Source: Aristaeella lactis
GTDB lineage: Bacteria > Bacillota > Clostridia > Christensenellales > Aristaeellaceae
DNA: 64,000 nucleotides
Direction of reading: 5' to 3'
Assembly: GCF_018118585.1 (NCBI RefSeq)
Contig: NZ_CP069421.1
Coordinates: 2,294,001 to 2,358,000, forward strand
Below, piece by piece: positions 1 through 64,000 of the stretch. Position numbers and translations under genes: made by a program. The notes under the pieces were generated by a model. It worked only from the letters and a program-made list of their open reading frames with translations. It made no database searches and was not told the DNA's origin. Every line of letters begins with the position of its first letter. Position 1 is the stretch's first letter.

Positions 1-1435
1 ACAGGATCCGCAGCATAACCGTTGCCGGGTTGTAGTTCCCGCCGGTCACCATCTCGAAGGTCCGGGGTGTGCAGCCGCTGACCAGGGCAACGCCCTGCTC
101 GTTCATGCGGACGGGCTGCTGCATGTTCCGGCTCTGGACGTTCCAGAAGACCACCTTCGGCAGGTTATATCCGTGGGCCTCAAACTGCTGCTTCGCGTAT
201 TCGAAGTTCGTCAGGGACGAATCCTCCGCGCACCGGTCAAACTCCATATCGGAGATGATGTACAGGGTTTCCGGCATTTCCGACTGGGGTATGCGGTATT
301 TGACCGCCGTGTCCAGGATCAGGTCAAAGACCTTCCGGATGTTGGTGGTCGAGACCTCATTGAAGAGCCTGCAGTAACGTACCTTGTCCACGATGTCTTT
401 TCCGTCGATGGTGACCAGCTGGGGCGTACGGGAGAAGGTGATGAACCGGTTATGGAATTCTCCCCGGTTCCGTTCCGCGAAGTAGATTCCCAGAGACAGG
501 GCCACCGTAGCCGGGACCGGATTCCCGCAGGAATACATGGAGCCGGACCCGTCGATGACGCACAGGGCGTTGCCTTCCGGCGCAAAATCCTCCAGCGCGT
601 TCCAGGTGACGTCCAGCGCCTTCCTGTCAAACGCGGTCCCGCGGAAGTCCAGCGCCTTCCGCACGATGTCATAGGGATAGAGCGTGCCGGTGTGCATGGT
701 AGCCTCTCCCCGCTCCACAGAAGCCAGGAAAGCGGCGTACCGTTCCCTGTCATGGTTCCGGAAGGCAAACCGGTATTTCAGCAGTGCCCATGCGGGCTGG
801 GCCGCGTAGTCGAAAGTATAATCCTTCTCCCGCAGGTTGTTTTCTATAATCTTAATCTTTGCCCGGAGCTTTACCAGCGTTTTCCGGTACTGTTCTTCCG
901 TCATGCCCAGCGCTTTTGCGATCCGCTTTCCCATCCGGCAGGCCTCTTTATTGGAGGTGTTGACGGAAGGCAGCCACTTGCCCAGCAGGGAGACTTCTTC
1001 CCCGTTTTCCAGGGCAGCCAGGTCCTTTTTCAGCTGCTCCCGGATCACGGCCAGGGCATCCTTTTCGCATTTGGTTCCCAGCAGCACCGTCAGGTCGTCC
1101 CAGCGGCCGTACTCACTGACAAGCCGCAGGTTCTTCCGGACGGATTCGGGATGCACATCGGCCAGATGCCTCAGGATCGTCCGGAATACCCGGCGTTCTC
1201 CCAGGCCGCCCCGGACATCCCGGCAATAGAACAGCATCTTCATGGCCAGGTCCGGATCCTCATCATACGCAAGCGCAAAACGGAAGATGATATCCTGATC
1301 GCTGGCGCGCCGCAGTGCCCCGATGGTCCCGAACAGGTCCACACAGTCCGATCCGGAAGTCCGCAGGGTGACCGCGCCGTTTTCTGTCAGGGTGCGGGTG
1401 CTGCCCCTCAGCATATCCATCAGTTCCTTAAGCAT
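1..1435 (-). CDS. DUF2828 family protein (Ro/TROVE-like, C-terminal vWA domain), 3' end outside window
   Basis: The frame is open for 478 codons from an ATG at 1435, preceded by a strong GAGGAGG site, and runs off the window edge. The first ~250 residues are helical and charged, as in DUF2828/TROVE-type ring proteins. A vWA domain follows, with the metal-site motif DGSGSMYS at about residues 295-302. DUF2828 is a relative of the Ro RNA-binding protein; a role in binding structured RNA is inferred. Immediately upstream lie two tRNA-like RNAs and a branched RNA, then two WYL regulators in the same direction, so the whole forms one locus. The family call is from motif recognition; the C-terminus is not visible. 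Confidence 0.82.
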   Translation of the reverse strand, partial: MLKELMDMLRGSTRTLTENGAVTLRTSGSDCVDLFGTIGALRRASDQDIIFRFALAYDEDPDLAMKMLFYCRDVRGGLGERRVFRTILRHLADVHPESVRKNLRLVSEYGRWDDLTVLLGTKCEKDALAVIREQLKKDLAALENGEEVSLLGKWLPSVNTSNKEACRMGKRIAKALGMTEEQYRKTLVKLRAKIKIIENNLREKDYTFDYAAQPAWALLKYRFAFRNHDRERYAAFLASVERGEATMHTGTLYPYDIVRKALDFRGTAFDRKALDVTWNALEDFAPEGNALCVIDGSGSMYSCGNPVPATVALSLGIYFAERNRGEFHNRFITFSRTPQLVTIDGKDIVDKVRYCRLFNEVSTTNIRKVFDLILDTAVKYRIPQSEMPETLYIISDMEFDRCAEDSSLTNFEYAKQQFEAHGYNLPKVVFWNVQSRNMQQPVRMNEQGVALVSGCTPRTFEMVTGGNYNPATVMLRIL

Positions 1436-1473
1436 TGTTTTATCCTCCTCTTTGCACGAATCACTCAAAAGAC

Positions 1474-1537
1474 AAGATGCCCGGGGAGTTGAACCCCGCT
1501 CCTGTAAGGTGCCGCCATTTAATGCTGCAGGCATCTT
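1474..1537 (-). ncRNA. tRNA-like RNA lacking an anticodon arm (copy B)
   Basis: On the minus strand AAGATGCC and GGCATCTT pair as an 8-bp acceptor-like stem. Next to the 3' strand is a textbook T-arm: CGGGG, loop TTCAACT, CCCCG. A D-arm-like segment, TGCAGCATTAAATGGCGGCA, carries the expected GG. Where the anticodon arm should be there is only a mini-hairpin, CCT-TAC-AGG. Total length is 64 nt and no CCA is encoded. It cannot decode; it resembles the tRNA-like module of bacterial Y RNAs. It lies 38 nt upstream of the DUF2828 start codon. Confidence 0.72.
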
Positions 1538-1548
1538 TTGAAAGGTAC

Positions 1549-1614
1549 AAGATGCTTTTGGGATTTGAACCCTTTCCCTCGCGGGACAGACCTTTGAACT
1601 GCTGCAAGCATCTT
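1549..1614 (-). ncRNA. tRNA-like RNA lacking an anticodon arm (copy A)
   Basis: AAGATGCTT and AAGCATCTT form a perfect 9-bp end stem. The D-arm-like part shares TGCAGCA...GG with copy B and can pair CAG with CTG. The anticodon arm is replaced by CCC-GCGA-GGG, a GNRA-capped hairpin. The T-arm is GGG-TTCAAAT-CCC, with only three GC pairs. Length is 66 nt, no CCA is encoded, and it lies 11 nt before copy B. The two copies share architecture but differ in most stem bases, which suggests selection on structure rather than recent duplication. Confidence 0.7.
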
Positions 1615-1623
1615 CCAGAGCCT

Positions 1624-1728
1624 AGGCGCGTGGTCCCTTCCTGAAGCCGTATGGACCTGAACACCGGGGGAAGGAAAGCCTTCCAATTGCTTCACGGTGC
1701 CTGCATAGACTGACTGCTGTCAGCGCCT
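1624..1728 (-). ncRNA. Candidate branched structured RNA (four-way junction)
   Basis: Reading the minus strand, AGGCGC at the 5' end pairs with GCGCCT about 100 nt later. Inside are three arms: TGAC-AGCA-GTCA; CACCG...CGGTG enclosing GGAAGG-CTTT-CCTTCC; and GGTCC...GGACC. A further hairpin, GATCAC-CCCG-GTGATC (1732-1747), lies just upstream. The arrangement recalls a cloverleaf or Y-RNA-like fold and precedes the two tRNA-like RNAs. Pairing was found by eye; no family match is claimed. Confidence 0.5.
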
Positions 1729-1817
1729 CCTGATCACCGGGGTGATCTGCTCTGCATGCTCAGAGTATCAGGTTGTAAAAAGAAGTTCATGGAAAAAAAG
1801 TTGCGAACTCTGTTTTT

Positions 1818-2732
1818 TCAGGTTTCGTTTCGCCTGACCTGGCGTTCGATCCGCTCCCGGATAAGGGCGGCGAAGCTGTCCGGTCCGGTGACCTTCAGCA
1901 GGGGCCCGAAGGACAGGATGCGGATCACCAGCTCCGTTTCATCGTCCTTCCGGTACTGCAGGGTCATGCGGTAGGTGTTCTCCCCCATGCGCTCCGTCTT
2001 TTTCGCCAGGTAGGAAAACTGGAGCATGGCCCGCTCCAGGGCATTGCGCTCATCCGTGATATCCAGGGTCACGGTTTCGTTTTCAGGTACGGGTTCCGGA
2101 TACTCCGCCGGGCTAACGGGCTCCAACAGGCGGCAGGAAACCAGGCGCTTCAGGTTCAGGATCCGCTCCTGCCGTCCGCTGCGGCACAGCAGACGGAACT
2201 TGTCATCCGCCTGGGAATACTCCAGCCGGTACGGAACCACGTTCCACACGTTCCGCCGGCTGTGGTGGCTTGTAAAGTCCACCTGCACCCTCCGGCGGGT
2301 CTTCACCGCTTCCAGCAGCACGCGGAAGCGCTCGATATATCCCGGGTCCTCAAAGGGATCCCCGTCGGTGTAGCGGTCATACCAGATAATCTTCTCCGGA
2401 TCGAAAAGGGGTTCCACCTCTTCCAGGCCCGTTTCGGGGACATCGAAAAGACGGATCCGCGGGTCCGTGAGCAGGGTCTTCAGCCAGCGCTTCTGCAGCA
2501 GGGTCACGGGATGAACCGGTTCGTGTTTCAGGAGCGTGGTGAGGTCTTTTCTGAGCAGCGGCCAGGAGCCGTCCCTCAGGGCTTCCGGGATCACCAGGGA
2601 GCTCTCCGTAAAGCCTTTGCGGCGGGTGATCTCCAGCAGGCTTTCCTTCGTCAGTTCCCCGCGCACAGCTTTACTCAGGATCTCCGCCACGCAGGCATAG
2701 TATTCACCGTAGTATTCACTGAACAGCATCAC
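1818..2732 (-). CDS. WYL domain transcriptional regulator (second of pair)
   Basis: This is a 304-residue protein with a WYL-type beta domain at about residues 145-205 (RVQVDFTSHHSRRNVWNVVP, then LNLKRL). WYL domains bind nucleic acid or nucleotide ligands and control stress, repair and defence genes. The N-terminal part lacks a clear canonical wHTH. The start is GTG at 2732 or ATG at 2729, overlapping the stop of the upstream WYL gene, so translation is coupled. Its stop is ~90 nt from the branched RNA, so it may be cotranscribed with the RNAs and the DUF2828 gene. Confidence 0.85.
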   Translation of the reverse strand: MMLFSEYYGEYYACVAEILSKAVRGELTKESLLEITRRKGFTESSLVIPEALRDGSWPLLRKDLTTLLKHEPVHPVTLLQKRWLKTLLTDPRIRLFDVPETGLEEVEPLFDPEKIIWYDRYTDGDPFEDPGYIERFRVLLEAVKTRRRVQVDFTSHHSRRNVWNVVPYRLEYSQADDKFRLLCRSGRQERILNLKRLVSCRLLEPVSPAEYPEPVPENETVTLDITDERNALERAMLQFSYLAKKTERMGENTYRMTLQYRKDDETELVIRILSFGPLLKVTGPDSFAALIRERIERQVRRNET

Positions 2733-3943
2733 GGATCACCTCCGTAGAGGCGGCGCATGGCTTCCAGGTCCTCCCGGAAGACCCTCGTGACACCGGGATT
2801 GGAGCACTCCAGCCGGTCGATCCGCCCGATGAAGGTCCGGATCCAGGGCAGCATTTCGGAGGCGTCATACACATCCGCGGTGAACTTCCAGGTGGTTTCG
2901 TCCACCTGTTCCACACGGCCGTGCCGTTTTTCCCGCTCCAGCCGGTTCGGGATAAAGTCCTCCCCGGGTTCGGCGTGGATCACCATCTCCAGATGGTCCA
3001 GGGTATGCTGCCCGAGGCCGACGCCCCACAGGTGCCTGTCAAACGCCTGCCAGAGGGCTTCATACCGTTCGGGTTCCTCCTCCGCTTCCAGGGCTTTCAC
3101 CTTCAGGATGCTGTCCAGGCGGAAGAAGAGGAACCGCCTGGAGGGATAGCTGTATCCCAGGACATACTGCCGACCCGTGCGGGTGGAGAAATAGAAGCGG
3201 ACGGGCAGGATCTCCTGCTTCCGCTCCTCTTTTTTCTTCCGGGTGACGCAGGTCACTTCCGCCTTCCGGTGCTCCGTCATGCACAGGCACAGGTCATACA
3301 GGATCTCGCTGTCCGTGGCACCCAGGAAATACTGGTGCTTGAACCGGAAGGCGCTTTCGCCCTCCCGCGGGAAATAGCTGCCGATGACGCCCAGGGGCAT
3401 GGCTTCCGAGCCGAAATCCACGGCGTCCTTCCACGCCGGCAGTTCCCTGAAGTCTTCGGCAAGGGCATATGTCAGGGTGCGTCCTTCCTTCCGGGAAACC
3501 AGGATGCCCATTTTTTCATATTCCCTCAGCTTGTTGCGGATGGTTCCCTCGTCCGGGAACTCCGCGCTGAAATCCCCGAGGTATTCCCCGGTGATCTTTT
3601 CCAGGCAGGCATTCACGGAAGCGGGACCGGAGCGCAGGATATCCAGCAGGAAAAAGTGCAGGGTGATATCCCAGTCCGTAAAACTTTTCGCTTTGAAGGC
3701 GGTGTACAGAGGGTTGCGGGGAACAGACCGGCTGTCGATGGAGAGGAAGACCTTCTTGCCGGTCTCATCGTAATAGGAATCGATATAGCCCTCCAGCCAG
3801 CTTTTCACCCGGCGGGATTCATCGTCATAGATCCGGGTGCTCTTTAAGCTGAACTCATCACGGCCCCGGAAGCCGAAGACATAAAAGTCCCGCATATAGG
3901 ACCGGATCTTCCCGAAGTTTTTGATCAGCTCACTGTAGGCCAT
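2729..3943 (-). CDS. WYL domain transcriptional regulator (first of pair)
   Basis: This 404-residue protein carries a winged-helix-like segment around residues 120-165 (GTIRNKLREYEKMGILVSRK). A WYL domain follows at about 235-290 (LPVRFYFSTRTGRQYVLGYS) and a WCX-like C-terminal domain ends in GVTRVFREDLEAMRRLY. The ATG at 3943 has a GGGGGTGAAC ribosome site. It heads the minus-strand operon leading to the second WYL gene, the structured RNAs and the DUF2828 gene. Paired WYL proteins next to RNA-repair or Ro-type genes suggest sensing of RNA damage or nucleotide signals; that role is inference. Confidence 0.87.
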   Translation of the reverse strand: MAYSELIKNFGKIRSYMRDFYVFGFRGRDEFSLKSTRIYDDESRRVKSWLEGYIDSYYDETGKKVFLSIDSRSVPRNPLYTAFKAKSFTDWDITLHFFLLDILRSGPASVNACLEKITGEYLGDFSAEFPDEGTIRNKLREYEKMGILVSRKEGRTLTYALAEDFRELPAWKDAVDFGSEAMPLGVIGSYFPREGESAFRFKHQYFLGATDSEILYDLCLCMTEHRKAEVTCVTRKKKEERKQEILPVRFYFSTRTGRQYVLGYSYPSRRFLFFRLDSILKVKALEAEEEPERYEALWQAFDRHLWGVGLGQHTLDHLEMVIHAEPGEDFIPNRLEREKRHGRVEQVDETTWKFTADVYDASEMLPWIRTFIGRIDRLECSNPGVTRVFREDLEAMRRLYGGDP

Positions 3944-4025
3944 GACGGTTCACCCCCGTTCTGTTCATTTTTGCTTTGCAATGATTATATCATCCGTTCC
4001 TTTTCTTCTCAATCGCACTGTATCA

Positions 4026-4054
4026 TTGCAATTATATTGCATTTGTAATACAAT
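4026..4054 (+). promoter_or_regulatory. Promoter with operator palindrome for the toxin-antitoxin operon
   Basis: The -35 box TTGCAA (4026-4031), 17-bp spacer and -10 box TACAAT (4049-4054) form a good sigma-A promoter 31 bp before the antitoxin start. The inverted repeat TGCAAT-TAT-ATTGCA (4027-4041) overlaps the -35 box and fits a RelB-type autorepressor site. A similar palindrome, TGATTATATCA, lies near 3980. Confidence 0.65.
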
Positions 4055-4084
4055 AGCATTGATTCAAGATAGGAGGTGATATCA

Positions 4085-4378
4085 ATGTCCAGTACAATTC
4101 AAGTCAGAGTCGATGATGAATTAAAACAAAAATCAGATATGCTATTTAGAGAATTGGGTACAGATACAACAACTGCTGTGAGAATGTTTCTGACTCAGGC
4201 CGTGGCCAATAACGGATTTCCTTTTGAAATCAAAAGATCCGCTCCAAATCCTTACACGCCAATGTCTGAAGAAGAAATATACCAGAAGCTGGAAGTATCC
4301 AGACAGCATGCGGATCAGGGAATGTACAGGGATGCAGATGAAGTGATAGCTGATATGAGGGCGAAATATGGATTATAA
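4085..4378 (+). CDS. RelB/DinJ-family antitoxin
   Basis: A 97-residue protein beginning MSSTIQVRVDDELKQKSDML, the ribbon-helix-helix DNA-binding start typical of RelB/DinJ. The C-terminal half should wrap the toxin. The ATG at 4085 is 7 nt after AGGAGGT; an in-frame GTG at 4076 lies inside that site and is unlikely. It overlaps the toxin gene by 11 bp. The pair is clearly more AT-rich than its neighbours, suggesting horizontal acquisition. Confidence 0.9.
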   Translation: MSSTIQVRVDDELKQKSDMLFRELGTDTTTAVRMFLTQAVANNGFPFEIKRSAPNPYTPMSEEEIYQKLEVSRQHADQGMYRDADEVIADMRAKYGL

Positions 4379-4682
4379 AGCAGTAATTACTTCAGACGCA
4401 GAAGAAGATCTTGACAAGTTTATCTCTTATCTGCTCTTTGAAAAAAGAAACCCGCAAGCAGCAGCAAACGTGCTTAATGATTTTGAAGAAACCAAATTGA
4501 GTTTATCCAGATCTGCTGGAAGTTTAAAGCTTTGCGATAATCCACGTTTACAAGCGCTTGGATACAGAAAAATCCATTTCTTATCTCACAGATATTTTAT
4601 GCTCTACCGACTTAATGGTAATACAGCAATTGTGGATAATATATTCCACGAACTGCAGGATTATGAAAACAAAATAATATAA
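4368..4682 (+). CDS. RelE/ParE-family toxin
   Basis: A 104-residue protein starting MDYKAVITSDAEEDLDKFI with a basic beta region GYRKIHFLSHRYFMLYRL and C-terminal AIVDNIFHELQDYEN, the RelE/ParE fold pattern. Such toxins are either ribosome-dependent mRNA nucleases or gyrase poisons; sequence alone does not decide which. It overlaps the antitoxin by 11 bp and is followed by a terminator. Confidence 0.88.
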   Translation: MDYKAVITSDAEEDLDKFISYLLFEKRNPQAAANVLNDFEETKLSLSRSAGSLKLCDNPRLQALGYRKIHFLSHRYFMLYRLNGNTAIVDNIFHELQDYENKII

Positions 4683-4702
4683 ACTATCTCAAAGCAATGA
4701 CA

Positions 4703-4734
4703 ACCGGGAGAAGCATTATTCCCCCGGTGTTTTT
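4703..4734 (+). terminator. Intrinsic terminator of the toxin-antitoxin operon
   Basis: ACCGGG (4703-4708) pairs with CCCGGT (4723-4728), followed by GTTTTTAT, about 20 nt after the toxin stop. Confidence 0.7.
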
Positions 4735-4848
4735 ATGGCTCGAAATAATTTTGTAAAATTTTTGTAATTTAATTGGAATAATTCCGGGAGATGAACCGTT
4801 GTATAGACAGGTATGCTTCATACCGAATTCTTTCAAAGGAGGGACACT

Positions 4849-5397
4849 ATGCGTAACCTGAAACCGGTTGCTTTCCTGCTTGCGATCGTGCTGTGCGCGG
4901 TCTTTGCTTCCGCTGCGTTTGCAGAAGGCATCTGGACCGAAGAGCTCCTGGACGGACTGTATGCCAAAGGCCGGGAACTGCTGGAGGCGGAAGGCTATTC
5001 ACCTGACAGCTATCCCAACGCCAACGTGGAAACGGTCGATGATGTCTGCTGGATCACCTTTACGGAAAAAGACAGGACGCTCCGGTGCGACCTGTCTGTG
5101 GACGGCAACGCGCTGTATCTGTACAACAGCGAATATGACCAGCGGAGAGGCTCAACCGTCGATCATCCTTTCGTCAAGCCGGATGAACTGATGCAGGCTA
5201 CGCAGAAAATGAAGAACTTCCTGCGAAAGAACCATCCAGCCCTGCTGGAACGCGTGGACCGGCTTGCCATGGAGCGACTCATCATCCAGGGCAGTAACCG
5301 GTATCTTGATTTCTCGGACGGAGAATGGCAAGGCCTGAATTTTGTCATCCGGACGAGCCCTACCCTGCGGATCGAATATTTCCACGCACCTGTCTGA
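4849..5397 (+). CDS. Secreted protein of unknown function
   Basis: A 182-residue protein with a clear Sec signal peptide: MRNLKP, a hydrophobic stretch, and likely cleavage after SAAFA. The start at 4849 is set by AAAGGAGG 5-6 nt upstream; an in-frame codon at 4813 lacks a site. The mature part is acidic and mixed alpha/beta, with no motif I recognise. It is monocistronic, with a terminator just after the stop. Confidence 0.75.
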   Translation: MRNLKPVAFLLAIVLCAVFASAAFAEGIWTEELLDGLYAKGRELLEAEGYSPDSYPNANVETVDDVCWITFTEKDRTLRCDLSVDGNALYLYNSEYDQRRGSTVDHPFVKPDELMQATQKMKNFLRKNHPALLERVDRLAMERLIIQGSNRYLDFSDGEWQGLNFVIRTSPTLRIEYFHAPV

Positions 5398-5430
5398 TCC
5401 GCACTTTCATTCCTTTCTCTTTTTTCAAAA

Positions 5431-5463
5431 GACGGCGCCATCCACCGGCGCCGTCACTTTTTT
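5431..5463. terminator. Bidirectional terminator
   Basis: GACGGCGCC (5431-5439) pairs with GGCGCCGTC (5447-5455). TTTTTT follows on the plus strand and a T-rich tract follows on the minus strand. It serves the convergent secreted-protein and deformylase genes. Confidence 0.85.
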
Positions 5464-5467
5464 CTAT

Positions 5468-5878
5468 TCAGATCAGGATCCCGTCGCAGTGATCCAGCTC
5501 GTGCTGGACGATCTGGGCCTGAAAGCCTTCCAGGGTTTCGGTATGCTCTTTCATCCGCATATCCTGCCAGGAAAGCCGGATGGTTTTGTACCGCTTTGTT
5601 TTCCGGACACCTTCCAGGGAAAGGCAGCCTTCCTCCGCCTCATACTCCCCGCTTTTGCTGAGGATCTTCGGGTTCAGCATGGCCACGGCCATGGGGCCCC
5701 GGGCAATAACGATGATCCGTTTCGAGACGCCGATCATATTGGCGGCCATGCCCACACAGCGGTCCATGTTGGCGGTCAGGGTGTCAACAAGGTCCCGGGC
5801 AACCGGCAGGTCCTCCCGGGAAGCCGGTTCCGAAGGCTGGGCCAGGAACAGGGGATCGTGGACAATAGGCCGGATCAT
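5468..5878 (-). CDS. def: Peptide deformylase-like protein
   Basis: A 136-residue protein with the peptide deformylase metal motifs EGCLSLEG and HELDH. Family motif I, normally GxGxAAxQ, reads CVGMAANMIG here, so the catalytic glutamine position holds methionine. That matches a short variant subgroup known in Firmicutes. The start MIRPIVHD at 5878 is preferred to one 20 codons upstream because family homology begins there. It would remove the formyl group from nascent proteins, but the altered motif I leaves activity uncertain. Confidence 0.8.
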   Translation of the reverse strand: MIRPIVHDPLFLAQPSEPASREDLPVARDLVDTLTANMDRCVGMAANMIGVSKRIIVIARGPMAVAMLNPKILSKSGEYEAEEGCLSLEGVRKTKRYKTIRLSWQDMRMKEHTETLEGFQAQIVQHELDHCDGILI

Positions 5879-5950
5879 ACGCAGGCGCCCCTTTCGTTTT
5901 TCTGTCCGGATTATACCATCCGGAAGGGGCCGCGGCAACCGGCCGTCCTG

Positions 5951-6148
5951 TCAGATGATCAGCTCCCGGAACATGGCGGCGGTTTCCGCTTCCAGCTCCG
6001 CCTTCACGCAGGCACGGATCTCTTCCTCACTGGGTTCGGTATCCTTTGCCAGCCGCTCCATGATCTCCGCCGCCTTTTTCCCCGCGGCCTGCAGCCAGTT
6101 CATCCTGTACCCCGTTTTTCCCGCGATCCTGATTTCCATCCCGCTCAC
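5951..6148 (-). CDS. Small hypothetical protein
   Basis: A 65-residue charged, mostly helical protein (GKKAAEIMERLAKDTEPSEE). The start is GTG at 6148 or ATG at 6139, after AAAGGACAGG. It lies 72 bp upstream of the deformylase gene on the same strand. There are no recognisable motifs; coding potential is supported mainly by codon use and the ribosome site. Confidence 0.5.
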   Translation of the reverse strand: MSGMEIRIAGKTGYRMNWLQAAGKKAAEIMERLAKDTEPSEEEIRACVKAELEAETAAMFRELII

Positions 6149-6304
6149 CTGTCCTTTCGTTTGCTTCCCTCTCGGTACAGGACCATTATGGGCGACGGAA
6201 AGGTGCGTTTTTACCCCATTTTCGTTATTTATGACATTTTCTTAATATTTTCGTAAATTTCTTGTCGGAATATGAAAAGGTCATTTCCCCTGAAAATATC
6301 AACA

Positions 6305-6348
6305 TAAAAACTGCCAATGGCATTCCTGAAATCAGAATCCATTGGCAG
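6305..6348 (-). terminator. Terminator of the first SH3b-PG-binding gene
   Basis: CTGCCAATGG (6311-6320) and CCATTGGCAG (6339-6348) form a perfect 10-bp stem, with a U-run on the minus strand (6306-6310). A near copy follows the paralogous gene at 7172-7214. Confidence 0.8.
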
Positions 6349-6382
6349 CCATATTTATTTCCGTTTTTTTAGATACAAATCA

Positions 6383-6967
6383 TTATCTGTATTTGATAGC
6401 CATGTACAGTTCCAGCCTGGTCTTCGGTCCAACAATGCCATCCGCCGTCAGTTTGTGCGCTTTCTGGAAAGCTTTAACTGCCTTCTCCGTTTTTGCGCCA
6501 AAGTCACCGTCTACAGCAATATTGTATCCCAGTGATTTCAAATCCTGCTGAAGTACTCTAACTTTGCTGCCTTTACTGCCTTTTTTCAGGTTCTTTGAAC
6601 CATACCGGGCATTTGCACTGCCCTGTTCAGGCTCACTTGGAGTACTGGGCTTCTTATCAGTAAGATACTTTTGCTGAATATAGCAGTATTCTCCTTCGAC
6701 TCCCGGAACTATTATCTTATTCCAGTTGTCCAGATTATTACCATTTCCGCTTACATAATATACCAGTGTTCCTTCTGTGAGATAAGCTGCTACAGGGTAA
6801 TCTTTTCCCGGGCCAGTACGAACTTTGACAGGAGCATTTTTGTCGTTTGCATACTTGAGTGTAATATAGCACGGCACAGGATCCGCCAGAGCTATGGATG
6901 CGTATGCGAAAACTGACATAATAACCAATACCAACGCAATTACACGATTCAGTATTCTTTTGTTCAT
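6383..6967 (-). CDS. Secreted SH3b plus peptidoglycan-binding protein (copy 1)
   Basis: The 194-residue protein has a signal peptide ending near IALA. A bacterial SH3 domain follows (VKVRTGPGKDYPVAAYL... GEYCYIQQKYL), then a low-complexity linker and a PG_binding_1 domain (VRVLQQDLKSLGYNIAVDGD, DGIVGPKT). It probably binds cell-wall muropeptides outside the cell; no catalytic domain is present. The start MNKRIL at 6967 follows AAGGAG. It is a tandem paralog of 7249-7833 and shares promoter and terminator architecture with it. Confidence 0.88.
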   Translation of the reverse strand: MNKRILNRVIALVLVIMSVFAYASIALADPVPCYITLKYANDKNAPVKVRTGPGKDYPVAAYLTEGTLVYYVSGNGNNLDNWNKIIVPGVEGEYCYIQQKYLTDKKPSTPSEPEQGSANARYGSKNLKKGSKGSKVRVLQQDLKSLGYNIAVDGDFGAKTEKAVKAFQKAHKLTADGIVGPKTRLELYMAIKYR

Positions 6968-7014
6968 GGAATCTAATCTCCTTATTGTATTGCTGTGATG
7001 ATCATCTGAATTCA

Positions 7015-7054
7015 ATTATATAAGCTTGTTTTCATCAGTCAATATTGTACGTAC
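7015..7054 (-). promoter_or_regulatory. Sigma-A promoter and GTACGTAC palindrome of copy 1
   Basis: On the minus strand: -35 TTGACT (7037-7042), 16-bp spacer, -10 TATAAT (7015-7020). The palindrome GTACGTAC (7047-7054) sits just upstream of the -35 box. The paralog's promoter has the same layout. Confidence 0.75.
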
Positions 7055-7171
7055 CATTTTTATAAAATAATATTATTTCTGTCAAATATTGGTAATAATT
7101 CTTTCCCTATATACTATCATGGTATCAATCAAATCACAGTCCACGCACAGGTCTTCTTCATTAACTGAAAT

Positions 7172-7214
7172 AAAAACTGCCAATGGCATTCCTGAAATCA
7201 GAAGCCATTGACAG
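7172..7214 (-). terminator. Terminator of the second SH3b-PG-binding gene
   Basis: CTGCCAATGG (7177-7186) pairs with CCATTGACAG (7205-7214) with one non-Watson-Crick position; a U-run follows on the minus strand. The loop sequence is nearly identical to that of the copy-1 terminator. Confidence 0.75.
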
Positions 7215-7248
7215 TCTCATTGGTTTACCGTTGTTGTTTTCAGAGCTT

Positions 7249-7833
7249 TTATTTTTTGTTGTTAATTGCTTTATAAAGAGCCAGCCTGGTCTTCGGTCCA
7301 ACAATACCATCAGCTGTCAGGCCATGCGTTCTCTGGAAAGACCGAACTGCTTTATCTGTTTTTTCACCAAAGTCACCATCTACAGCAATATTATGACCCA
7401 GTGCTTTCAAATCCCCCTGAAGTATCCTGACCTTACTGCCTTTGCTGCCTTTTTTCAGATTCGTGGATCCATACCGATTGTTTGCATTACCCTGGTCTGT
7501 ATCACTTTCTGTTGAAGGCTTCTGATTGGTAAGATACTTATTCTGAACATAACAATCTTCATCATCATATCCGGGGACACGTATCTTTTTCCACGAATCA
7601 AGGCTATTTCCGTTTCCGCTAATATAATAAACCTTTGTTCCAGCACTTAATTTACATACTATGCTGCAATCTTTTCCAGGACCAGAACGAACGTTAACAG
7701 GAGCATTTTTGTTATTTGCATGTTTTAAGGTGATATAGCATTCAACCTCAGCCATAGCCATAGCTGCATAAGCGAAAACAGAAATAATAACCAATACCAT
7801 TGCAATAACACGATTGAGTGTTTTATTGTGCAT
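7249..7833 (-). CDS. Secreted SH3b plus peptidoglycan-binding protein (copy 2)
   Basis: A 194-residue paralog of the preceding gene with the same order: signal peptide (MHNKTLNRVIAMV... AMAMA), SH3b (VNVRSGPGKDCSIVCKL), linker and PG_binding_1 (VRILQGDLKALGHNIAVDGD). Both copies share the linker core RYGS-NLKKGSKGSKVR almost exactly. A third protein of this type begins at 63389. Role: wall-associated binding protein; the ligand is unknown. Confidence 0.88.
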   Translation of the reverse strand: MHNKTLNRVIAMVLVIISVFAYAAMAMAEVECYITLKHANNKNAPVNVRSGPGKDCSIVCKLSAGTKVYYISGNGNSLDSWKKIRVPGYDDEDCYVQNKYLTNQKPSTESDTDQGNANNRYGSTNLKKGSKGSKVRILQGDLKALGHNIAVDGDFGEKTDKAVRSFQRTHGLTADGIVGPKTRLALYKAINNKK

Positions 7834-7879
7834 GAAATCATTTCTCCTTAAATATTGCTGTGATGATCATCAGGAAATG

Positions 7880-7919
7880 ATTATATACATCGCATTATGC
7901 CCGTCAATATTGTACGTAC
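7880..7919 (-). promoter_or_regulatory. Sigma-A promoter and GTACGTAC palindrome of copy 2
   Basis: On the minus strand: -35 TTGACG (7902-7907), 16-bp spacer, -10 TATAAT (7880-7885). GTACGTAC (7912-7919) is at the same offset as in copy 1. Confidence 0.75.
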
Positions 7920-8013
7920 AAATTTTATAAAAATTAATTATACTGTTAAGATTTGGAAATGGGACATATGAAACCTAACAGAAGATAACTACAGTCTAGT
8001 AAACAATCTAAAT

Positions 8014-8048
8014 CGCCGGATAACGCAATTGGATTGCATTATCCGGCG
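8014..8048 (-). terminator. Hairpin after the DUF523 gene
   Basis: CGCCGGATAA (8014-8023) and TTATCCGGCG (8039-8048) form a 10-bp stem with a 15-nt loop, 13 nt after the DUF523 stop on the minus strand. The U-run is weak (ATTTAG). Confidence 0.6.
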
Positions 8049-8061
8049 AAATCATGGCTTT

Positions 8062-8493
8062 TTATTTCAGTTCCTCCGGAAGGTCCTCCACGTCTATGAC
8101 ATTGAATCCGGCTTCTTTGAGCAGTCCGGCGAAGATGCCCTGTCCGGGGATCTTCCTGCCGGAGAAGCTGCCGTCATAGATCTCCTTTACGCCGCAGCTG
8201 GGACTGCGGGACTGGAGGATGATGAGGTCAGGTTTTTCCCGCATCGCGGTCTCCATTGCCTTTTCCGCGCCTTTCCGGAAGGCTTCGTCCACGGATTCGC
8301 CGTTCCGGTTCATCACCTTTCCGTTCACGATCTCTGCCGGGACCCGCGGGGTAGGCAGGCCGCCCAGTACCTCGGGGCAGACCGGGATCACCGTATGGCC
8401 TCCCAGCAGGCGGATCAGTTCCGGACTGAGATTGTTCCCGCCGTTATACTTGCAATTCTCGCCCAGCAGGCAGGCACTGACCATGATCTTCAC
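8062..8493 (-). CDS. DUF523 family protein
   Basis: A 143-residue protein with the DUF523 signatures MVSACLLGENCKYNGGNN, PVCPEVLGGLPTPRVPAEI and LIILQSRSPSCGVKEIYDG. The conserved cysteines suggest metal or Fe-S binding; biochemical function is unknown. The start is GTG at 8493, seven nt after GGAGGG, with an ATG three codons later. Reading further upstream is open but has no ribosome site. Confidence 0.88.
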   Translation of the reverse strand: MKIMVSACLLGENCKYNGGNNLSPELIRLLGGHTVIPVCPEVLGGLPTPRVPAEIVNGKVMNRNGESVDEAFRKGAEKAMETAMREKPDLIILQSRSPSCGVKEIYDGSFSGRKIPGQGIFAGLLKEAGFNVIDVEDLPEELK

Positions 8494-8676
8494 GGCTTTT
8501 CCCTCCGTTTCTTCGGGTATTATACCATCCTTTTCCCCGGGCGGGAAACCGCGAAAGGAGAAATAGCCCCCTTTATCTCTCCCTTCCTGTTCTGTTTTCC
8601 GGCGTTTACGGATGCTATCATGGAACCACGGTAAGGGAAATACCCGAGCCGAATGATGAAAAGGAGGATCTGTAAA

Positions 8677-9039
8677 ATGTATCGTTACAATTATATGGGT
8701 CCTCGTGGCCGCAGGACCGGACACGGAGGATTCCTTCCCGGATTTCTTCTGGGACTGGTAGGCCTGATGTTCGGAGGCTGGGTTGTCCTCGCCGTTCTTG
8801 GCGCGATCCTGGGTGTCTTCGCCATGGTTTTGGGCCCGATGATCGGCGTCTTCGCCAGCGGCGTTTCCTGGATCTTTCACACCGTCTTCTCCGGCAGCGG
8901 CTTTGCCCTGGGCATCGTCATCGGCCTGATCTGGTATTTCAGCAGAAAGAACCGGAACACTTCCTCCCGGAATGATGATGAAGACTATGATGAGGAAGAG
9001 TACACCGAAACGAGGCATTACAACAGCTACGGCGCCTGA
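8677..9039 (+). CDS. Small membrane protein
   Basis: A 120-residue protein. A glycine/arginine-rich N-terminus is followed by hydrophobic segments at about residues 20-60 and 68-85, and an acidic cytosolic tail (DDEDYDEEEY). The start MYRYNY follows AAAAGGAGG. It is 16 bp upstream of a zinc-ribbon gene in the same direction, probably one transcript. Function unknown. Confidence 0.7.
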   Translation: MYRYNYMGPRGRRTGHGGFLPGFLLGLVGLMFGGWVVLAVLGAILGVFAMVLGPMIGVFASGVSWIFHTVFSGSGFALGIVIGLIWYFSRKNRNTSSRNDDEDYDEEEYTETRHYNSYGA

Positions 9040-9055
9040 TGAAAGGAAGGTCTGT

Positions 9056-9274
9056 ATGGCTGATATCAAGGTCTGCCCGGAATGCGGCAGTGAAGAGGTC
9101 ATCGAGGGTTACCTCGTTTCCCACGGCACGGTCCGGTTTTATGAAACAGTGCCGACCTCGAAGATTCCCCGGAGCTCCGCCGTCCTGGCCTGCGCCTGCA
9201 GCCAGTGCGGAACGGTGTTTAACCTGAAGCTGGAAAACCCCGGCTTCCGGGAAAAGAAGAAACGGAAAGAATAA
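9056..9274 (+). CDS. Small zinc-ribbon protein
   Basis: A 72-residue protein with two CPxCG-like knuckles: VCPECGSEE near the N-terminus and CACSQCGTVF near residue 50. These suit one structural zinc ion. The C-terminus is lysine-rich. The start follows GAAAGGAAGG. It shares a transcript with the upstream membrane protein and is followed by a strong terminator. Function unknown. Confidence 0.75.
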   Translation: MADIKVCPECGSEEVIEGYLVSHGTVRFYETVPTSKIPRSSAVLACACSQCGTVFNLKLENPGFREKKKRKE

Positions 9275-9281
9275 TGAACTT

Positions 9282-9316
9282 CACACCGGCGGGAAAACCT
9301 GCCGGTGTGTTTTTTG
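9282..9316 (+). terminator. Strong intrinsic terminator
   Basis: CACACCGGCGGG (9282-9293) pairs with CCTGCCGGTGTG (9298-9309) around an AAAA loop, followed by a run of seven T. Confidence 0.92.
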
Positions 9317-9506
9317 TTTCAGTTACGTGAACTTTTGTATATATTTCTTTGAAAACAGCAAAAAGACATTGAAAATCAATCGATTCTGTGTAAAATGTAT
9401 TTAGCGTATTTCGTTTTTGCAAGTTAACAGGTATTCCTTTTCACAGAAAGTGGTATCCCTCGTGGCATCCCATCTCATCATTTTCATATGGTTAGGGGAC
9501 AGGTAC

Positions 9507-9812
9507 ATGTATAAGGACACAAGCACCAAAATGAAAAGGCTATCCATCGCGATCTGTGCTTTGGGGATGACCGTCAGCGTCATCATCGGGCTGTTCTATA
9601 TCGGCCTTTCGGACGGAATCCATTCCGCCACCTGGAATGAGACCCTGGTCAACGGCATCTTCTTTATCATCGGCGGGGCCGTGATCTCCTGGCTGGTTTC
9701 CCTGCTGGTGTACGGCTGCGGCCAGATCCTGGGAGACTACCGGGAAATGAAGCAGAGCGAGGAGCAGCCCCGCAGGCGGGTCCTGGAACCCCAGCAGCGG
9801 GAGTTTGTGTAA
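9507..9812 (+). CDS. Two-helix membrane protein
   Basis: A 101-residue protein starting MYKDTSTKMKRL, after AGGGGACAGG. Two transmembrane helices (about 13-32 and 47-70) are followed by a basic/acidic cytosolic tail (DYREMKQSEEQPRRR). An in-frame ATG at 9417 exists but lacks a ribosome site. Function unknown. Confidence 0.65.
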   Translation: MYKDTSTKMKRLSIAICALGMTVSVIIGLFYIGLSDGIHSATWNETLVNGIFFIIGGAVISWLVSLLVYGCGQILGDYREMKQSEEQPRRRVLEPQQREFV

Positions 9813-9824
9813 AAGTGTAAAGTG

Positions 9825-9852
9825 AAACGACCGCCGGCGGCGGTCGTTTTTT
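9825..9852. terminator. Bidirectional terminator
   Basis: ACGACCGCC (9827-9835) pairs with GGCGGTCGT (9839-9847), with AAA and TTTTTT flanks. It sits between convergent genes. Confidence 0.88.
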
Positions 9853-9857
9853 CATGC

Positions 9858-10421
9858 TTATTTTTCCGTTTCCCCGGTGATGAAATACCGGACCAGTTTC
9901 ATCACATTCCTCAGTTCCTTGATGTCCTTATCCGTATCCCCTGTTTCCAGGGAGTGGTTGGCACCTTCCGTTTCATACAGGACTATGCCCTGCTTTTTAC
10001 AGTTCTCCCGGATCATATCCGTTTCCGCCCAGGGATCCGCGGTTCCGTGGAACACAATGGATTTCTGGCAGGCGTATTCAAAAGTAGCCTCCACCGGGGT
10101 ATAAAGGACCTGGCGGCAGCTGACGCTGTGCTCTTTCGCGTACAGGGCGCCCACCACCGTGCCGACGCTCTTGCCGATAAAGAGGATATCGTCATATTTC
10201 TTCCAGTCGATATCCTTCAGGGCTTCCTCCGCCTGCTCCATGGCGATCTTTACACACTGGCGCTTCTTTTCCGGGTCGTCCCTGACCTTGTCCGGAAAAC
10301 CGGTATAGGAAACAGGGATGGTCTCCCATCCGAGTTCCTTAAGCAGTTTCCTGCTGTAATAGAGAAGAGGTTTATCACAGGTATAGCCGATTCCGGGAAA
10401 TAAGCAGGACAGGTGCTTCAT
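9858..10421 (-). CDS. Alpha/beta hydrolase
   Basis: A 187-residue protein with a nucleophile elbow GKSVG, an acid in HGTADPWAE and histidine in EGANHSLE, giving a full Ser-Asp-His triad. It lacks a signal peptide, so it is cytosolic. Substrate unknown; the size fits small esterase/dienelactone-hydrolase-like enzymes. The start MKHLSC at 10421 has AAGGG 9 nt upstream; an ATG three codons earlier is possible. A palindrome TGTACGTACA lies at 10473-10482. Confidence 0.82.
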   Translation of the reverse strand: MKHLSCLFPGIGYTCDKPLLYYSRKLLKELGWETIPVSYTGFPDKVRDDPEKKRQCVKIAMEQAEEALKDIDWKKYDDILFIGKSVGTVVGALYAKEHSVSCRQVLYTPVEATFEYACQKSIVFHGTADPWAETDMIRENCKKQGIVLYETEGANHSLETGDTDKDIKELRNVMKLVRYFITGETEK

Positions 10422-10472
10422 GCTGTTCATCCCTTATATTTCAACATTTGTATGTTATCAGTATATGCAGCT

Positions 10473-10482
10473 TGTACGTACA
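10473..10482. promoter_or_regulatory. TGTACGTACA palindrome
   Basis: A 10-bp palindrome about 50 bp upstream of the hydrolase start. It matches the GTACGTAC core before both SH3b-PG genes (7047, 7912), so the three may share a regulator. Confidence 0.35.
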
Positions 10483-10603
10483 TTTCAAGAAGCAGTATGG
10501 GACAAACAGGAAAAAAACAGAAAATTCAAGGACAATATTTGCAATTCAGAATTATATGATCTCCAGCCAATCCCCGGGGATTCAGACAGGTGCGCTCCTT
10601 CCT

Positions 10604-10993
10604 GTGTCATTCTGAGCAAGCGAGCACAGCGAGCGCGTCGAAGAATCTCCTTCGGATTCAGAGCGAAACAACACACATGGGAATCATTCTGTAGCACACC
10701 CCGGTGTCATTCCGACCAAGCGTTAGCGCGTGGAGGAATCCCTTGATATATAGAGTAGCGCTCCGGACCGCGAACGTCAGGGACGGTTCTCGAGTTCCGG
10801 ACAATCCGTAACGCGAAAAACGTCCCGTTTGTTCACTCATCAGTTTCGGATCACAGCAAGTCAGTCCGCAGGCATACAACCCCGGTGTCACCCCGAGCGC
10901 AGTCGAGAGATCTATCCCGGCCGCAGCCGTGTGACTGCGGGACAGAAGTAGTGTCATACGCAGTGTGACATTAGGTCTGTCCCTCTGTCACAC
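10604..10993. repeat. Intergenic repeat block: three TGTCAY-type repeats and a 65-bp inverted repeat
   Basis: Copies begin TGTCATTCTGAGC (10605), TGTCATTCCGACC (10705) and TGTCACCCCGAGC (10885); each is followed within 30-45 bp by GAATC or GAGATC. At 10929-10993 GTGTGAC...GGGACAG is answered by CTGTCCC...GTCACAC, a long imperfect hairpin recurring at 19894-19958. No gene was found between 10422 and 11002. Confidence 0.75.
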
Positions 10994-11002
10994 TCCTAAC
11001 TC

Positions 11003-12202
11003 CTACCTTTTTGCAGCCTTTTTCCTTCTGTGCCGCCGGATGAGATACCGGATCAGCAGGACCACCAGGAGGATGATCAGGAGCAGGATGCCCAGGCAGA
11101 TGAAGAAGTAACGCTGGAGCAGCACGCCCAGCCAGGGCACCAGCAGGCCGGGCATGGGCTCGGAAACAATGTCCTTGTAGTAGAGCATCTTTGTTTCGTA
11201 TTCAGCGGGAGCTTCCGCGCTGATGGTAACCAGGCGTGTGCCGTGTTCGTCTCCCCTGCCATAGTGATAGAAGCCCGCGCCGGCGGTGGTGATGAGGTCA
11301 ACACCCTCATACGTGCCGCAGTAGTCGTTCAGGTGGTCATGGCCGAAGAAGGCGGCCTTCAGGCCCATGGTCTTCCAGGCGTCAAATTCCCCGCTGTCAT
11401 AGTCGGAGGAGCAGGGGCCTTCTCCCAGGTGGCCGGCCCAGATATACTGTTCGTCCACGACATACCATTTGAACATGTTGGGGCCGTAGCAGGTGACAGC
11501 TCCGGCGGTTCCGAAGGGAACCTCTTTAATCATGTTGTATACCTGAGGAACAGGAATATGCTGGAAGGCATAGGACACCGGGTCTGAATACTTTGTCTTC
11601 AGATCATTCCAGGAGCGCAGCATCCAGTCGATCTGCTCTTCCTTCACGTAGTCATAGGTGCCCTTTCCTTCTTCCGCGTGATTGCCGCTGTCCAGGAACC
11701 AGAGAACGACGGGGCTCTGCGGATTCACCGGGTTTTCGATCAGCAGGTAATGGTTACCGCAGCCCGGCATCTCCTCCCCTTCCACGGTCAGGCAGCCCGG
11801 ATACGACTGGTAGATCTTCAGCTGTTCCTCGTTGCTGATGCCGCATTCCTCATCATGGTTGCCGAAGACCAGGGCGAAGGGAATGTTCCGCTCCACCACC
11901 GGGGAAACCACCGCGTCAATGGCTTTCCGGACGTTTTCCTCTCCCCGGATCACACGGCCGTGGATCATATCTCCCAGGAAGATCACCAGGTCCGGTTTGG
12001 CAGTGTCCAGGGAGGCATTCAGCAGGGACAGCATGGCCTGCTGGGGGTTTTCGATGTCCTGGGTGTCGGCAACGATCAGGATGTTCAGCTGGTTATCCGC
12101 GCTGAACTGCACAGCAGGTTCCTCCGCGCAGGCCGGAGCCAGAACGGAAAGGAAAAGCCACAGGGTTATGATCAGCTTCGCGAAGCGGCGTGTAGTATTC
12201 AT
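11003..12202 (-). CDS. Membrane-anchored extracellular metallophosphoesterase
   Basis: A 399-residue protein with a signal peptide (MNTTRRFAKLIITLWLFLSV... ACA). Calcineurin-type metal motifs are present (ADTQD, FLGDMIHG, GNHDEE, GHDHLNDY). A C-terminal transmembrane helix at about 362-387 ends in a basic tail RRHRRKKAAKR. The catalytic domain should face outside and hydrolyse phosphoesters; substrate unknown. The start at 12202 follows AAGGTGGG; the longer open frame upstream is not supported. Confidence 0.88.
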   Translation of the reverse strand: MNTTRRFAKLIITLWLFLSVLAPACAEEPAVQFSADNQLNILIVADTQDIENPQQAMLSLLNASLDTAKPDLVIFLGDMIHGRVIRGEENVRKAIDAVVSPVVERNIPFALVFGNHDEECGISNEEQLKIYQSYPGCLTVEGEEMPGCGNHYLLIENPVNPQSPVVLWFLDSGNHAEEGKGTYDYVKEEQIDWMLRSWNDLKTKYSDPVSYAFQHIPVPQVYNMIKEVPFGTAGAVTCYGPNMFKWYVVDEQYIWAGHLGEGPCSSDYDSGEFDAWKTMGLKAAFFGHDHLNDYCGTYEGVDLITTAGAGFYHYGRGDEHGTRLVTISAEAPAEYETKMLYYKDIVSEPMPGLLVPWLGVLLQRYFFICLGILLLIILLVVLLIRYLIRRHRRKKAAKR

Positions 12203-12261
12203 ACAATCCCACCTTCGTTTATCCGTATCTTTCACTTGTTTCATGACGGATCTTTTTACCA

Positions 12262-12284
12262 GTATATGGAATATTACCATATAC
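12262..12284. promoter_or_regulatory. Inverted repeat upstream of the metallophosphoesterase gene
   Basis: GTATATGG (12262-12269) and CCATATAC (12277-12284) form an 8-bp inverted repeat with a 7-nt AT-rich spacer, 60 bp before the start. It fits an operator; the regulator is unknown. Confidence 0.4.
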
Positions 12285-12449
12285 TTCAATAACCAGTATA
12301 CACCATACGCGAAAAAAACAGGTTTTTCCCGTTTGTCCGGAAAACAACCCGTGATATTCATATTTGTTTCACGATTCCCTCACAAAGGCGGGATAGGATA
12401 TGCTCAGAGAATCGTTTATATAAGCAGAGAAACCGGGAGGTGCATATAA

Positions 12450-12638
12450 ATGTTCGCGCAGAAAATCAGGGAACTCAGGCAGTCCCGCGGATTGAGCGAG
12501 GCCGCCCTGGACGAGATTTTTGATCTCATGAGGGGTACCGTGGCCAACTGGGAACACGGTTTCGCCGTTCCGGATGAGGAACTGGTGGAGGACATCGCCG
12601 CCTATTTTGGGATAAAAGTATCGGAACTGGTGAGCTGA
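12450..12638 (+). CDS. Small XRE-family HTH protein
   Basis: A 62-residue single-domain helix-turn-helix protein: FAQKIRELRQSRGLSEAALD, then GTVANWEHGFAVPDEELVED and AAYFGIKVSEL, the XRE pattern. The middle is shifted from the usual consensus (IFDLMRGTVANWE), so DNA contacts may differ. Start after GGGAGGTG. Its stop lies within a hairpin, CTGAACCTGAA/TTCAGGTTCAG (12635-12661). Confidence 0.85.
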   Translation: MFAQKIRELRQSRGLSEAALDEIFDLMRGTVANWEHGFAVPDEELVEDIAAYFGIKVSELVS

Positions 12639-12661
12639 ACCTGAATGGGATTCAGGTTCAG
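12635..12661 (+). terminator. Hairpin at the end of the small XRE gene
   Basis: An 11-bp perfect stem CTGAACCTGAA/TTCAGGTTCAG with loop TGGGA includes the stop codon. There is no U-run, so it may be a transcript-stabilising end rather than a true terminator. Confidence 0.5.
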
Positions 12662-12664
12662 CCA

Positions 12665-12790
12665 ATGAATTATTTCAAAACATTTCATTTCTTTGAAATA
12701 TGAATTATCGGCCATAAGGCCGATATGAATTATTGGACTGCGTCCAATATGAATTATTTGTCTTCGACAAATATGATATTTACTTTTGAC
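12665..12790 (+). repeat. Hairpin array 1 (constant linker, variable stems)
   Basis: Linker ATGAATTAT repeats between hairpins TTTCAAA...TTTGAAA, TCGGCC-ATAA-GGCCGA, TTGGAC-TGC-GTCCAA and TTTGTC-TTC-GACAAA. The array ends with ATGATATTTACTTTTGAC. Same plan as the arrays at 19522, 36818, 39672, 43467 and 48922, but the linker reads GAATTAT instead of GAAATAT. Confidence 0.75.
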
Positions 12791-12798
12791 GGAGCAGC

Positions 12799-12966
12799 AT
12801 TCCCCGTGTCATCCTGGGGTTCGGAGCGCCCGGGGAAAGAGCCAGTGTCTCTTTCTCAGTGGAGAACGGGCTGCAGCCCCGGGCCATGCAGTGTGGGCCC
12901 CAGGGACGGTTCCGCCGGCCCATGTGGTACATAGGGCCGACGGAACCGTCCCTATGGCCCATCGTC
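12799..12966. repeat. Repeat fragment with GGGACGG inverted repeat
   Basis: It starts CGTGTCATCCTGGGG and contains GGAGCGCCCGGGGAAAGAGCCAG, similar to 48724-48760. Then GGGACGGTTCCG (12903-12914) is answered by CGGAACCGTCCC (12941-12952). Inverted repeats of the same core occur at 39585-39634 and 51571-51665. No gene in 12662-12971. Confidence 0.6.
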
Positions 12967-12971
12967 TAATG

Positions 12972-13574
12972 CTAGTTTCTTGGAACTTCTTCTATCCATG
13001 AATTATATATATCCAATAATCTCGTTTTTTTCCTTTCCCGCAATGACTTACTGCAGCAATTCATAGCAATTAATCGGGGATCCATAAAAACCCCGTTTCT
13101 AAAGCCAACCAATACAGGTTTTTTGACAGATATGAGATTTTTCGGTTTTGTATAATATCCCCATGATATACCATTATGATAATGTATAAAGACTTTAGCA
13201 AAATAAAAAGCTATATCAACTGCTAATGCATATGTCATAACAGTAAACTTCCAGTCAACTTTCCGAATTTCCTTTCGCATCCATTCCGGTCTGCCGACCA
13301 TTTCGGCTTCCATTTCTTCTTCGGTTTTTTTCTCTGTCTGTATATTGTTTTCAAACCATCTCCACAAAGGAATAAAAGACTCAGGCGTTCCATCAAGTTT
13401 AACCTCAGGCGAACCACTATCAGCAATATAGTGTTGCAGCTGATTGATTCGTATATCACTTTGAGAAACATACCAATCAAAATATTGTTTTACTTCTTCT
13501 TTATTGAATTCATCAAAACCTTTGGTTTTTGGTATTGGCGAAATCATCAGCGGATAATTATCATTCACGTTCAT
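12972..13574 (-). CDS. Hypothetical protein, low GC
   Basis: A 200-residue protein starting MNVNDNYPLMISPIPK, after AGGAAGGAC. It has the pattern FNKEEVKQYFDWYVSQSDIRINQL, an acidic mid-region (TEKKTEEEMEAEMVG) and a hydrophobic C-terminal part; no signal peptide. Its base composition is far more AT-rich than the flanking genes, and repeats border it on one side, both signs of acquisition. I do not recognise the family; an immunity-type protein is one possibility. Confidence 0.72.
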   Translation of the reverse strand: MNVNDNYPLMISPIPKTKGFDEFNKEEVKQYFDWYVSQSDIRINQLQHYIADSGSPEVKLDGTPESFIPLWRWFENNIQTEKKTEEEMEAEMVGRPEWMRKEIRKVDWKFTVMTYALAVDIAFYFAKVFIHYHNGISWGYYTKPKNLISVKKPVLVGFRNGVFMDPRLIAMNCCSKSLRERKKTRLLDIYNSWIEEVPRN

Positions 13575-13679
13575 TATTCTTGTCCTTCCTGATCTGCACC
13601 TTACACCCCAGCAACTATAATGTCGATCTGCACACAGTATAACATCTATTTTGCCTTTTAGGCCATCAACCCGCCGCAT

Positions 13680-13708
13680 AAAAAAGGAGGGCAGATGTTC
13701 TGCCCTCC
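13680..13708 (-). terminator. Terminator of the flotillin gene
   Basis: GGAGGGCAG (13686-13694) pairs with CTGCCCTCC (13700-13708); six U follow on the minus strand. Confidence 0.88.
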
Positions 13709-13722
13709 CGCCCTTCAGAGGA

Positions 13723-15231
13723 TTAATCCTCTTTGGGCTCTTCGGTGGTGTCTTCCGCGGGAACCTCATTCGGTTCCGGAGCGGTTTCTTCCGTTTCGGG
13801 TTCAGCCTTCACAGCCTCGTCCTTCACGGTTTCCTTTTCTTCTTCCTGCGCGGCCTTGCCGATCAGTCCGCCGGTGGTCACGTCACGGATGGCCTTGGGG
13901 ATATCCAGGCCGACGGCTTCCTTCACAGCCTCAAAGGTCTGCAACATGGTGCCGGCGGTATCCCGGGCCATGGAAGTGGCTCCGCCTTCGCCGAAGAGGA
14001 TGATCTTTTCGGTCTTGCTCAGGGGCTCGGACACAGCGCGGGCGATGTCAGGCAGCTTTTCGGTAACCATCTGCATCATGGCAGCCTGGCCGTAAAGCTT
14101 CATGGCTTCCGCCTTCCGCCGCATGGCTTCTGCTTCCGCTTCACCCTTCATCCGGATGGCTTCCGCTTCCTTCTGGGCGGCATACAGGGCGGCATCCGCT
14201 TCCGCCTGCTTGCGGTATTTCTCCGCCTCGGCTTCGGCAATGGCGCGGTCCTTTTCGGCCTTCGCCTTTTCACGGATCTCCACGTTCAGCTTTTCACGCT
14301 CGATCTCAACAGCCTGCCGCTTCAGTTCCGTTTCCTTTTCCAGGCGGGTCATTTCAGCAGCCGCGTGCTCAGTGGCAAAGGTCTTGTTGATACGTTCCTG
14401 TTCAATCTTATAGGCCATTTCAGCCTTGGCGCGGGCCTCTTCCGTTTCCTGCTTGAAGGCGGCTTTCTGAACCTCCAGGTCACGGTTCTGGCGGGCGATT
14501 TCGGCTTCAGCCTGCATCTCGGCAAACTTGGATTCCTTTTCGGCAGCAGCTTCCGCGATGCGCTTGTCCTGTTCCTTCTCAGCCACATTGCGGGCAGCCA
14601 TCGTGTCGATGACGTTGCCGTCCTTGTCAGAGAAGTTCTGGATCGTCAGGTTGATGATCTCCAGGCCCATGTTGGCCATGTCAGCCATAGCGGCCTTGAT
14701 GGATTCCTGGGCGAACTTGTCACGGTTCTGCACCAGTTCGGCAATGGTCATCTGGCCGATGATCTCACGCATGTTGCCTTCCAGGACGTCCTTGGCCAGG
14801 GCTTTGATCTGCTCACCGTTATAGTGGAGCAGCTGCTCGGCCGCGGTTGCGATGGACAGGTCGTCGGATCCGATCTTGATGTTGGCCACAGCGTCCACCA
14901 GCACGGAAATATATTCCTTAGTGGGTACGGGCTGGGCCGTGCGGATGTCAACCTGGTTCAGGCACATATCCAGCTGGTCGATCCGCTCAATGGCGGGTAC
15001 GTAGAAGGTGGCACCGCCGCGAATGATCCGGTAGCCGAACTTCTTGACAGAAGTGGTTCCGTCAGGATTGCGTACTTTGTAGCTCCTGCGGAACAGGCCG
15101 GAAATGATCAGGGCAGTGTCCGGCGGTGCGATCCTGTAGCGGGGGAAGAATTTCAGGATAATGATGAGTACAGCCAGGGCAATGAGGATCCAGTGCCAGC
15201 TGTTCTGGAGAAAAGTGAGGATGGCGTCCAT
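13723..15231 (-). CDS. Flotillin/SPFH-domain membrane protein
   Basis: A 502-residue protein. An N-terminal transmembrane segment (about 10-30) is followed by the SPFH/band-7 domain (SVLVDAVANIKIGSDDLSIA, NMREIIGQMTIAELVQNRD). A long coiled coil follows (about 190-400, AEKYRKQAEADAALYAAQKE), then an acidic low-complexity tail rich in Glu/Pro/Thr. Flotillins organise membrane microdomains. The start MDAILTF at 15231 follows AAAGGAGA; an ATG six codons upstream is less well placed. Monocistronic. Confidence 0.92.
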   Translation of the reverse strand: MDAILTFLQNSWHWILIALAVLIIILKFFPRYRIAPPDTALIISGLFRRSYKVRNPDGTTSVKKFGYRIIRGGATFYVPAIERIDQLDMCLNQVDIRTAQPVPTKEYISVLVDAVANIKIGSDDLSIATAAEQLLHYNGEQIKALAKDVLEGNMREIIGQMTIAELVQNRDKFAQESIKAAMADMANMGLEIINLTIQNFSDKDGNVIDTMAARNVAEKEQDKRIAEAAAEKESKFAEMQAEAEIARQNRDLEVQKAAFKQETEEARAKAEMAYKIEQERINKTFATEHAAAEMTRLEKETELKRQAVEIEREKLNVEIREKAKAEKDRAIAEAEAEKYRKQAEADAALYAAQKEAEAIRMKGEAEAEAMRRKAEAMKLYGQAAMMQMVTEKLPDIARAVSEPLSKTEKIILFGEGGATSMARDTAGTMLQTFEAVKEAVGLDIPKAIRDVTTGGLIGKAAQEEEKETVKDEAVKAEPETEETAPEPNEVPAEDTTEEPKED

Positions 15232-15511
15232 TGGGGTGTCTCCTTTCATTAATCTCGGTCGGTTTCGGTTGAATCAGGATTGCTTCATCCGCCGCCTTCG
15301 GGAAAAGAATATCACACAGAGTCCCGGAAATACATCGTTCAAAACGGAAAATATACATTTTTATTCTTCGGACCGGCGAAATATATGTGCCGTGATTTTT
15401 CGGTTTGGATGGCGGGAACCCATACCGGCAGTATAGCTTGCGAAGAGAACGTGCCGGATGGTAAAATCAAAAAGAACGAAAGAATCAACTGATATTGTAT
15501 TGGAGACAAGC

Positions 15512-16237
15512 ATGGAAACGATCGCCGGTGAATGGTTCATGAAAGGCTGCAGGCGCACGGACAAGGACTGCCTGCATTCTCCGGAGGATCTCCTGGCCCT
15601 GGTGCAGGAGATCGGTTTTCTGCCGCTGTTTTCCAATGACATTCCCGGTTTCTCCGTGGAAGAACGTACCCCGGCGGAAGACTGGTGGGCCGGTTCCCCG
15701 GCCACGGATCCCTGGGCCTGGCGGCAGGTGCTGGCTCCGTGTGAAACCATCGCCTACGGCAAGTTCTTTGATAAGAAAGCTGGTTTTGTTTCCAAAGAGT
15801 GGTTCCCCTGCTTTGCAAACTGGCGCAGGGACGGTTATGATTATGAAGGCCTGTATGAAGACGGGAAGATGACCAGCCGCTGCAAGCGGATTCTGGACAT
15901 CCTGGAGCTGAACGAAAACGCCGAAGGCCTGGGCCTGCTTTCCTGCGAGATCAAAAGGCGCGCCGCCCTGGAGAAAGGCTTTGAAGGCGCCCTGACCGAC
16001 CTGCAGATGAAATCCTTCCTGATCATGAGCGATTTCCGGCAGCGGCGGAACAAGCGCGGCGAAAGCTACGGCTGGCACGTGGCAGAGCTGATGACCCCGG
16101 AAACCAAATGGGGCTATGACGCCGTAAACAGCTGCAGCGAAAAGCCGGAAGCTTCCCGGGACCGGATCGCGGTACAGATCCGGAAACATTTTCCCAAGGC
16201 GACGGACCGGGCACTCCGGAAAGTCCTGGGTATTTAA
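15512..16237 (+). CDS. AlkZ-related protein
   Basis: A 241-residue protein matching the AlkZ-related family: EDLLALVQEIGFLPLFSNDI, DWWAGSPATDPWAW, AYGKFFDKKAGFVSKEWFP and TDLQMKSFLIMSDFRQRRNK. AlkZ/YcaQ proteins are DNA glycosylases for crosslinks, but this shorter relative has no proven activity. The start at 15512 is supported by GGAG six nt upstream; an ATG at 15458 has no site. It is 17 bp upstream of a flavodoxin gene, so one operon. Confidence 0.78.
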   Translation: METIAGEWFMKGCRRTDKDCLHSPEDLLALVQEIGFLPLFSNDIPGFSVEERTPAEDWWAGSPATDPWAWRQVLAPCETIAYGKFFDKKAGFVSKEWFPCFANWRRDGYDYEGLYEDGKMTSRCKRILDILELNENAEGLGLLSCEIKRRAALEKGFEGALTDLQMKSFLIMSDFRQRRNKRGESYGWHVAELMTPETKWGYDAVNSCSEKPEASRDRIAVQIRKHFPKATDRALRKVLGI

Positions 16238-16254
16238 TCTGAGGAGGTTACTGA

Positions 16255-16692
16255 ATGAAAACCGCAATTGTCTATTATTCCGAACACCATGGAAACACGA
16301 AGAAACTGCTGGACGCCATCGCGGCGCAGCATGACGTTGACCTGATCAACATCACGAAGGATTCCTCCACCGACCTGGCCGGCTATGACCGGATCGGCTT
16401 TGCCTCCGGCATTTACTACAACGCCTTTGCCAAACAGCTCCTGGAGTACGCGCAGGCAAACCTTCCGGAAGGAAAGGATGTCTTCTTCATCTGCACCCAC
16501 GGCGCCCCCTCCGGCGCCTTCATGAAGTCCATCCGGGAGATCACGGAGCCCAAGCACTGCAAAGAGCTGGGCGCCTATGACTGCCGGGGCTTTGACACCT
16601 TCGGGCCTTTCAAGCTGGTAGGCGGCATCGCGAAAGGACACCCCACGGAAGAAGAGCTCCGCGGGGCCGTTGCCTTCTATGAAAAGCTGTAA
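16255..16692 (+). CDS. Flavodoxin-family protein
   Basis: A 145-residue protein starting MKTAIVYYSEHHGNTKKLLD, the FMN phosphate-binding loop (S-E-H-H-G-N-T) of flavodoxins, with a second flavin loop near THGAPSGAF. It probably binds FMN and carries electrons, or acts as a small flavin reductase. Start after GAGGAGG. Cotranscribed with the AlkZ-related gene; a terminator follows. Confidence 0.88.
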   Translation: MKTAIVYYSEHHGNTKKLLDAIAAQHDVDLINITKDSSTDLAGYDRIGFASGIYYNAFAKQLLEYAQANLPEGKDVFFICTHGAPSGAFMKSIREITEPKHCKELGAYDCRGFDTFGPFKLVGGIAKGHPTEEELRGAVAFYEKL

Positions 16693-16706
16693 ACTCAACT
16701 GAAATC

Positions 16707-16738
16707 AAAGCGGCAGTCCCTTCCGGGGCTGCCGCTTT
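16707..16738. terminator. Terminator after the flavodoxin gene
   Basis: AAAGCGGCAG (16707-16716) pairs with CTGCCGCTTT (16729-16738). The flanks suit both strands of a convergent gene pair. Confidence 0.82.
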
Positions 16739-16744
16739 CGTATA

Positions 16745-17566
16745 TTATTTGGTATGCTCCGTGAAGAAGGCGGTTTCCTTCTCCAGGGCGTCCTTCAGGG
16801 CCGTGCCATTGAAGCCGTGGCCCTGGCCGGGATAAACGATGAGTTCCGCATCCGGGAAGGTTTCCTTTGCCTTTTCGGAATACCGCAGGGGCACAATGGG
16901 ATCCCTGTCCCCGTGAAGGATCAGGACCGGGCCGGGATAGCGGGGCAGCAGGTCATACAGGTCAAAGGAAGTGGCATCCTCGTCATACTTCCGGCTGAGC
17001 TTCGCCCCCATCACATTGATGACCTCCGGAAAGGTGCCGTCCGCCCGCCGCCGGGCTTCGGAGTCATCCTGCAGCACGATGGCCGGGAACTCCAGCACCG
17101 CCGCTTTGATGTCCTCCGGCCGGGTGGAGGAGACATACGCGGAAACGAAGCCGCCCTGGCTGGCACCCCACAGGAGGATGCAGGAGAAGCGTTCGTCCCC
17201 TTTGAAGGTATCGATGACCGCGTTCAGGTCCGCGGCCTCCGTCAGCACGGACATGTCCATCATGGTGCCGCTGCTGCGGGAGTTGAATCCGCCGCCGCAG
17301 AAGTCATAGCTGTAGGCCGCGAAACCGTTCTCCACAAAATGCGCCGCTGTTGGCAGGCTGAAGCTGTGGTTTCCGCCGAAACCGTGGGACAGGATCACCA
17401 GGGGTACGGGGCCGTCCGTTTCCGGAACCTGCAGCACGCCGTAAATATCCCCGTTGGGGCCCGGGATAATGATCTCTTCCATATTGTTTCCCTCCGCATA
17501 TACAGGAACAGACAGGCACAGGACCGCCAGCAGGGCCAGGAATACCGCAAACATCCGCCGGATCAT
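16745..17566 (-). CDS. Secreted alpha/beta hydrolase (BAAT/dienelactone-hydrolase-like)
   Basis: A 273-residue protein with a signal peptide (MIRRMFAVFLALLAVLCLSV... VYA). It has oxyanion-loop motif LSHGFGGN, nucleophile GASQG, acid in HGDRDPIVP and histidine in GQGHGF. It is an extracellular serine esterase or acyl hydrolase; substrate unknown. Start MIRRMF follows AGGAGGAG, 16 bp after the ABC exporter stop, so the two are one operon. Confidence 0.88.
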   Translation of the reverse strand: MIRRMFAVFLALLAVLCLSVPVYAEGNNMEEIIIPGPNGDIYGVLQVPETDGPVPLVILSHGFGGNHSFSLPTAAHFVENGFAAYSYDFCGGGFNSRSSGTMMDMSVLTEAADLNAVIDTFKGDERFSCILLWGASQGGFVSAYVSSTRPEDIKAAVLEFPAIVLQDDSEARRRADGTFPEVINVMGAKLSRKYDEDATSFDLYDLLPRYPGPVLILHGDRDPIVPLRYSEKAKETFPDAELIVYPGQGHGFNGTALKDALEKETAFFTEHTK

Positions 17567-17582
17567 GCCGTTCTCCTCCTGT

Positions 17583-19415
17583 TTATTCAATCGCTTTACT
17601 GAACTGGGTTTCATAGAGCTCCTGATAGGTACCGCCCGCATGGACCAGGTCCTTGTGGGTGCCCCGCTCCACGATCTCGCCGTCCCGGACCACCAGGATC
17701 TCGTCCGCCGCCAGGATGGTGGACAGCCGGTGGGCAATCAGGATGGAGGTCCGCTCCTCGATCAGGGGATTGATGGCCGCCTGGATCGCCGCCTCGGAAA
17801 TGGAGTCCAGGGCGGAAGTGGCTTCGTCGAAGATCAGCAGGGCCGGATCTTTCAGCAGGGCACGGGCAATGGAGATCCGCTGTTTCTCACCGCCGGAGAG
17901 CTTCAGGCCCCGGTTGCCCACCATGGTATCCAGGCCGTCCGGCTGGTTTTTGATGAAGTCATAGATGTTTGCCTTTTGGCAGGCATCGATCATCTCCGCC
18001 TCGGTGGCGTCCGGTTTCGCGTAGAGCAGGTTCTCCCGGATGGTCCCGTTGAACAGGTAGGTCTCCTGGGTCACAACGCCCACCTCATCCCGCAGGGAAT
18101 GCAGCGTCAGGTCCCGCACGTCGGTACCGTCAAAGGTGACGCTGCCCGCCGTGGGATCCCACAGGCGGGGGATCAGGTTGACGATGGTGCTCTTGCCGCT
18201 GCCGCTGGGGCCGACGATGGCCACGCAGTCGCCGCTGCGCAGGGTGAAGTTGATGTCCTTGAGGATCATCCGCTCCCCGTCATAGGTGAAGCTGACATGG
18301 TCGAAATTGATGTCGCCCTTCGCGTTCTTCAGTTCCTTCGCGTCCGGCTTGTCGTCGATTTCGGGCTTCATGTCATAGTATTCAAAGATGCGGGTGAACA
18401 TGGCCATGGAGCGGATCCAGTCCACCTGGATGTTCAGCAGGCTGTTCACCGGGCCGTACAGGCGGCCCAGCAGGGCTACCAGCACCGTGATATCACCGAC
18501 GGTGATGGTGCTGTCGTATTTCATGATCAGGATGCCGCCCACCAGGTACAGGAGCATCGGCCCGATGGAAGTCAGGGTATGCAGGAGCATAAAGAACCAG
18601 CGGCCTGCCATCCGCTCCCGGATGTTCAGGCTGATCATCCGGCCGTTGGCTTCCTCATAGCGCTCATATTCGGACTGCTCCCGGCCGAAGAGCTTCACCA
18701 GCAGCTGGCCGCTGACGGACAGGGTCTCGTTCAGAATCCCGTTGACCTCATCGTTGCATGCCTGGGCTTCCCCGGCCAGCTTCCACCGCTTTTTGCCGGC
18801 CATCCGGGTGGGCAGGGTGAAGACCGGAACAATGGCAATGCCCACCAGGGCCAGGATCCAGCTCTTCTGAAACATGGCCACCAGGGCCACCACCAGGGTC
18901 ATGGTGTTGGACAGGATGCTGGTAAAGGTATTGGTCACCACGGATTCCACGCCGGAGATATCACTGGTCATGCGGGTGATGATATCGCCCTGGTTGGCGG
19001 ACGTGAAGAAGCGCTGGGACATCTTCTGCAGGTGCCGGTACATCTGGTTCCGCATGTCATAGGAGATATGCTGGGCGATCCAGTTGTTCAGGTATGTCTC
19101 CCCCACGCCGATCAGGCTGGAAGCCAGGGTCAGTCCCAGGGAAAGGATGATCAGCTTCACCAGGGCGGAGATGCCCGCACCGATCCAGCCGCCCATTTCC
19201 TTTCCGGTCAGCACATCGATAATGTTACCGGTGAGGATGGAGGGAAACAGGCTGCAGACCGAGGATACGGCAATGCAGACAAGCACCAGCGCCAGCTGTT
19301 TCCAGTAGGGCTTCAGGTAGGAAAAAACCCGGGTGATCAGTTCTTTGGTAATCTTCGGGGAGTTCTTTTTCTCCTCATCGGTAAGATAACTGGCCCTTCC
19401 GCGCGGACCTGCCAT
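17583..19415 (-). CDS. ABC exporter, fused membrane and ATPase domains
   Basis: A 610-residue half-transporter. It has six transmembrane helices within about residues 30-320 and a nucleotide-binding domain with Walker A GPSGSGKST, signature LSGGEKQRISIARALL and Walker B LLIFDEAT. The type-1 (MsbA/LmrA-like) fold suggests a homodimeric lipid or drug exporter. Start MAGPRGRASYL follows AGGAGGCGG. It is upstream of the secreted hydrolase. Confidence 0.93.
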   Translation of the reverse strand: MAGPRGRASYLTDEEKKNSPKITKELITRVFSYLKPYWKQLALVLVCIAVSSVCSLFPSILTGNIIDVLTGKEMGGWIGAGISALVKLIILSLGLTLASSLIGVGETYLNNWIAQHISYDMRNQMYRHLQKMSQRFFTSANQGDIITRMTSDISGVESVVTNTFTSILSNTMTLVVALVAMFQKSWILALVGIAIVPVFTLPTRMAGKKRWKLAGEAQACNDEVNGILNETLSVSGQLLVKLFGREQSEYERYEEANGRMISLNIRERMAGRWFFMLLHTLTSIGPMLLYLVGGILIMKYDSTITVGDITVLVALLGRLYGPVNSLLNIQVDWIRSMAMFTRIFEYYDMKPEIDDKPDAKELKNAKGDINFDHVSFTYDGERMILKDINFTLRSGDCVAIVGPSGSGKSTIVNLIPRLWDPTAGSVTFDGTDVRDLTLHSLRDEVGVVTQETYLFNGTIRENLLYAKPDATEAEMIDACQKANIYDFIKNQPDGLDTMVGNRGLKLSGGEKQRISIARALLKDPALLIFDEATSALDSISEAAIQAAINPLIEERTSILIAHRLSTILAADEILVVRDGEIVERGTHKDLVHAGGTYQELYETQFSKAIE

Positions 19416-19521
19416 AGCACCGCCTCCTGAGTGTTTTTCGTCTTTTTTGATAGAAACAGTATAAACGTTTGGAGTATAAAGCACAAATAGAAATGTTGAG
19501 GCACGTACAGGCTGACGAGAT

Positions 19522-19639
19522 GCTGGTAAGTGAAATATTGAGCAGCATAGCTGCTCAATGTGAAATACGCCTTCGGCGTGTGAAATATCTGCTTCGCAGA
19601 TATGAAATATAGGACTTCGTCCAATGTGATATATACTTC
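19522..19639 (+). repeat. Hairpin array 2
   Basis: Begins GCTGGTAAGTGAAATAT and ends ATGTGATATATACTTC. Hairpins: TTGAGCAGC-ATA-GCTGCTCAA, CGCC-TTC-GGCG, ATCTGC-TTC-GCAGAT and AGGAC-TTC-GTCC, joined by (A)TGTGAAATAT linkers. The lead-in GACGAGATGCTGGTAAG is also present before array 3. Confidence 0.8.
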
Positions 19640-19659
19640 AGGTCCGAAGGCAGTCAACC

Positions 19660-19958
19660 CTTGGTGTCATCTCGACCAAGGCCGCAGGCCGCGCGGGGAA
19701 CGATCCGAGTGGTGACCCGGTGGGTCATTCGCCAAAGGCGAAAATGAGGTGGAGTCCTGACGCGCGCGGTGCGCGGGACGGGGATCCCGTCCGCGGTGCG
19801 TGTGCGTTTCCTTACCGAAACAAGCAATGCGAAGTGCTCCAAACGAGCAGTGCGCCGATTGAGGTTGCGGAGAGATCTATCTCGCCCGAAGCCGTGTGAC
19901 TGCGGGACAGACGTAGTGTCATACGCAGTGTGACATTAGGTCTGTCCCTCTGTCACAC
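19660..19958. repeat. Long composite intergenic repeat
   Basis: It opens TGTCATCTCGACCAAGGCCG and closes GGAGAGATCTAT, with small hairpins between: TGACCC-GGT-GGGTCA, TTCGCC-AAA-GGCGAA, CGCGC-GGT-GCGCG and GACGGG-GAT-CCCGTC. The 65-bp inverted repeat (19894-19958) follows. Related long copies lie at 26824 and 48394. No gene in 19416-19973. Confidence 0.75.
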
Positions 19959-19973
19959 GCCATTCTTCACTTT

Positions 19974-21239
19974 TCATTCTTCATTATTCATTGCAGAAGA
20001 GGCAGCAGCCTCTTCTGCTTCTTCCTCTTCCGACTCCTCTTCCTCCCCGCACAGGCACAAACTCAGATCCGCCTGCCGGATAAACTCCTCCGTCGCCTTC
20101 AGGCAGTTCTCCAGCGCCGTGGGGTTCAGGTTCTCCGGCGTATCCAGCCGGGTGTGGTAAAACCTCTCCAGCAAATGACTCAGCCCCGTGATCCCCATGG
20201 ACCGGAACCCGCCCTGGGTGAAGGCCGCGCTGTCCGTAGATCCGCCGAAGAGCGGCACCTTGCCGGCCTTACAGGGCACTCCGGCATCCTCCGCCGCAAG
20301 GAGAAAATAGTCGCACAGATCCTCATCCGAGTCCACAGTGTTGTTCAAATCCCGGCGGTTAACCATCAGCTCCTGGGGATTGTAGATCGAGTCATAGGCA
20401 ATAATGCACGTGGGCACGTCGTTATAATCATCCTTATGCGCCTCGCACCAGGCCTTGGCGCCTTTCAGGCCCGCTTCCTCCGAACCGGTAAGGATCACGC
20501 CGACTTCCGTGTTTTCCAGGGTGATCCCGTTTTTCTCCATCTGCCTGAGCAGGGCAACGCCAATCATGCAGCCGGACAGATTGTCATTGGCGCCGTCCAC
20601 CACCCGCAGCGGATTATAGGTGATCGTCAGCAGTACAAAGAAAGGCAGGAACAGCAGGCCCCACTGCCCGGCGGATTCCGCCCAGGCAGCCCCGAAGAGG
20701 ACGCAGACGGAAACAAACAGGTAATAGAACACACCAACCGTAGCCAGCAGGCCGGGAAGCTCAAAGACGATGCCGCCGAAAAGGTAATTCAGCGGGAACT
20801 CCCAGGCCGCGTCGGTATGGCCGTTGAGGAAGATGCGCTGCTTTACCTCCCCGGCGCAGGGGCGGACCGCAGTGACGTTGGTCCCCTCCCGCGTGGGGAA
20901 CAGGGGATCCAGCACCGGCCGGTAAAGTACAAAATGGAAAACGAAGAGCAAAACACCCAGCAGTCCGAACAGGATGCTCAGCCAGGGGCTTACAAAGAAT
21001 GTCAGGCAGCAGAGGATATCACAGAAGGCGGAGAAATAGAAATAGCCGTAAAAGGCGTCCGGATGTTCCCGGAAGGATTCCACCTGCACATCCGCGCAGC
21101 CGCAGTCCTTTTCCAGCAGGCCGGCAAGGTATTCCGCAGCAGCCTTTTCCCCGGCGCTTCCCGGGGAACGCCGGCCGATCTTCCGGCAGATATGTGTGAT
21201 CTCCTCCGTGATGTAGGAAATGCTGTCCCTGGCTTCCAT
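19974..21239 (-). CDS. M28-family metallopeptidase with membrane segments
   Basis: A 421-residue protein with M28 aminopeptidase zinc ligands: NGHTDAAW, DGANDNLSG, TGSEEAG, AYDS and FYHTRLDT. Two hydrophobic stretches (about 70-105 and 165-215) suggest membrane anchoring. The C-terminus is an acidic tail, EEEESEEEEAEEAAASSA, whose last codons lie in a repeat hairpin (GCAGAAGAGGC/GCCTCTTCTGC) followed by AATGAATAATGAA. The start at 21239 follows AAAGGGGG. Confidence 0.85.
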   Translation of the reverse strand: MEARDSISYITEEITHICRKIGRRSPGSAGEKAAAEYLAGLLEKDCGCADVQVESFREHPDAFYGYFYFSAFCDILCCLTFFVSPWLSILFGLLGVLLFVFHFVLYRPVLDPLFPTREGTNVTAVRPCAGEVKQRIFLNGHTDAAWEFPLNYLFGGIVFELPGLLATVGVFYYLFVSVCVLFGAAWAESAGQWGLLFLPFFVLLTITYNPLRVVDGANDNLSGCMIGVALLRQMEKNGITLENTEVGVILTGSEEAGLKGAKAWCEAHKDDYNDVPTCIIAYDSIYNPQELMVNRRDLNNTVDSDEDLCDYFLLAAEDAGVPCKAGKVPLFGGSTDSAAFTQGGFRSMGITGLSHLLERFYHTRLDTPENLNPTALENCLKATEEFIRQADLSLCLCGEEEESEEEEAEEAAASSAMNNEE

Positions 21240-21289
21240 CCGGCAGCCCCCTTTATGATGAATTGCATGTCACGGAAGATTATAACAGA

Positions 21290-21537
21290 TAATGTAAATA
21301 ATTCACAATTCATAATTCACAATTATATATACTGACAGCAGGACGTGCTTCCCGGTGTCATCCCGACCAAGGCCGCAGGCACACGTCCAAAGGACGCATT
21401 CATTCTGCATTCTGCATTCTGCATTTGGGCGCAGCCCACTGTCCCTCTGTCACACGTCCGAAGGACGCATTCATTCTTCATTCTTCATTGCAAAAGAGGC
21501 AGCATCGCTGCCCCTTTTGCTTTTCGTCCTCTTTTGC
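21290..21537. repeat. Repeat block: AT-rich tandem units, TGTCATC repeat, 3' hairpin
   Basis: AATTCACAATTCATAATTCA-type units end in ATATATACTGACAGCA, followed by TGTCATCCCGACCAAGGCCG (21356) and AATGCAGAATGCAGAATG-type units. A hairpin GCAAAAGAGGCAGC/GCTGCCCCTTTTGC (21501-21531) follows just after the neighbouring gene's stop. No gene in 21240-21537. Confidence 0.65.
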
Positions 21538-22776
21538 TTACAGTTCCGGTACCTTTACCAGGTAATCATCCTTGGTATCCATTTGCTTCAGGTGAGTGCT
21601 TTTCTCCGCTTCATAATCGATCAGCGCCCACAATCCGCCGCTGGTCGGGATCAGAGAAGTGATGCCCAGTGTGGACGGTTTTTTCTCCTTTGCGATCCTC
21701 GGAAAGTCTTCAGGTGTTTTATTCACTTCCGTGGTGCCCAGCCAGTTTCCATCCTCATCCATCCAGAGCAGTTTGGCGTGAAAGTCCCTGTCGCTTCCTG
21801 TTGTCCATTTATCCATTTCCGTCACAAGCCTGCCGTTATACCATACCAGGCTGCCGAACCACTTCCCGGGATAACGGTCAAACGCTTCGCTGTTTGTCCA
21901 CAGGATACGTCCGCCCGGGCTGAACTTCACAAGTCTGTAGTTTGCATAATCGCTTACCCCGTCTTTGGCCACACGGCCAAATTCGCCTACCAGGGCCACG
22001 TAGCTGCCATCTTCCATCCTTATGCAGTCCAGTATCGAAGAGTCTTCCGCCTCCGTCGCTGTCAGGGGCAGTACGTTTTCCCAAAGCATACTCCCCTGGA
22101 AGTCCATCTTCAGGATCTTTGCGCAGCCATTATTGCCTCTTTCCCTTCCGGCAAACACCAGGCCATCCTCTTCCTCAAACATCCATTCCATGCCGTCAAA
22201 AGGAATACTGTCCTCTTTCCCATACCGGAGGATCGCGTTCCCTTCCCAGTCAAGAAGCTCCTCGACCTTTCCGACACCCTCCAGATAATCAAACTGCCAG
22301 ATGCAGGAAGCGCTGACCTTGTTCACCATAGCGTTGGACACGGTAAGGGATATCTCCTTCCCTGCGGGCTTTCCGTCCAGGGTAAAGAATACCAGTTTCC
22401 TTTCTTCGCAGGTCTGGTACGGAGAGTTTTCAAACACCACGCCCAGGGTCCCGTCCTTCAGCAGCGCCGTCCAGGTGAAACTGCAGCATCCTTCCGACGG
22501 GTCGATATAATCCCAGGAAACTGTCATATCCGGATTCAGGCACAGGATCCTGGCCCGGGAATCCATATAGTTTCCCACCGTTCCTTTCCACCCGGTCAGG
22601 ATCACGCGTCCGTCCGGCAGCGTGCATTTATAGTACATGCAGTCAAAGCCTTCGCCGCTGATGTCCGCCACATCCTCCGCCAGGGCGGAGCCGGTCAGCA
22701 TCACCGCGCACAGGCACAGGAGCAATATACGGCGCAGGCACCTCAGTTTGCTCTTGATCATTCTTTTATTCATCAT
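21538..22776 (-). CDS. Secreted repeat-strand protein of unknown function (paralog 1)
   Basis: A 412-residue protein with a signal peptide (ILLLCLCAVMLTGSALA). Beta-rich repeats have W/F-containing blades such as RARILCLNPDMTVSWDYIDP and KILKMDFQGSMLWENVLP, reminiscent of beta-propellers. No catalytic motif seen. It is 20 bp downstream of a paralog, last of four genes led by an ECF sigma factor, so probably induced by that sigma factor. Start follows AAAAGGAGA. Confidence 0.78.
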   Translation of the reverse strand: MMNKRMIKSKLRCLRRILLLCLCAVMLTGSALAEDVADISGEGFDCMYYKCTLPDGRVILTGWKGTVGNYMDSRARILCLNPDMTVSWDYIDPSEGCCSFTWTALLKDGTLGVVFENSPYQTCEERKLVFFTLDGKPAGKEISLTVSNAMVNKVSASCIWQFDYLEGVGKVEELLDWEGNAILRYGKEDSIPFDGMEWMFEEEDGLVFAGRERGNNGCAKILKMDFQGSMLWENVLPLTATEAEDSSILDCIRMEDGSYVALVGEFGRVAKDGVSDYANYRLVKFSPGGRILWTNSEAFDRYPGKWFGSLVWYNGRLVTEMDKWTTGSDRDFHAKLLWMDEDGNWLGTTEVNKTPEDFPRIAKEKKPSTLGITSLIPTSGGLWALIDYEAEKSTHLKQMDTKDDYLVKVPEL

Positions 22777-22796
22777 CCGTTCTCCTTTTATTCAGC

Positions 22797-24023
22797 TCAC
22801 AGTTCCGGGATCCGGATCAGCACCGTATCCACGCTGGCCATCTGCTTCTCATGGTTGTCGCTGTCATTGTCACTCATGCAGTCAGTCCACAGCTCATTTC
22901 CCATGACAAACAGGCTGCCGCAGAAGAGTGATGCCTTTTTGCTCTTTTCCAGCCGGGGAAGCTCCTCCTTCCGGACAGAGAGTTCCGTGATGCCCAGTTC
23001 GTTCCCGTCCGCGTCAAACCACATATACCGGATGGGAATATCCAGGGAAGCGAACCGCTCCCTGTCTTCGCACTCCAGCACATACTTCCCGTCATATTCG
23101 ATCAGGTCAGGGAACATGGAATCCGGCTGCCGGTCAAAGCTTTCCACATTCTGCCAGAGAATCCGCCCGGTGGAACTGAACTTCACCAGGGCAGTCTTCC
23201 ACCGGCCGCTGCTCATATCCAGCGGCCTTTCCATCAGCACGGCCAGGTATCCGCCGTCAGAGGTTTTCATGCCGCAGTGCAGCATGGCACCCCCGTTTGC
23301 ATCGGTCAGGAAGGGTACAACGGTCTCCCAGACCGTGTTTCCCTGCCAGTCAAGCTTTATGATCTTCCCGGCGCCGTTCTTCCCGTTTTCATAGCCGATC
23401 AGGACTACCCCGTCCTCTTCCTCAATGGTCCGGTCCGTCAGGAACGCACTGTTTCCCTCCGTCCGGAACAGTACGTTTCCGTCCCAGTCGCTGAATTCCC
23501 GGTATTCCTTATCCCAGTCCTCTGCTTCGTGGGTAACGTAATACGTAATCATGCCGTAATCGCTTATGCCGTATCTGAAAAAGCCTTCCTTCGTTTCCTT
23601 CTCCTCCAGCGGGATCTCCCTGCCGGTGAGCTGGCCGTCCTGGGTAAAGAACACCAGTTTATCCTCCGCCAGGGTCTGATACGGTGAGTTGGTCAGCCTC
23701 ACACAGAGGGTTCCGTCCTTCATCAGGACAACGCCGTGGGCTCCCCAGCTTCCTTCCGCCGGATGGATATATTCCCAGGAAACCGTCCTGTCCGGGTTCA
23801 GGCACAGGAGCCTGGCCCTGCTGTTCATATAGTTTCCCGGCTCTCCGTGCTTACCGGTGAAAACGAGGCGGCCGTCCGGCAGCGTCAGCGCGTACTCCAT
23901 ACTGTCATAGCCTTCGCTGCTGATATCCAGCACCTCATTGGCTGCCAGGGCTGAACCTGTGAACAGCGCCATGCACAGGCACAGGAGCAGGATGTTCTTC
24001 AGGATCTTTCTCATTTTTTCCAT
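22797..24023 (-). CDS. Secreted repeat-strand protein of unknown function (paralog 2)
   Basis: A 408-residue paralog of the next gene. Both share DISSEGYDSM/DISGEGFDCM after the signal peptide, RARLLCLNPDRTVSWEYIHP, and C-terminal VLIRIPEL/YLVKVPEL. The signal peptide is followed by propeller-like repeats. The start MEKMRK at 24023 lies 13 bp inside the upstream gene, with GGAGG nine nt before it, so translation is coupled. Confidence 0.78.
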   Translation of the reverse strand: MEKMRKILKNILLLCLCMALFTGSALAANEVLDISSEGYDSMEYALTLPDGRLVFTGKHGEPGNYMNSRARLLCLNPDRTVSWEYIHPAEGSWGAHGVVLMKDGTLCVRLTNSPYQTLAEDKLVFFTQDGQLTGREIPLEEKETKEGFFRYGISDYGMITYYVTHEAEDWDKEYREFSDWDGNVLFRTEGNSAFLTDRTIEEEDGVVLIGYENGKNGAGKIIKLDWQGNTVWETVVPFLTDANGGAMLHCGMKTSDGGYLAVLMERPLDMSSGRWKTALVKFSSTGRILWQNVESFDRQPDSMFPDLIEYDGKYVLECEDRERFASLDIPIRYMWFDADGNELGITELSVRKEELPRLEKSKKASLFCGSLFVMGNELWTDCMSDNDSDNHEKQMASVDTVLIRIPEL

Positions 24024-25930
24024 CTTTCCATATCCTCCTTCGGGCTGTACCAGCCGGAACAGTCTTCCGTGGTCAGGATGTTTCCGTCCGTTGATACCCT
24101 GTAGTTGAAGTTGTCCCGTCCGCCAAAGGTATCCAGGCCAACCTCCTCATCCGGCCGGGTCAGGAAAACCCGATAATACACCATACTGTTCTGTATCGGT
24201 CCGTCTTCCGTCATCTCCACAGTGATCGCATCCTGCACCAGCCTGGTTACCACCGCCCAGTTGTCCAGGGCGTCCGCGGGCATGTTCCAGGCTTCGCAGA
24301 CCGCTGCCCTGATGATCTTCTCCGCTTTCGCGGCATCGATATCCTCTCCGGCCTCCTGCTGCTCCCGCAGGTCTTCCGACTGGATCCCGTACCGGCGGAT
24401 CAGCCAGTCTGCCAGCAGCTTTGTTTCCAGGTCCCAGTTCTCTTCCGGTCCCTTCAGGCTGTGGAGCATTACCTTCACGTTCACCAGGGACAGGCGGCCC
24501 TTCGCCCCGAAGAGCTCCGCCGCAAAGGCGTCCGTATCCGCTTCGGCCGGCTCCGCCAGCTGCCAGTAGGCATGCTCCGGCAGGAGGCCGCAGGCCCGGA
24601 TCTTATCGATCAGCCCCTGTTTGCTTTCAGGCTTCCAGCAGCTGTACCAGCCTTCCTTCTGCTCCGTCCGCGCGGCATAGTTCAGCAGCTGCCACTCCGG
24701 CGCCTGTGCTTCATCCCGGTAGTCCGCCAGAGCTTCCACCCTGCCGTCAGCCATGTTCACCACAGCGCCGTACATGTAATCCTCGTAGAAGAAGCGATAG
24801 TAATGCTTGTGGAAATACACCAGCTTCAGCCCGGCGTTTTCCCCGCCGATGCCGAAGTCCGCCGCGTCCGCGAATACTTCCTTCCAGCCTTCCTCATCCG
24901 GCTGGTACTTTTCCTTCACCGCGGTTTCCGCCAGTTCCATGGCCTTTCTCACGGAGATCTTCTCCACCGGGATCACCTGGTTCAGGTATTCCTTCCGGAA
25001 AGCCTCCTTGTCCAGATCCCGGTCCCAGGTCCGGCCTTTTTCATCCACCAGGATGGTATAGCGGTAGCCTGTCTCTGTTTTTTCAATATTGTTTCCGGAG
25101 AGCACCGGATTCATGTCCCGGCGCAGGTCCGTAGCCTTCTCCATGGAGGCATCGCTGACCTCACCGCTGACGGTCCACATCCGGCAAGTATCGTCCCATT
25201 CTACCTGCGGCACCAGGGCTTCCACCGTTTCAGCGTCCCACATCATGACCGTCATCCGGCCCTTCAGGGCTTTCGCGGCATAGGCTTCATCAACCACGGG
25301 AGCTTCCGGTACAGTGTCGCTGTAATCCTTCAGCATGCCGATCTCATCCCGCAGGTAATGACCCAGCGCGTCAAAGTATGCCTGATAGCTTTCATAATCA
25401 TCTTCCCAGTCCGGATGCTCGGCGAAATAGCGTTCCTGGAACACCGTATATACATCCGGAGCGATCCCCAGGCTGTCCTCGTCGTTTGTCTCATAGTAGA
25501 GCAGTTCCTGCTGCAGCAGTTCACCGTAGGTGCTGTTGACAATCCGGTCCGCGGCGGCTTCCCGCTCTTCCCCGGACCGGGTCTCATCCTTCACCAGCGC
25601 GTACAGATCTTCATCCAGTTCAAAGTTGCACTCTTTCATGGCATCAATAAACTTGATCTTGTCATCCAGTTCCCAGCGCTCCAGTGCGCCGTCCCGTTCC
25701 ATCTGCGCCACTTTCGCGTAATATTCATGTACCAGCACCCCAACGGCAACCCCGACTGCTGAGATCAGCAGCAGCGCCGCCACGATGATGGCACCAAGGG
25801 ACAGTTTTGTCCTCTTCTTCATCTCTTCTCCTTTCACGATCTGCCGAACCACGTGGTTCTTCCAGTAATAGGAAGGCTGACAGCCCGTGATTGAAGCATC
25901 CAGGGCGCGGTATAATTCTTTTTCCTTCAT
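24011..25930 (-). CDS. Single-pass membrane protein, probable anti-sigma or sensor partner
   Basis: A 639-residue protein. A cytosolic N-terminus of ~36 residues is followed by a transmembrane helix (about 44-68, LSLGAIIVAALLLISAVGVA) and a large charged extracellular domain. Position directly after an ECF sigma gene and the topology fit an anti-sigma factor, but the cytosolic part is short and lacks a zinc anti-sigma motif. The extracellular part could sense a wall or protein signal. Confidence 0.72.
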   Translation of the reverse strand: MKEKELYRALDASITGCQPSYYWKNHVVRQIVKGEEMKKRTKLSLGAIIVAALLLISAVGVAVGVLVHEYYAKVAQMERDGALERWELDDKIKFIDAMKECNFELDEDLYALVKDETRSGEEREAAADRIVNSTYGELLQQELLYYETNDEDSLGIAPDVYTVFQERYFAEHPDWEDDYESYQAYFDALGHYLRDEIGMLKDYSDTVPEAPVVDEAYAAKALKGRMTVMMWDAETVEALVPQVEWDDTCRMWTVSGEVSDASMEKATDLRRDMNPVLSGNNIEKTETGYRYTILVDEKGRTWDRDLDKEAFRKEYLNQVIPVEKISVRKAMELAETAVKEKYQPDEEGWKEVFADAADFGIGGENAGLKLVYFHKHYYRFFYEDYMYGAVVNMADGRVEALADYRDEAQAPEWQLLNYAARTEQKEGWYSCWKPESKQGLIDKIRACGLLPEHAYWQLAEPAEADTDAFAAELFGAKGRLSLVNVKVMLHSLKGPEENWDLETKLLADWLIRRYGIQSEDLREQQEAGEDIDAAKAEKIIRAAVCEAWNMPADALDNWAVVTRLVQDAITVEMTEDGPIQNSMVYYRVFLTRPDEEVGLDTFGGRDNFNYRVSTDGNILTTEDCSGWYSPKEDMERWKK

Positions 25931-25935
25931 CTCTC

Positions 25936-26433
25936 TCAGCCTCCTTCCAGTTCCAGTTTCAGCAGCTTCTTGGCTTTGTCCAGCCCCCGGAAAACCGTGG
26001 CCTGGCTGATGCCAAGGGTCTGCGCGATATCGTCCAGCGTCATGCAGTTCCAGAAATACAGGATCACGATCTGCCGTTCCCGGAAGGGAAGATCCTGCAC
26101 CATGCTCAGGATCTCCCGGTCCGCGGGATCCGGTTCAGCGATCACAATATCGTCCGCTGACGCTTTATGGTCTATATGTTTCCACCACCGGCTCCGGTGA
26201 TAGTCATGACACAAGTTCATCGCGACGCGGATCAGCCAGGCCTTCTCGGTTTCCTTCCGGAAGCCGCCCTTCTGCCAGGCCTTCAGGAAAGTCTCCTGAA
26301 CAATATCCTGCGCCATTGCCGTATCTCCCAGCGTGAGCCGGCATAAACCCAGCAGAATGCCTGAATAGGCATCCACCAGGCGGTTCAGTTCTTCTTCGCA
26401 GATGGAGCCCGGTACCAAGGTCTCCTTTTGCAT
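25936..26433 (-). CDS. ECF-type RNA polymerase sigma factor (first)
   Basis: A 165-residue protein with sigma region 2 (LTLGDTAMAQDIVQETFLKA, WLIRVAMNLCHDYHRSRWW) and region 4 (LPFRERQIVILYFWNCMTLD, LGISQATVFRGLDKAKKLLK). Start MQKETLV at 26433 follows GAGGAGGTGG; an ATG 21 codons upstream has none. It heads the four-gene operon down to 21538. Confidence 0.92.
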   Translation of the reverse strand: MQKETLVPGSICEEELNRLVDAYSGILLGLCRLTLGDTAMAQDIVQETFLKAWQKGGFRKETEKAWLIRVAMNLCHDYHRSRWWKHIDHKASADDIVIAEPDPADREILSMVQDLPFRERQIVILYFWNCMTLDDIAQTLGISQATVFRGLDKAKKLLKLELEGG

Positions 26434-26513
26434 CCGCCCCACCTCCTCGTTGGTCTTTTCACTTATCAGACGGAATTCGTACGGATTTTTCTTCATGATA
26501 AATCAAATAAAAT

Positions 26514-26540
26514 AAAAAAACATGGGAAACCCATGTTTTT
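26514..26540. terminator. Bidirectional hairpin upstream of the sigma operon
   Basis: AAAAACATGGG and CCCATGTTTTT flank an AAA loop. It insulates the sigma operon from the repeat block to the right. Confidence 0.65.
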
Positions 26541-27032
26541 CCAATGCATAATTCATAATGCATAATGCATAATTGTATAAACTGACAGCATTGCGCCCCC
26601 AATTGTCACCCCGACCAAGGCCGCAGGCCGCGCGGAGAGATCTAACCCGGCCGCAGCCGAAAAAACTCCTGCCTCCTGCTTCTTACTTCCTCCCAGAGCC
26701 TTTGGCCCCCCCGATGTCATCTCGACCAAGGCCGCAGGCCGCGTGGAGAGATCTAACCCGGCCGCAGCCGAAAAAACTCCTGTCTCCTGCTTCTTACTTC
26801 CTCCCAGAGCCTTTGGCCCCCCGATGTCATCTCGACCAAGGCCGCAGGCCGCGCGGGGAACGATCCGAGTGGTGACCCGGTGGGTCATTCGCCAAAGGCG
26901 AAAATGAGGTGAGTGAGTCAACCGAAACAAGCAATGCGAAGTGCTCCAAACGAGCAGTGCGCCGATTGAGGTTGCGGAGAGATCTAACCCGGCCGCAGCC
27001 GAAAAACTTCCTAAATTTCTACCTGATTAAGG
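26541..27032. repeat. Tandem block of TGTCATC-type repeats
   Basis: AT-rich units (CATAATTCATAATGCATAA) lead into ACTGACAGCATTGCG. Copies start at 26604, 26717 and 26825. The first two share over 100 bp including CCTGCTTCTTACTTCC, a recent tandem duplication. The third is the long form with GTGACCC-GGT-GGGTCA and TTCGCC-AAA-GGCGAA hairpins. No gene in 26434-27032. Confidence 0.75.
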
Positions 27033-27410
27033 TGTCATCTCGACCGGAACGAAGTGGAGTGGAGAGATCTATCCCCCTCACCTGCTCAGATCTGCCCACT
27101 CCGGATTCATTTTATTAATCAGCATTTCCTTTTTACTTCTGCTCCATCTTTTGAGTTGTTTTTCTCTTGCTATGGCGCTTTTGATATCATGACAGCTTTC
27201 GCACCATACAAGCTTGTGCACGTTATACTTTTCCGTAAACCCTGCCAGTATGCCGGTTTTATGCTCGTACACCCTTCTGGGCAGATTGTTTGTCACGCCT
27301 ATGTATAAGGCATGATTATTGTTACTCGCCATCATATAAACATAGTATGTGTTCATGCTGCGTTTTCAGATCTCTCCACGCGGGCACAAATGCCCTTGGT
27401 CGAGATGACA
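27033..27410 (-). mobile_element. GIY-YIG element with 13-bp terminal inverted repeats
   Basis: TGTCATCTCGACC (27033-27045) and GGTCGAGATGACA (27398-27410) are perfect inverted termini. Each continues inward to a GGAGAGATCT motif (27061-27070; inverted at 27368-27377). Inside is only the GIY-YIG gene. The termini are the same sequence as the repeat scattered through the window, so the repeats may be solo ends of, or cargo moved by, such an element. Confidence 0.6.
27078..27356 (-). CDS. GIY-YIG endonuclease (UPF0213-like)
   Basis: A 92-residue single-domain GIY-YIG protein: YYVYMMASNNNHALYIGVTN, then RRVYEHKTGILAGFTEKYNV, LVWCES and AIAREKQLKRWSR. It has the usual Tyr, Arg and Glu active-site candidates. 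Proteins of this size nick or cut DNA. The stop is 8 bp from the left repeat end and the ATG about 10 bp from the right repeat end, so the gene fills the space between inverted repeats. Confidence 0.9.
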   Translation of the reverse strand: MNTYYVYMMASNNNHALYIGVTNNLPRRVYEHKTGILAGFTEKYNVHKLVWCESCHDIKSAIAREKQLKRWSRSKKEMLINKMNPEWADLSR

Positions 27411-27577
27411 TTCTTGTTCCGTCCGCAATTCTCCGCAGTTACTCCCCCGTATCGTTTCGACCAAGGTCGCAGGCCACACCCCCAATTGTCATCCCGACCA
27501 AGGCCGAAGGCCGCGCCCCCAGTTGTCATCTCGACCAAGGCCGCAGGCCGCGCGGAGAGATCTAATAAAGATTCAGA
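27411..27577. repeat. Further TGTCATC-type repeats
   Basis: Copies with TCGACCAAGGTCGCAGG (27459), TGTCATCCCGACC (27487) and TGTCATCTCGACC (27525) lie head to tail, the last ending GGAGAGATCTAAT. Confidence 0.75.
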
Positions 27578-27616
27578 CATTTCAAAGCAATTTATTTACT
27601 TTGAAGTATTTCACTG
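27578..27616 (-). repeat. Hairpin array remnant 7
   Basis: GTGAAATA...TTCAAAG...CTTTGAAATG on the minus strand: one hairpin (CAAAG/CTTTG) with array-type flanks. The GTGAAATA linker supplies the TGA stop of the gene ending at 27611. Confidence 0.5.
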
Positions 27617-27991
27617 GAGGCAGGGAGACAAGGTATTGTCCCCCGCCTTCCCCCTTTCCCGGCTTTTCATTTCCTTTTCCACCAGCCAGTTCTCAGAATA
27701 ATCCAGGTACTCCCTGCAGAACTCATCATAGTCCCGGAAGCCCAGGAGGCACATCTTGTCCGGCAGCTTATCCAGCGCCTTCAGGAAGCCTTCCCTGTGC
27801 CAGGGCAGGACTTTGCAGATGACGAGGGTATAATAGTTTACTTTGTTCTCAAACTCCTGCACCTTGCGGACGGTGATCCCTTCCTGCTCAAACAGGGAAT
27901 CCGCCAGGCAGTCCACCGTGTCAATATACGCATACCAGCAAAACAGCGCAGGCGCCTTCGCGATACTGAAATGATTCCGGACAGTGGTCAT
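27611..27991 (-). CDS. Hypothetical protein
   Basis: A 126-residue cytosolic protein: SIAKAPALFCWYAYIDTVDC, ICKVLPWHREGFLKALDKLP, and DYDEFCREYLDYSENWL. No motif recognised. The last residues (GKAGDNTLSPCLQ) look like read-through into repeat DNA, with the TGA inside an array linker. It diverges from the RiPP-like cluster to its right. Function unknown. Confidence 0.6.
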   Translation of the reverse strand: MTTVRNHFSIAKAPALFCWYAYIDTVDCLADSLFEQEGITVRKVQEFENKVNYYTLVICKVLPWHREGFLKALDKLPDKMCLLGFRDYDEFCREYLDYSENWLVEKEMKSRERGKAGDNTLSPCLQ

Positions 27992-28226
27992 GGTTCTTCT
28001 CCTCCCAGTTCCTCATTCTCCCTCCCGGGGTCATATTCAGTATGGAGTAAAATGTGTTGCATTTTTACCCCATTATAGATTCTGAAAAAAACATCAGGAA
28101 AAGAAGGATATTTTCTTCCATTCCCCTGGCAAAACATTTTGAAATGAAAGACCCCAAAGATGGTTACATGGTGTTTTGATTGTATATTGTATGTATCCTG
28201 TATACATGTAAAGCACGGCAAATGTA

Positions 28227-28255
28227 TTGACATCTTTACAAATTGTACCAATAAT
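28227..28255 (+). promoter_or_regulatory. Promoter of the RiPP-like cluster
   Basis: -35 TTGACA (28227-28232), 17-bp spacer, -10 AATAAT (28250-28255), 51 bp before the peptide start. AATTGTA occurs twice (28241 and 28254) and could bind a regulator. The remaining intergenic stretch (27992-28226) is AT-rich with no other feature seen. Confidence 0.55.
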
Positions 28256-28306
28256 TGTAAACGGCAAAGAAAATGTACAGACTAATGCGGAAAGGAGGAC
28301 GCAATC

Positions 28307-28396
28307 ATGGAAAAGTATGAAGCTCTGGAAATGGAAGTGGTCCGCTTTGAAGCGGAAGATGTTATTTGCGCAAGCCAGCAGTATCCCACTAAGTAA
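28307..28396 (+). CDS. Putative 29-residue RiPP precursor peptide
   Basis: A very strong AAAGGAGG site precedes an ATG. The peptide begins MEKYEAL, continues EMEVVRFEAEDVICAS and ends QQYPTK. The acidic, hydrophobic-patterned leader resembles short Clostridia peptides found next to PqqD genes (recollection, not checked). One Cys, one Ser and one Thr near the C-terminus are candidate modification sites. A hairpin follows the stop and the modifying genes begin 126 bp on, the usual layout for a highly expressed precursor. Confidence 0.65.
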   Translation: MEKYEALEMEVVRFEAEDVICASQQYPTK

Positions 28397-28407
28397 GTAG
28401 CATCTCC

Positions 28408-28437
28408 GGCTGCACGGTTTACCCGTACAGCCTTTCT
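28408..28437 (+). terminator. Partial terminator between precursor and modifying genes
   Basis: GGCTGCACGG (28408-28417) pairs with CCGTACAGCC (28423-28432) with one mismatch, then TTTCTG. The weak U-run fits partial read-through, giving more precursor than enzyme mRNA. Confidence 0.6.
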
Positions 28438-28521
28438 GACCCATCCCCGGCATGTCTGCTGTTTATAATAGAAAATCACCTTGTTCCGCGCGACCGTTAA
28501 TGCGAAAGGAGCCCCTCCATC

Positions 28522-29265
28522 ATGACAGGAACCTACCTGATCGGAGATCAGATGATCGGAATCAGTTCCCTGTATTCCGCTGTACATGATTACTGCCGGG
28601 ATTACCGGGCAGAGGGAGCACCCGTTTTTTTTGTGGAGACAACCCCGGAAGACCTGGTTTTTGAGCGGGAACGCTCCGAACAGATTGGCGAGGTGATCCC
28701 CGTCCAGTCCGAAGAGAACCGGAACAAAGAGCTGGAACTGCTGGCGGTTTACCGGAGGATCGCGGAACAGATGCCCTTCCGGGATACATTCCTGTTTCAC
28801 GGATCCGCCGTTGCGGCGGACGGCGCCGCTTACCTGTTTACCGCCAGAAGCGGAACCGGCAAAAGCACCCATACCCGCCTGTGGCGGGAGATGCTTGGGG
28901 ACCGCGCCGTGATGGTGAACGACGACAAGCCCCTGATCCGCCTTACCGAAGACGGCGCGGTTGTTTACGGCACGCCCTGGAACGGAAAGCACCGCCTGGG
29001 CACAAACATCTCGGTTCCGCTGAAGGCCGTCTGCATCCTCGAGCGCGCGAAGCAGAACACGATCCGCGCCATAACCCGCGAGGAAGCGTTCCCCATGCTG
29101 ATTCAGCAAAGCTACCGTCCCCTGGATCCGGCAGCACTGGCAAAGACCCTGTCCCTGGTGGACCGGCTGAGCCGCACCGTTTCCCTGTACCGGCTTGGAT
29201 GCAACATGGATCCGGAAGCAGCGGAACTGTCCTACAACATCATGAAGGAGGCCACCCGGCAATGA
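28522..29265 (+). CDS. HPr kinase/PEP-carboxykinase-like protein of RiPP type
   Basis: A 247-residue protein with FLFHGSAVAA (about 90-99) and P-loop SGTGKSTHTRLW (110-121), then NDDKPLIR and GTPWNGKHRLG, as in HprK-like kinases of lasso-peptide clusters. Those kinases phosphorylate the peptide C-terminus; here the substrate would be the 29-residue peptide (inference). Start follows AAAGGAG. It overlaps the PqqD gene by ATGA. Confidence 0.85.
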   Translation: MTGTYLIGDQMIGISSLYSAVHDYCRDYRAEGAPVFFVETTPEDLVFERERSEQIGEVIPVQSEENRNKELELLAVYRRIAEQMPFRDTFLFHGSAVAADGAAYLFTARSGTGKSTHTRLWREMLGDRAVMVNDDKPLIRLTEDGAVVYGTPWNGKHRLGTNISVPLKAVCILERAKQNTIRAITREEAFPMLIQQSYRPLDPAALAKTLSLVDRLSRTVSLYRLGCNMDPEAAELSYNIMKEATRQ

Positions 29266-29522
29266 AACTGAAAAAAGAATTCCTGTGCCACACGACAGAT
29301 CAGGAGGCCATGCTGGTTCCTACCGGACGGGCCGGTTTTGCCGGCCTGGTCAGGGGCAACAAGACCCTGGGCATCATCCTGAACCTGCTGGAAAAGGAAA
29401 CCACCGAGGCGGAGATCATCGCCGCGATGAAGGCGCGTTTTGACGCGCCGGAAGAGGTGCTGGCCCGGGACGTCCGGACCGCGCTGCAGAACCTGCGGGA
29501 CGTCGGCGCGCTGGCCGAATAA
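29262..29522 (+). CDS. PqqD-family RiPP recognition protein
   Basis: An 86-residue winged-helix protein (FAGLVRGNKTLGIILNLLEK, TTEAEIIAAMKARFDAPEEV, LQNLRDVGALAE) typical of PqqD/RRE proteins that bind precursor leaders and present them to enzymes. The ATG at 29262 overlaps the kinase stop; AAGGAGG lies inside the kinase gene. Its presence is the main reason to read the locus as RiPP-like. Confidence 0.88.
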   Translation: MKLKKEFLCHTTDQEAMLVPTGRAGFAGLVRGNKTLGIILNLLEKETTEAEIIAAMKARFDAPEEVLARDVRTALQNLRDVGALAE

Positions 29523-29526
29523 GAAG

Positions 29527-29967
29527 ATGGATTATGAATCATACCTGGCGGAGCACGACAGCCTGACCTACCGGATGACAGGCGTGAGCATGCTGCCGCT
29601 GCTTCGGGAAGGCCGGGATCTTTTCACCGTGCGCAGGAAAGAGCCCGGGGAGAAGTGCCGGCCCGGGGATGTGGTGCTGTACCGCAGGCCGCCGAACCAC
29701 TATGTGCTGCACCGGGTCATGCAGATCCGGAATGAAGATTACGTCATTCTGGGGGACAACTGCATCGCGCGGGAATACGGCATCCGGGACGAAGATATCC
29801 TCGGCGTGATGACTGGTTATGTCCGGAAGGGAAAGACGCACAGCACGGAAGAATTGCCATACCGGCTGTATGCTTTTTTTATGCTGCGGCTGAGCAGCCT
29901 CCGGATCTTCCTGAAACGCTGCGGGGGCAAAATCCGGAAGATTGCCGGGAGGATCGTCCATGCGTAA
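29527..29967 (+). CDS. S24/S26-type signal peptidase-like protease
   Basis: A 146-residue protein with the S26 nucleophile motif MTGVSMLPLL (Ser21), GDVVLYRRP, a His base candidate in VLHRVMQI and ILGDNCIAREYGI. The Ser-His arrangement is like SipW/archaeal type peptidases. A basic, weakly hydrophobic C-terminus may bind membrane. In this cluster it probably removes the peptide leader. Starts 4 bp after the PqqD stop and overlaps the exporter gene by 8 bp. Confidence 0.83.
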   Translation: MDYESYLAEHDSLTYRMTGVSMLPLLREGRDLFTVRRKEPGEKCRPGDVVLYRRPPNHYVLHRVMQIRNEDYVILGDNCIAREYGIRDEDILGVMTGYVRKGKTHSTEELPYRLYAFFMLRLSSLRIFLKRCGGKIRKIAGRIVHA

Positions 29968-31627
29968 TCATACCGTTGCCTGGCTCTGGCGGACGCCCGG
30001 GCGGAAAAAAGGCTATATTGCCGCGCTGACCGCGGCGCAGGTCCTGACCGGGTTCCTCAGTGTCGGTTTCGCGTTGCTTACACGGAGCGTTGTCAACAGT
30101 GCTGTGAGCAGGGACGGTGCCGCATTCCGGCATTACGCGCTGCTTCTCCTGATCCTGACGGCGGGCTCCCTCCTGCTGCACATGGTCAACCGATGGCTGA
30201 CAGAGCTTTCCAAAGCGCAGCTTGAAAACCTGTTCAAGCAGCGGCTGACCGCGGCCATCCTGCGGAAAGAGTACGCGGCCGTAAGCGCCGTTCACTCCGG
30301 GGAATGGATGAACCGGCTGACAAACGATACGCGCATTGTTGCGGAAAACTATACAGAGCTGATTCCGGGCCTCTCCGGCATGGGGGTCCGGCTTGTTGCT
30401 GCCGTCACGATGCTGATTGTGCTGGACGGCCATTTCACCGCGATCCTGCTGCCCGGCGGCGCGGCAATGATCGCACTGTCCGTTTTGCTGCGGGGAGTGC
30501 TCAAACGCCTGCACACCCGGATGCAGGAATCGGACGGGAAACTGCGGATTTTCCTGCAGGAATGCATCGGAAACCTGATGATCGTCAAATCCTACGCGGC
30601 GGAAGAACATGCGGAACAGGAAGCCGCAAACCGGATGCGCACCCACCTGCGGGACCGGATGCGGAAAAACAACCTGGCTAACCTGGGCACCTCCGGCGTG
30701 GCCGTGGCGATCAACGCGATGTACGTTTACGGCATCATCTACTGTGCCCGGGGTATTATGTCCGGCTCCGTTTCCTACGGCACACTGACCGCCGTGATGC
30801 AGCTGATCGCCCAGATCCAGGGTCCCATTACCAGCATCAGCGGATACCTGCCGCGATGGTTTGCCATGCTGGCCAGCGCCGAGCGCCTGATGGAGGCGGA
30901 GCAGCTGGAAGATGAACAGACGGAAGAGAGAATGACGCCCGCACAGATCCAGGACTTTTATGACAGCCGTTTCCAGGCCCTCCGCCTCCGGGACGTCTGT
31001 TTCACCTATGCCGGGGAAGACCGGCAGGAGATCCTGAAGGACCTCAGCCTGGAAATCCGGAAGGGCGAAACTGTCGCCTTCTGCGGGCACAGCGGCTGCG
31101 GGAAATCCACCGTGCTGAAGCTGCTGCTGGGTATGTACCCGCCGGACAGCGGGGAAATCACCGTGGACGGACAGCCGCTGACAGCGGCCTGGCGCGGGCT
31201 CTTTGCCTATGTTCCCCAGGGTAACGCCCTGCTGCACGGAACCATCCGGGACATTGTCTCTTTCGCGGATCCGGCGCATGCCGGGGATGAAGAACGCCTG
31301 GGGCAGGCTCTGCGAACCGCCTGCGCGGAGGAATTCGTTTCCGGGCTGGAGCATGGTGCGGATACGGAGCTGGGCGAACGCGGCGCAGGCCTGTCCGAAG
31401 GCCAGACGCAGCGGGTGGCCATTGCGAGGGCCATCTTTTCCGGACGGCCGGTGCTGCTGCTGGATGAATCCACCAGCGCCCTGGACGCGGAAACAGAAGA
31501 ACAGCTGCTGAAGAACCTGCGCGGCCTGACAGACAGGACCGTGATCATCGTGACGCACCGGCCGGCGGCGCTCGCCATCTGCGACCGGGTGCTGCGGTTT
31601 ACCGAAGAAGGAGGATGCGAAGCATGA
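29960..31627 (+). CDS. ABC exporter of the RiPP-like cluster
   Basis: A 555-residue half-transporter. Membrane domain covers about residues 15-290; the nucleotide-binding domain has Walker A GHSGCGKST, a signature-like LSEGQTQRVAIARAIF and Walker B VLLLDEST. There is no N-terminal C39 peptidase domain, so leader cleavage must come from another protein such as the S26 peptidase. Start follows GGGAGG. Overlaps the nucleotidyltransferase gene by ATGA. Confidence 0.92.
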   Translation: MRNHTVAWLWRTPGRKKGYIAALTAAQVLTGFLSVGFALLTRSVVNSAVSRDGAAFRHYALLLLILTAGSLLLHMVNRWLTELSKAQLENLFKQRLTAAILRKEYAAVSAVHSGEWMNRLTNDTRIVAENYTELIPGLSGMGVRLVAAVTMLIVLDGHFTAILLPGGAAMIALSVLLRGVLKRLHTRMQESDGKLRIFLQECIGNLMIVKSYAAEEHAEQEAANRMRTHLRDRMRKNNLANLGTSGVAVAINAMYVYGIIYCARGIMSGSVSYGTLTAVMQLIAQIQGPITSISGYLPRWFAMLASAERLMEAEQLEDEQTEERMTPAQIQDFYDSRFQALRLRDVCFTYAGEDRQEILKDLSLEIRKGETVAFCGHSGCGKSTVLKLLLGMYPPDSGEITVDGQPLTAAWRGLFAYVPQGNALLHGTIRDIVSFADPAHAGDEERLGQALRTACAEEFVSGLEHGADTELGERGAGLSEGQTQRVAIARAIFSGRPVLLLDESTSALDAETEEQLLKNLRGLTDRTVIIVTHRPAALAICDRVLRFTEEGGCEA

Positions 31628-32745
31628 TGACGGAGGAAAACAAAAAGGTGCTGGACGACCTGGTTTATCTCGCGGCCTGCGCGGTGAACGGGCAGGTTCC
31701 GGAGAAAAGCCGTACAGACGGAATGGATCTTTCCCTCGTATATGAAGCCGCGCAGAATCATAAGCTGGCGGCGGCCGCCGGAATGGCGCTGGAATCCGCC
31801 GGCATCCGGAACGAGGCTTTTGTGCAGGCCGTTGCCAAGGCTATGCGGAAAAACGCCCTGCTGGATGCGGACCGGGCGGAGCTGACCCGGAAGCTGGAGG
31901 AAGCAGGCATCTGGTACATGCCGCTGAAGGGCGCCATCCTCAAGGATCTGTATCCCCGCTACGGCATGCGCGAAATGGCGGACAACGATATCCTGGTGGA
32001 CGCCGCCCGGGCAAAGGATGTCGGCCGGATCATGCAGGAACTGGGGTTTGAAGCGGAGGAGACCGGAAAAGGCCATCATGATGAATACCGGAAACCGCCT
32101 GTCAGCAATTTTGAGATCCACCGGATGCTGTTCAGCGGCATGGACAGCCACGTCTTCCACGAGTATTACACGGGCGTGGAAAAACGCCTGATTCCGGATA
32201 AGGAAGGGTCTTTCGGACGCCATTTCTCAACAGACGACCTTTACCTGTACCTGACCGCCCATGAATACAAGCACTACCGGCACGGCGGCACCGGGATCCG
32301 TTCCCTGCTGGACACCTATGTGTTTCTGAAGCATTACGGAAACGAACTGGATATGGCCTATGTGACGGCGGAAGCGGAAAAAATGGGAACCGCTGATTAT
32401 GAAAAAAAGAGCCGGGAGCTGGCCCTCCGGTTGTTCAGCGGAGAGGCGCTGACAGAGGCGGAACAGGAGATGCTTGCCTATTATGCCTCCAGCGGCACCT
32501 ACGGTTCATATGAACAAAAGGTGGTGAACGAGATCAATTCCTTCGGCGGCGGTTTCCGCGGAAAGCTCCGTTTTTTCCGATCCCGCCTTTTTATGCCGCT
32601 GGAAGATATCCGCTATGCTTATCCGGTAGTCTACCGGCATAAGATCCTGCTGCCCTTCCTGTATGTCTACCGGATCATCAAGGGACTGACAACCCGCAGG
32701 GGCGTTACCATGGCCGACCTGAAGGCGCTGAAAAAAACGATGTGA
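31624..32745 (+). CDS. Nucleotidyltransferase-fold protein (NTP_transf_5-like)
   Basis: A 373-residue protein with YMPLKGAILKDLYP and REMADNDILVD (metal-binding D-x-D region of nucleotidyltransferases) and LTAHEYKHYRHGGTGIRSLL. Such proteins occur in lasso and other RiPP clusters. It may nucleotidylate the peptide or act on a phosphate added by the kinase (inference). Start follows GAAGGAGG, overlapping the exporter stop. Confidence 0.83.
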   Translation: MMTEENKKVLDDLVYLAACAVNGQVPEKSRTDGMDLSLVYEAAQNHKLAAAAGMALESAGIRNEAFVQAVAKAMRKNALLDADRAELTRKLEEAGIWYMPLKGAILKDLYPRYGMREMADNDILVDAARAKDVGRIMQELGFEAEETGKGHHDEYRKPPVSNFEIHRMLFSGMDSHVFHEYYTGVEKRLIPDKEGSFGRHFSTDDLYLYLTAHEYKHYRHGGTGIRSLLDTYVFLKHYGNELDMAYVTAEAEKMGTADYEKKSRELALRLFSGEALTEAEQEMLAYYASSGTYGSYEQKVVNEINSFGGGFRGKLRFFRSRLFMPLEDIRYAYPVVYRHKILLPFLYVYRIIKGLTTRRGVTMADLKALKKTM

Positions 32746-32756
32746 GGAAAAAGCAA

Positions 32757-33407
32757 ATGATCATCAGAGAGACAAACCCGGGAGACCTGAAGCTGGTTAA
32801 CGAAATGGCACGGCTGCACCTCAGCACCTTTCCGGACTACTTCCTTTCCATGCTGGGGCTCCCTTTCATGAAGGCCGTTTACCGGGAGTATATTGAAGAT
32901 CCGAACGCCGGTATCGTCATCGCGGAAGAAGACGGAAACCTGGTAGGGCTTCTGTCCTACATGGACGGCACCTCCCAGGTGCCGGTCAACGTGATCAACA
33001 GCCGCCCGCTCCTGTTCCTGTACAGCGCCGCCCGCCTGATCCTGCGCAAACCGTCCCTGTACCGGAATGTGAAAAATCTTTATGAATCCTGCAAAAAGGC
33101 AAAATCAAAGGTTTATTCCCGGAAGTTTATCGAGCTGGGTTCCTTTGCCCTCTATCCGCACCTGAGGGGAAACGGCACCGGAACAAAAATGCTGGATTAC
33201 ATCAAGGCTATGCCGGACTACAATACCTGCGACTGCGTCAGCCTGACCACCGCCTCGGATGACAACGACCGGGTCAACCTCTTTTACCTGAAGCGCGGCT
33301 TTGTTCCCGTCGGCATGGTTACCATGCCCGAAGGAAAGTGTATGACCATATACCAGTACAGCCCGAATCCCACAAAGTACCGGTCCGCCGGCGTGATAGC
33401 GCAATAA
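32757..33407 (+). CDS. GNAT-family N-acetyltransferase
   Basis: A 216-residue protein starting MIIRETNPGDLKLVNEMARL. The acetyl-CoA loop region is LGSFALYPHLRGNGTGTKML and the C-terminal strand is FYLKRGFVPVGMVTM. The start at 32757 follows GAGG; an in-frame GTG at 32742 overlaps the upstream stop. It may acetylate the peptide or provide self-protection. Last gene of the cluster. Confidence 0.82.
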   Translation: MIIRETNPGDLKLVNEMARLHLSTFPDYFLSMLGLPFMKAVYREYIEDPNAGIVIAEEDGNLVGLLSYMDGTSQVPVNVINSRPLLFLYSAARLILRKPSLYRNVKNLYESCKKAKSKVYSRKFIELGSFALYPHLRGNGTGTKMLDYIKAMPDYNTCDCVSLTTASDDNDRVNLFYLKRGFVPVGMVTMPEGKCMTIYQYSPNPTKYRSAGVIAQ

Positions 33408-33483
33408 AAATGTTGTAAATATACCCCATTCTTGTTACAATTTCATCGCCATCCAAAACAGAAAAATGAAAGAGGGCTTTGCC

Positions 33484-34815
33484 ATGGCCGAATCCAACAT
33501 CAACAAAAAGAAATATATGGTTTTTGACCTGGTGAAGATCCTGCGGGAGCATACGGACCGGCTGCACCCCATGAAGCAGAAGGAGCTGGTGGACCGGCTG
33601 CACGAAGCCGGCTATTCCACGGACCGCTCCACGGTGCGCCGTACCATCACCGATCTGGTGCTGGATCCGGAAAGCCGCATCCGCTCCGTTTCCAACACCG
33701 CCCATGACGAGAAGGACTCGGACTATGAAACCTATTACTCCGGGCTCTACTATGACCAGGAGTTTTCCGACGCGGAGCTGCGCTGGCTCATCGACGGCAT
33801 CCTCTACAGCCGGAACGTGCCCCACGAGGCCCGGAAGGACCTGCTGGAGAAGCTGTGCAACCTGGGGAACGCCCACTTCCGGAAGAACCTGAACCTGAAT
33901 AAAATCCGCCGCCTGGCAGCGGATGAGCCGGTAAACCCGGAGCTGTTTGAGAACATCGACCGGGTAGGCCGGGCCATCGACAGCGGCAAAAAGATCTCCG
34001 TTGTCTACAACAGTATGGGAACGGATTTCACCCTGCACCCCCGGTGGAACTCCGCCCACCTGCTGAACCCCTACGCCATGGTCATCCGCAACGGGTTCTA
34101 TTACCTGATCTGCAACAACGACCACCACACCACCCTGACCGTTTACCGCATGGACCGGATGACGGACGTGCAGATCGAGGAAAAGCTGCCGGTCCGCCCC
34201 GTGCGGGAGCTGGACGGCTTCCATGAGGGCTGGAACCTGCAGGAGTTCATGGAGCATAACGCCAACATGGCTTTCGGTGATCCGGAGCGGATCACCTTTG
34301 ACTGCGCCGAAAAAGGTGTGCCCATCGTGATCGACGCTTTCGGCAAAGGTGCCTCCTTCCAGGCAAAAAAAGACGGACAGTATGAATGTACCGTCCGGGT
34401 CCCTGCTTTTGATATGAAGCTTTTTGCCCTGCAGCACAGCGAGTTCGTCCGCGTCACCTCCCCAGCGGAACTGGCGGATGAGATCCGCGGTGAGCTCCAG
34501 GCTGCTCTGGACAAATATTCGGAAGAGTCTTCAAACGGCAATAAAGCCGCCGGTTCCGGAGGCACAGCGGCGGAAAGGGTTCAGTATTATGAAGCAAAGC
34601 TGGACCGCGCGCTGAAGGCGCTGGACGCCTTTGAGCAGGTCCTTCCGGAAGTGGAGGAGCTGGATCGCTATTACGCCTCTCCCGAATGGAAGGAAGACTT
34701 TGCCGCGGACGAAGCCGGGCAGCTCCCGAAAGACCTGAAGCGGGGTGTGCTTTCCGAAGACGGGATTTACAACCTGCTGGAGCGGGTCCGGGAAATCACA
34801 GGCGGGCCCAGATAA
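33484..34815 (+). CDS. WYL regulator fused to a DUF4298 domain
   Basis: A 443-residue protein: N-terminal wHTH (QKELVDRLHEAGYSTDRSTV), WYL domain at about 165-250 (KKISVVYNSMGTDFTLHPRW, LLNPYAMVIRNGFYYLICNN), WCX-like part, then DUF4298 (ASPEWKEDFAADEAGQLPKD, LSEDGIYNLLERVREI). DUF4298 is usually a stand-alone protein; the fusion is unusual. Start MAESNINK follows GAGGG. It lies 76 bp after the acetyltransferase and could regulate the RiPP-like cluster. Confidence 0.87.
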   Translation: MAESNINKKKYMVFDLVKILREHTDRLHPMKQKELVDRLHEAGYSTDRSTVRRTITDLVLDPESRIRSVSNTAHDEKDSDYETYYSGLYYDQEFSDAELRWLIDGILYSRNVPHEARKDLLEKLCNLGNAHFRKNLNLNKIRRLAADEPVNPELFENIDRVGRAIDSGKKISVVYNSMGTDFTLHPRWNSAHLLNPYAMVIRNGFYYLICNNDHHTTLTVYRMDRMTDVQIEEKLPVRPVRELDGFHEGWNLQEFMEHNANMAFGDPERITFDCAEKGVPIVIDAFGKGASFQAKKDGQYECTVRVPAFDMKLFALQHSEFVRVTSPAELADEIRGELQAALDKYSEESSNGNKAAGSGGTAAERVQYYEAKLDRALKALDAFEQVLPEVEELDRYYASPEWKEDFAADEAGQLPKDLKRGVLSEDGIYNLLERVREITGGPR

Positions 34816-35053
34816 AACGGCAGAATTCCACCGAGCGGCGGTCACCGCTGCCCGCGGATAGGAATCCGTCCAGGGAGGTCCCTGCGCGCTTCGCTTCCCG
34901 CATGATCCTTGTCAGCCACGCCATTCTTTCTTTTGTCAGGACCCCGTCGGTTCCGGAGGTGCAATAGCGCCAGATATTCGCGGCAATGCCGCCCTTGTCC
35001 CGCGCGAACTCCTCGCTCATGGCCCTGACCCGGTTGATCCTGATGCTGTTCAT
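34796..35053 (-). CDS. Small hypothetical protein
   Basis: An 85-residue basic protein starting MNSIRINRVRAMSEEFARDK after AGGAGAC. Contains YCTSGTDGVLTKERMAWLTR and ends FCRFIWARL. It overlaps the convergent WYL-DUF4298 gene by 20 bp. No family recognised. Confidence 0.55.
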   Translation of the reverse strand: MNSIRINRVRAMSEEFARDKGGIAANIWRYCTSGTDGVLTKERMAWLTRIMREAKRAGTSLDGFLSAGSGDRRSVEFCRFIWARL

Positions 35054-35132
35054 CCTGCTGTCTCCTTTATGCTCCGGTCTGCTTTTTGTTCCCGGCACTG
35101 ATTGATACGCAGTTCCTGCCTAATTGGCACTG

Positions 35133-35163
35133 AAAAAGAGCGGTTTATTTAACCGCTCTTTTT
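35133..35163. terminator. Bidirectional terminator
   Basis: AAAAAGAGCGGTT (35133-35145) and AACCGCTCTTTTT (35151-35163) form a perfect stem with A/T tracts on both sides. It touches the end of the nuclease gene. Confidence 0.9.
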
Positions 35164-35864
35164 CATAATCCCAGCAGTCCTTCCATGCTGATCTGTTCCG
35201 CCGCCTTGCACTTTTCCCCGTGGCAGTAGCCGTAATACCAGCATTCATACGGGTGGGTGCACTGTTCCCCGGGTTCCGCTTCCACCTCTTCCCGCTCCTT
35301 CTGCATCCGGTTCAGGTCCCAGATCCGCTCGTTCACCCAGGGGGCATACGCCTTTGCCTTTTCCGTGATCTCCACCGGAACGAAGGGATCCCCTTCATCC
35401 GGCCCGTGAGTCACGATAAAGATCTTTCCGATCCGGACCTTGCACCGGTCCATGATGTAAAACTGGAACCCGGCGTCCTTGATAAACTGCTCATGAACCT
35501 CCGGGGCATTCTTTACCTCATAGAAGTCATACCCCGTATCCGTTTTCCGCAGGATATCCGCGGCGCAGTAATGGTTGTAATAGATGAAGGCGGCCTCGCA
35601 GATCACCGGCGTGCCCAGCTCAATGTGCAGGGCAGTTTTTGCCGCCATTTTCTTTTTATCCGGAATCGTCGAACCCGGGAGGTAAACCGTCATCTCCTCA
35701 TAGGGTCCGAACATGCCCATGGCCTTGTCGCCAAAGTCATTGCCCGCGTCCAGCCTTGCCCGGACTTCCGGGGGAATCACCCGCAGCCCCGGCTTATGCT
35801 TGTCCAGCCAGAGCATCTTCGGGCACTGAATGCCCCGCATGAAATCTGTTTTGGTCAGTCCCAT
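35163..35864 (-). CDS. Cas4-like/DUF2779-like PD-(D/E)XK nuclease
   Basis: A 233-residue protein with an N-terminal cysteine in GIQCPKMLWLD, the PD-(D/E)XK core YDFYEVKNAPE and a C-terminal cysteine cluster CTHPYECWYYGYCHGEKC. This is the four-cysteine Fe-S layout of Cas4/AddB-like nucleases. No CRISPR array or other cas gene is in the window. It could be a stand-alone DNA exonuclease or the start of a DUF2779-type protein. No close ribosome site precedes the ATG; AGGAGG lies ~40 nt upstream. Confidence 0.78.
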   Translation of the reverse strand: MGLTKTDFMRGIQCPKMLWLDKHKPGLRVIPPEVRARLDAGNDFGDKAMGMFGPYEEMTVYLPGSTIPDKKKMAAKTALHIELGTPVICEAAFIYYNHYCAADILRKTDTGYDFYEVKNAPEVHEQFIKDAGFQFYIMDRCKVRIGKIFIVTHGPDEGDPFVPVEITEKAKAYAPWVNERIWDLNRMQKEREEVEAEPGEQCTHPYECWYYGYCHGEKCKAAEQISMEGLLGL

Positions 35865-35969
35865 TTCTTTGTATCCGGCACCGGACCTCCGGCACCGTGA
35901 TATCCTCCTGTTTTTTCATGATAGCATCCGCGGGATGATCCCACAAGAACGGAAACAAAAAACACCGGC

Positions 35970-36548
35970 TCAGGTAATGCCGGTGATGAAGATTTCCAGT
36001 CCGATGAGGATCAGGATAATGCCGCCGAAAACGGATGCTTTTCCGGCCAGCTTTGTGCCGATGGTCTTTCCCAGGCGGATGCCCGCGACGCAGATCCCGA
36101 AGGTAACGATGCCGATGATCAGCGACTCCGTCAGGGCAGAAACATAATTGTACTCCGCGATGGTGAAACCCACGGACAGGGCGTCAATGGAAGTGGCGAT
36201 TCCCTGGATCATCAGGGCGCCGCCGTGGAGCGGTTCCGCCTCGCCTTTTTCCTCCCGGACACCTTCCACGATCATTTTGATACCGATGAACAGCAGCAGG
36301 GCCAGGGCGATCCAGGGGATGAAGGGCTGGAAGGCCTGGAAGGCTTCAGCAATGGAATGCACGCAGATCCACCCGGCCAGGGGCATCAGGGTCTGGAACA
36401 GTCCGAAAGTCCCGGCGATCAGCAGGGAACGCCGCACATGCATATTCGGCTCGTTCAGACCGTTGGCGACGGATACGGAAAAGGCGTCCATGGCCAGGCC
36501 GATACCGAAGAGGATGCTGTTCAGGATGAACACGAAACTGAATGACAT
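35970..36548 (-). CDS. mntP: Manganese efflux pump MntP
   Basis: A 192-residue, six-helix membrane protein with the MntP motifs GIGLAMDAFSVSVANGL and GIATSIDALSVGFTIAEYN (conserved Asp in helices 1 and 4). It exports Mn2+. Start follows GGAGGG. The 5' leader contains a yybP-ykoY Mn2+ riboswitch and a terminator, as is typical for this gene. Confidence 0.95.
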   Translation of the reverse strand: MSFSFVFILNSILFGIGLAMDAFSVSVANGLNEPNMHVRRSLLIAGTFGLFQTLMPLAGWICVHSIAEAFQAFQPFIPWIALALLLFIGIKMIVEGVREEKGEAEPLHGGALMIQGIATSIDALSVGFTIAEYNYVSALTESLIIGIVTFGICVAGIRLGKTIGTKLAGKASVFGGIILILIGLEIFITGIT

Positions 36549-36561
36549 AACTTTCCCTCCG

Positions 36562-36600
36562 AAACAAAACAGTCAGGTACGGCGAAACCATACCTGACTG
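36562..36600 (-). terminator. Riboswitch expression-platform terminator
   Basis: CAGTCAGGTACGG (36570-36582) pairs with CCATACCTGACTG (36588-36600); the minus strand continues TTTTGTTTC before the mntP ribosome site. Mn2+ binding upstream should prevent its formation. Confidence 0.85.
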
Positions 36601-36611
36601 TCATCGGGACG

Positions 36612-36718
36612 TACATGTATAGCTTCGCAGTTATACATGAGTCTCGCATATTAAAGCAAGCCAGACCGTAAAGGCCAGTATGTTGACTTGCTGCGTTTCA
36701 CGCTTGCTACTCCCCCAT
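36612..36718 (-). promoter_or_regulatory. yybP-ykoY manganese riboswitch
   Basis: On the minus strand the two conserved loops are present: GGGGGAGTAGC (36706-36716) and GCGAGACTCATG (around 36636-36647). The helical elements GTCAACATACTGGCC and GGTCTGGCTTGC lie between. A side hairpin CATGTATA/TATACATG (36614-36639) closes the 3' part. Position before mntP matches the known target. Confidence 0.85.
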
Positions 36719-36817
36719 GGAACAGGGACTATTGTAGGAGCCGGGCACAAGGTTAGTCAACACTAATTGTGTGTGAAAACAGAGAGGAAACAAGTATCGG
36801 GGAACGACTGACGAGAA

Positions 36818-36928
36818 GCTGGTAAGTGAAATACGACTTCGTCGTGTGAAATGTTTGCTGCGCAAACGTGAAATGTGCCTTTCAGGCACGTGAAATATTG
36901 GCCTGCGGCCAATGTGATATTTACTTTT
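36818..36928 (+). repeat. Hairpin array 3
   Basis: Begins GCTGGTAAGTGAAAT, ends ATGTGATATTTACTTTT. Hairpins: ACGAC-TTC-GTCGT, GTTTGC-TGC-GCAAAC, GTGCC-TTTCA-GGCAC and TTGGCC-TGC-GGCCAA, linked by GTGAAAT. It is preceded by GACGAGAAGCTGGTAAG, as in array 2. Confidence 0.82.
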
Positions 36929-36965
36929 ATCAACAATATACAATAGTTGAGACGGAGTCACATAA

Positions 36966-37190
36966 CAGGTGTCATCCTGAGCGGAGTCGAAGGATCTCCT
37001 CCGAGGTCTCGTTGAAACCCGAAACTAAAACACAATATTGCGGTTCGGCCTTGGTGTCATTTCGACCGGAACGAAGTGGAGCGGAGAAATCTCCCACGGA
37101 TTCAGAGTGAAACAGCAAACATGGGATTTATATAGCAGCGCCCCCGTTGTCATCTCGACCGAAGCCGCAGGCGTAGTGGAGAGATCTGAT
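36966..37190. repeat. Three TGTCATC-type repeats
   Basis: Copies begin TGTCATCCTGAGCGGAGTCG (36971), TGTCATTTCGACCGGAACG (37054) and TGTCATCTCGACCGAAGCC (37148), each ending in AGGATCT, GAAATCT or GAGATCT. Upstream 36719-36817 and downstream 37225-37560 hold no gene. Two hairpins occur there: AACAGCGCT/AGCGCTGTT (37202-37222) and CAAAATGCC/GGCATTTTG (37298-37318). Confidence 0.75.
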
Positions 37191-37560
37191 CAGTTCAAAA
37201 AAACAGCGCTGCCAGCGCTGTTTTATCCACCATTATTCAGTTATTGAGCAGTTGTCCAAATCTATGATTTGGGTAACGACTGCCATGCTACAGCTGTCAA
37301 AATGCCAATGGCATTTTGGTAACAGCGATCGCAAAGTTTTCAATCTTCAGTTTTCAGTAGTATTCCGGCCACAGCCGTTTTTTCCTTCAATTTTCATTCA
37401 AGCTTCTCCTTTTATGATGATATCGTCCGCGGACAGCAGCGCCGGGAGCAGAAGTCTCCGGACCCGGTCCGCTCCTTTAACCGGACTTCCGGCCCCCCGG
37501 GAGTCCCTTGTTGCTGTTCCGGGACGGCTGTGTTATCATCAGGACATGGAGGAAAAGAAT

Positions 37561-38237
<677 letters not shown>

Positions 38238-38241
<4 letters not shown>

Positions 38242-39545
38242 TCGGAAAACTGCGCCGGCGCATGACGCTGATGGTCATCGCTGTGCTGATCCTGGTATCC
38301 GCCGGTATCGTACTGGCCATTCACCTGGCCAACGAACGCAGCATTGCCGCCCAGGCGGAAGAAACCCTGGCCGTTCTGGCAGACAGCAGCGGTTCCCGCT
38401 CCGTCCTGCAGGAGGCAGATCCCGGACGAAAAGCGGAACTGTCCTCCCCGCGGCCGGATGATGACGGGCGCGGATTCCGAAAGGATAAACGAGGCGGCCG
38501 GGGAGAACCGCCGGCCCTGCGCAGCGGCAGCGAAGCCGCGGCAGCCGGCCTGAGCAATTCCTATACCATTACCCTGAACAGGGATGGGACCGTGGCATCC
38601 TGGACCTCCGACAGGACCGACCTGTATTCGGATGAACAGGTGACTGCCATGGCCGAAAGCATCCAGGCCGAACGAAAAGGCAGTGGCCGGATCGGTACGC
38701 AGTTCTATCGCAAAACAGAAAAAGACGGCCAGTCCCTGCTGGTCGTCCTGGACGCACGGCTTGATTATCTGTCCGCTTCCAATGTGCTGCGCTCCACGAT
38801 CCTGATCGCCGCAGCGGCCTGTGTCCTGCTCTCCCTGCTGGCATGGCTGCTGATCCGGAAAATGGTCCAACCCGTGGAGGATGCTTTTACCCGGCAGAAA
38901 CAGTTTGTTTCCGACGCCAGCCATGAACTGAAAACTCCCCTGGCCGTTATCTCCGCCAACGCGGAAGTGCTGGAACAGGAGATCGGGGAAAACGAGTATC
39001 TGGGATATATCCGCTCTGAGGTCCGCCGCACGGACAGTCTGGTAAACAACCTGCTATCCCTGGCCCGGATGGACCGGCATGAAGGCACCGCGGAAATGAA
39101 GCCTTTCGACCTCAGCCACGCAGTGCTGGATGTGGTGCTGCCTTTTGAAAGCACTGTCTATGAAGCCGGCAAAACACTGGAAACGGATATCCCGGAAGGC
39201 ATCCGCTGCACCGGCAATGAGGAGATGGTCCAGCAGCTGACCGTGATCCTGCTTTCCAATGCCCTGAAGTATTCCGATGAGAACGGACGGATCGCGGTGA
39301 GCCTGAAGACTCATGGAAAGCTGCGGGAACTGCGGGTGTTCAACACCGGCGAACCCATTGCCCCGGAAGACCGGGAAAAGGTCTTTGACCGGTTCTGGCG
39401 GGCAGATCCTGCCCACGGCCGGGAAACCGGCGGGCACGGGCTGGGCCTGGCCATTGCCCGGAGTATTGTTGAAGCAAACAAAGGAAAGATCTCCGTTGAA
39501 AGCGGAAAAGAAGGGACCGCGTTTACCGTTACGCTGAACGGGTAA
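38238..39545 (+). CDS. Sensor histidine kinase
   Basis: A 435-residue protein. Transmembrane helices at about 9-30 and 182-205 bracket an extracellular, highly charged sensor part (PDDDGRGFRKDKRGG). The kinase core has H-box SDASHELKTPL, N-box LLSNALKYSDENG and G-boxes GHGLGLAIARS. It is cotranscribed with the response regulator. The stimulus is unknown; the neighbouring exporter may be a target. Confidence 0.93.
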
Positions 39546-39584
39546 GTTTTCGGAGATAAGCAGCGCCTAGGTCTGCAGTGCCAC

Positions 39585-39634
39585 GGGGACGGTTCTGCCG
39601 GTCAGCAGCTCCGTGCACCGGCAAAACCGTCCCC
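39585..39634. repeat. GGGACGG inverted repeat
   Basis: GGGGACGGTTCTGCCGG (39585-39601) is answered by CCGGCAAAACCGTCCCC (39618-39634). Same core as at 12903 and 51571. It may act as a terminator-like hairpin after the kinase gene. Confidence 0.65.
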
Positions 39635-39671
39635 ATGGCCCGCGATAGTTTGATAGATTGTCAGAGTAATC

Positions 39672-39795
39672 ATCACATTTGCCCTTTAGGGCAAATATTT
39701 CACATGCCCGAAGGGCATATTTCACATTTCAAAGCAATTTATTGCTTTGAAATATTTCATTGCAAAGCTAAAGGAGTATCCTCCTTTAGCTTTGC
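39672..39795 (-). repeat. Hairpin array 4
   Basis: Read on the minus strand: GTGAAATAT linkers between CAAAGCA-ATAAAT-TGCTTTG, GCCC-TTC-GGGC and TGCCC-TAAA-GGGCA, ending ATGTGATGATTACTCTGAC. At the gene-proximal end a 15-bp stem (39762-39776 with 39781-39795) contains the TAA stop of the ABC gene and probably terminates it. Confidence 0.78.
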
Positions 39796-41612
39796 ACGTA
39801 GTACTTCGCCTGTGCGTCCCACAACTCTTTATACTTTCCGTTTTCCTCTTCCAGCAGTTCCTCATGGGTGCCGTTCTGGACAATGCATCCCTTGTCAAAC
39901 ACCGTAATCTCATCACAGAAGCGGCAGGAAGAAAGCCTGTGGCTGATATACACCGCGGTCCGGTCCCCGACAGTATTGCTGAAGCCGGCATAGACCTGCT
40001 CCTCGGCAATGGGATCCAGGGCAGCCGTAGGCTCATCCAGGACAATGACCGGGGATCCCTTGTACAGTGCCCTCGCCAGGGCGATCTTCTGTGCCTCGCC
40101 GCCGGAGATCTCCACGCCTTTTTCAGACAGGTCATGATACAGCCAGGTTTCCAGGCCGTCCGGCATTTCCCGGTAACGGTCATACAGGGCAGCCTTCCGG
40201 ATACAGTCCTCCGCCCGCTCCGCGTCAACCGTTTCCGCCGCCGCGATGTTCTCTCCCAGGGGCAGGGCAAAAAGCTTGAAGTCCTGGAAAACAAAGGAGA
40301 ACAGGTTCAGGTATTCGTCATAGTCATATTCCCGGATATCGGTACCGTTCAGCAGGATCTGTCCCTCCGTGGGGTCATAAAGGCGGCAGAGCAGCTTCAC
40401 AAAGGTGGTCTTGCCCGCGCCGTTTGCCCCTACCAGGGCCTGCTTCTTCCCAGCCCGCAGGGTCAGGTTTACATTTTTCAGCACATCTGTCTCGCTGCCC
40501 GGGTAGTGGAAGGAAACGTTCTGGAATTCCACGATATACTCTCCGCCTTCCGGTACCGGCAGGGTGCCCTGACGCTTGGCGTCCGGCAGGTCCAGGTATT
40601 CAAAGAGTCCTTTCAGGTGTCCGGTATAGACCTTGTTTTCCGTCAGCACAAAGAAGAGGTCACTGGTGCTCTTCACCAGTTCCATCAGGGCACCGACATA
40701 CTGGACAACGCTGCCCACCGCGAAAGCGCCCAGGCAGGCCTTGGCCGCCACAAACAGGTAGCACAGCGCGTTGCACACGCCCCGCGACAGTTCCAGCAGG
40801 CCCTGGCAGGCGCTCATCTTCCGCAGCAGCCCGCTGCTCTTCCGGTTATGCTCATCCATTTTCGCCATTTCCCGGTCTGCGATCCGGTCCTGGCGGTACA
40901 GCCGGACATCCTTCGCCCGGGCAGTTTCCGCATACAGGGCATAGCCGTAGAAGGTGAAGGCCCGGTTATACCATACGGCGTTGTCCGTCCAGCGTTCAAA
41001 CACTTTTTCTTCCCTTCTCCGCAGCCGGGCACCGATAAGTCCCGAAAGCACCATGATCCCCGCCGCGGCGGCGATCCAGATCCGGGAATCCAGCACGGCA
41101 TTGCCCGTCCGGGCGGCAAACAGGGAAGCGGTCATCGCCACGGACGCAACGATGCCGACGATCATCTTCACAAGGGACGGCGTATCCCAGATCAGCTGGC
41201 CCAGGCCGTTGCCGAACATGAACAGGTTTTCCTGCACCTTCTGGCGCTGCTTCTGGATCTCCTGGTCTTCCAGGTCCGCGAAGTCCATGCTCATCTGCTT
41301 GTCGGTAAAGATCTTGTCGAAGTTATTCCACATGCGGGATTCCTTCTCGCTGATCACCCGGTTCAGGGCATTGCTGATCATGGAGAAGGCAAAGCTGAGT
41401 CCCACCGTCAGCAGGACCAGCAGCACCAGCGTTCCGATATCCCGGTTCCCGGTGATCTCGTTAATAATCCGTCCGGAGAACCAGATGGTCACAAAGGGAG
41501 AAAGGGCCTCCGCCGCCGCGGCGATCACCTTGGTCCGAATAAGCTTCGGGCAGTATTCCGCCAGCATGCGATAACCCCGCCGGGTGACCGCGATCCGCTC
41601 CTTAAGCTTCAT
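39786..41612 (-). CDS. ABC exporter half-transporter B
   Basis: A 608-residue type-1 exporter subunit: membrane helices in about residues 25-300, Walker A GANGAGKTT, signature ISGGEAQKIALARALY, Walker B VIVLDEPT. Start follows GAGGTGAG and overlaps the partner gene by 11 bp. With the upstream gene it forms a heterodimeric exporter, common in Clostridia for peptides or drugs. Substrate unknown. Confidence 0.92.
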   Translation of the reverse strand: MKLKERIAVTRRGYRMLAEYCPKLIRTKVIAAAAEALSPFVTIWFSGRIINEITGNRDIGTLVLLVLLTVGLSFAFSMISNALNRVISEKESRMWNNFDKIFTDKQMSMDFADLEDQEIQKQRQKVQENLFMFGNGLGQLIWDTPSLVKMIVGIVASVAMTASLFAARTGNAVLDSRIWIAAAAGIMVLSGLIGARLRRREEKVFERWTDNAVWYNRAFTFYGYALYAETARAKDVRLYRQDRIADREMAKMDEHNRKSSGLLRKMSACQGLLELSRGVCNALCYLFVAAKACLGAFAVGSVVQYVGALMELVKSTSDLFFVLTENKVYTGHLKGLFEYLDLPDAKRQGTLPVPEGGEYIVEFQNVSFHYPGSETDVLKNVNLTLRAGKKQALVGANGAGKTTFVKLLCRLYDPTEGQILLNGTDIREYDYDEYLNLFSFVFQDFKLFALPLGENIAAAETVDAERAEDCIRKAALYDRYREMPDGLETWLYHDLSEKGVEISGGEAQKIALARALYKGSPVIVLDEPTAALDPIAEEQVYAGFSNTVGDRTAVYISHRLSSCRFCDEITVFDKGCIVQNGTHEELLEEENGKYKELWDAQAKYYVQS

Positions 41613-43431
41613 CGCCGCTCACCTCCCCTTCCGGGTTTTCACGGTAGTATTTCGCCTGGGTTTCAAACAGCTCGTAATACTTCCCCTGCCGCGCGAGAAG
41701 CTCCTCGTGCGTTCCCTCTTCAATAATCTGCCCGTGATCGATCAGCACGATACGGTGGCAGAAGCGGGTGGAGGCCAGCCGGTGGGAAATGAACACCGTG
41801 GTCTTTCCGCGCATCACATCGTCATAGGTTTCATACAGCCGGTTTTCAGAAACCGGATCCAGGGCAGCCGTGGGCTCGTCCAGCACGATGACCGGTGACT
41901 GCCGGTACAGCGCCCGGGCCAACAGCAGCTTCTGGGTTTCACCGCCGGACAGGTTGACCCCGTCATCCCAGAAGGCCTTGTTAAATTTGCTCTGCACTCC
42001 CTGCGGCAGGGAGCAGATCTTCTCCCAGAGCCCGGCCTGCTTCAGGCAGGTTTCCACCAGGGCATGGTCAATGGTTTCACTCTCCTGCTCCGCCACAATC
42101 TCCTCGATGGTCACCGGCAGGATGGAATGATCCTGGAACACCGCGCCGAACAGCCGGTAGTATTCATCCCGGTTGTATTCCCGGATATCTGTCCCGTTAT
42201 ACAGGACTTTGCCTTCCGCAGGCTCCGTGAGACCGCAGAGCAGCTTTACCAGCGTGGTTTTTCCCGCGCCGTTCAGGCCGACGACCGCCAGGTGTTCTCC
42301 CGGCTCCAGCGTAAGGCTGATATCCCGGATCACGTCCTCCCCGTCCTCGCTGTAGCGGAAGCGGATGTTCTTCAGTTCAATCTTTTTCGGTTTGGCCAGG
42401 TCACCGACCGGTTTGCCGCCTTCCCGCAGGTAGCTTTCCGGATACTCCAGGTAAGTGCGGAAGCGGTTTATGGACTGGTTCAGCCGCTGCAGGTCCGTAA
42501 CCTGGCCCAGCAGGCTGCCCAGCCAGGACGAGAAACCCGCCACCACACCGAAATACAGCACAAACTCCGCCACCGTGATCCTGTCGTTCAAAGCCAGGTA
42601 CAGCAGGAACGCGTAGGTGACGGCATCCCGGAGGAGGGAAAGGCCGCTGTCCGCCGCGGACGCGCCGAAAAGCTTTTCCGTGTATTTCCGGTACCAGCCC
42701 AGGAGGCCTTTGAGGTTTTTGTCATAGATTCCGTTCAGCCAGGCGGCCATTTTGTACAGCCGGATGTCTTTTGCCGCCCGGACGTCATCCGCCGCACCGG
42801 CCACATACTGCATGCGCTTTTCATAAACACTCTTTTCTTCCCGGCTGCCTTCCAGCCATTTGCTGATGCGGCGGTTCAGCAGGAAACTGACCACCGTGGT
42901 CAGGCAGAGGAAGAGGATCAGCAGCGGGTTCAGGGAAAACAGGATCCCCGTGAACGCCAGGAAGCCCAGCAGGTTGGAAAAGAACCGGACAAAGGCGTCA
43001 TAGGTCTGCACATAGCCGGAAAAGTTGCCGTTGCAGTTGGCGTAGCTTTCCCGCTGCAGCGTGCGGAAATGCTCATTCTCCTGGTTCCGGTAGTCAGTAG
43101 TCAGGCCCTTACGGGTCACCATCCGCAGGAAAACAGCGTTCATGGAGAACTGGTTCCAGTAGATCAGCTTTTCCAGGAATATCTTCAGCCCGGACAGAAG
43201 CGCCAGCGCCCCGGTCATCAGGCCTGTCACAAGGAGCAGCTGCCGCAGAGGCTTTTCCTCTGTGATCTGCTCCACCACCACCTTCGGCAGGAAGGTGGTA
43301 ATCACCGGCACAAGGCAGTTGGCGAGGATGAGCATAACAAAGAAAGCCAGCAGCTTCGGACAGCCCCGCCATGTTTCCCTGGCACAATACGCCAGGTTTT
43401 GCCGGATTGGGTATTTCTTGTCGTATTGCAT
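41602..43431 (-). CDS. ABC exporter half-transporter A
   Basis: A 609-residue type-1 exporter subunit with membrane helices across about 25-300, Walker A GLNGAGKTT, signature LSGGETQKLLLARALY and Walker B VIVLDEPT. It is a paralog of its partner. Start MQYDKKYPIRQNLAYC follows AAGGATA. Lies downstream of a hairpin array and the M50 protease gene. Confidence 0.92.
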   Translation of the reverse strand: MQYDKKYPIRQNLAYCARETWRGCPKLLAFFVMLILANCLVPVITTFLPKVVVEQITEEKPLRQLLLVTGLMTGALALLSGLKIFLEKLIYWNQFSMNAVFLRMVTRKGLTTDYRNQENEHFRTLQRESYANCNGNFSGYVQTYDAFVRFFSNLLGFLAFTGILFSLNPLLILFLCLTTVVSFLLNRRISKWLEGSREEKSVYEKRMQYVAGAADDVRAAKDIRLYKMAAWLNGIYDKNLKGLLGWYRKYTEKLFGASAADSGLSLLRDAVTYAFLLYLALNDRITVAEFVLYFGVVAGFSSWLGSLLGQVTDLQRLNQSINRFRTYLEYPESYLREGGKPVGDLAKPKKIELKNIRFRYSEDGEDVIRDISLTLEPGEHLAVVGLNGAGKTTLVKLLCGLTEPAEGKVLYNGTDIREYNRDEYYRLFGAVFQDHSILPVTIEEIVAEQESETIDHALVETCLKQAGLWEKICSLPQGVQSKFNKAFWDDGVNLSGGETQKLLLARALYRQSPVIVLDEPTAALDPVSENRLYETYDDVMRGKTTVFISHRLASTRFCHRIVLIDHGQIIEEGTHEELLARQGKYYELFETQAKYYRENPEGEVSGDEA

Positions 43432-43466
43432 AAATATCGTATCCTTATTTATCTTGTCGAAAAGAA

Positions 43467-43583
43467 AAAGTCATTATCACATTCGGCGGCAGCCGAATAT
43501 TTCACATGCCCGAAGGGCATATTTCACATCGGCCATAGGCCGATATTTCACATTGGACGAAGTCCAATATTTCACTTACCGGA
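43467..43583 (-). repeat. Hairpin array 5
   Basis: Minus strand: GGTAAGTGAAATAT, then hairpins TGGAC-TTC-GTCCA, CGGCC-TAT-GGCCG, GCCC-TTC-GGGC and CGGC-TGCC-GCCG with ATGTGAAATAT linkers, ending ATGTGATAATGAC. The first linker encodes the last residues and the TGA stop of the M50 protease gene. Confidence 0.82.
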
Positions 43584-44783
43584 AACAGGAGCGTCTTCAG
43601 ATACCGAAGACACATCTTTGTCTTCGGTATCGTCAACCTCTTCCACAACAACTTTATTCTGTGCGATGGCAATCAGTTCCCGTTCCGCTTCCACTTCACC
43701 GGGATAAGGATACGTCCTGGCCGCTTTTTCAAACAGCTGCAGGATCTTCTTCGCGTTCTCCCCGTCCTTTTCTGCCAGCAGGGCGTACGCATATTCCGTA
43801 CGGAGTATGGAAAGGTATTTTTTCATCGCCCGCATGATCCTCAGCTGTTCCGGCGTCTTCAGCGCTTCCAGCGCTTCCGGACGGTTCTCCCCGATCAGCT
43901 CCACATATATCCGGTCATTGCCCAGGAGGCCCCTGTACACGCCGACAATGCCGTTCTCTTCTTCAAGCAGGCGCTTCATCAGCTCATCCGCTTCGGCAAA
44001 ACGCTGCTGGTCCATCAGGCGGCCGCTGACCATCACTGCCATCGGCGCGATGATCCCGTTTTGCATTGCCTCTTTCCCGGGAACAGTAAACCATTCCTGC
44101 GGCATATCTTTGACCCGGATCCCCCGGGCAGCCAGTTCGTTTATCTTCATCTGGATCCAGAACACGCGGCATGCTTCAGGATCTTTCATCAGATCCATGG
44201 CATTGCGGCCGTCATTATTCGCCGCGCCCATGCGCAGCGGCAGCCCGTTCAGCAGTGCGAGAACCACCCCGAGGATCACAAGAAAGAGCATGAACGCGCG
44301 GATCACGGATCCCGCCGGGCACACAAAGACCAGTCCTCCGGCGATTGCCGCGATGATCAGGTTCATAATGGCCCCACCGAAGTTGTACAGCAGCACCGGC
44401 ATTTTCCCGTCCACCAGTCCGGGAGGGGACATCAGGCACTGTCCGCCCGTTCCCGCGATGCTCATCCGCTTAAAACGAATCCCTTCCTTATTTCTGATCC
44501 ACATAAAGTTGAAGATCCGGAAAGCGCAGAACTTATATCCGCTCAGCAGGCCGAAGACCAGGTGGCCCGCCTCATGGAGAATCACATGCAGGATATAAGC
44601 GATATAAAAAAGGATAAACAGTGCCACGATCTTTACGATCTTCTGCTTCAGGGGAATATCCGCCGATACGCCGCCGCGGATTGACCGTATGATCAACATA
44701 CCGCACGCCGCGCCGACTATACCCATAATCAGGAAGAACAGCAGCTGTCCCCCGTTAGTTTTCGTCTGATTTTTCTTCGTCAT
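43572..44783 (-). CDS. M50-family (site-2-protease-like) membrane metallopeptidase
   Basis: A 403-residue protein with several membrane helices, zinc motif HEAGH in ILHVILHEAGHLVFGLLSGY, and a second metal-region motif near AANNDGRNAMDLM. The soluble C-terminal half is helical with TPR-like features. Start MTKKNQTK at 44783 follows AAAAGGAA. M50 proteases cut membrane proteins such as anti-sigma factors; the divergent ECF sigma/anti-sigma pair next door is a plausible partner (inference). Confidence 0.85.
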   Translation of the reverse strand: MTKKNQTKTNGGQLLFFLIMGIVGAACGMLIIRSIRGGVSADIPLKQKIVKIVALFILFYIAYILHVILHEAGHLVFGLLSGYKFCAFRIFNFMWIRNKEGIRFKRMSIAGTGGQCLMSPPGLVDGKMPVLLYNFGGAIMNLIIAAIAGGLVFVCPAGSVIRAFMLFLVILGVVLALLNGLPLRMGAANNDGRNAMDLMKDPEACRVFWIQMKINELAARGIRVKDMPQEWFTVPGKEAMQNGIIAPMAVMVSGRLMDQQRFAEADELMKRLLEEENGIVGVYRGLLGNDRIYVELIGENRPEALEALKTPEQLRIMRAMKKYLSILRTEYAYALLAEKDGENAKKILQLFEKAARTYPYPGEVEAERELIAIAQNKVVVEEVDDTEDKDVSSVSEDAPVSGK

Positions 44784-44981
44784 CTTTTTCGGTTCCTTTT
44801 CTGCCTGATATGCCTGTTCCTGCCCCAACCGTTAAAGTATACCACAGGTCCTTTCAGTAAAAGAAGTATAAATTGTGCTACATATTTGCACTCTTTGCAA
44901 AAGCTTTTTTCTTTTTTATAATTGATATCCGAAATAAACCGGTTATCCTTCCGTCAAACAAGTGAAAGGGGTGAGCAGCAG

Positions 44982-45500
44982 ATGCAGAGGATCAAGGCGC
45001 CTGATCCTGACCTGGAACAGACCTTCACGGAACTGGTCAATGCCCATCAGACATCCCTGCTGCGCATGTGCTACCTGAACCTTCACGATTCAGGACTGGC
45101 GGAAGACGCTGTGCAGGAAACCTTTGTGAAAGCCTATCGGGCGTTGCCCTCATTCCGGGGGGAATGCGATCCCAAGACCTGGCTGATGCGCATTGCCATC
45201 AACACCTGCCGGGATATGCAGCGGGGCTCCTGGCTGAAGCATATCAGCCGAACGGTCACGCTGGACCAGCTGGCGGAGCCGTCCGAATCCTTTTCGGAGG
45301 ACGCGGTGGCCGTCAACATGGAGATCGCCCGCCTGCCCGTGAAACTCCGTGAAGCTGTGCTGCTCTATTATTACCAGAACATGAAGATCGAAGAGGTTGC
45401 CGATGCTCTTGGAATCGGAATCTCTTCAGCATCGGAACGATTGAAACGAGCAAAAGAGAAGCTGCGCACAGCATTGAAGGAGGTGTATTTCAATGAGTGA
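44982..45500 (+). CDS. ECF-type RNA polymerase sigma factor (second)
   Basis: A 172-residue protein with region 2 (LHDSGLAEDAVQETFVKAYR, WLMRIAINTCRDMQRGSWLK) and region 4 (LPVKLREAVLLYYYQNMKIE, LGIGISSASERLKRAKEKL). Start MQRIKA at 44982 follows AAAGGGG. Overlaps its anti-sigma partner by 8 bp. Confidence 0.93.
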   Translation: MQRIKAPDPDLEQTFTELVNAHQTSLLRMCYLNLHDSGLAEDAVQETFVKAYRALPSFRGECDPKTWLMRIAINTCRDMQRGSWLKHISRTVTLDQLAEPSESFSEDAVAVNMEIARLPVKLREAVLLYYYQNMKIEEVADALGIGISSASERLKRAKEKLRTALKEVYFNE

Positions 45501-46728
45501 ACAAAGAGACAGAAACTTTGTACAGCATTCTATTGATACAGGCCTTAAATCCTTGCAGGGCAATCCCTTCCTGGCGCAGCGGATCATGAATCAGGAAAGG
45601 ACGGAACAACCGGTTATGAGAAAGAAAATATCTTTTGCGTTTATCCTCGCGATGGCTCTGCTGATCATCTGCATCGCTACAGCAGTAGCGGGAGCCGTCA
45701 ATGAAGACTTTAACGACTGGCTGTACCGGCTCTGGCCGGAGGCCGCGATGAAGCTGATGCCGATTGACGTAAGCTGTGAAAAGGAAGGCATCAAAATGTC
45801 CCTGATCAACGCTGTGGCGGAAGATAACGAAGTGTACCTGACTTTCTCCATGCAGGACCTGGAAGGCGACAGGATCAACGCGTATTCCAACCTCTACATG
45901 GATATCAGGTGTGATCTGGTTGGCGGTGAAAACCTGGATATGTCGAACTACCGTTATGATCTCCTGGATGATTATGAAAAGGAACATGGAGAAACGCCCA
46001 TCTGCCTCATCCGGAACGAAAACCCAACATATGATCCCGACACAAAACGCATCATCCGCGGAGAACACGCCACCTTCTACACAGGTGAAATTCCCGCCAA
46101 CGGAGTAATCACCGCAACCGTTCCCTGGCTGGGAGGCAACAGTGAGAGTTCGTATGTCGACCTGAAACCCCTGCTGGAACAATACGGTGGCCAGGCAAAG
46201 GCGGTTAACGCGCCGTGGAACGCTGAATACACTGATTCCGACGGTTACAGGCAGAAGCTCGGCAGCCTGTCCGATACGACCCCGGTGCTAGACTGGAATA
46301 ACAGCCTGGAGATCCCCCTGACTGATAACATCCGCCTGTCCGGCATCGGTATGGTGGACGGCCTGCTCCACATCCAGTTCCATTATGTGAATTATCAGAA
46401 GATCTCGGTCGGTGAATACCAGTATGCTTATGATTACTATCCCGAAGGCGTTTTCCCAAGACTGTATGACTCCGATGAGGTATATGGTTATGATTCCACC
46501 GACAAATACTACGACGTAAGCAAGATGCCCAACGGAATCGATTACCTCACCTGGGGAAGCCAGCCCGGCGACCCGACAACTCCGGAATGGGTGGAATACA
46601 TCTATACTGTTGATTCCGGGCTGACGGAAGCCCAGACTTTCGTGGCTGAAGTATCCCTTTGCGAACCTCCGCTCATGGGAATGTGGCAGGTCACCTTCCC
46701 CGTCAAGAAGATCCGGAATGTAAACTGA
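45493..46728 (+). CDS. DUF4179-like anti-sigma/membrane protein
   Basis: A 411-residue protein with a cytosolic N-terminus (~40 residues), one transmembrane helix (about 46-66, SFAFILAMALLIICIATAVA) and an extracellular domain starting VNEDFNDWLYRLWPEAAMKL. Topology and gene order match DUF4179-type anti-sigma proteins of Clostridia. It should hold the sigma factor until an envelope signal or proteolysis frees it. Start follows AAGGAGG within the sigma gene. Confidence 0.8.
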   Translation: MSEQRDRNFVQHSIDTGLKSLQGNPFLAQRIMNQERTEQPVMRKKISFAFILAMALLIICIATAVAGAVNEDFNDWLYRLWPEAAMKLMPIDVSCEKEGIKMSLINAVAEDNEVYLTFSMQDLEGDRINAYSNLYMDIRCDLVGGENLDMSNYRYDLLDDYEKEHGETPICLIRNENPTYDPDTKRIIRGEHATFYTGEIPANGVITATVPWLGGNSESSYVDLKPLLEQYGGQAKAVNAPWNAEYTDSDGYRQKLGSLSDTTPVLDWNNSLEIPLTDNIRLSGIGMVDGLLHIQFHYVNYQKISVGEYQYAYDYYPEGVFPRLYDSDEVYGYDSTDKYYDVSKMPNGIDYLTWGSQPGDPTTPEWVEYIYTVDSGLTEAQTFVAEVSLCEPPLMGMWQVTFPVKKIRNVN

Positions 46729-46739
46729 ACAATTCCCGA

Positions 46740-46770
46740 ACCGGCCCCGTCCATCGCGGGGCCGGTTTTT
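46740..46770 (+). terminator. Terminator of the second sigma operon
   Basis: ACCGGCCCCG (46740-46749) pairs with CGGGGCCGGT (46757-46766), followed by TTTTG. Confidence 0.88.
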
Positions 46771-46811
46771 GTGTTATACTGTCATCAGGTTGTAACAGGG
46801 GGATAACGGAT

Positions 46812-48296
46812 ATGATCAGAGTGGTTTCTGTGGAGAATATGCGCAAAAGCGATGCCCGGACCATTGAGGGCGGCATCCCGGGCCGGGAGCTCATGCTCCG
46901 GGCCGGCCGCGGTGTCTTCAACAGCGCCGAATGGAAACCGCCCGTGGCAATCCTCTGCGGCAGCGGAAACAACGCCGGGGACGGCTATGTGATCGCCCTG
47001 CTGCTTCACAAAGCCAGGATCCCCTGCGAGCTCATCCTGCTTTCCGAAAAGTTTTCCGAAGACGGTGCGTATTATTTCGCCCAATGCAGGGAAGCCGGCA
47101 TTCCGGTCCGGCAGTGGGAAAGCGGTATGGATCTTTCCTCTTACGGCACCATCGCGGACTGCCTCTTCGGCACCGGCTTCCGGGGAGAAGTCCGGGGACC
47201 TGCCCGCGAAGCCATTGAGGCCGTCAACAACAGCAGCGCAACTGTGATCGCCGTGGACATCAACAGCGGACTGAACGGGGACTGCGGCCTGGCAGACCTG
47301 TGCGTTCATTCCGACCTGACGGTTTCCATCGGTGATTTCAAGACCGGCCACTTCCTGAACATGGCCAAGGATGTCATGAGGCAAAAGGTCAATATCGATA
47401 TCGGCATCGAGCCGGTAGACCGGACCTTCTCCCTGGTGGAGGAAACAGATCTGGCAGAACTCTTCGGGCCCCGAAAGAATTATTCCAACAAAGGAACCTA
47501 CGGCTACACCGCCCTGATCGGCGGTTCAAAACGATACAGCGGTGCCATCCGGCTGGCCGGTCTGGCCAATGCCGCCATGCGCTCCGGCGCCGGCGTGGTG
47601 AAACTGGCTGTTCCGGATGTGCTCTTCCCCATCGTAGCTCCCGCGGTACTGGAAAGCACCGTATCCCCCCTGAAAGATGACGGGGACGGGATCGTCTTCT
47701 CCGAAAAGGAAACCACAGAGCTGATCTCCAACGTCCGCACCGCGGCCTTCGGCATGGGCATCGGCACCGGAAAGGGTGCCGCTGATATGCTGGAATACCT
47801 GCTGGATCATTTTACCGGCCGGCTGATTGTGGACGCGGACGGCCTGACCCTCCTGTCCCGGATGGACAAAAACAGGATCCGGAACGCCGCCTGCACTCTG
47901 ATCCTGACACCCCACGTGAAGGAATTCTCCAGGCTGACCGGGCTCTCCGTCAATGAGATCCTGAACAGCCCCGTGGCCGCGGCGGAAGCCTACGCGAAGG
48001 AACAGAAAGTAATCCTTCTGCTCAAAGGTCCCGCCACCATCATCACAGACGGTGAAACAACATATATCACCGATACCGGCTGCGCCGGAATGGCCACTGC
48101 CGGCAGCGGGGACGTGCTTTCCGGCATCCTGGCAGCCGTGCTGGGCTATGCGCCGGATCCGTTGCTTGGAACAGCGGCCGCCGCCTGGGTTAACGGCAAA
48201 GCCGGTGAACTGGCCCAGGAGAAGTACGGAGCGGTGGGAATGGTGGCGAGTGATACCATAGCCTGTGTTGCGGACGTGATTAAAAGTATCAAGTAA
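46812..48296 (+). CDS. nnr: Bifunctional NAD(P)H-hydrate epimerase/dehydratase
   Basis: A 494-residue protein. The N-terminal epimerase domain (about 1-205) has CGSGNNAGDGYVIALLL and DINSGLNGD. The C-terminal ADP-dependent dehydratase has GTYGYTALIGGSKRYSGAIR, IVDADGLTLLSR, LTPHVKEFSRL and GMATAGSGDVLSGILAAVLG. It repairs hydrated NADH/NADPH in the cytosol. Start MIRVVSVENMRK follows AGGGGG. Confidence 0.95.
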   Translation: MIRVVSVENMRKSDARTIEGGIPGRELMLRAGRGVFNSAEWKPPVAILCGSGNNAGDGYVIALLLHKARIPCELILLSEKFSEDGAYYFAQCREAGIPVRQWESGMDLSSYGTIADCLFGTGFRGEVRGPAREAIEAVNNSSATVIAVDINSGLNGDCGLADLCVHSDLTVSIGDFKTGHFLNMAKDVMRQKVNIDIGIEPVDRTFSLVEETDLAELFGPRKNYSNKGTYGYTALIGGSKRYSGAIRLAGLANAAMRSGAGVVKLAVPDVLFPIVAPAVLESTVSPLKDDGDGIVFSEKETTELISNVRTAAFGMGIGTGKGAADMLEYLLDHFTGRLIVDADGLTLLSRMDKNRIRNAACTLILTPHVKEFSRLTGLSVNEILNSPVAAAEAYAKEQKVILLLKGPATIITDGETTYITDTGCAGMATAGSGDVLSGILAAVLGYAPDPLLGTAAAAWVNGKAGELAQEKYGAVGMVASDTIACVADVIKSIK

Positions 48297-48301
48297 GTGA
48301 T

Positions 48302-48583
48302 AAGAATTCATAATTCACAATTCATAATTCATAATTCTATATACTATCGGCTGTGCTCACATTGTCATCCCGACCGGAGGGAATCCCGCTTTGGTGTCAT
48401 CTCGACCGGAACGCAGTGGAGCGGGGAACGATCCGAGTGGTGACCCAGTGGGTCATTCGCCAAAGGCGAAAACGAGGTGGAGTCCTGACGCGCGCGGTGC
48501 GCGGGACGGGGATCCCGTCCGCGGTGCGTGTGCGTTTCCTTACCGAAACAAGCAATGCGAAGCGCTCCAGGGCGAACCTCTGA
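48302..48583. repeat. AT-rich tandem units and long composite repeat
   Basis: GAATTCATAATTCACAATTC-type units end TATATACTATCGGC. A short TGTCATCCCGACC copy (48363) follows, then the long composite from 48393 (TGTCATCTCGACCGGAACG) with hairpins TGACCC-AGT-GGGTCA, TTCGCC-AAA-GGCGAA, CGCGC-GGT-GCGCG and GACGGG-GAT-CCCGTC. Near-identical to 19660-19830. Confidence 0.75.
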
Positions 48584-48584
48584 T

Positions 48585-48845
48585 GACCGCCAGTGGGCGA
48601 AGAACCGATGACCTCCAGTGGAGGGAATCTCATCGATTCTGAGGTCAACTGAAAGGGAATGGTCTCCCCAGTGGGGAGCCATGACCATTGAAGTTGCGGG
48701 AAGAAATATCATCAGAGGGTTTGGAGCGCCCGGAGAAAGAGCCAGTGGCTCTTTCTCAGCGAAAAACGGGCGGCAGCCCCGAGAGGTCAATCGAAAGGGA
48801 GCTATCTCCCCAGTGGGGAGTTGCGACCATTGAGATTGCGGTAAG
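48585..48845. repeat. Hairpin block with constant AGT loop
   Basis: Five hairpins share the loop AGT: CGCC-AGT-GGGCG, CCTCC-AGT-GGAGG, CTCCCC-AGT-GGGGAG (48664), GAGAAAGAGCC-AGT-GGCTCTTTCTC (48733) and CTCCCC-AGT-GGGGAG (48805). They are spaced by partly related text (TGACCATTGAAGTTGCGG, CGACCATTGAGATTGCGG). A related fragment is at 12825-12880. No gene here. Confidence 0.65.
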
Positions 48846-48921
48846 TGCGCCGATTGAGGTTGCGGAGAGATCTGATCACGGATTCAGATTATGACCTGAT
48901 ACAGGTGAGAATAAATAGAAA

Positions 48922-49018
48922 ACCATATATCACATCCGGCGGCAGCCGGATATTTTACATTGGACGGCTATGCCGTCCAATATTTCACGTTGACGAAGTC
49001 AATATTTCACTTACCAGA
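48922..49018 (-). repeat. Hairpin array 6
   Basis: Minus strand: CTGGTAAGTGAAATAT, hairpins TTGAC-TTC-GTCAA, TGGACG-GCATAGC-CGTCCA and CCGGC-TGCC-GCCGG with GTGAAATA/TGTAAAATA linkers, ending ATGTGATATATGG. Ends and linkers match arrays 2, 3 and 5. Confidence 0.8.
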
Positions 49019-49030
49019 AACAGAATAATC

Positions 49031-49110
49031 ATACTGTCAGTAGAAAAAATATTCTCCTACCAGTATCGACAGTATCTTCACTTTGAAAACATAATTAACT
49101 ATACTGTCAG
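49031..49110 (+). promoter_or_regulatory. Putative operators of the XRE-TPR regulator
   Basis: ATACTGTCAG occurs directly at 49031-49040 and 49101-49110, and its core appears inverted (GACAGTAT) at 49068-49075. All three are within 110 bp upstream of the regulator start, suggesting autoregulation. Confidence 0.5.
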
Positions 49111-49138
49111 TGTGAAAAATCCGAAGGAGGTATTGCGT

Positions 49139-50215
49139 ATGCAACTGACGCTGGCGGAAAACATCCGTAAATTCCGGAAAGAACGGAAAATGACCCAGGA
49201 TGCCCTGGCCACTGTCCTGGGCGTCACAGTCGGCGCTGTATATAAATGGGAGTCCGGTCTTTCCGTACCGGAACTGAACCTGATCGTGGAGATGGCGGAC
49301 TTTTTCGACACCTCGGTGGATACGCTGCTGGGGTACAAAATGAAGGACAACCACCTGGAATCCATGCTGGACCGGCTGTATGCCTTCTGCCAGACGCTGG
49401 ATCCCACAGCCCTGACAGAAGCGGAAAAAGCCCTGGCAAAATATCCCCATTCCTTCAAGGTGGTATTAACCTGCTCCGATCTTTTCCTGGGTTTCGGTCT
49501 CTCCACCCACAATCCACAGCTCCTCCGGCGCGCGCTGGAGCTGCAGGAACAGGCACGGCTCCTGCTTTCCCAGAACGACAATCCCCGCGTCAGCGAGGCC
49601 ACGATCTGCGGCAAGATGTCCTGCGCCTATCTCCAGCTCGGGGAAAAGGAAAAGGCGCTCGAACTCCTGAAGAAAAACAATACAGACGGCATCTTCAGCC
49701 AGGACATCGGATCCACCCTCGCGGTCTACATGAACAAGGCGGAAGAAGCCGTACGCTATCTGTCCGAGGGACTGCTCAAAGGAATGTCCACCCTGCTGAA
49801 CGTCATGTTCGGCTACCTTTTTGTCTACCGTGCCCGGGGTGACTGGGCCTCCGCACTGGATATCACCAGCTGGTGCAACACCCTCATCAGCGGACTGAAA
49901 GCCGAAAGCACTCCCGGTTTTATGGACAAAACCCATGCGGAAGTCATGCTTGCCCTGGCCTATGCGCGCATGAAGGCTTCCATGCCGGAATCCGCCCGCG
50001 AGGCACTGAAGAAAGCCGCCGAGCTGGCAGCCCGTTTCGACTCCACCCCGGAATACAGCCTGAAAAGCGTCCGCTTTATGGAAGGCGTGGAAAACTCCAT
50101 TGCCTTTGACTCTTTCGGCACTACAGCCGCCGAAAGTATCGAATACCTGCTGAACCTGCTGAAGGATAAGAACCTGTCAGCCCTGTGGAAGGAGATCTCA
50201 AACCTTGAACACTAA
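49139..50215 (+). CDS. XRE-family HTH regulator with TPR-like C-terminal domain
   Basis: A 358-residue protein: XRE HTH (LAENIRKFRKERKMTQDALA, GVTVGAVYKWESGLSVPELN) followed by helical TPR-like repeats (residues ~90-340; CAYLQLGEKEKALELLKKNN, LALAYARMKASMPESAREAL). The layout resembles peptide-sensing RRNPP/Rgg-type regulators. Start follows AAGGAGG. Overlaps an MFS gene by 11 bp, so it probably controls export. Confidence 0.88.
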   Translation: MQLTLAENIRKFRKERKMTQDALATVLGVTVGAVYKWESGLSVPELNLIVEMADFFDTSVDTLLGYKMKDNHLESMLDRLYAFCQTLDPTALTEAEKALAKYPHSFKVVLTCSDLFLGFGLSTHNPQLLRRALELQEQARLLLSQNDNPRVSEATICGKMSCAYLQLGEKEKALELLKKNNTDGIFSQDIGSTLAVYMNKAEEAVRYLSEGLLKGMSTLLNVMFGYLFVYRARGDWASALDITSWCNTLISGLKAESTPGFMDKTHAEVMLALAYARMKASMPESAREALKKAAELAARFDSTPEYSLKSVRFMEGVENSIAFDSFGTTAAESIEYLLNLLKDKNLSALWKEISNLEH

Positions 50216-51509
50216 CCCCGCGAAAAGAACCAATGTATTTTTCAACCGGAGTTTCCGGCTTGTTTTCCTCGGCGCGCTGGTATCCGAACTCGGCGCGCTG
50301 CTTTACAGCTTTGCCGTCGGTTTCTATATCCTGCAGATCAGCAACAACAACGCCTTTCTCCAGGGCTTGTACCTGGCGCTGTGCGGTATTGCCCTTCTGG
50401 TCTTCACCCCGGTTGGCGGCGTGCTGGGCGACCGCTTCAACAAGGCAAAGATCATGTATGTCTGCGACTTTATCAAAGGCGGAATCATCATCCTTGCCAC
50501 GGTTTTGATGCTGCTCTTCCCGTCCGCCAACGCCCATATCGTGATCCTGTTCGTGCTGGGTATCCTGGGCAACATCATCAGCGGCATCTTCACCCCCGCT
50601 GCCGGTGCCATGCTGCCCCATATCGTGGAGAGTGAAAAGCTGCAGCAAGCCAACGCGTATTTCTCCATCAAGAGCTCTCTGGAGGGCATCGTGGGCGTTG
50701 TACTGGCCGGCATCCTGTACGCCGCCCTGCCAATCCACACGCTCTTCTTCATGGTCGGAGCCTGCTTCGTGGCTTCCGGCATCTCCGAAACCCTGATCCG
50801 CTATGAGCACATCCCGTCCGAAGGCCAGCTGACACTGCGGGCAGCCTTCAATGACATGAAGGACGGCCTGAACTACCTGAAGACCCGGAAAGCCATCCTG
50901 TCCCTGCTGGGAGCCATGCTGTTCATCAACTTCTTCTTTGCCCCCGTGGGAAGCAACTTCATCCCCTACTTTGTCCGGACGGACCTGGCCAGCGCCGGTT
51001 CCTACCTGCTGGATCATATCCTGACGCCTGAGCTCTGGTCCTCTGTGATCAGCGTTTGCATCGGTATCGGCTCCCTGGTCGGTGCCGCCATCCTCAGCGC
51101 CCGGAAGCCGGCTGAAAAATGCGGCCGCACCATCGGGGTCTGCCTGAGCGTTATCGCCTGCCTCATGATCTCCATGACGCTGATCTACTGGCTGGCTGTG
51201 GACCGCGGCAGCGCCATCAACACCTTCCTGATCGCCTTCTCCGCGGGCAGCCTGGTTCTCGGCCTGATGGTGGCCTGGATCAACGTCCCCGCCACCACCG
51301 TGATGATGCGTATTGTGGACCGGGACAAACTGAGCAAGGTCAACAGCATCACCAGCATCGGCTCCCAGGGTATGGTTCCGATCGCCTCTGTGCTTGCAGG
51401 TGCCGTGCTACAGTCCTTCGGCTCCACCGTGCTGCTGCTTGTCAGCACCTTGGGATTTGCCGTGACTGCTTTCCTGACCCTGGCCAACAAATCAGTGAAA
51501 GAAATTTGA
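50205..51509 (+). CDS. MFS transporter
   Basis: A 434-residue protein with ~12 membrane helices and the loop motif GGVLGDRFNKAK of the major facilitator family. Resembles MFS_3/macrolide-efflux-like exporters. The start is TTG at 50205 with AAGGAG ten nt upstream, overlapping the regulator gene. Coupling to a TPR regulator suggests inducible efflux. Substrate unknown. Confidence 0.88.
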   Translation: MNTNPAKRTNVFFNRSFRLVFLGALVSELGALLYSFAVGFYILQISNNNAFLQGLYLALCGIALLVFTPVGGVLGDRFNKAKIMYVCDFIKGGIIILATVLMLLFPSANAHIVILFVLGILGNIISGIFTPAAGAMLPHIVESEKLQQANAYFSIKSSLEGIVGVVLAGILYAALPIHTLFFMVGACFVASGISETLIRYEHIPSEGQLTLRAAFNDMKDGLNYLKTRKAILSLLGAMLFINFFFAPVGSNFIPYFVRTDLASAGSYLLDHILTPELWSSVISVCIGIGSLVGAAILSARKPAEKCGRTIGVCLSVIACLMISMTLIYWLAVDRGSAINTFLIAFSAGSLVLGLMVAWINVPATTVMMRIVDRDKLSKVNSITSIGSQGMVPIASVLAGAVLQSFGSTVLLLVSTLGFAVTAFLTLANKSVKEI

Positions 51510-51531
51510 CCAAACGGATCCGTTTGGTCAA
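51506..51531 (+). terminator. Palindromic hairpin at the end of the MFS gene
   Basis: TTGACCAAACGG followed by ATCCGTTTGGTCAA is a perfect 26-bp palindrome containing the TGA stop. No U-run; it may stabilise the transcript end. Confidence 0.55.
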
Positions 51532-51570
51532 TGCAGAATTATATATACTGGCAGTAACCCGAAACTAAGG

Positions 51571-51665
51571 GGGAACGATAGGGACGGTCCTTTTCGTTCC
51601 CCGTTTCTCTTTTATCAGCTTTTCATGTTAAAAAGGGAACGAAAAGGACCGTCCCTATCGTTCCC
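51571..51665. repeat. 31-bp perfect inverted repeat with GGGACGG core
   Basis: The left arm (51571-51601) starts GGGAACGATAGGGACGGTCC; the right arm (51635-51665) is its exact reverse complement. A 33-nt spacer contains CTTTTATCAGCTTTTCATG. Third member of the GGGACGG family in the window. Confidence 0.78.
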
Positions 51666-51747
51666 AACTGAGGCGGCAGGAAATGTTTCCTGCCGCTCTT
51701 GCTATTCAAACCAAAATGGCTTATGATGTGCCCGTGAGGTGTTGCTT

Positions 51748-51993
51748 ATGGAAACCCGGGTGGCTGTGCTGAGCATCATCGTGGAAAACGAGGATGCGGT
51801 CAGCGAACTGAACGAGCTGCTCCACCGTTTCGGAAAGTTTATCATCGGCCGGATGGGCCTCCCCTACCGGCAGAAAAACGTAAACATCATCTGCATCGCC
51901 ATCGACGCGCCCAATGATGAGATCAACGCCCTGACCGGGGCACTGGGCCGCATCCGGGGCATCACGGCCAAGGCCACTTATTCCAAGGTCTGA
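51748..51993 (+). CDS. TM1266-family iron-only hydrogenase system regulator
   Basis: An 81-residue ACT-like protein: METRVAVLSIIVENEDAVSE, FIIGRMGLPYRQKNVNIICI, and ALTGALGRIRGITAKATYSK. It is typical of small proteins encoded beside hydEFG. The start at 51748 follows GAGGTG. Regulation by ligand binding is suggested for the family but not established. Confidence 0.85.
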   Translation: METRVAVLSIIVENEDAVSELNELLHRFGKFIIGRMGLPYRQKNVNIICIAIDAPNDEINALTGALGRIRGITAKATYSKV

Positions 51994-52095
51994 TCCCCCA
52001 AAGAAACTGAATACTGTCCCACATCCCCTGACGCCGAAACTGACACTTGAGGCGAAAGACAAGATGGACCAGCCATAAAGGCACGCTTTTTGTGT

Positions 52096-52131
52096 ACCGC
52101 TGTACCCTTGTCTGAGGGACAGCGGTTTTTT
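52096..52131 (+). terminator. Terminator/attenuator between TM1266-like gene and hydF
   Basis: ACCGCTGT(A)CCCT pairs with AGGG-ACAGCGGT, followed by TTTTTT. hydF begins 18 bp later with no new promoter seen, so read-through must be regulated or a promoter lies in the leader. An upstream stem CGCC/GGCG (52032-52054) could belong to an alternative fold. Confidence 0.7.
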
Positions 52132-52149
52132 CATTGAAGAGGAGGAAGC

Positions 52150-53358
52150 ATGAGCCTGAACGAAACGCCGTCCGGCGAACGGACACACATCGGCTTTTTC
52201 GGCGCCCGCAATGCCGGAAAATCCAGCCTGGTCAATGCTGTGACCGGGCAGGAGCTTGCCGTGGTCTCGGACGTGAAGGGCACTACCACCGACCCGGTGC
52301 GCAAAGCCATGGAGCTGCTGCCCCTGGGTCCCGTGGTGATCATCGACACGCCGGGCTTTGACGACGAAGGCGCACTGGGCCTGGAGCGCGTGAAGAAGAC
52401 CCGGGAGATCCTTCGAACCTGTGATATCGCCGTACTGGTGGTGGACGCGGGCACCGGCATGAAGGAGACCGACCGGGAACTGGAAAGCCTGATCCGGGAA
52501 CGGAACATCCCCTTCCTGGTCGTCTGGAACAAAACAGACCTGGCCGCGGCGCAGCCCGCCCCGGAAGGCGCGGCGGAAGCCAGCAGCCTCACAGGCACCG
52601 GCATCACGGAGCTGAAGGAACGCCTTGCCCGTCTGGTTCCGGAAAAGGAAGAGCGGAAGCTCATCGGGGACCTGGTATCCCCCGGGGATCTGTGCGTGCT
52701 GGTCTGTCCCATTGACGAGTCCGCCCCCAAGGGTCGGCTGATCCTGCCCCAGCAGCAGGTGATCCGGGATCTGCTGGACCACGGTGCGCTGCCCCTGGTC
52801 TGCCGGGATACGGAACTGGAAACAGTGCTGAAAAAGCCCGGGATTTCCCCGGCCATGGTCATCACCGACAGCCAGGCCTTCAAAACCGTGAACGCCATTG
52901 TGCCGGACAGTATTCCCCTGACCTCCTTTTCCATCCTGATGGCCCGGTACAAAGGCTTCCTGGACACCGCGGTGGAAGGCATCAGCGCGGCAAAAGGCCT
53001 GCGGGACGGGGACAAGGTACTGCTGGCGGAAGGCTGCACCCATCACCGGCAGTGCAATGATATCGGTACAGTGAAGATCCCCCGGTGGCTACGGCAGTAT
53101 ACAGGCCGGGATCTCACAGTGGAAACCTGCTCCGGCCGGGAGTTTCCCGAGGATCTGTCCCCCTACCGGCTGGTGATCCACTGCGGGGGCTGCATGCTGA
53201 CGGAAAACGCCGTCCAGGCCCGGATGGCCCAGGCTGTCAGCCAGGGCATTCCCTTCACCAACTACGGTATCGCCATCGCCTTCATGACCGGCACGCTGGA
53301 GCGGAGCCTGCGGCTCTTCCCCGCGCTGCACAGTCTGCTGGAAGGAGGCTTGCCATGA
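52150..53358 (+). CDS. hydF: [FeFe]-hydrogenase maturation GTPase HydF
   Basis: A 402-residue protein: GTPase domain with G1 GARNAGKSSL, G3 DTPGFDD and G4 NKTD, then the Fe-S scaffold domain with EGCTHHRQCNDIG and HCGGCM cluster ligands. HydF assembles the 2Fe precursor and delivers it to hydrogenase. Start follows AAGAGGAGG. Overlaps hydE by ATGA. Confidence 0.97.
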   Translation: MSLNETPSGERTHIGFFGARNAGKSSLVNAVTGQELAVVSDVKGTTTDPVRKAMELLPLGPVVIIDTPGFDDEGALGLERVKKTREILRTCDIAVLVVDAGTGMKETDRELESLIRERNIPFLVVWNKTDLAAAQPAPEGAAEASSLTGTGITELKERLARLVPEKEERKLIGDLVSPGDLCVLVCPIDESAPKGRLILPQQQVIRDLLDHGALPLVCRDTELETVLKKPGISPAMVITDSQAFKTVNAIVPDSIPLTSFSILMARYKGFLDTAVEGISAAKGLRDGDKVLLAEGCTHHRQCNDIGTVKIPRWLRQYTGRDLTVETCSGREFPEDLSPYRLVIHCGGCMLTENAVQARMAQAVSQGIPFTNYGIAIAFMTGTLERSLRLFPALHSLLEGGLP

Positions 53359-54416
53359 CCGGACGGGAAAAAGCACTGGTCAGCAAACTGGAAAAGGAAT
53401 ACAGCCTTTCCGAAGCGGAATACGCGGAGCTGATCACCGGCAGGGACGGGGAAACCGCTTCCCGTCTGGCTGACCTGGCCGCCGCGAAGCGGAAAGCGGT
53501 CTTCGGAAACGCGGTCTACACCCGCGGACTCATCGAGATCAGCAGCATCTGCAAAAACAACTGCCTGTACTGCGGCATCCGCAGGGACAACGCAGAGGCG
53601 GAGCGCTACCGGCTGACGGAAGAGGAGATCCTCTCCTGCGCTGCCGAAGGCCATACCCTGGGTTTCCGCACCTTTGTGCTGCAGGGCGGCGAGGATCCGT
53701 ACTACACGGACGAGGTGCTGTGCGGCATCGTACGGAAGCTGAAGAAACAGCACCCGGACTGCGCGGTGACCCTTTCCATGGGCGAACGGAGCCCGGAAAG
53801 CTACCGGGCCCTGTATGAAGCCGGAGCGGACCGCTACCTGCTGCGGCATGAGACAGCGGACGCCGGACACTACGCGAAACTGCACCCGAAGGAAATGTCC
53901 TTTGACAACCGGATGCGCTGCCTGCGGGACCTGCGGGAAACCGGATACCAGGTGGGCTGCGGGTTCATGGTGGGTTCTCCCTTCCAGACCCCGGAAACGC
54001 TGGCCAAGGACCTGAAGTTTATCGAAACCTTCCGGCCGGAGATGTGCGGCATCGGCCCCTTCATCCCCCACCGGAACACACCCTTCCGGGATGAACCGGC
54101 CGGAACTCTGGAGCTGACGCTGTTCCTGCTTTCCGTGATCCGGCTGATCCTGCCGGAGGTCCTTCTGCCCGCCACTACGGCACTGGGCACTATCCATCCC
54201 CTGGGCCGGGAAATGGGCATCAGGGCGGGAGCCAATGTGGTCATGCCCAACCTGTCCCCCGTGGGCGTGCGGAAGAAATACGAACTGTATGACAACAAAA
54301 TCTGCACCGGTGAGGAATCGGCGCAGTGCCGGGGATGCCTGGAAGCCCGGATGACTTCCATCGGCTGTCACCTGGCGGTGGACCGGGGAGATGCCCCGGG
54401 ATGGAAAATCAACTGA
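53355..54416 (+). CDS. hydE: [FeFe]-hydrogenase maturation radical SAM protein HydE
   Basis: A 353-residue radical SAM enzyme with the cluster motif CKNNCLYCG, GGED loop and a C-terminal cysteine group (CRGCLEARMTSIGC). HydE acts on an Fe-cysteine complex to make the H-cluster precursor. Start follows GGAGG inside hydF; the operon continues with hydG 24 bp on. Confidence 0.96.
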   Translation: MTGREKALVSKLEKEYSLSEAEYAELITGRDGETASRLADLAAAKRKAVFGNAVYTRGLIEISSICKNNCLYCGIRRDNAEAERYRLTEEEILSCAAEGHTLGFRTFVLQGGEDPYYTDEVLCGIVRKLKKQHPDCAVTLSMGERSPESYRALYEAGADRYLLRHETADAGHYAKLHPKEMSFDNRMRCLRDLRETGYQVGCGFMVGSPFQTPETLAKDLKFIETFRPEMCGIGPFIPHRNTPFRDEPAGTLELTLFLLSVIRLILPEVLLPATTALGTIHPLGREMGIRAGANVVMPNLSPVGVRKKYELYDNKICTGEESAQCRGCLEARMTSIGCHLAVDRGDAPGWKIN

Positions 54417-54440
54417 AATCAAAGAAGAGGAGAGAGTGTC

Positions 54441-55889
54441 ATGGCTGTTTATGATCCGAAATCCCTGTGTGCTGACGAGTTCATCAACGACGAGGAAATC
54501 CGCGCCACGCTGGCCTATGCGGAAGAAAACAAGAACAATGTGGAACTGATCGACCGGATCCTGGAGAAAGCCCGGCCGGTGAAGAAAGGCAACGGCTGTA
54601 CCTGCGCGGGCCTGACCCACCGGGAGGCCTCCGTGCTGCTGGCCTGTGAGATCCCGGAGAAGATCGAAAAAATGTACGAGATCGCCGAGGAGATCAAGCT
54701 GGCCTTCTACGGCAACCGTATCGTGCTCTTCGCGCCGCTGTACCTTTCCAACTACTGCGTCAACGGCTGCCTTTACTGCCCCTATCACCTGAAAAACAAG
54801 CATATCGCCCGGAAAAAGCTGACCCAGGAAGAAGTCCGGGCGGAAGTCATCGCCCTGCAGGATATGGGCCACAAGCGGCTGGCCATTGAAGCGGGTGAGG
54901 ATCCGGTGAACAACCCCATCGAATACATCCTGGACTGCATCCATACCATCTACAGCGTGCATCACAAGAACGGCGACATCCGCCGGGTAAACGTGAACAT
55001 CGCCGCCACCACCGTGGAGGATTACCGGAAGCTGAAGGAAGCCGGTATCGGCACCTATATCCTGTTCCAGGAAACCTATCACAAGGAAAGCTACCTGAAA
55101 CTGCATCCCACCGGCCCCAAGCATGACTATAACTACCACACGGAAGCCATGGACCGGGCCATGGACGGCGGCATCGATGACGTGGGTCTGGGCGTCCTGT
55201 TCGGCCTGGAGCTGTATAAATACGAGTTTGCCGGCCTGATCATGCACGCGGAGCATCTGGAAGCGGTCCACGGCGTGGGCCCGCACACCATCAGCGTTCC
55301 CCGGGTCAAGCGGGCAGACGATATTGATCCGGATATGTTCGACAACGGCATCGATGATGACACCTTCACGAAGATCGCCGCCTGCATCCGCCTGGCGGTT
55401 CCCTATACCGGCATGATCGTTTCCACCCGTGAATCCGAGGAAGTCCGGAAACGCCTGCTGCAGGTGGGTATCTCCCAGGTCAGCGGCGCTTCCCGCACCT
55501 CCGTGGGCGGCTATACCCAGGAGGAGCGCCCCCACGATACGGAGCAGTTTGACGTTTCCGACCAGCGCACCCTGGACGAGGTCGTCCGCTGGCTGATGGA
55601 AACCGGGCACATCCCGTCCTTCTGCACCGCCTGCTACCGGGAGGGCCGGACCGGCGACCGGTTCATGAGCCTGTGCAAGAGCGGCCAGATCCTGAACTGC
55701 TGTCATCCCAACGCCCTGATGACCCTGGCGGAGTACCTGGAGGACTACGCCTCTCCGGAAACAAAGGAAGTCGGCTACCGGATGATCGCGGAAGAGCTGA
55801 AGCGGATCCCGAAGGAAAAGGTCCGGCAGATCGCGGAAGAGCATATCCGGGATATCCGCTCCTCCAACAGGCGGGACTTCCGGTTCTGA
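54441..55889 (+). CDS. hydG: [FeFe]-hydrogenase maturation radical SAM protein HydG
   Basis: A 482-residue tyrosine lyase with radical SAM motif CVNGCLYCPY and the C-terminal auxiliary cluster motif CTACYREGRTGDRFM. It makes the CO and CN ligands from tyrosine. Start follows AGAGGAGAG. The hydrogenase catalytic gene itself is not in the window. Confidence 0.97.
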   Translation: MAVYDPKSLCADEFINDEEIRATLAYAEENKNNVELIDRILEKARPVKKGNGCTCAGLTHREASVLLACEIPEKIEKMYEIAEEIKLAFYGNRIVLFAPLYLSNYCVNGCLYCPYHLKNKHIARKKLTQEEVRAEVIALQDMGHKRLAIEAGEDPVNNPIEYILDCIHTIYSVHHKNGDIRRVNVNIAATTVEDYRKLKEAGIGTYILFQETYHKESYLKLHPTGPKHDYNYHTEAMDRAMDGGIDDVGLGVLFGLELYKYEFAGLIMHAEHLEAVHGVGPHTISVPRVKRADDIDPDMFDNGIDDDTFTKIAACIRLAVPYTGMIVSTRESEEVRKRLLQVGISQVSGASRTSVGGYTQEERPHDTEQFDVSDQRTLDEVVRWLMETGHIPSFCTACYREGRTGDRFMSLCKSGQILNCCHPNALMTLAEYLEDYASPETKEVGYRMIAEELKRIPKEKVRQIAEEHIRDIRSSNRRDFRF

Positions 55890-55891
55890 AA

Positions 55892-55927
55892 AAAACAAGC
55901 CATCGGCTGCAAAAACCGATGGCTTGT
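55892..55927. terminator. Bidirectional terminator after hydG
   Basis: AACAAGCCATCGG (55892-55904) and CCGATGGCTTGTTT (55914-55927) form a long stem with A-tract and T-tract flanks, between convergent genes. Confidence 0.88.
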
Positions 55928-55961
55928 TTACTCAATGATCACAGGCGGTTATTCTTTCTGC

Positions 55962-56978
55962 CTATCGATATTTCTTTCCGTCCGGAATACGGTATACTTC
56001 CGACAGGCTTTCCTGCTTGACCTGCGTACGGAAATGCATTGTTCTCCGGCTTTCAACATGCCAGGCAGGAAACAGGCGTACCGTTGGAACAGACGGTTCC
56101 CCTTCCCCGGGCTCCATATAATACACGGGTGCGATCCGGTTCACCGTAAGGGTTTCTCCATACTCATGATGAACCGAGGCATGGTCGTCAGCAAACCGCC
56201 GGACAGCATCCTCAGCCAGCGCTTTTGCCTCCTGCGGAACACCATCACTGATCTTTTCAATAAGCCCGCCCATATCCAGATAAGCGATATCGGACTTTGT
56301 CAGTACGATCCTGACCTGCGGACTGATCCCGACCGGAATGCCTCCGATCTCCTGCCGGAACGAAAGATACCACGCGCCGATCCCATCCGGAAAAGAATCA
56401 AAGCAGTACAGTTTCATACCGGCATAGCGATCCTTCATTTCTTTCGTCAGGTCACGGATGGTCTCACCGGACAGCGGTACGGCCTGTTCAGGCACCAGAC
56501 CGCCAACATGCAGTTTTTCCAGGATCTGTTTGCTCCGTTCCTGCGCGTCCTGCAGCGGAAAAGGCGTTGTTTGCAGGGATTCTGCAGGGATTTCCGCGCC
56601 ATCAAGATAAGTTAGCAGCTGCGAATATCGTTCATAGTCCCGCGTGCCCATTGTGAGCGATTCTCCTGAAACAGTGAGCGTATAGCCGTCTTCATAAAAG
56701 TAATAGTCAATATCATCCCAGGCGCCTTCTTCAGACTGATAATGATCTGTTGAAATGATCCGGCCGTTATGACAGTCTTCCGGCCTGTATGTGGAAAAGT
56801 CCTTCAGTACCGCCTCATACTCATACAGCGGCTTGTCCACATTTTCCACGATCATATTCCCGTCCAGCCGGATATGATCCGGAAGCCCGACGGACAGCAG
56901 ATCCTCCCCGCAGCCCGCCGCCATGCAGGCAAAAAGCAAAAGCGTGATAACGCTGAACAGGATAAGTATCTTTTTCAT
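55962..56978 (-). CDS. Lipoprotein of unknown function
   Basis: A 338-residue protein with a lipoprotein signal (KKILILFSVITLLLFACMAAGC; lipobox MAAGC). The mature part is acidic with two similar-looking alpha/beta halves (EEGAWDDIDYYFYEDGYTLT, TVRLFPAWHVESRRTMHFRT). Attached outside the membrane. 39 bp downstream of another exported protein, probably one operon. No family recognised. Confidence 0.78.
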   Translation of the reverse strand: MKKILILFSVITLLLFACMAAGCGEDLLSVGLPDHIRLDGNMIVENVDKPLYEYEAVLKDFSTYRPEDCHNGRIISTDHYQSEEGAWDDIDYYFYEDGYTLTVSGESLTMGTRDYERYSQLLTYLDGAEIPAESLQTTPFPLQDAQERSKQILEKLHVGGLVPEQAVPLSGETIRDLTKEMKDRYAGMKLYCFDSFPDGIGAWYLSFRQEIGGIPVGISPQVRIVLTKSDIAYLDMGGLIEKISDGVPQEAKALAEDAVRRFADDHASVHHEYGETLTVNRIAPVYYMEPGEGEPSVPTVRLFPAWHVESRRTMHFRTQVKQESLSEVYRIPDGKKYR

Positions 56979-57017
56979 AAGTATGTTTCCCTCCCCCGGT
57001 TTTCATCCACGGAGGGA

Positions 57018-57869
57018 TTATCCGTTCCCGCCCACGCCGGTATCATATTCAACGTCTTCGATCACACCGGTCCGGACATTGATGATCACATAATAGGTTC
57101 CGTCTTTTTCCGTCGGGTTATCATGGAAGTCATAGGGATTCTCCGGATCGGGATCCTGAACCAGGAACAGCGTCCGCCAGTAACACGGAGTCCCGTCATC
57201 CTCCATTCCGTAGGACATCAGGGGATCCTCAACCTCGTCATATGTCATCATTCCTGCCTGTTCCGGGGTCAGCTGGTACTGCGTTGCAGCCGCTTCCAGG
57301 ATCATCCGGTCCAGTTCTTCCGCCGAATAGCGGGACTGATCCCGAGCCTGCCGTTTGGCGTTCATGAAAGTCTCATCATCCACCTCCGGCATCGGCTGTT
57401 CTTCCAAAACGAATCCGTTTTCCGCGTTGATCTTATCAATATAAGGCGTAAAGCCCTCCATGGACCAGATTTCCCGGTTTATCTCCACCATTTCTTTCAG
57501 TTGTTCCGTTCCCCAGGCAGCGGATTCAAAACCCTTTGACGTATCCTCTCCGTCATGGCTCCAGGTCACGTCCAGGACGGTGTCATCCTTCACCCGGACA
57601 TCGTAGCGTCCCAGTACAAAGGCCATGTCCTCCAGGCCCTCATAGGACATTGTTCCGGTACCGTCTCCGTTTTCATGAAACGCCGAGTTGAAATAGGACA
57701 GCATGTCAAAGGTGATCCCGTACCGGTCATACAGGGCTTTTTCCGCCGCGCTCCGCGCTTTTGCCCTGGCGGAAAAAACAAGTCCGGACGCGGATACTGC
57801 GGCCGCCAGCAAACATACAAGAACAAAGACTGCCACTCCGGCATAAAACCTTCTTCCGGGTTTATTCAT
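57018..57869 (-). CDS. Exported or membrane-anchored protein of unknown function
   Basis: A 283-residue protein with an N-terminal hydrophobic helix (about 9-33, VAVFVLVCLLAAAVSASGLV) that may anchor it. The outer part has FDMLSYFNSAFHENGDGTGT and ends with TYYVIINVRTGVIEDVEYDT, a PepSY-like pattern. Start follows GAGGAGG. Function unknown. Confidence 0.72.
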   Translation of the reverse strand: MNKPGRRFYAGVAVFVLVCLLAAAVSASGLVFSARAKARSAAEKALYDRYGITFDMLSYFNSAFHENGDGTGTMSYEGLEDMAFVLGRYDVRVKDDTVLDVTWSHDGEDTSKGFESAAWGTEQLKEMVEINREIWSMEGFTPYIDKINAENGFVLEEQPMPEVDDETFMNAKRQARDQSRYSAEELDRMILEAAATQYQLTPEQAGMMTYDEVEDPLMSYGMEDDGTPCYWRTLFLVQDPDPENPYDFHDNPTEKDGTYYVIINVRTGVIEDVEYDTGVGGNG

Positions 57870-57894
57870 TCAAAATCACCTCCTCTGATACAAA

Positions 57895-57933
57895 CGAATC
57901 AAAAACCGGTTTCCCTGCCGAAAGCAGGAAAAC
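57895..57933 (-). terminator. Terminator of the ABC-2 transporter operon
   Basis: CCGGTTTCCCTGC and GCAGGAAAACCGG pair with one mismatch (57905-57933); the minus strand continues TTTTTGATT. Confidence 0.7.
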
Positions 57934-57961
57934 CGGCCTGATCGTGTCTGTACCGCAGGAG

Positions 57962-58639
57962 TCATAACCCGAAATATTTCCTGTATTCCTCCTCCAGCGA
58001 TATCCCGGAATCCCGGTCAATCGTCCTGCATTCCGATCCATTCAGGAACATTGTCTGCGTATTAATGCTGCTGAGGAAATCCAGCACATGGCTGGAGATC
58101 AGCACGACCGCCCCGCATTCCTGCGCTTCCCGGATCCGGTCCTTGAGCATCAGCAGGCCCGAGGTGTCCAGACCGTTGGTCGGTTCATCCAGAAGCAGCA
58201 CCGGGGGCTCTCCCAGGAAAGCCAGGCACATGGTCACACGCTTCAGCATACCCTGGGAAAGAGCCCTGTTCTTTTTGTCCGCGAAGCCGGAAAGCTGGAA
58301 GGTCTCCAGCAAAGCCTCCACCTTTTCGTTTCCGGCAGGAAGGCCTTTCATCTGAAGCATATACAGAATTGTCTGCCGGGGTGTCAGGAAGCGGGGAACC
58401 GCAGGAAACTCCGGCATGTACCCGAAAAGCTCCCCTGCCGGATATACCACCGGCTGCCCGTTCCATGACACCTGACCGGCATCCGGTTCCAGAATTCCGG
58501 CAATACACTGCAGCAGCGTCGTTTTGCCCACTCCGTTGGGACCCACGATCCCGGTAACAGTTCCTTCCTGCGCACAGAAGGAAACAGCGTCCACACCGGA
58601 CTGCCCGTATTTTTTGGTTATTCCCTCTATCTTCAGCAT
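57962..58639 (-). CDS. ABC transporter ATP-binding protein
   Basis: A 225-residue ATPase: Walker A GPNGVGKTT, signature-like ALSQGMLKRVTMCLAFL, Walker B VLLLDEPTNGLD and H-loop region LISSHVLDFL. Start MLKIEGITKKYG follows GGGGGAGAAG. The 7-bp overlap with the permease gene shows they work together, as in CcmA/NatA-type ABC-2 exporters. Confidence 0.93.
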   Translation of the reverse strand: MLKIEGITKKYGQSGVDAVSFCAQEGTVTGIVGPNGVGKTTLLQCIAGILEPDAGQVSWNGQPVVYPAGELFGYMPEFPAVPRFLTPRQTILYMLQMKGLPAGNEKVEALLETFQLSGFADKKNRALSQGMLKRVTMCLAFLGEPPVLLLDEPTNGLDTSGLLMLKDRIREAQECGAVVLISSHVLDFLSSINTQTMFLNGSECRTIDRDSGISLEEEYRKYFGL

Positions 58640-59727
58640 GTTCTTCTCCCCCACGGAACAGATTGTTTCATCACAAGGCGTTTCCGTTTCCACTGCAGAA
58701 TAACCAGCAGCAGCGAAACGCCCGGGATCACCTGGAGTACAGCAAGCAGGACAAGCACCGGCGCAAAGGTATCCGTCACCTTTTCCGCCGGTAGCATCGG
58801 TTCCAGCAGCCAATAGATCGCCGCGTGATTGGACAGGGCATACAGTCCCATCAGCACCGGCACGGCAGCGGCTTCCGCGGACAGGCCGTGTACCAGGATA
58901 AACGCCGTCCCGCCCGCCAGGAGCACCGCCCCGCAGAAGAAAGCAGACAGCTTCAGGTCGTCCCGGATCAGCCGGCCGTAGGTACGGGGAAGCTGTTGGT
59001 TAAACCCGGCATGCTTTCCGTAATCTTCCACTGTAAGGATGGCAAAATAATAGGACAGCCAGGCGGACGGCCAGCAGGCGAGCAGCACCCGGGGCGTCTG
59101 TGTGCCCAGCAGGATGCCCAGGCCTGCCAGCAGGAGAAACAGGATTCCCTTTCCCGCTCCCGAAAAAGCAAAAGCCAGCATTGCCCCGGTACGGCCCCTG
59201 CGAAGCAGCACCGTGCGGACCGCGTCCGGCGGGCCGGTTCGTCCCCTCCGCTTTCCGGAATGATCCGACGCGGCGCAGGCGGCAAAAAGCAATACCAGCC
59301 ACCCTGCCGCAAAAAAAGCCCGTCCGCCGCCTGTCCTGATCAGGGGAAAACACAGCAGGCAGGAAAGCCACAGGGATAGCAAACCGACCGGCAGCACCTG
59401 CAGCAGGCGCAGCATCCTGTACCGCCGGCAGCTGAATCCGCAGCGCTGATAAAAGAAAAAGTCATTATCAGGATAAGAAACAGTTACAATATGCCGGTAT
59501 TCCATGACCGCCGCGAACAGCAGGAACATCGCCGTAAAGCCGCATATGCCCCGGACCATGCCTTCCCCGTACTGCTCACAATACTGCCGAACTGCCTGAT
59601 CAACCCGGCCGGCAAGGAGTATGAAAAGCGCCGCCGCGCCAAGCCACAGAAGAACCTTTGCGGCAAACGCGGACCGCTGCCGGCGGCTGTAAACCTTCAG
59701 CAGCGTCCTGCAGTGACGCCTGATCAC
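58633..59727 (-). CDS. ABC-2-type permease
   Basis: A 364-residue polytopic membrane protein with ~8-9 helices. It begins with GTG at 59727 (VIRRHCRTLLKVYSRRQRSA) eight nt after AGGAGGAGG. The longer upstream frame has no membrane or coding character. Partner of the ATPase encoded next. Substrate unknown. Confidence 0.82.
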   Translation of the reverse strand: MIRRHCRTLLKVYSRRQRSAFAAKVLLWLGAAALFILLAGRVDQAVRQYCEQYGEGMVRGICGFTAMFLLFAAVMEYRHIVTVSYPDNDFFFYQRCGFSCRRYRMLRLLQVLPVGLLSLWLSCLLCFPLIRTGGGRAFFAAGWLVLLFAACAASDHSGKRRGRTGPPDAVRTVLLRRGRTGAMLAFAFSGAGKGILFLLLAGLGILLGTQTPRVLLACWPSAWLSYYFAILTVEDYGKHAGFNQQLPRTYGRLIRDDLKLSAFFCGAVLLAGGTAFILVHGLSAEAAAVPVLMGLYALSNHAAIYWLLEPMLPAEKVTDTFAPVLVLLAVLQVIPGVSLLLVILQWKRKRLVMKQSVPWGRRTC

Positions 59728-59877
59728 CGGATCGCCTCCTCCTGATGAAAACCTGTTATACACAATACGTCTGGAAAGCCGGTTTGTTACAGTACCGGAA
59801 CAAAAAAGATACCCGCTTTTACACGTATGGTGTTGACAGCTATGATAGAATAACGGAAAGAAAGGGGGAAGGCAGGG

Positions 59878-60177
59878 ATGAACACGCGGAAACGCGGATG
59901 CGCGCTGCTGTTCTGCATCGGTTTTGTGCTGATGCTGCTTGTTTCGTCTGCCTTCCTGATCCGGGAAGCGGATCATGACTGCTGCGGGGAGCACTGCCCG
60001 GTCTGCGAAATGATCGCCATGACCACCGCGCTGATGCGCTCCTTCTGCCTGATCGCGGCCGTGATGCTGCTGCGGTCTGTGTTTACTGCTGCGCGGTCCG
60101 CCTTCCATGCTCCGGAAACCGGATACGGCCACAGTGCCGGTACGCCGGTCAGCCGGAAGATCCGGATGAATGATTAA
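59878..60177 (+). CDS. Small cysteine-rich membrane protein
   Basis: A 99-residue protein with two hydrophobic helices (about 10-28 and 46-66) bracketing DHDCCGEHCPVCEMI. The His/Cys cluster could bind a metal. It precedes the zinc-type ABC operon by 124 bp, with a hairpin between. Start follows AAAGGGGGAAGG. A role in metal handling is inference. Confidence 0.72.
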   Translation: MNTRKRGCALLFCIGFVLMLLVSSAFLIREADHDCCGEHCPVCEMIAMTTALMRSFCLIAAVMLLRSVFTAARSAFHAPETGYGHSAGTPVSRKIRMND

Positions 60178-60206
60178 CTGAATTCCAGGCAGGAATTCCA
60201 AAGGGA

Positions 60207-60239
60207 GCCGTATACCTTCAGGGTATCCGCGGCGTTTTT
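60207..60239 (+). terminator. Hairpin upstream of znuA
   Basis: GCCGTATACC-TTCA-GGGTATCCGCGGC is followed by GTTTTTGGGG. It may end or attenuate transcription between the small membrane protein gene and znuA. Confidence 0.55.
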
Positions 60240-60301
60240 GGGGTTCCTGTTTTGTTATGCCTGAAAACAGTTCATCATATCAATTCGGAGGAATATTCAA
60301 T

Positions 60302-61405
60302 ATGAAAAAGTTTATCGCGGTTCTGCTTTCCCTGTTCCTGTTCATCGGCATGATCCCCTGCGCGGGCATGGCTGAAAGCAAGCCCCTGACCATTGTGACC
60401 ACCATCTTCCCCATCTATGACTGGGCCCGGCAGATCGCCGGCGAAAACGAAAATACCAACCTGGTCCTGCTGCTGGACAACGGCGTGGATCTGCATTCCT
60501 ACCAGCCTTCCGCGCAGGATATCATGACGATTTCCACCGCGGACCTGTTCATCTATGTCGGCGGTGAAAGCGACGAGTGGGTGGAGGATGTGCTGGAATC
60601 CGCCATGAATCCCGATCTGGTTTCCATCAGTCTGACAGAAGCCATGGGCGAAGACCTGAAGATCGAGGAGACCGTCGAGGGCATGGAGCATGAACATCAT
60701 CATGACCATGACCACGATGAAGAGGAAGAGCATGACCATGAGCATGAGGACGAAGAGCACGACCACGACGAGGATCATGAGGAAGAACATGATCATGATG
60801 AAGATCACGAAGAGGATCACGATCATGAAGAAGAGCATGACCACGATCATGACCATGAAGAAGAGGAAGAATACGATGAGCATGTCTGGCTCAGCCTGCG
60901 CAACGCGCGGAAGCTGACCGCCGCCATCGCCGAAGCCCTGGCCGGTATTGACCCCGACCACGCGGAAACCTTCCGGGCCAACGCCGCCGCCTATGATGAA
61001 CAGCTGAAGGCTCTGGATGACCAGTACACCGCCATGACCGAAAGCGCAGCCATCAAAACAGTGCTGTTCGCTGACCGCTTCCCCTTCCGCTACCTGACCG
61101 ACGATTACGGCCTCACCTATTTCGCTGCCTTCTCCGGCTGCTCCGCGGAATCGGAAGCCAGCTTTGAAACCATCGCCTTCCTGGCGAACAAGGTCAGCGA
61201 ACTGAACCTGCCTGCCGTACTGACCATTGAAAGCGGCAACCGGAAGATCGCTGACACTGTCCTTTCCACGGCAAATGCCGCAGACCGGAAGGTGCTGACC
61301 CTGAACTCCATGCAATCCGTCACCGCGGAAGATGTGGAAAACGGCATCACCTACCTGTCCATGATGGAGGAAAACCTGAACGCGCTGAAGGAAGCGCTGA
61401 ACTGA
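60302..61405 (+). CDS. znuA: Zinc/manganese ABC transporter substrate-binding protein
   Basis: A 367-residue ZnuA-type protein: signal peptide (MKKFIAVLLSLFLFIGMIPC...), first metal His in DLHSYQPS, a long His/Asp/Glu-rich stretch at residues 129-192, and a second His in YDEHVWLSLR. The third site reads FADRFPFRYL where classic ZnuA has His, replaced by Asp. Ends with a conserved ESGNRKIADT segment. Captures extracellular zinc or manganese; the rich loop suggests zinc. Start follows GGAGG. Confidence 0.92.
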   Translation: MKKFIAVLLSLFLFIGMIPCAGMAESKPLTIVTTIFPIYDWARQIAGENENTNLVLLLDNGVDLHSYQPSAQDIMTISTADLFIYVGGESDEWVEDVLESAMNPDLVSISLTEAMGEDLKIEETVEGMEHEHHHDHDHDEEEEHDHEHEDEEHDHDEDHEEEHDHDEDHEEDHDHEEEHDHDHDHEEEEEYDEHVWLSLRNARKLTAAIAEALAGIDPDHAETFRANAAAYDEQLKALDDQYTAMTESAAIKTVLFADRFPFRYLTDDYGLTYFAAFSGCSAESEASFETIAFLANKVSELNLPAVLTIESGNRKIADTVLSTANAADRKVLTLNSMQSVTAEDVENGITYLSMMEENLNALKEALN

Positions 61406-61418
61406 CGGAGGAATCAGA

Positions 61419-62102
61419 ATGGCTCAACTGACCTGTGACCGGCTGCGGCTCGGATACGAAGGGCACATCGTCCTGGAGGACCTGTCCTTTTCTGTGGACG
61501 CCGGCCAGTACCTGTGCATCATCGGGGAAAACGGTTCGGGAAAAACAACGCTTATGCGGACAATTCTCGGCCTGCAGAAGCCGCTGAAAGGAACGATCCG
61601 TTTCGGCGACGGCCTGCGGGAAGGCGGTATCGGCTACCTGCCCCAGCAAACCGGCGTACAGAAGGATTTCCCGGCCACGGTCAGGGAGGTCGTTCTTTCC
61701 GGCTGCCAGGCCCGCCTGAACCGGCGGCCCTTCTATCCGCGCGCTGAAAAAGCCCGTGCGGAGGCAGCCATGGCAAAAACCGGCGTAACAGCCCTGTCAA
61801 AACGCTGTTTCCGTGAACTGTCCGGAGGCCAGCAGCAGCGTGTGCTGCTGGCCCGGGCTCTTTGCGCCACAGAAAAGCTGCTGTTCCTGGACGAGCCGGT
61901 TTCCGGCCTGGATCCGAACGGCACCGCGGAAATGTACGCGCTGATCCGGGCGCTGAACCGGGAGGGTGTCACCATTCTGATGATCTCCCACGACCTGGCG
62001 GGTGCCATGGAGGACGCCACACATATCCTTTCCCTGGGCAAAACCGTCTTCTGCGGCACAAAGGAAGAATGGCTGCAGGCAAAGGAGGGTGATCCCGCAT
62101 GA
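61419..62102 (+). CDS. znuC: Metal ABC transporter ATP-binding protein
   Basis: A 227-residue ATPase with Walker A GENGSGKTT, Q-loop LPQQTGV, signature ELSGGQQQRVLLARAL, Walker B LLFLDEPVSGLD and H-loop MISHDL. It drives the ZnuA/ZnuB importer. Starts 13 bp after znuA following ACGGAGGAA. Overlaps znuB by ATGA. Confidence 0.95.
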   Translation: MAQLTCDRLRLGYEGHIVLEDLSFSVDAGQYLCIIGENGSGKTTLMRTILGLQKPLKGTIRFGDGLREGGIGYLPQQTGVQKDFPATVREVVLSGCQARLNRRPFYPRAEKARAEAAMAKTGVTALSKRCFRELSGGQQQRVLLARALCATEKLLFLDEPVSGLDPNGTAEMYALIRALNREGVTILMISHDLAGAMEDATHILSLGKTVFCGTKEEWLQAKEGDPA

Positions 62103-62944
62103 TTGATACCATCCTCATGTACCTGAATTTTGCCTATGTCCGCTACGCCCTGATCGTTGGGGTACTCATCGCGCTGTGCTCCTCCCTGCTGGGCGTGACC
62201 CTGGTTCTGAAGCGCTTCTCCTATATCGGGGACGGACTTTCCCATGTGGCTTTCGGCGCCATGGCCATTGCCGGCGTACTGCACATCGGAAGCAACATGC
62301 TCTTTGTCCTGCCGGTGACCGTGATCTGCGCGATCCTGCTTTTGCGCGCAGGGCAGCACACGCGCATCAAAGGAGACGCGGCCATCGCCATGATCTCCGT
62401 CGGCGCGCTGGCTGTGGGCTATCTGCTGCTGAACCTCTTCAAATCCTCCGGCAATCTTGCCGGAGATGTCTGCACCACGCTTTTCGGATCCATGTCCATC
62501 CTGACGCTCAAACCTGCTGAAGTATGGCTCTGCTTCGGCCTGTCCATCGCGGTAATCATCCTGTTCCTGTTGTTCTACAACCGGATCTTCGCTGTTACCT
62601 TCGATGAGGATTTTGCCCGTGCCGCGGGCACCCGGGCGGACGCTTACAACCTGTTGATCGCCACGGTAACAGCTGTGATCATTGTGCTGGCGATGAACCT
62701 GGTGGGGTCCCTGCTGATCTCCGCCCTGATCATCTTCCCTGCCATGTCCGCCATGCGGCTTTTCAAAAGTTTCCGCTCCGTGACGGTATGCTCGGCAGTG
62801 CTCTCGGTGTTTTGCGCGCTGACGGGTCTGCTGGTCTCCATTCTGGCGGGAACCCCCGTAGGTTCCACCATCGTAGCCGCCGATATCATCGCGTTCCTGG
62901 CCTGCTGTATCATCTCCGCACTGAAAAGGAGGACTGCCCAATGA
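62099..62944 (+). CDS. znuB: Metal ABC transporter permease
   Basis: A 281-residue protein with ~8 helices of the ABC-3 family: LVLKRFSYIGDGLSHVAFGA near the N-terminus and AMNLVGSLLISALIIFPAMS later. It forms the membrane channel with ZnuC. Overlaps the next lipoprotein gene by ATGA, so all belong to one operon. Confidence 0.94.
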   Translation: MIDTILMYLNFAYVRYALIVGVLIALCSSLLGVTLVLKRFSYIGDGLSHVAFGAMAIAGVLHIGSNMLFVLPVTVICAILLLRAGQHTRIKGDAAIAMISVGALAVGYLLLNLFKSSGNLAGDVCTTLFGSMSILTLKPAEVWLCFGLSIAVIILFLLFYNRIFAVTFDEDFARAAGTRADAYNLLIATVTAVIIVLAMNLVGSLLISALIIFPAMSAMRLFKSFRSVTVCSAVLSVFCALTGLLVSILAGTPVGSTIVAADIIAFLACCIISALKRRTAQ

Positions 62945-63378
62945 AAAAGACACTCTCCATCCTGCTCGCCCTATGCATCTGCCTGCTGCCGCTGTACACG
63001 GGCTGCGCGAATGAATCCCCGGTTTCCGTAGACCTGGACCTGTCCGTGATGAGCAGCACCATCGTCTATGCTGAGATGTACAATATCCAGTTTGATCCCG
63101 GCCAGTATCTCGGAAAGGTCATCCGGCTGCGGGGACTTTACAGCTATTACAGAGAGCCTTCCACCGGCGTTTCGTATTACGCCTGCGTGGTTCCGGATGC
63201 CACCGCCTGCTGCATGCAGGGGATGGAGTTTGTTCCTGCCATTGAACCGGAAGACCCGGATCATTTCCTGGAAGACAGCGCGGACATCACCGTTACCGGA
63301 CGGCTGGAGATCTATGTGGAAGAAGGCACCAGCTACCTGCATCTGGTGGAAGCGGAAGTTATTACGAATAAACAATGA
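62941..63378 (+). CDS. Lipoprotein encoded with the metal transporter
   Basis: A 145-residue protein with a lipoprotein signal (lipobox LYTGC). The mature part has an OB-fold-like pattern, YLGKVIRLRGLYSYYREPST and ADITVTGRLEIYVEEGTSYL. Translationally coupled to znuB; it may assist metal capture outside the membrane (inference). Confidence 0.8.
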   Translation: MKKTLSILLALCICLLPLYTGCANESPVSVDLDLSVMSSTIVYAEMYNIQFDPGQYLGKVIRLRGLYSYYREPSTGVSYYACVVPDATACCMQGMEFVPAIEPEDPDHFLEDSADITVTGRLEIYVEEGTSYLHLVEAEVITNKQ

Positions 63379-63388
63379 AAAATGCACA

Positions 63389-64000
63389 ATGAAAAATTAT
63401 AAAGGATTAGTAGTGCTGGCGGCACTGGTTGTGCTGCTGGTTGGGATGGTCTGCTTCCCTGCCTGCGGGGAAGAAAAAGCCGAAGGTTTTCCGGCCAAAG
63501 TGACTACGGAAAAAGGTTCCCTGAAAATGCGGAAGACCGCCGACAAAAAAGGAAAAGTCATCGGGGAGATACCCAACGGCACCTGCATCCTGGTTAACAG
63601 CGAAGACGGCGAATGGTGTGAGGTCAGCTGGAACAACAAGACCGGATACTGCATGACAGAATTCCTGGTTATGTTCCGGGAAGCGGATCTTTCCCTGCTG
63701 GATTACCGGGTGCTGCAGAAGGGCGATAAGGGAGATGACGTCCTCGCCCTGAAGAAACGCCTGAAGGAGCTGGGTTATATCCGCGGCAACGCGGCCCTGA
63801 CCAACCGCTATACCGAAGAAACAGCGCAGCGGGTTACCCTTTTCCAGCGGCAGGCAGGCATGACGGAAGACGGCACAGCCTGGCAGGAACTGCAGATGTA
63901 TCTCTTTTCTGACAAAGCACCAGCCTGCACCCAGACCCTGCCCAGTGTGAGAACAAAGGTGGCAGATCAAAACAACCGCATGATCTGCGGCTGCTGCATG
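63389..64000 (+). CDS. SH3b plus peptidoglycan-binding lipoprotein-like protein, 3' end outside window
   Basis: 204 codons are open from an ATG at 63389 to the window edge. Signal segment GLVVLAALVVLLVGMVCFPA (lipobox-like FPAC), SH3b domain (LKMRKTADKKGKVIGEIPNG, WCEVSWNNKTGYC) and PG-binding domain (VLQKGDKGDDVLALKKRLKE, LGYIRGNAAL). No good ribosome site: the upstream AACAATGAAAAATGCACAAT resembles the AT-rich repeat units found elsewhere. It may continue into a catalytic domain. Confidence 0.8.
   Translation, partial: MKNYKGLVVLAALVVLLVGMVCFPACGEEKAEGFPAKVTTEKGSLKMRKTADKKGKVIGEIPNGTCILVNSEDGEWCEVSWNNKTGYCMTEFLVMFREADLSLLDYRVLQKGDKGDDVLALKKRLKELGYIRGNAALTNRYTEETAQRVTLFQRQAGMTEDGTAWQELQMYLFSDKAPACTQTLPSVRTKVADQNNRMICGCCM

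Follow-up and report, generated by a model that had tools for sequence, protein, structure and literature searches.

The described systems nearest to our locus are the paeninodin and pseudomycoidin lasso peptide clusters of Firmicutes, where a short precursor is the substrate of an HprK-like kinase, a split B1 protein (PqqD), the nucleotidyltransferase-like protein PsmN and an ABC exporter (PMC9266682, PMC7533575). The locus, which lies in a window of 64,000 nucleotides (the whole stretch of DNA that was analysed), has in common with these clusters the HprK-like kinase, PqqD (B1), an NTP_transf_5 protein and the ABC exporter, and might be read as a lasso cluster of their type whose cyclase (C) and B2 were lost or lie elsewhere. 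We consider this very improbable. An Asn-synthase (cyclase C) domain is absent from the six proteins of the cassette, and a search of 33 genomes for B2 (PF13471) yielded weak, distant fragments of 20–26 bits, one barely above the cut-off and none within a cassette; an S26B-type protease occupies the place of B2. A lasso core needs a ring of 7–9 residues plus a tail, of which the window tail, QQYPTK, falls short, and the tails of the peptide family, many of them 4–12 residues, are far too short to thread. The kinase has the HprK fold and the His-Lys-Asp-Asp residues of the PadeK/ThcoK/PsmK type, but the C-terminal Ser of the precursor, the substrate of those kinases, is absent here; comparison of the peptide family revealed no conserved C-terminal Ser in the precursors, and the conserved Ser lies instead at the end of the leader. 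The same arrangement is, moreover, kept in many genera, and many of the window's relatives pair their peptides with giant secreted proteins. With neither C nor B2 in the cassette, and with tails too short, a lasso cluster is largely refuted.

Three further groups of clusters bear comparison. The uncharacterized cassettes named in NCBIfam as HPr-rel-A (TIGR04352, TIGR04353), HprK-related kinase B (TIGR04355) and SynChlorMet ScmC (TIGR04249) have a weakly similar kinase and PqqD, but the window scores against these models (26/125, 21/200, 15/200 and 19.7/35 bits) are far below the curated cut-offs. Radical SAM RiPP-like clusters of the same bacterial family (for example L032, L033 and L042) carry homologous kinase, PqqD, S26 and ABC genes, and their leaders end, as in the window family, with a related Ser-bearing motif; they differ in having long Cys-rich or Nif11-like precursors and a radical SAM maturase. 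Any locus with a PqqD-type element but no known class enzyme would also fall into the antiSMASH fallback class 'RRE-containing', clusters of which are numerous in a survey of rumen isolates (PMC13289728), although this class is a detection rule only and brings with it no peptide, chemistry or link to surface proteins. When we searched publications for this combination of genes, for the leader motif and for the ScmC and HPr-rel-A names, the lasso papers were all that proved relevant.

There is good support for a RiPP-type pathway that has no known class-defining enzyme: a conserved leader, a variable tail, tandem precursors, PqqD, the kinase, the S26B protease and an exporter without a peptidase are kept across many Clostridia. 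The gene content, the conservation of active sites and leader, the variation of the tails and the genomic linkages were observed directly, as described below.

The peptide gene and its control elements

The precursor peptide gene (MEKYEALEMEVVRFEAEDVICASQQYPTK, positions 28,307–28,396, + strand) has 29 codons and matches the family profile with an E of 1e-15, the sole match of that profile in the 3.45 Mb genome. This single genome-wide match, together with genus-wide conservation of the leader and variation of the tail, establishes 28,307–28,396 as a real peptide gene, beyond chance. An earlier note on this DNA had recognized the 29-residue peptide correctly but began it at 28,227, a position that belongs to the -35 hexamer of the promoter. 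That promoter is sigma-70-like (TTGACA-17-AATAAT, 28,227–28,255, + strand), matches the consensus at 11 of 12 positions and is kept upstream in G175, G066 and RUG111. The ribosome binding site AAAGGAGG (28,291–28,298, + strand), located 8 nt to the 5' side of the ATG, is likewise retained in relatives.

Between the peptide and kinase genes there is a stem-loop (28,408–28,432, + strand; -14.3 kcal/mol, z -1.8), which agrees with the hairpin of the earlier note; three related genomes keep its sequence, and it is not followed by a T run. It probably sets the expression ratio of peptide to kinase or the stability of the mRNA. A stem-loop to the 3' side of a short ORF might also suggest that the ORF serves the kinase operon as an attenuator leader or a regulatory upstream ORF. 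We regard this as extremely improbable, since the amino-acid sequence of the peptide is conserved across many genera, tandem copies have altered tails, and peptide genes are found far from the kinase as well, behind genes for surface proteins; neither a run of regulatory codons nor a T run behind the stem is present.

The order of the operon is thus the peptide gene with its own promoter, followed by six tightly packed genes, adjacent ones being separated by 4 nt gaps or overlapping by 4–12 nt. The tight coupling proposed earlier stands, although the count of seven is reached only when the peptide gene is included.

The leader is conserved and the tail is variable

Family comparisons divide the peptide into a conserved leader that runs through the xxS motif (MEKYEALEMEVVRFEAEDVICAS, 28,307–28,375, + strand) and a variable tail, QQYPTK (28,376–28,393, + strand), which is presumably the core, or a C-terminal part, of the product and differs among tandem copies and congeners. 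Within the window's genus the leader is almost invariant (MEKYExLEMEV[VI]RFEAEDVICxS), and the tails include QQYPTK, QQWPTK, QRWPTK, SGLPQK, SWSWQQ and FWAA. Up to three peptide copies occur in tandem in this genus, with tails QQWPTK, SGLPQK and FWAA in G175, and QQWPTK and SWSWQQ in G251. The nearly invariant leader and variable tail emerged from the comparison of precursors across relatives that the earlier note had suggested, and the short ORF, whose absence from related clusters that note would have held against its reading, is conserved in them. The peptide family spans many genera, and 39 of 43 members have Ser at the third position after EDVI (xxS). Several tails, FWAA, NELPFEKV, NELPILPAN and GELPFVPAE among them, contain neither Ser nor Thr.

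The cassette enzymes

Domain searches confirmed, with small corrections, that the gene set described in the earlier note is present in the window. The first gene after the stem-loop (28,522–29,265, + strand) encodes a kinase that has the HprK/PEPCK fold, with invariant residues H93, K114, N133, D135 and K136 and with D134 conserved within the close clade. The invariant H, K and Asp fit the H-K-D-D motif that has been reported in lasso kinases (PMC9266682), an assignment of residues that is our own. It is followed by a PqqD-family leader-binding protein (RRE; 29,262–29,522, + strand; PF05402, E 6e-11), which is conserved in relatives.

The third enzyme gene (29,527–29,967, + strand) specifies a signal-peptidase-like protease, the putative leader peptidase. 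Of the two families named for it earlier, S24 and S26, the latter is correct, and the protein belongs specifically to the Ser-His type, S26B: S21, H62, R63 and D77 are invariant among 16 relatives, and the GxSMxP serine, LHR histidine and GDN aspartate signatures were all found. The protein is without an N-terminal membrane anchor, and its match to TIGR02228 (E 1.6e-10) is below the cut-off of that model. Next are an ABC exporter (permease plus ATPase; 29,960–31,627, + strand), which has no C39 peptidase domain, and an NTP_transf_5 nucleotidyltransferase-like protein (31,624–32,745, + strand, alternative start 31,615; PF14907, E 2.6e-40) in which the DxD residues D120 and D122 are invariant. 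The last gene encodes a GNAT acetyltransferase (32,742–33,407, + strand, alternative start ATG at 32,757); among the surveyed cassettes it is confined to the window's genus, and we take it to be accessory there for that reason. Sequence searches of the PDB with the kinase, NTP_transf_5 and S26 proteins returned nothing meaningful, and models for anti-phage defence gave zero matches.

Distribution of the kinase cassettes

Relatives of the kinase are abundant, and the 80 loci that we examined are mostly from Clostridia of gut and rumen. Among 61 well-covered loci, 25 have a family peptide next to the kinase and the other 36 do not. Of 30 sampled genomes without a kinase-adjacent peptide, however, 28 carry a family peptide elsewhere (peptides from such genomes were read from the readable plus-strand cases). 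Among genomes of the bacterial family, co-occurrence of peptide and kinase was significant (9/18 vs 2/42, Fisher p 1.3e-4). The enzymes often appear to serve, in trans, several peptides of one genome. In some cassettes the S26, NT or ABC gene is seemingly missing near the kinase, part of which may be explained by contig ends and distant genes. These gaps, and the 36 loci without an adjacent peptide, count against the pathway that we propose below.

A radical SAM enzyme encoded elsewhere might act on the window peptide in trans, which would make the product a sactipeptide- or cyclophane-like RiPP. Such genes are carried by more distant kinase cassettes, a pair of them lying at 1.10 Mb of the same genome (L032), and one neighbours some peptides of the same family (L075). 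Yet these genes adjoin their own Cys-rich or Nif11-like precursors, the window tails contain no Cys, and a radical SAM-like gene lies near the kinase on the same strand in only about 5 of the 80 loci; we therefore think this explanation quite improbable. The window cassette itself is devoid of a radical SAM gene by domain search, as it is of a lasso cyclase and B2, all three absences having been noted earlier, and neither a cyclase nor a radical SAM gene is consistently present elsewhere.

Peptide genes are linked to large secreted proteins

The linkage of the peptide genes to genes for large secreted proteins and stalks is new here. The 96 peptide genes that we compared, from 30 genomes, include 39 that are situated 14–199 nt downstream of a gene for a large secreted protein, where 0.009 would be expected by chance. 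These partner proteins share an undescribed C-terminal domain (CTD), for which comparisons with Pfam and PDB by sequence, and of a model by fold (best Z 5.0 over 50 residues), gave nothing convincing. The peptide gene is often followed in turn by one for a surface 'stalk' that terminates in ELPFVPV, which many peptide tails have as well, and triads of all three also occur without an adjacent kinase (L154, L155, L156). When 17 pairs of tail and stalk tip were compared, the score was 237, whereas shuffling the tails gave 170 ± 12.5 and permuting the stalks 195 ± 15 (p 0.0027); 3 of the 17 pairs were joined after the motif had been noticed, and the first 14 alone give p 0.037. The stalk motif is C-terminal if the N-terminus is anchored, and is at the mature N-terminus in a stalk with a C-terminal helix anchor (L073).

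The peptide might, from these observations, be a ligand or tag for the CTD that competes with or replaces ELPFVP-like stalks in a system for surface-protein assembly; the enzymes would then ready it for display, and the window would hold a derived copy minus the protein partner. We give this a substantial chance, somewhat short of even. The position of 39 peptide genes directly behind a CTD gene, the kinase-free triads, the motif shared by stalk tips and tails, and its exposure at either terminus according to the anchor all argue for it. Against it, structural comparison of the CTD model was uninformative; three of the pairs were added post hoc; and several multi-copy peptides, in L128, L148 and the window's genus, have neither CTD nor stalk. 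Furthermore, the three tested genomes of the window's genus, that of the window included, gave no match to the CTD, whereas the same search was positive in five relatives of the bacterial family, and a search of the window genome for a partner protein ending in QYPTK returned the peptide itself only. Since the genomes checked in its genus are without a CTD partner, the window appears to represent a stand-alone version, to which a surface role may not carry over. An assembly system is compatible with the RiPP-type pathway that we favour, and narrows its role. Tentatively, and with rather more doubt than confidence, we propose an undescribed protein-display system of gut Clostridia, comprising giant CTD proteins, ELPFVP-type stalks and modified mini-peptides, in which the RiPP-like pathway makes ligands or tags, not antibiotics, and of which the window is a stand-alone branch.

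A proposed pathway

We think it probable, with fair assurance, that the locus specifies a RiPP-type pathway without any known class-defining cyclase, in which the peptide is tagged, trimmed and exported and has a role at the surface. The chemical steps, their order, the site of cleavage and the role are what we infer from the genes described above. PqqD would bind the leader via YxxxxMEVxxF and hand the leader-bearing peptide to the HprK-like kinase, whose most likely target is the conserved Ser of EDVI-xx-S, a choice that we favour because several tails are without Ser or Thr. The NTP_transf_5 protein may then add a nucleotidyl or sugar group onto the phosphate, as reported of PsmK/PsmN in pseudomycoidin, and the S26B protease would remove the leader at or near the xxS motif. 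Alternatively, the cleavage site could have the conserved Ser as its P1 residue, a role that is hard to reconcile with a phosphosite in the same product. The RiPP-type interpretation of the earlier note is thus borne out as regards a pathway without a class-defining enzyme, while the phosphorylation, nucleotidylation and acetylation that it envisaged are at this stage putative.

The ABC protein lacks a peptidase and would export a product of about 6–9 residues. What the earlier note could not reveal is that the peptides of many relatives accompany large secreted surface proteins, and this moves the likely role away from a secreted natural product and towards the cell surface. Since those proteins share the CTD, and the tips of the accompanying stalks bear a similar motif, the most likely place of action is the surface or its vicinity, where the product would be a ligand or envelope decoration, not an antibiotic. 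If this is true, a widespread RiPP-type pathway of gut and rumen Clostridia dispenses with the cyclizing enzymes that define current classes, and genome-mining rules consequently leave it unclassified or overlook it. The coupling of the pathway to many large surface proteins would mean that such peptides serve in structure or recognition at the cell surface, and would provide a testable handle on the retention and display of surface proteins by gut Ruminococcus and Lachnospiraceae.

A different role for the exported peptide, as a pheromone in signalling or a bacteriocin of narrow spectrum, the GNAT serving in tailoring or self-protection, would account for very short tails that differ among close relatives and for the tandem copies. 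We consider it unlikely, since the cassette contains neither a sensor kinase nor a known peptide receptor, and no immunity gene is conserved across relatives. A WYL regulator is encoded 58 nt downstream, and its homologues are found behind the operon in three relatives, with an identity (~52%) that is far below that of the operon genes.

The peptide gene and its family

A sigma-70-like promoter at 28227-28255 (+) and a strong ribosome site precede the peptide gene (window 28307-28396, forward strand; MEKYEALEMEVVRFEAEDVICASQQYPTK), which is followed by a stem-loop at 28408-28432 (+) and then by six genes encoding, in order, the kinase, PqqD (PF05402), an S26-type protease, an ABC exporter, NTP_transf_5 (PF14907) and GNAT proteins, spaced by overlaps of 4-12 nt or gaps of 4 nt. 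An earlier note had described a 29-residue peptide here, and our observations bear this out: a family profile search of the 3.45 Mb genome gave the window site as its single match (E 1e-15), and within the genus the leader is near-constant while the tail, which follows the leader motif EDVI-xx-S, varies (QQYPTK in the window; QQWPTK, QRWPTK, SGLPQK, FWAA and SWSWQQ elsewhere). Tandem copies were present in two genomes of this genus, three in G175 and two in G251. The leader consensus for the peptide family is roughly YExxEMEVIxFExEDVITxS, and a Ser lies three residues past EDVI in 39 of 43 members. We observed a peptide near the kinase in 25 of 61 loci with ample flanks, 38 of the 43 peptide matches being upstream of the kinase on the same strand; the peptide was found elsewhere in 28 of 30 genomes drawn from loci with none beside the kinase, as many as 13 times in one genome. 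Genomes of the window's family showed co-occurrence of peptide and kinase (Fisher p 1.3e-4, shared ancestry left uncorrected). The peptide gene is real and behaves as a RiPP precursor.

A Faecalibacterium prausnitzii contig (L136; NZ_PRLD01000018.1) carries two family members, at 10155-10298 and 10631-10795. Their tails are long and Gly-rich, and they lie some 1.5-2 kb downstream of a kinase gene.

Cassette enzymes

Searches for kinase relatives matched at least 595 stretches, 587 of which were confirmed; the best 80 loci, which were kept, are by record titles nearly all from gut or rumen Clostridia. The kinase gave no significant Pfam call, though HprK-related families matched it weakly. By its predicted structure (pLDDT 94) it matches PEPCK and HprK. 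Its invariant residues, His93, P-loop Lys114 and Asp135, with NDDKP in the close clade, fit the His-Lys-Asp-Asp residues that lasso kinases are reported to have (PMC9266682). The DxD pair of NTP_transf_5 is likewise invariant. The S26 protein has an invariant serine in GxSMxP, histidine in LHR and aspartate in GDN, a pattern which we take to be of the S26B type (SipW/Sec11-like). By these residues the S26, NTP_transf_5 and kinase proteins look active. A domain search found no C39 peptidase domain in the ABC protein, so that leader removal would naturally fall to the S26 protein.

Relation to known classes

A domain search of the cassette proteins found no cyclase, as the earlier note had stated. 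We rejected a lasso peptide reading on this ground, and because lasso B2 was represented in 33 genomes only by weak fragments far away and the tails are too short. A radical SAM RiPP reading was rejected on present evidence, radical SAM genes being near a minority of kinase loci; the two in the window's genome, at 1.10 Mb, adjoin their own precursors. The locus appears to encode a cyclase-free RiPP-type pathway. A literature search, whose reach left out most subscription papers and preprints, found no published description of the gene set or motif.

The 1.10 Mb region (L032; G000:C1:1094000-1112000) is a second kinase/PqqD/S26/ABC region. Besides three kinase-like genes, it encodes two radical SAM proteins and several precursors that are Cys-rich or Nif11-like.

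Surface proteins in relatives

In many relatives the peptide gene comes straight after one for a secreted protein, roughly 500-2955 aa long. The N-terminal parts of these proteins vary (leucine-rich repeats, InlB-type repeats, transglutaminase-like, GLUG), and they have in common a C-terminal domain of ~220 aa (alignment A2), for which sequence and fold searches found no Pfam or PDB relative. We observed that 39 of 96 peptide genes, in 30 genomes, start 14-199 nt after this domain and on its strand; random placement would give 0.009. Matches to the domain numbered 17 in G240 and 55 in G248, many of them partial.

The third member of the arrangement is a stalk, a low-complexity lipoprotein or membrane protein with tips such as VIELPFVPVG, PIELPFVPAF, YELPIIPVQ and VMPFVPAK; the stalk at L073 is anchored by its C-terminus and carries the motif, IDLPFVPYE, at the mature N-terminus. 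In L154-L156 the surface protein, peptide and stalk stand together at a distance from the kinase. The order domain-bearing protein, mini-peptide, ELPFVP-tip stalk was seen at L154, L155, L156, L101, L132, L138 and other loci of gut Clostridia. Tails often resemble the tip from their own genome (GELPFVPAE, NELPILPAN; VDPFAG versus LLDPFE; FETPII versus YETPII), and 17 tail-stalk pairs outscored shuffled tails and permuted stalks with p 0.0027, three of these pairs having been added after the pattern was seen; the first fourteen alone gave p 0.037. The surface-display reading has a fair chance of making the pathway a new kind of system.

The window peptide pathway is a stand-alone form. The C-terminal domain was not found in the window's genome or in G175 and G066 of its genus, by the same search that was positive in five other family genomes, and there is no stalk within the window operon; the pathway therefore works without that partner, or serves an unrecognised one.

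Proposed pathway

Gene content, conservation, active sites and linkages are demonstrated for the pathway. We propose that PqqD would bind the leader and that the kinase would phosphorylate the conserved serine of EDVI-xx-S, this site being favored because some tails have neither Ser nor Thr. NTP_transf_5 may modify the phosphate, by analogy with PsmK and PsmN in pseudomycoidin (PMC9266682), our model for this step; the S26B protein would cut near the motif, and the ABC protein would export the product. If the Ser is the phosphosite, cleavage should occur before it; if it is instead P1 of the S26 site, as small residues at -1 and -3 would fit, the phosphosite would be elsewhere.

Flanking sequences

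A WYL-domain regulator with a DUF4298 tail (window 33466-34815, +) starts 58 nt past the operon end, and homologues ~52% identical to it lie behind the operon in three relatives. Two members of the Gut-1 RNA family (RF01706) flank the cluster, at 19528-19613 (+) and 36824-36901 (+), scoring 54 and 61 bits. A 48-nt GC-rich repeat (core CGACCAAGGCCGCAGGCCGCG) occurs six times within 26591-27621, partly in a 111-nt tandem arrangement, and adjoins a short minus-strand ORF (27078-27356) that is GIY-YIG endonuclease-like by eye.
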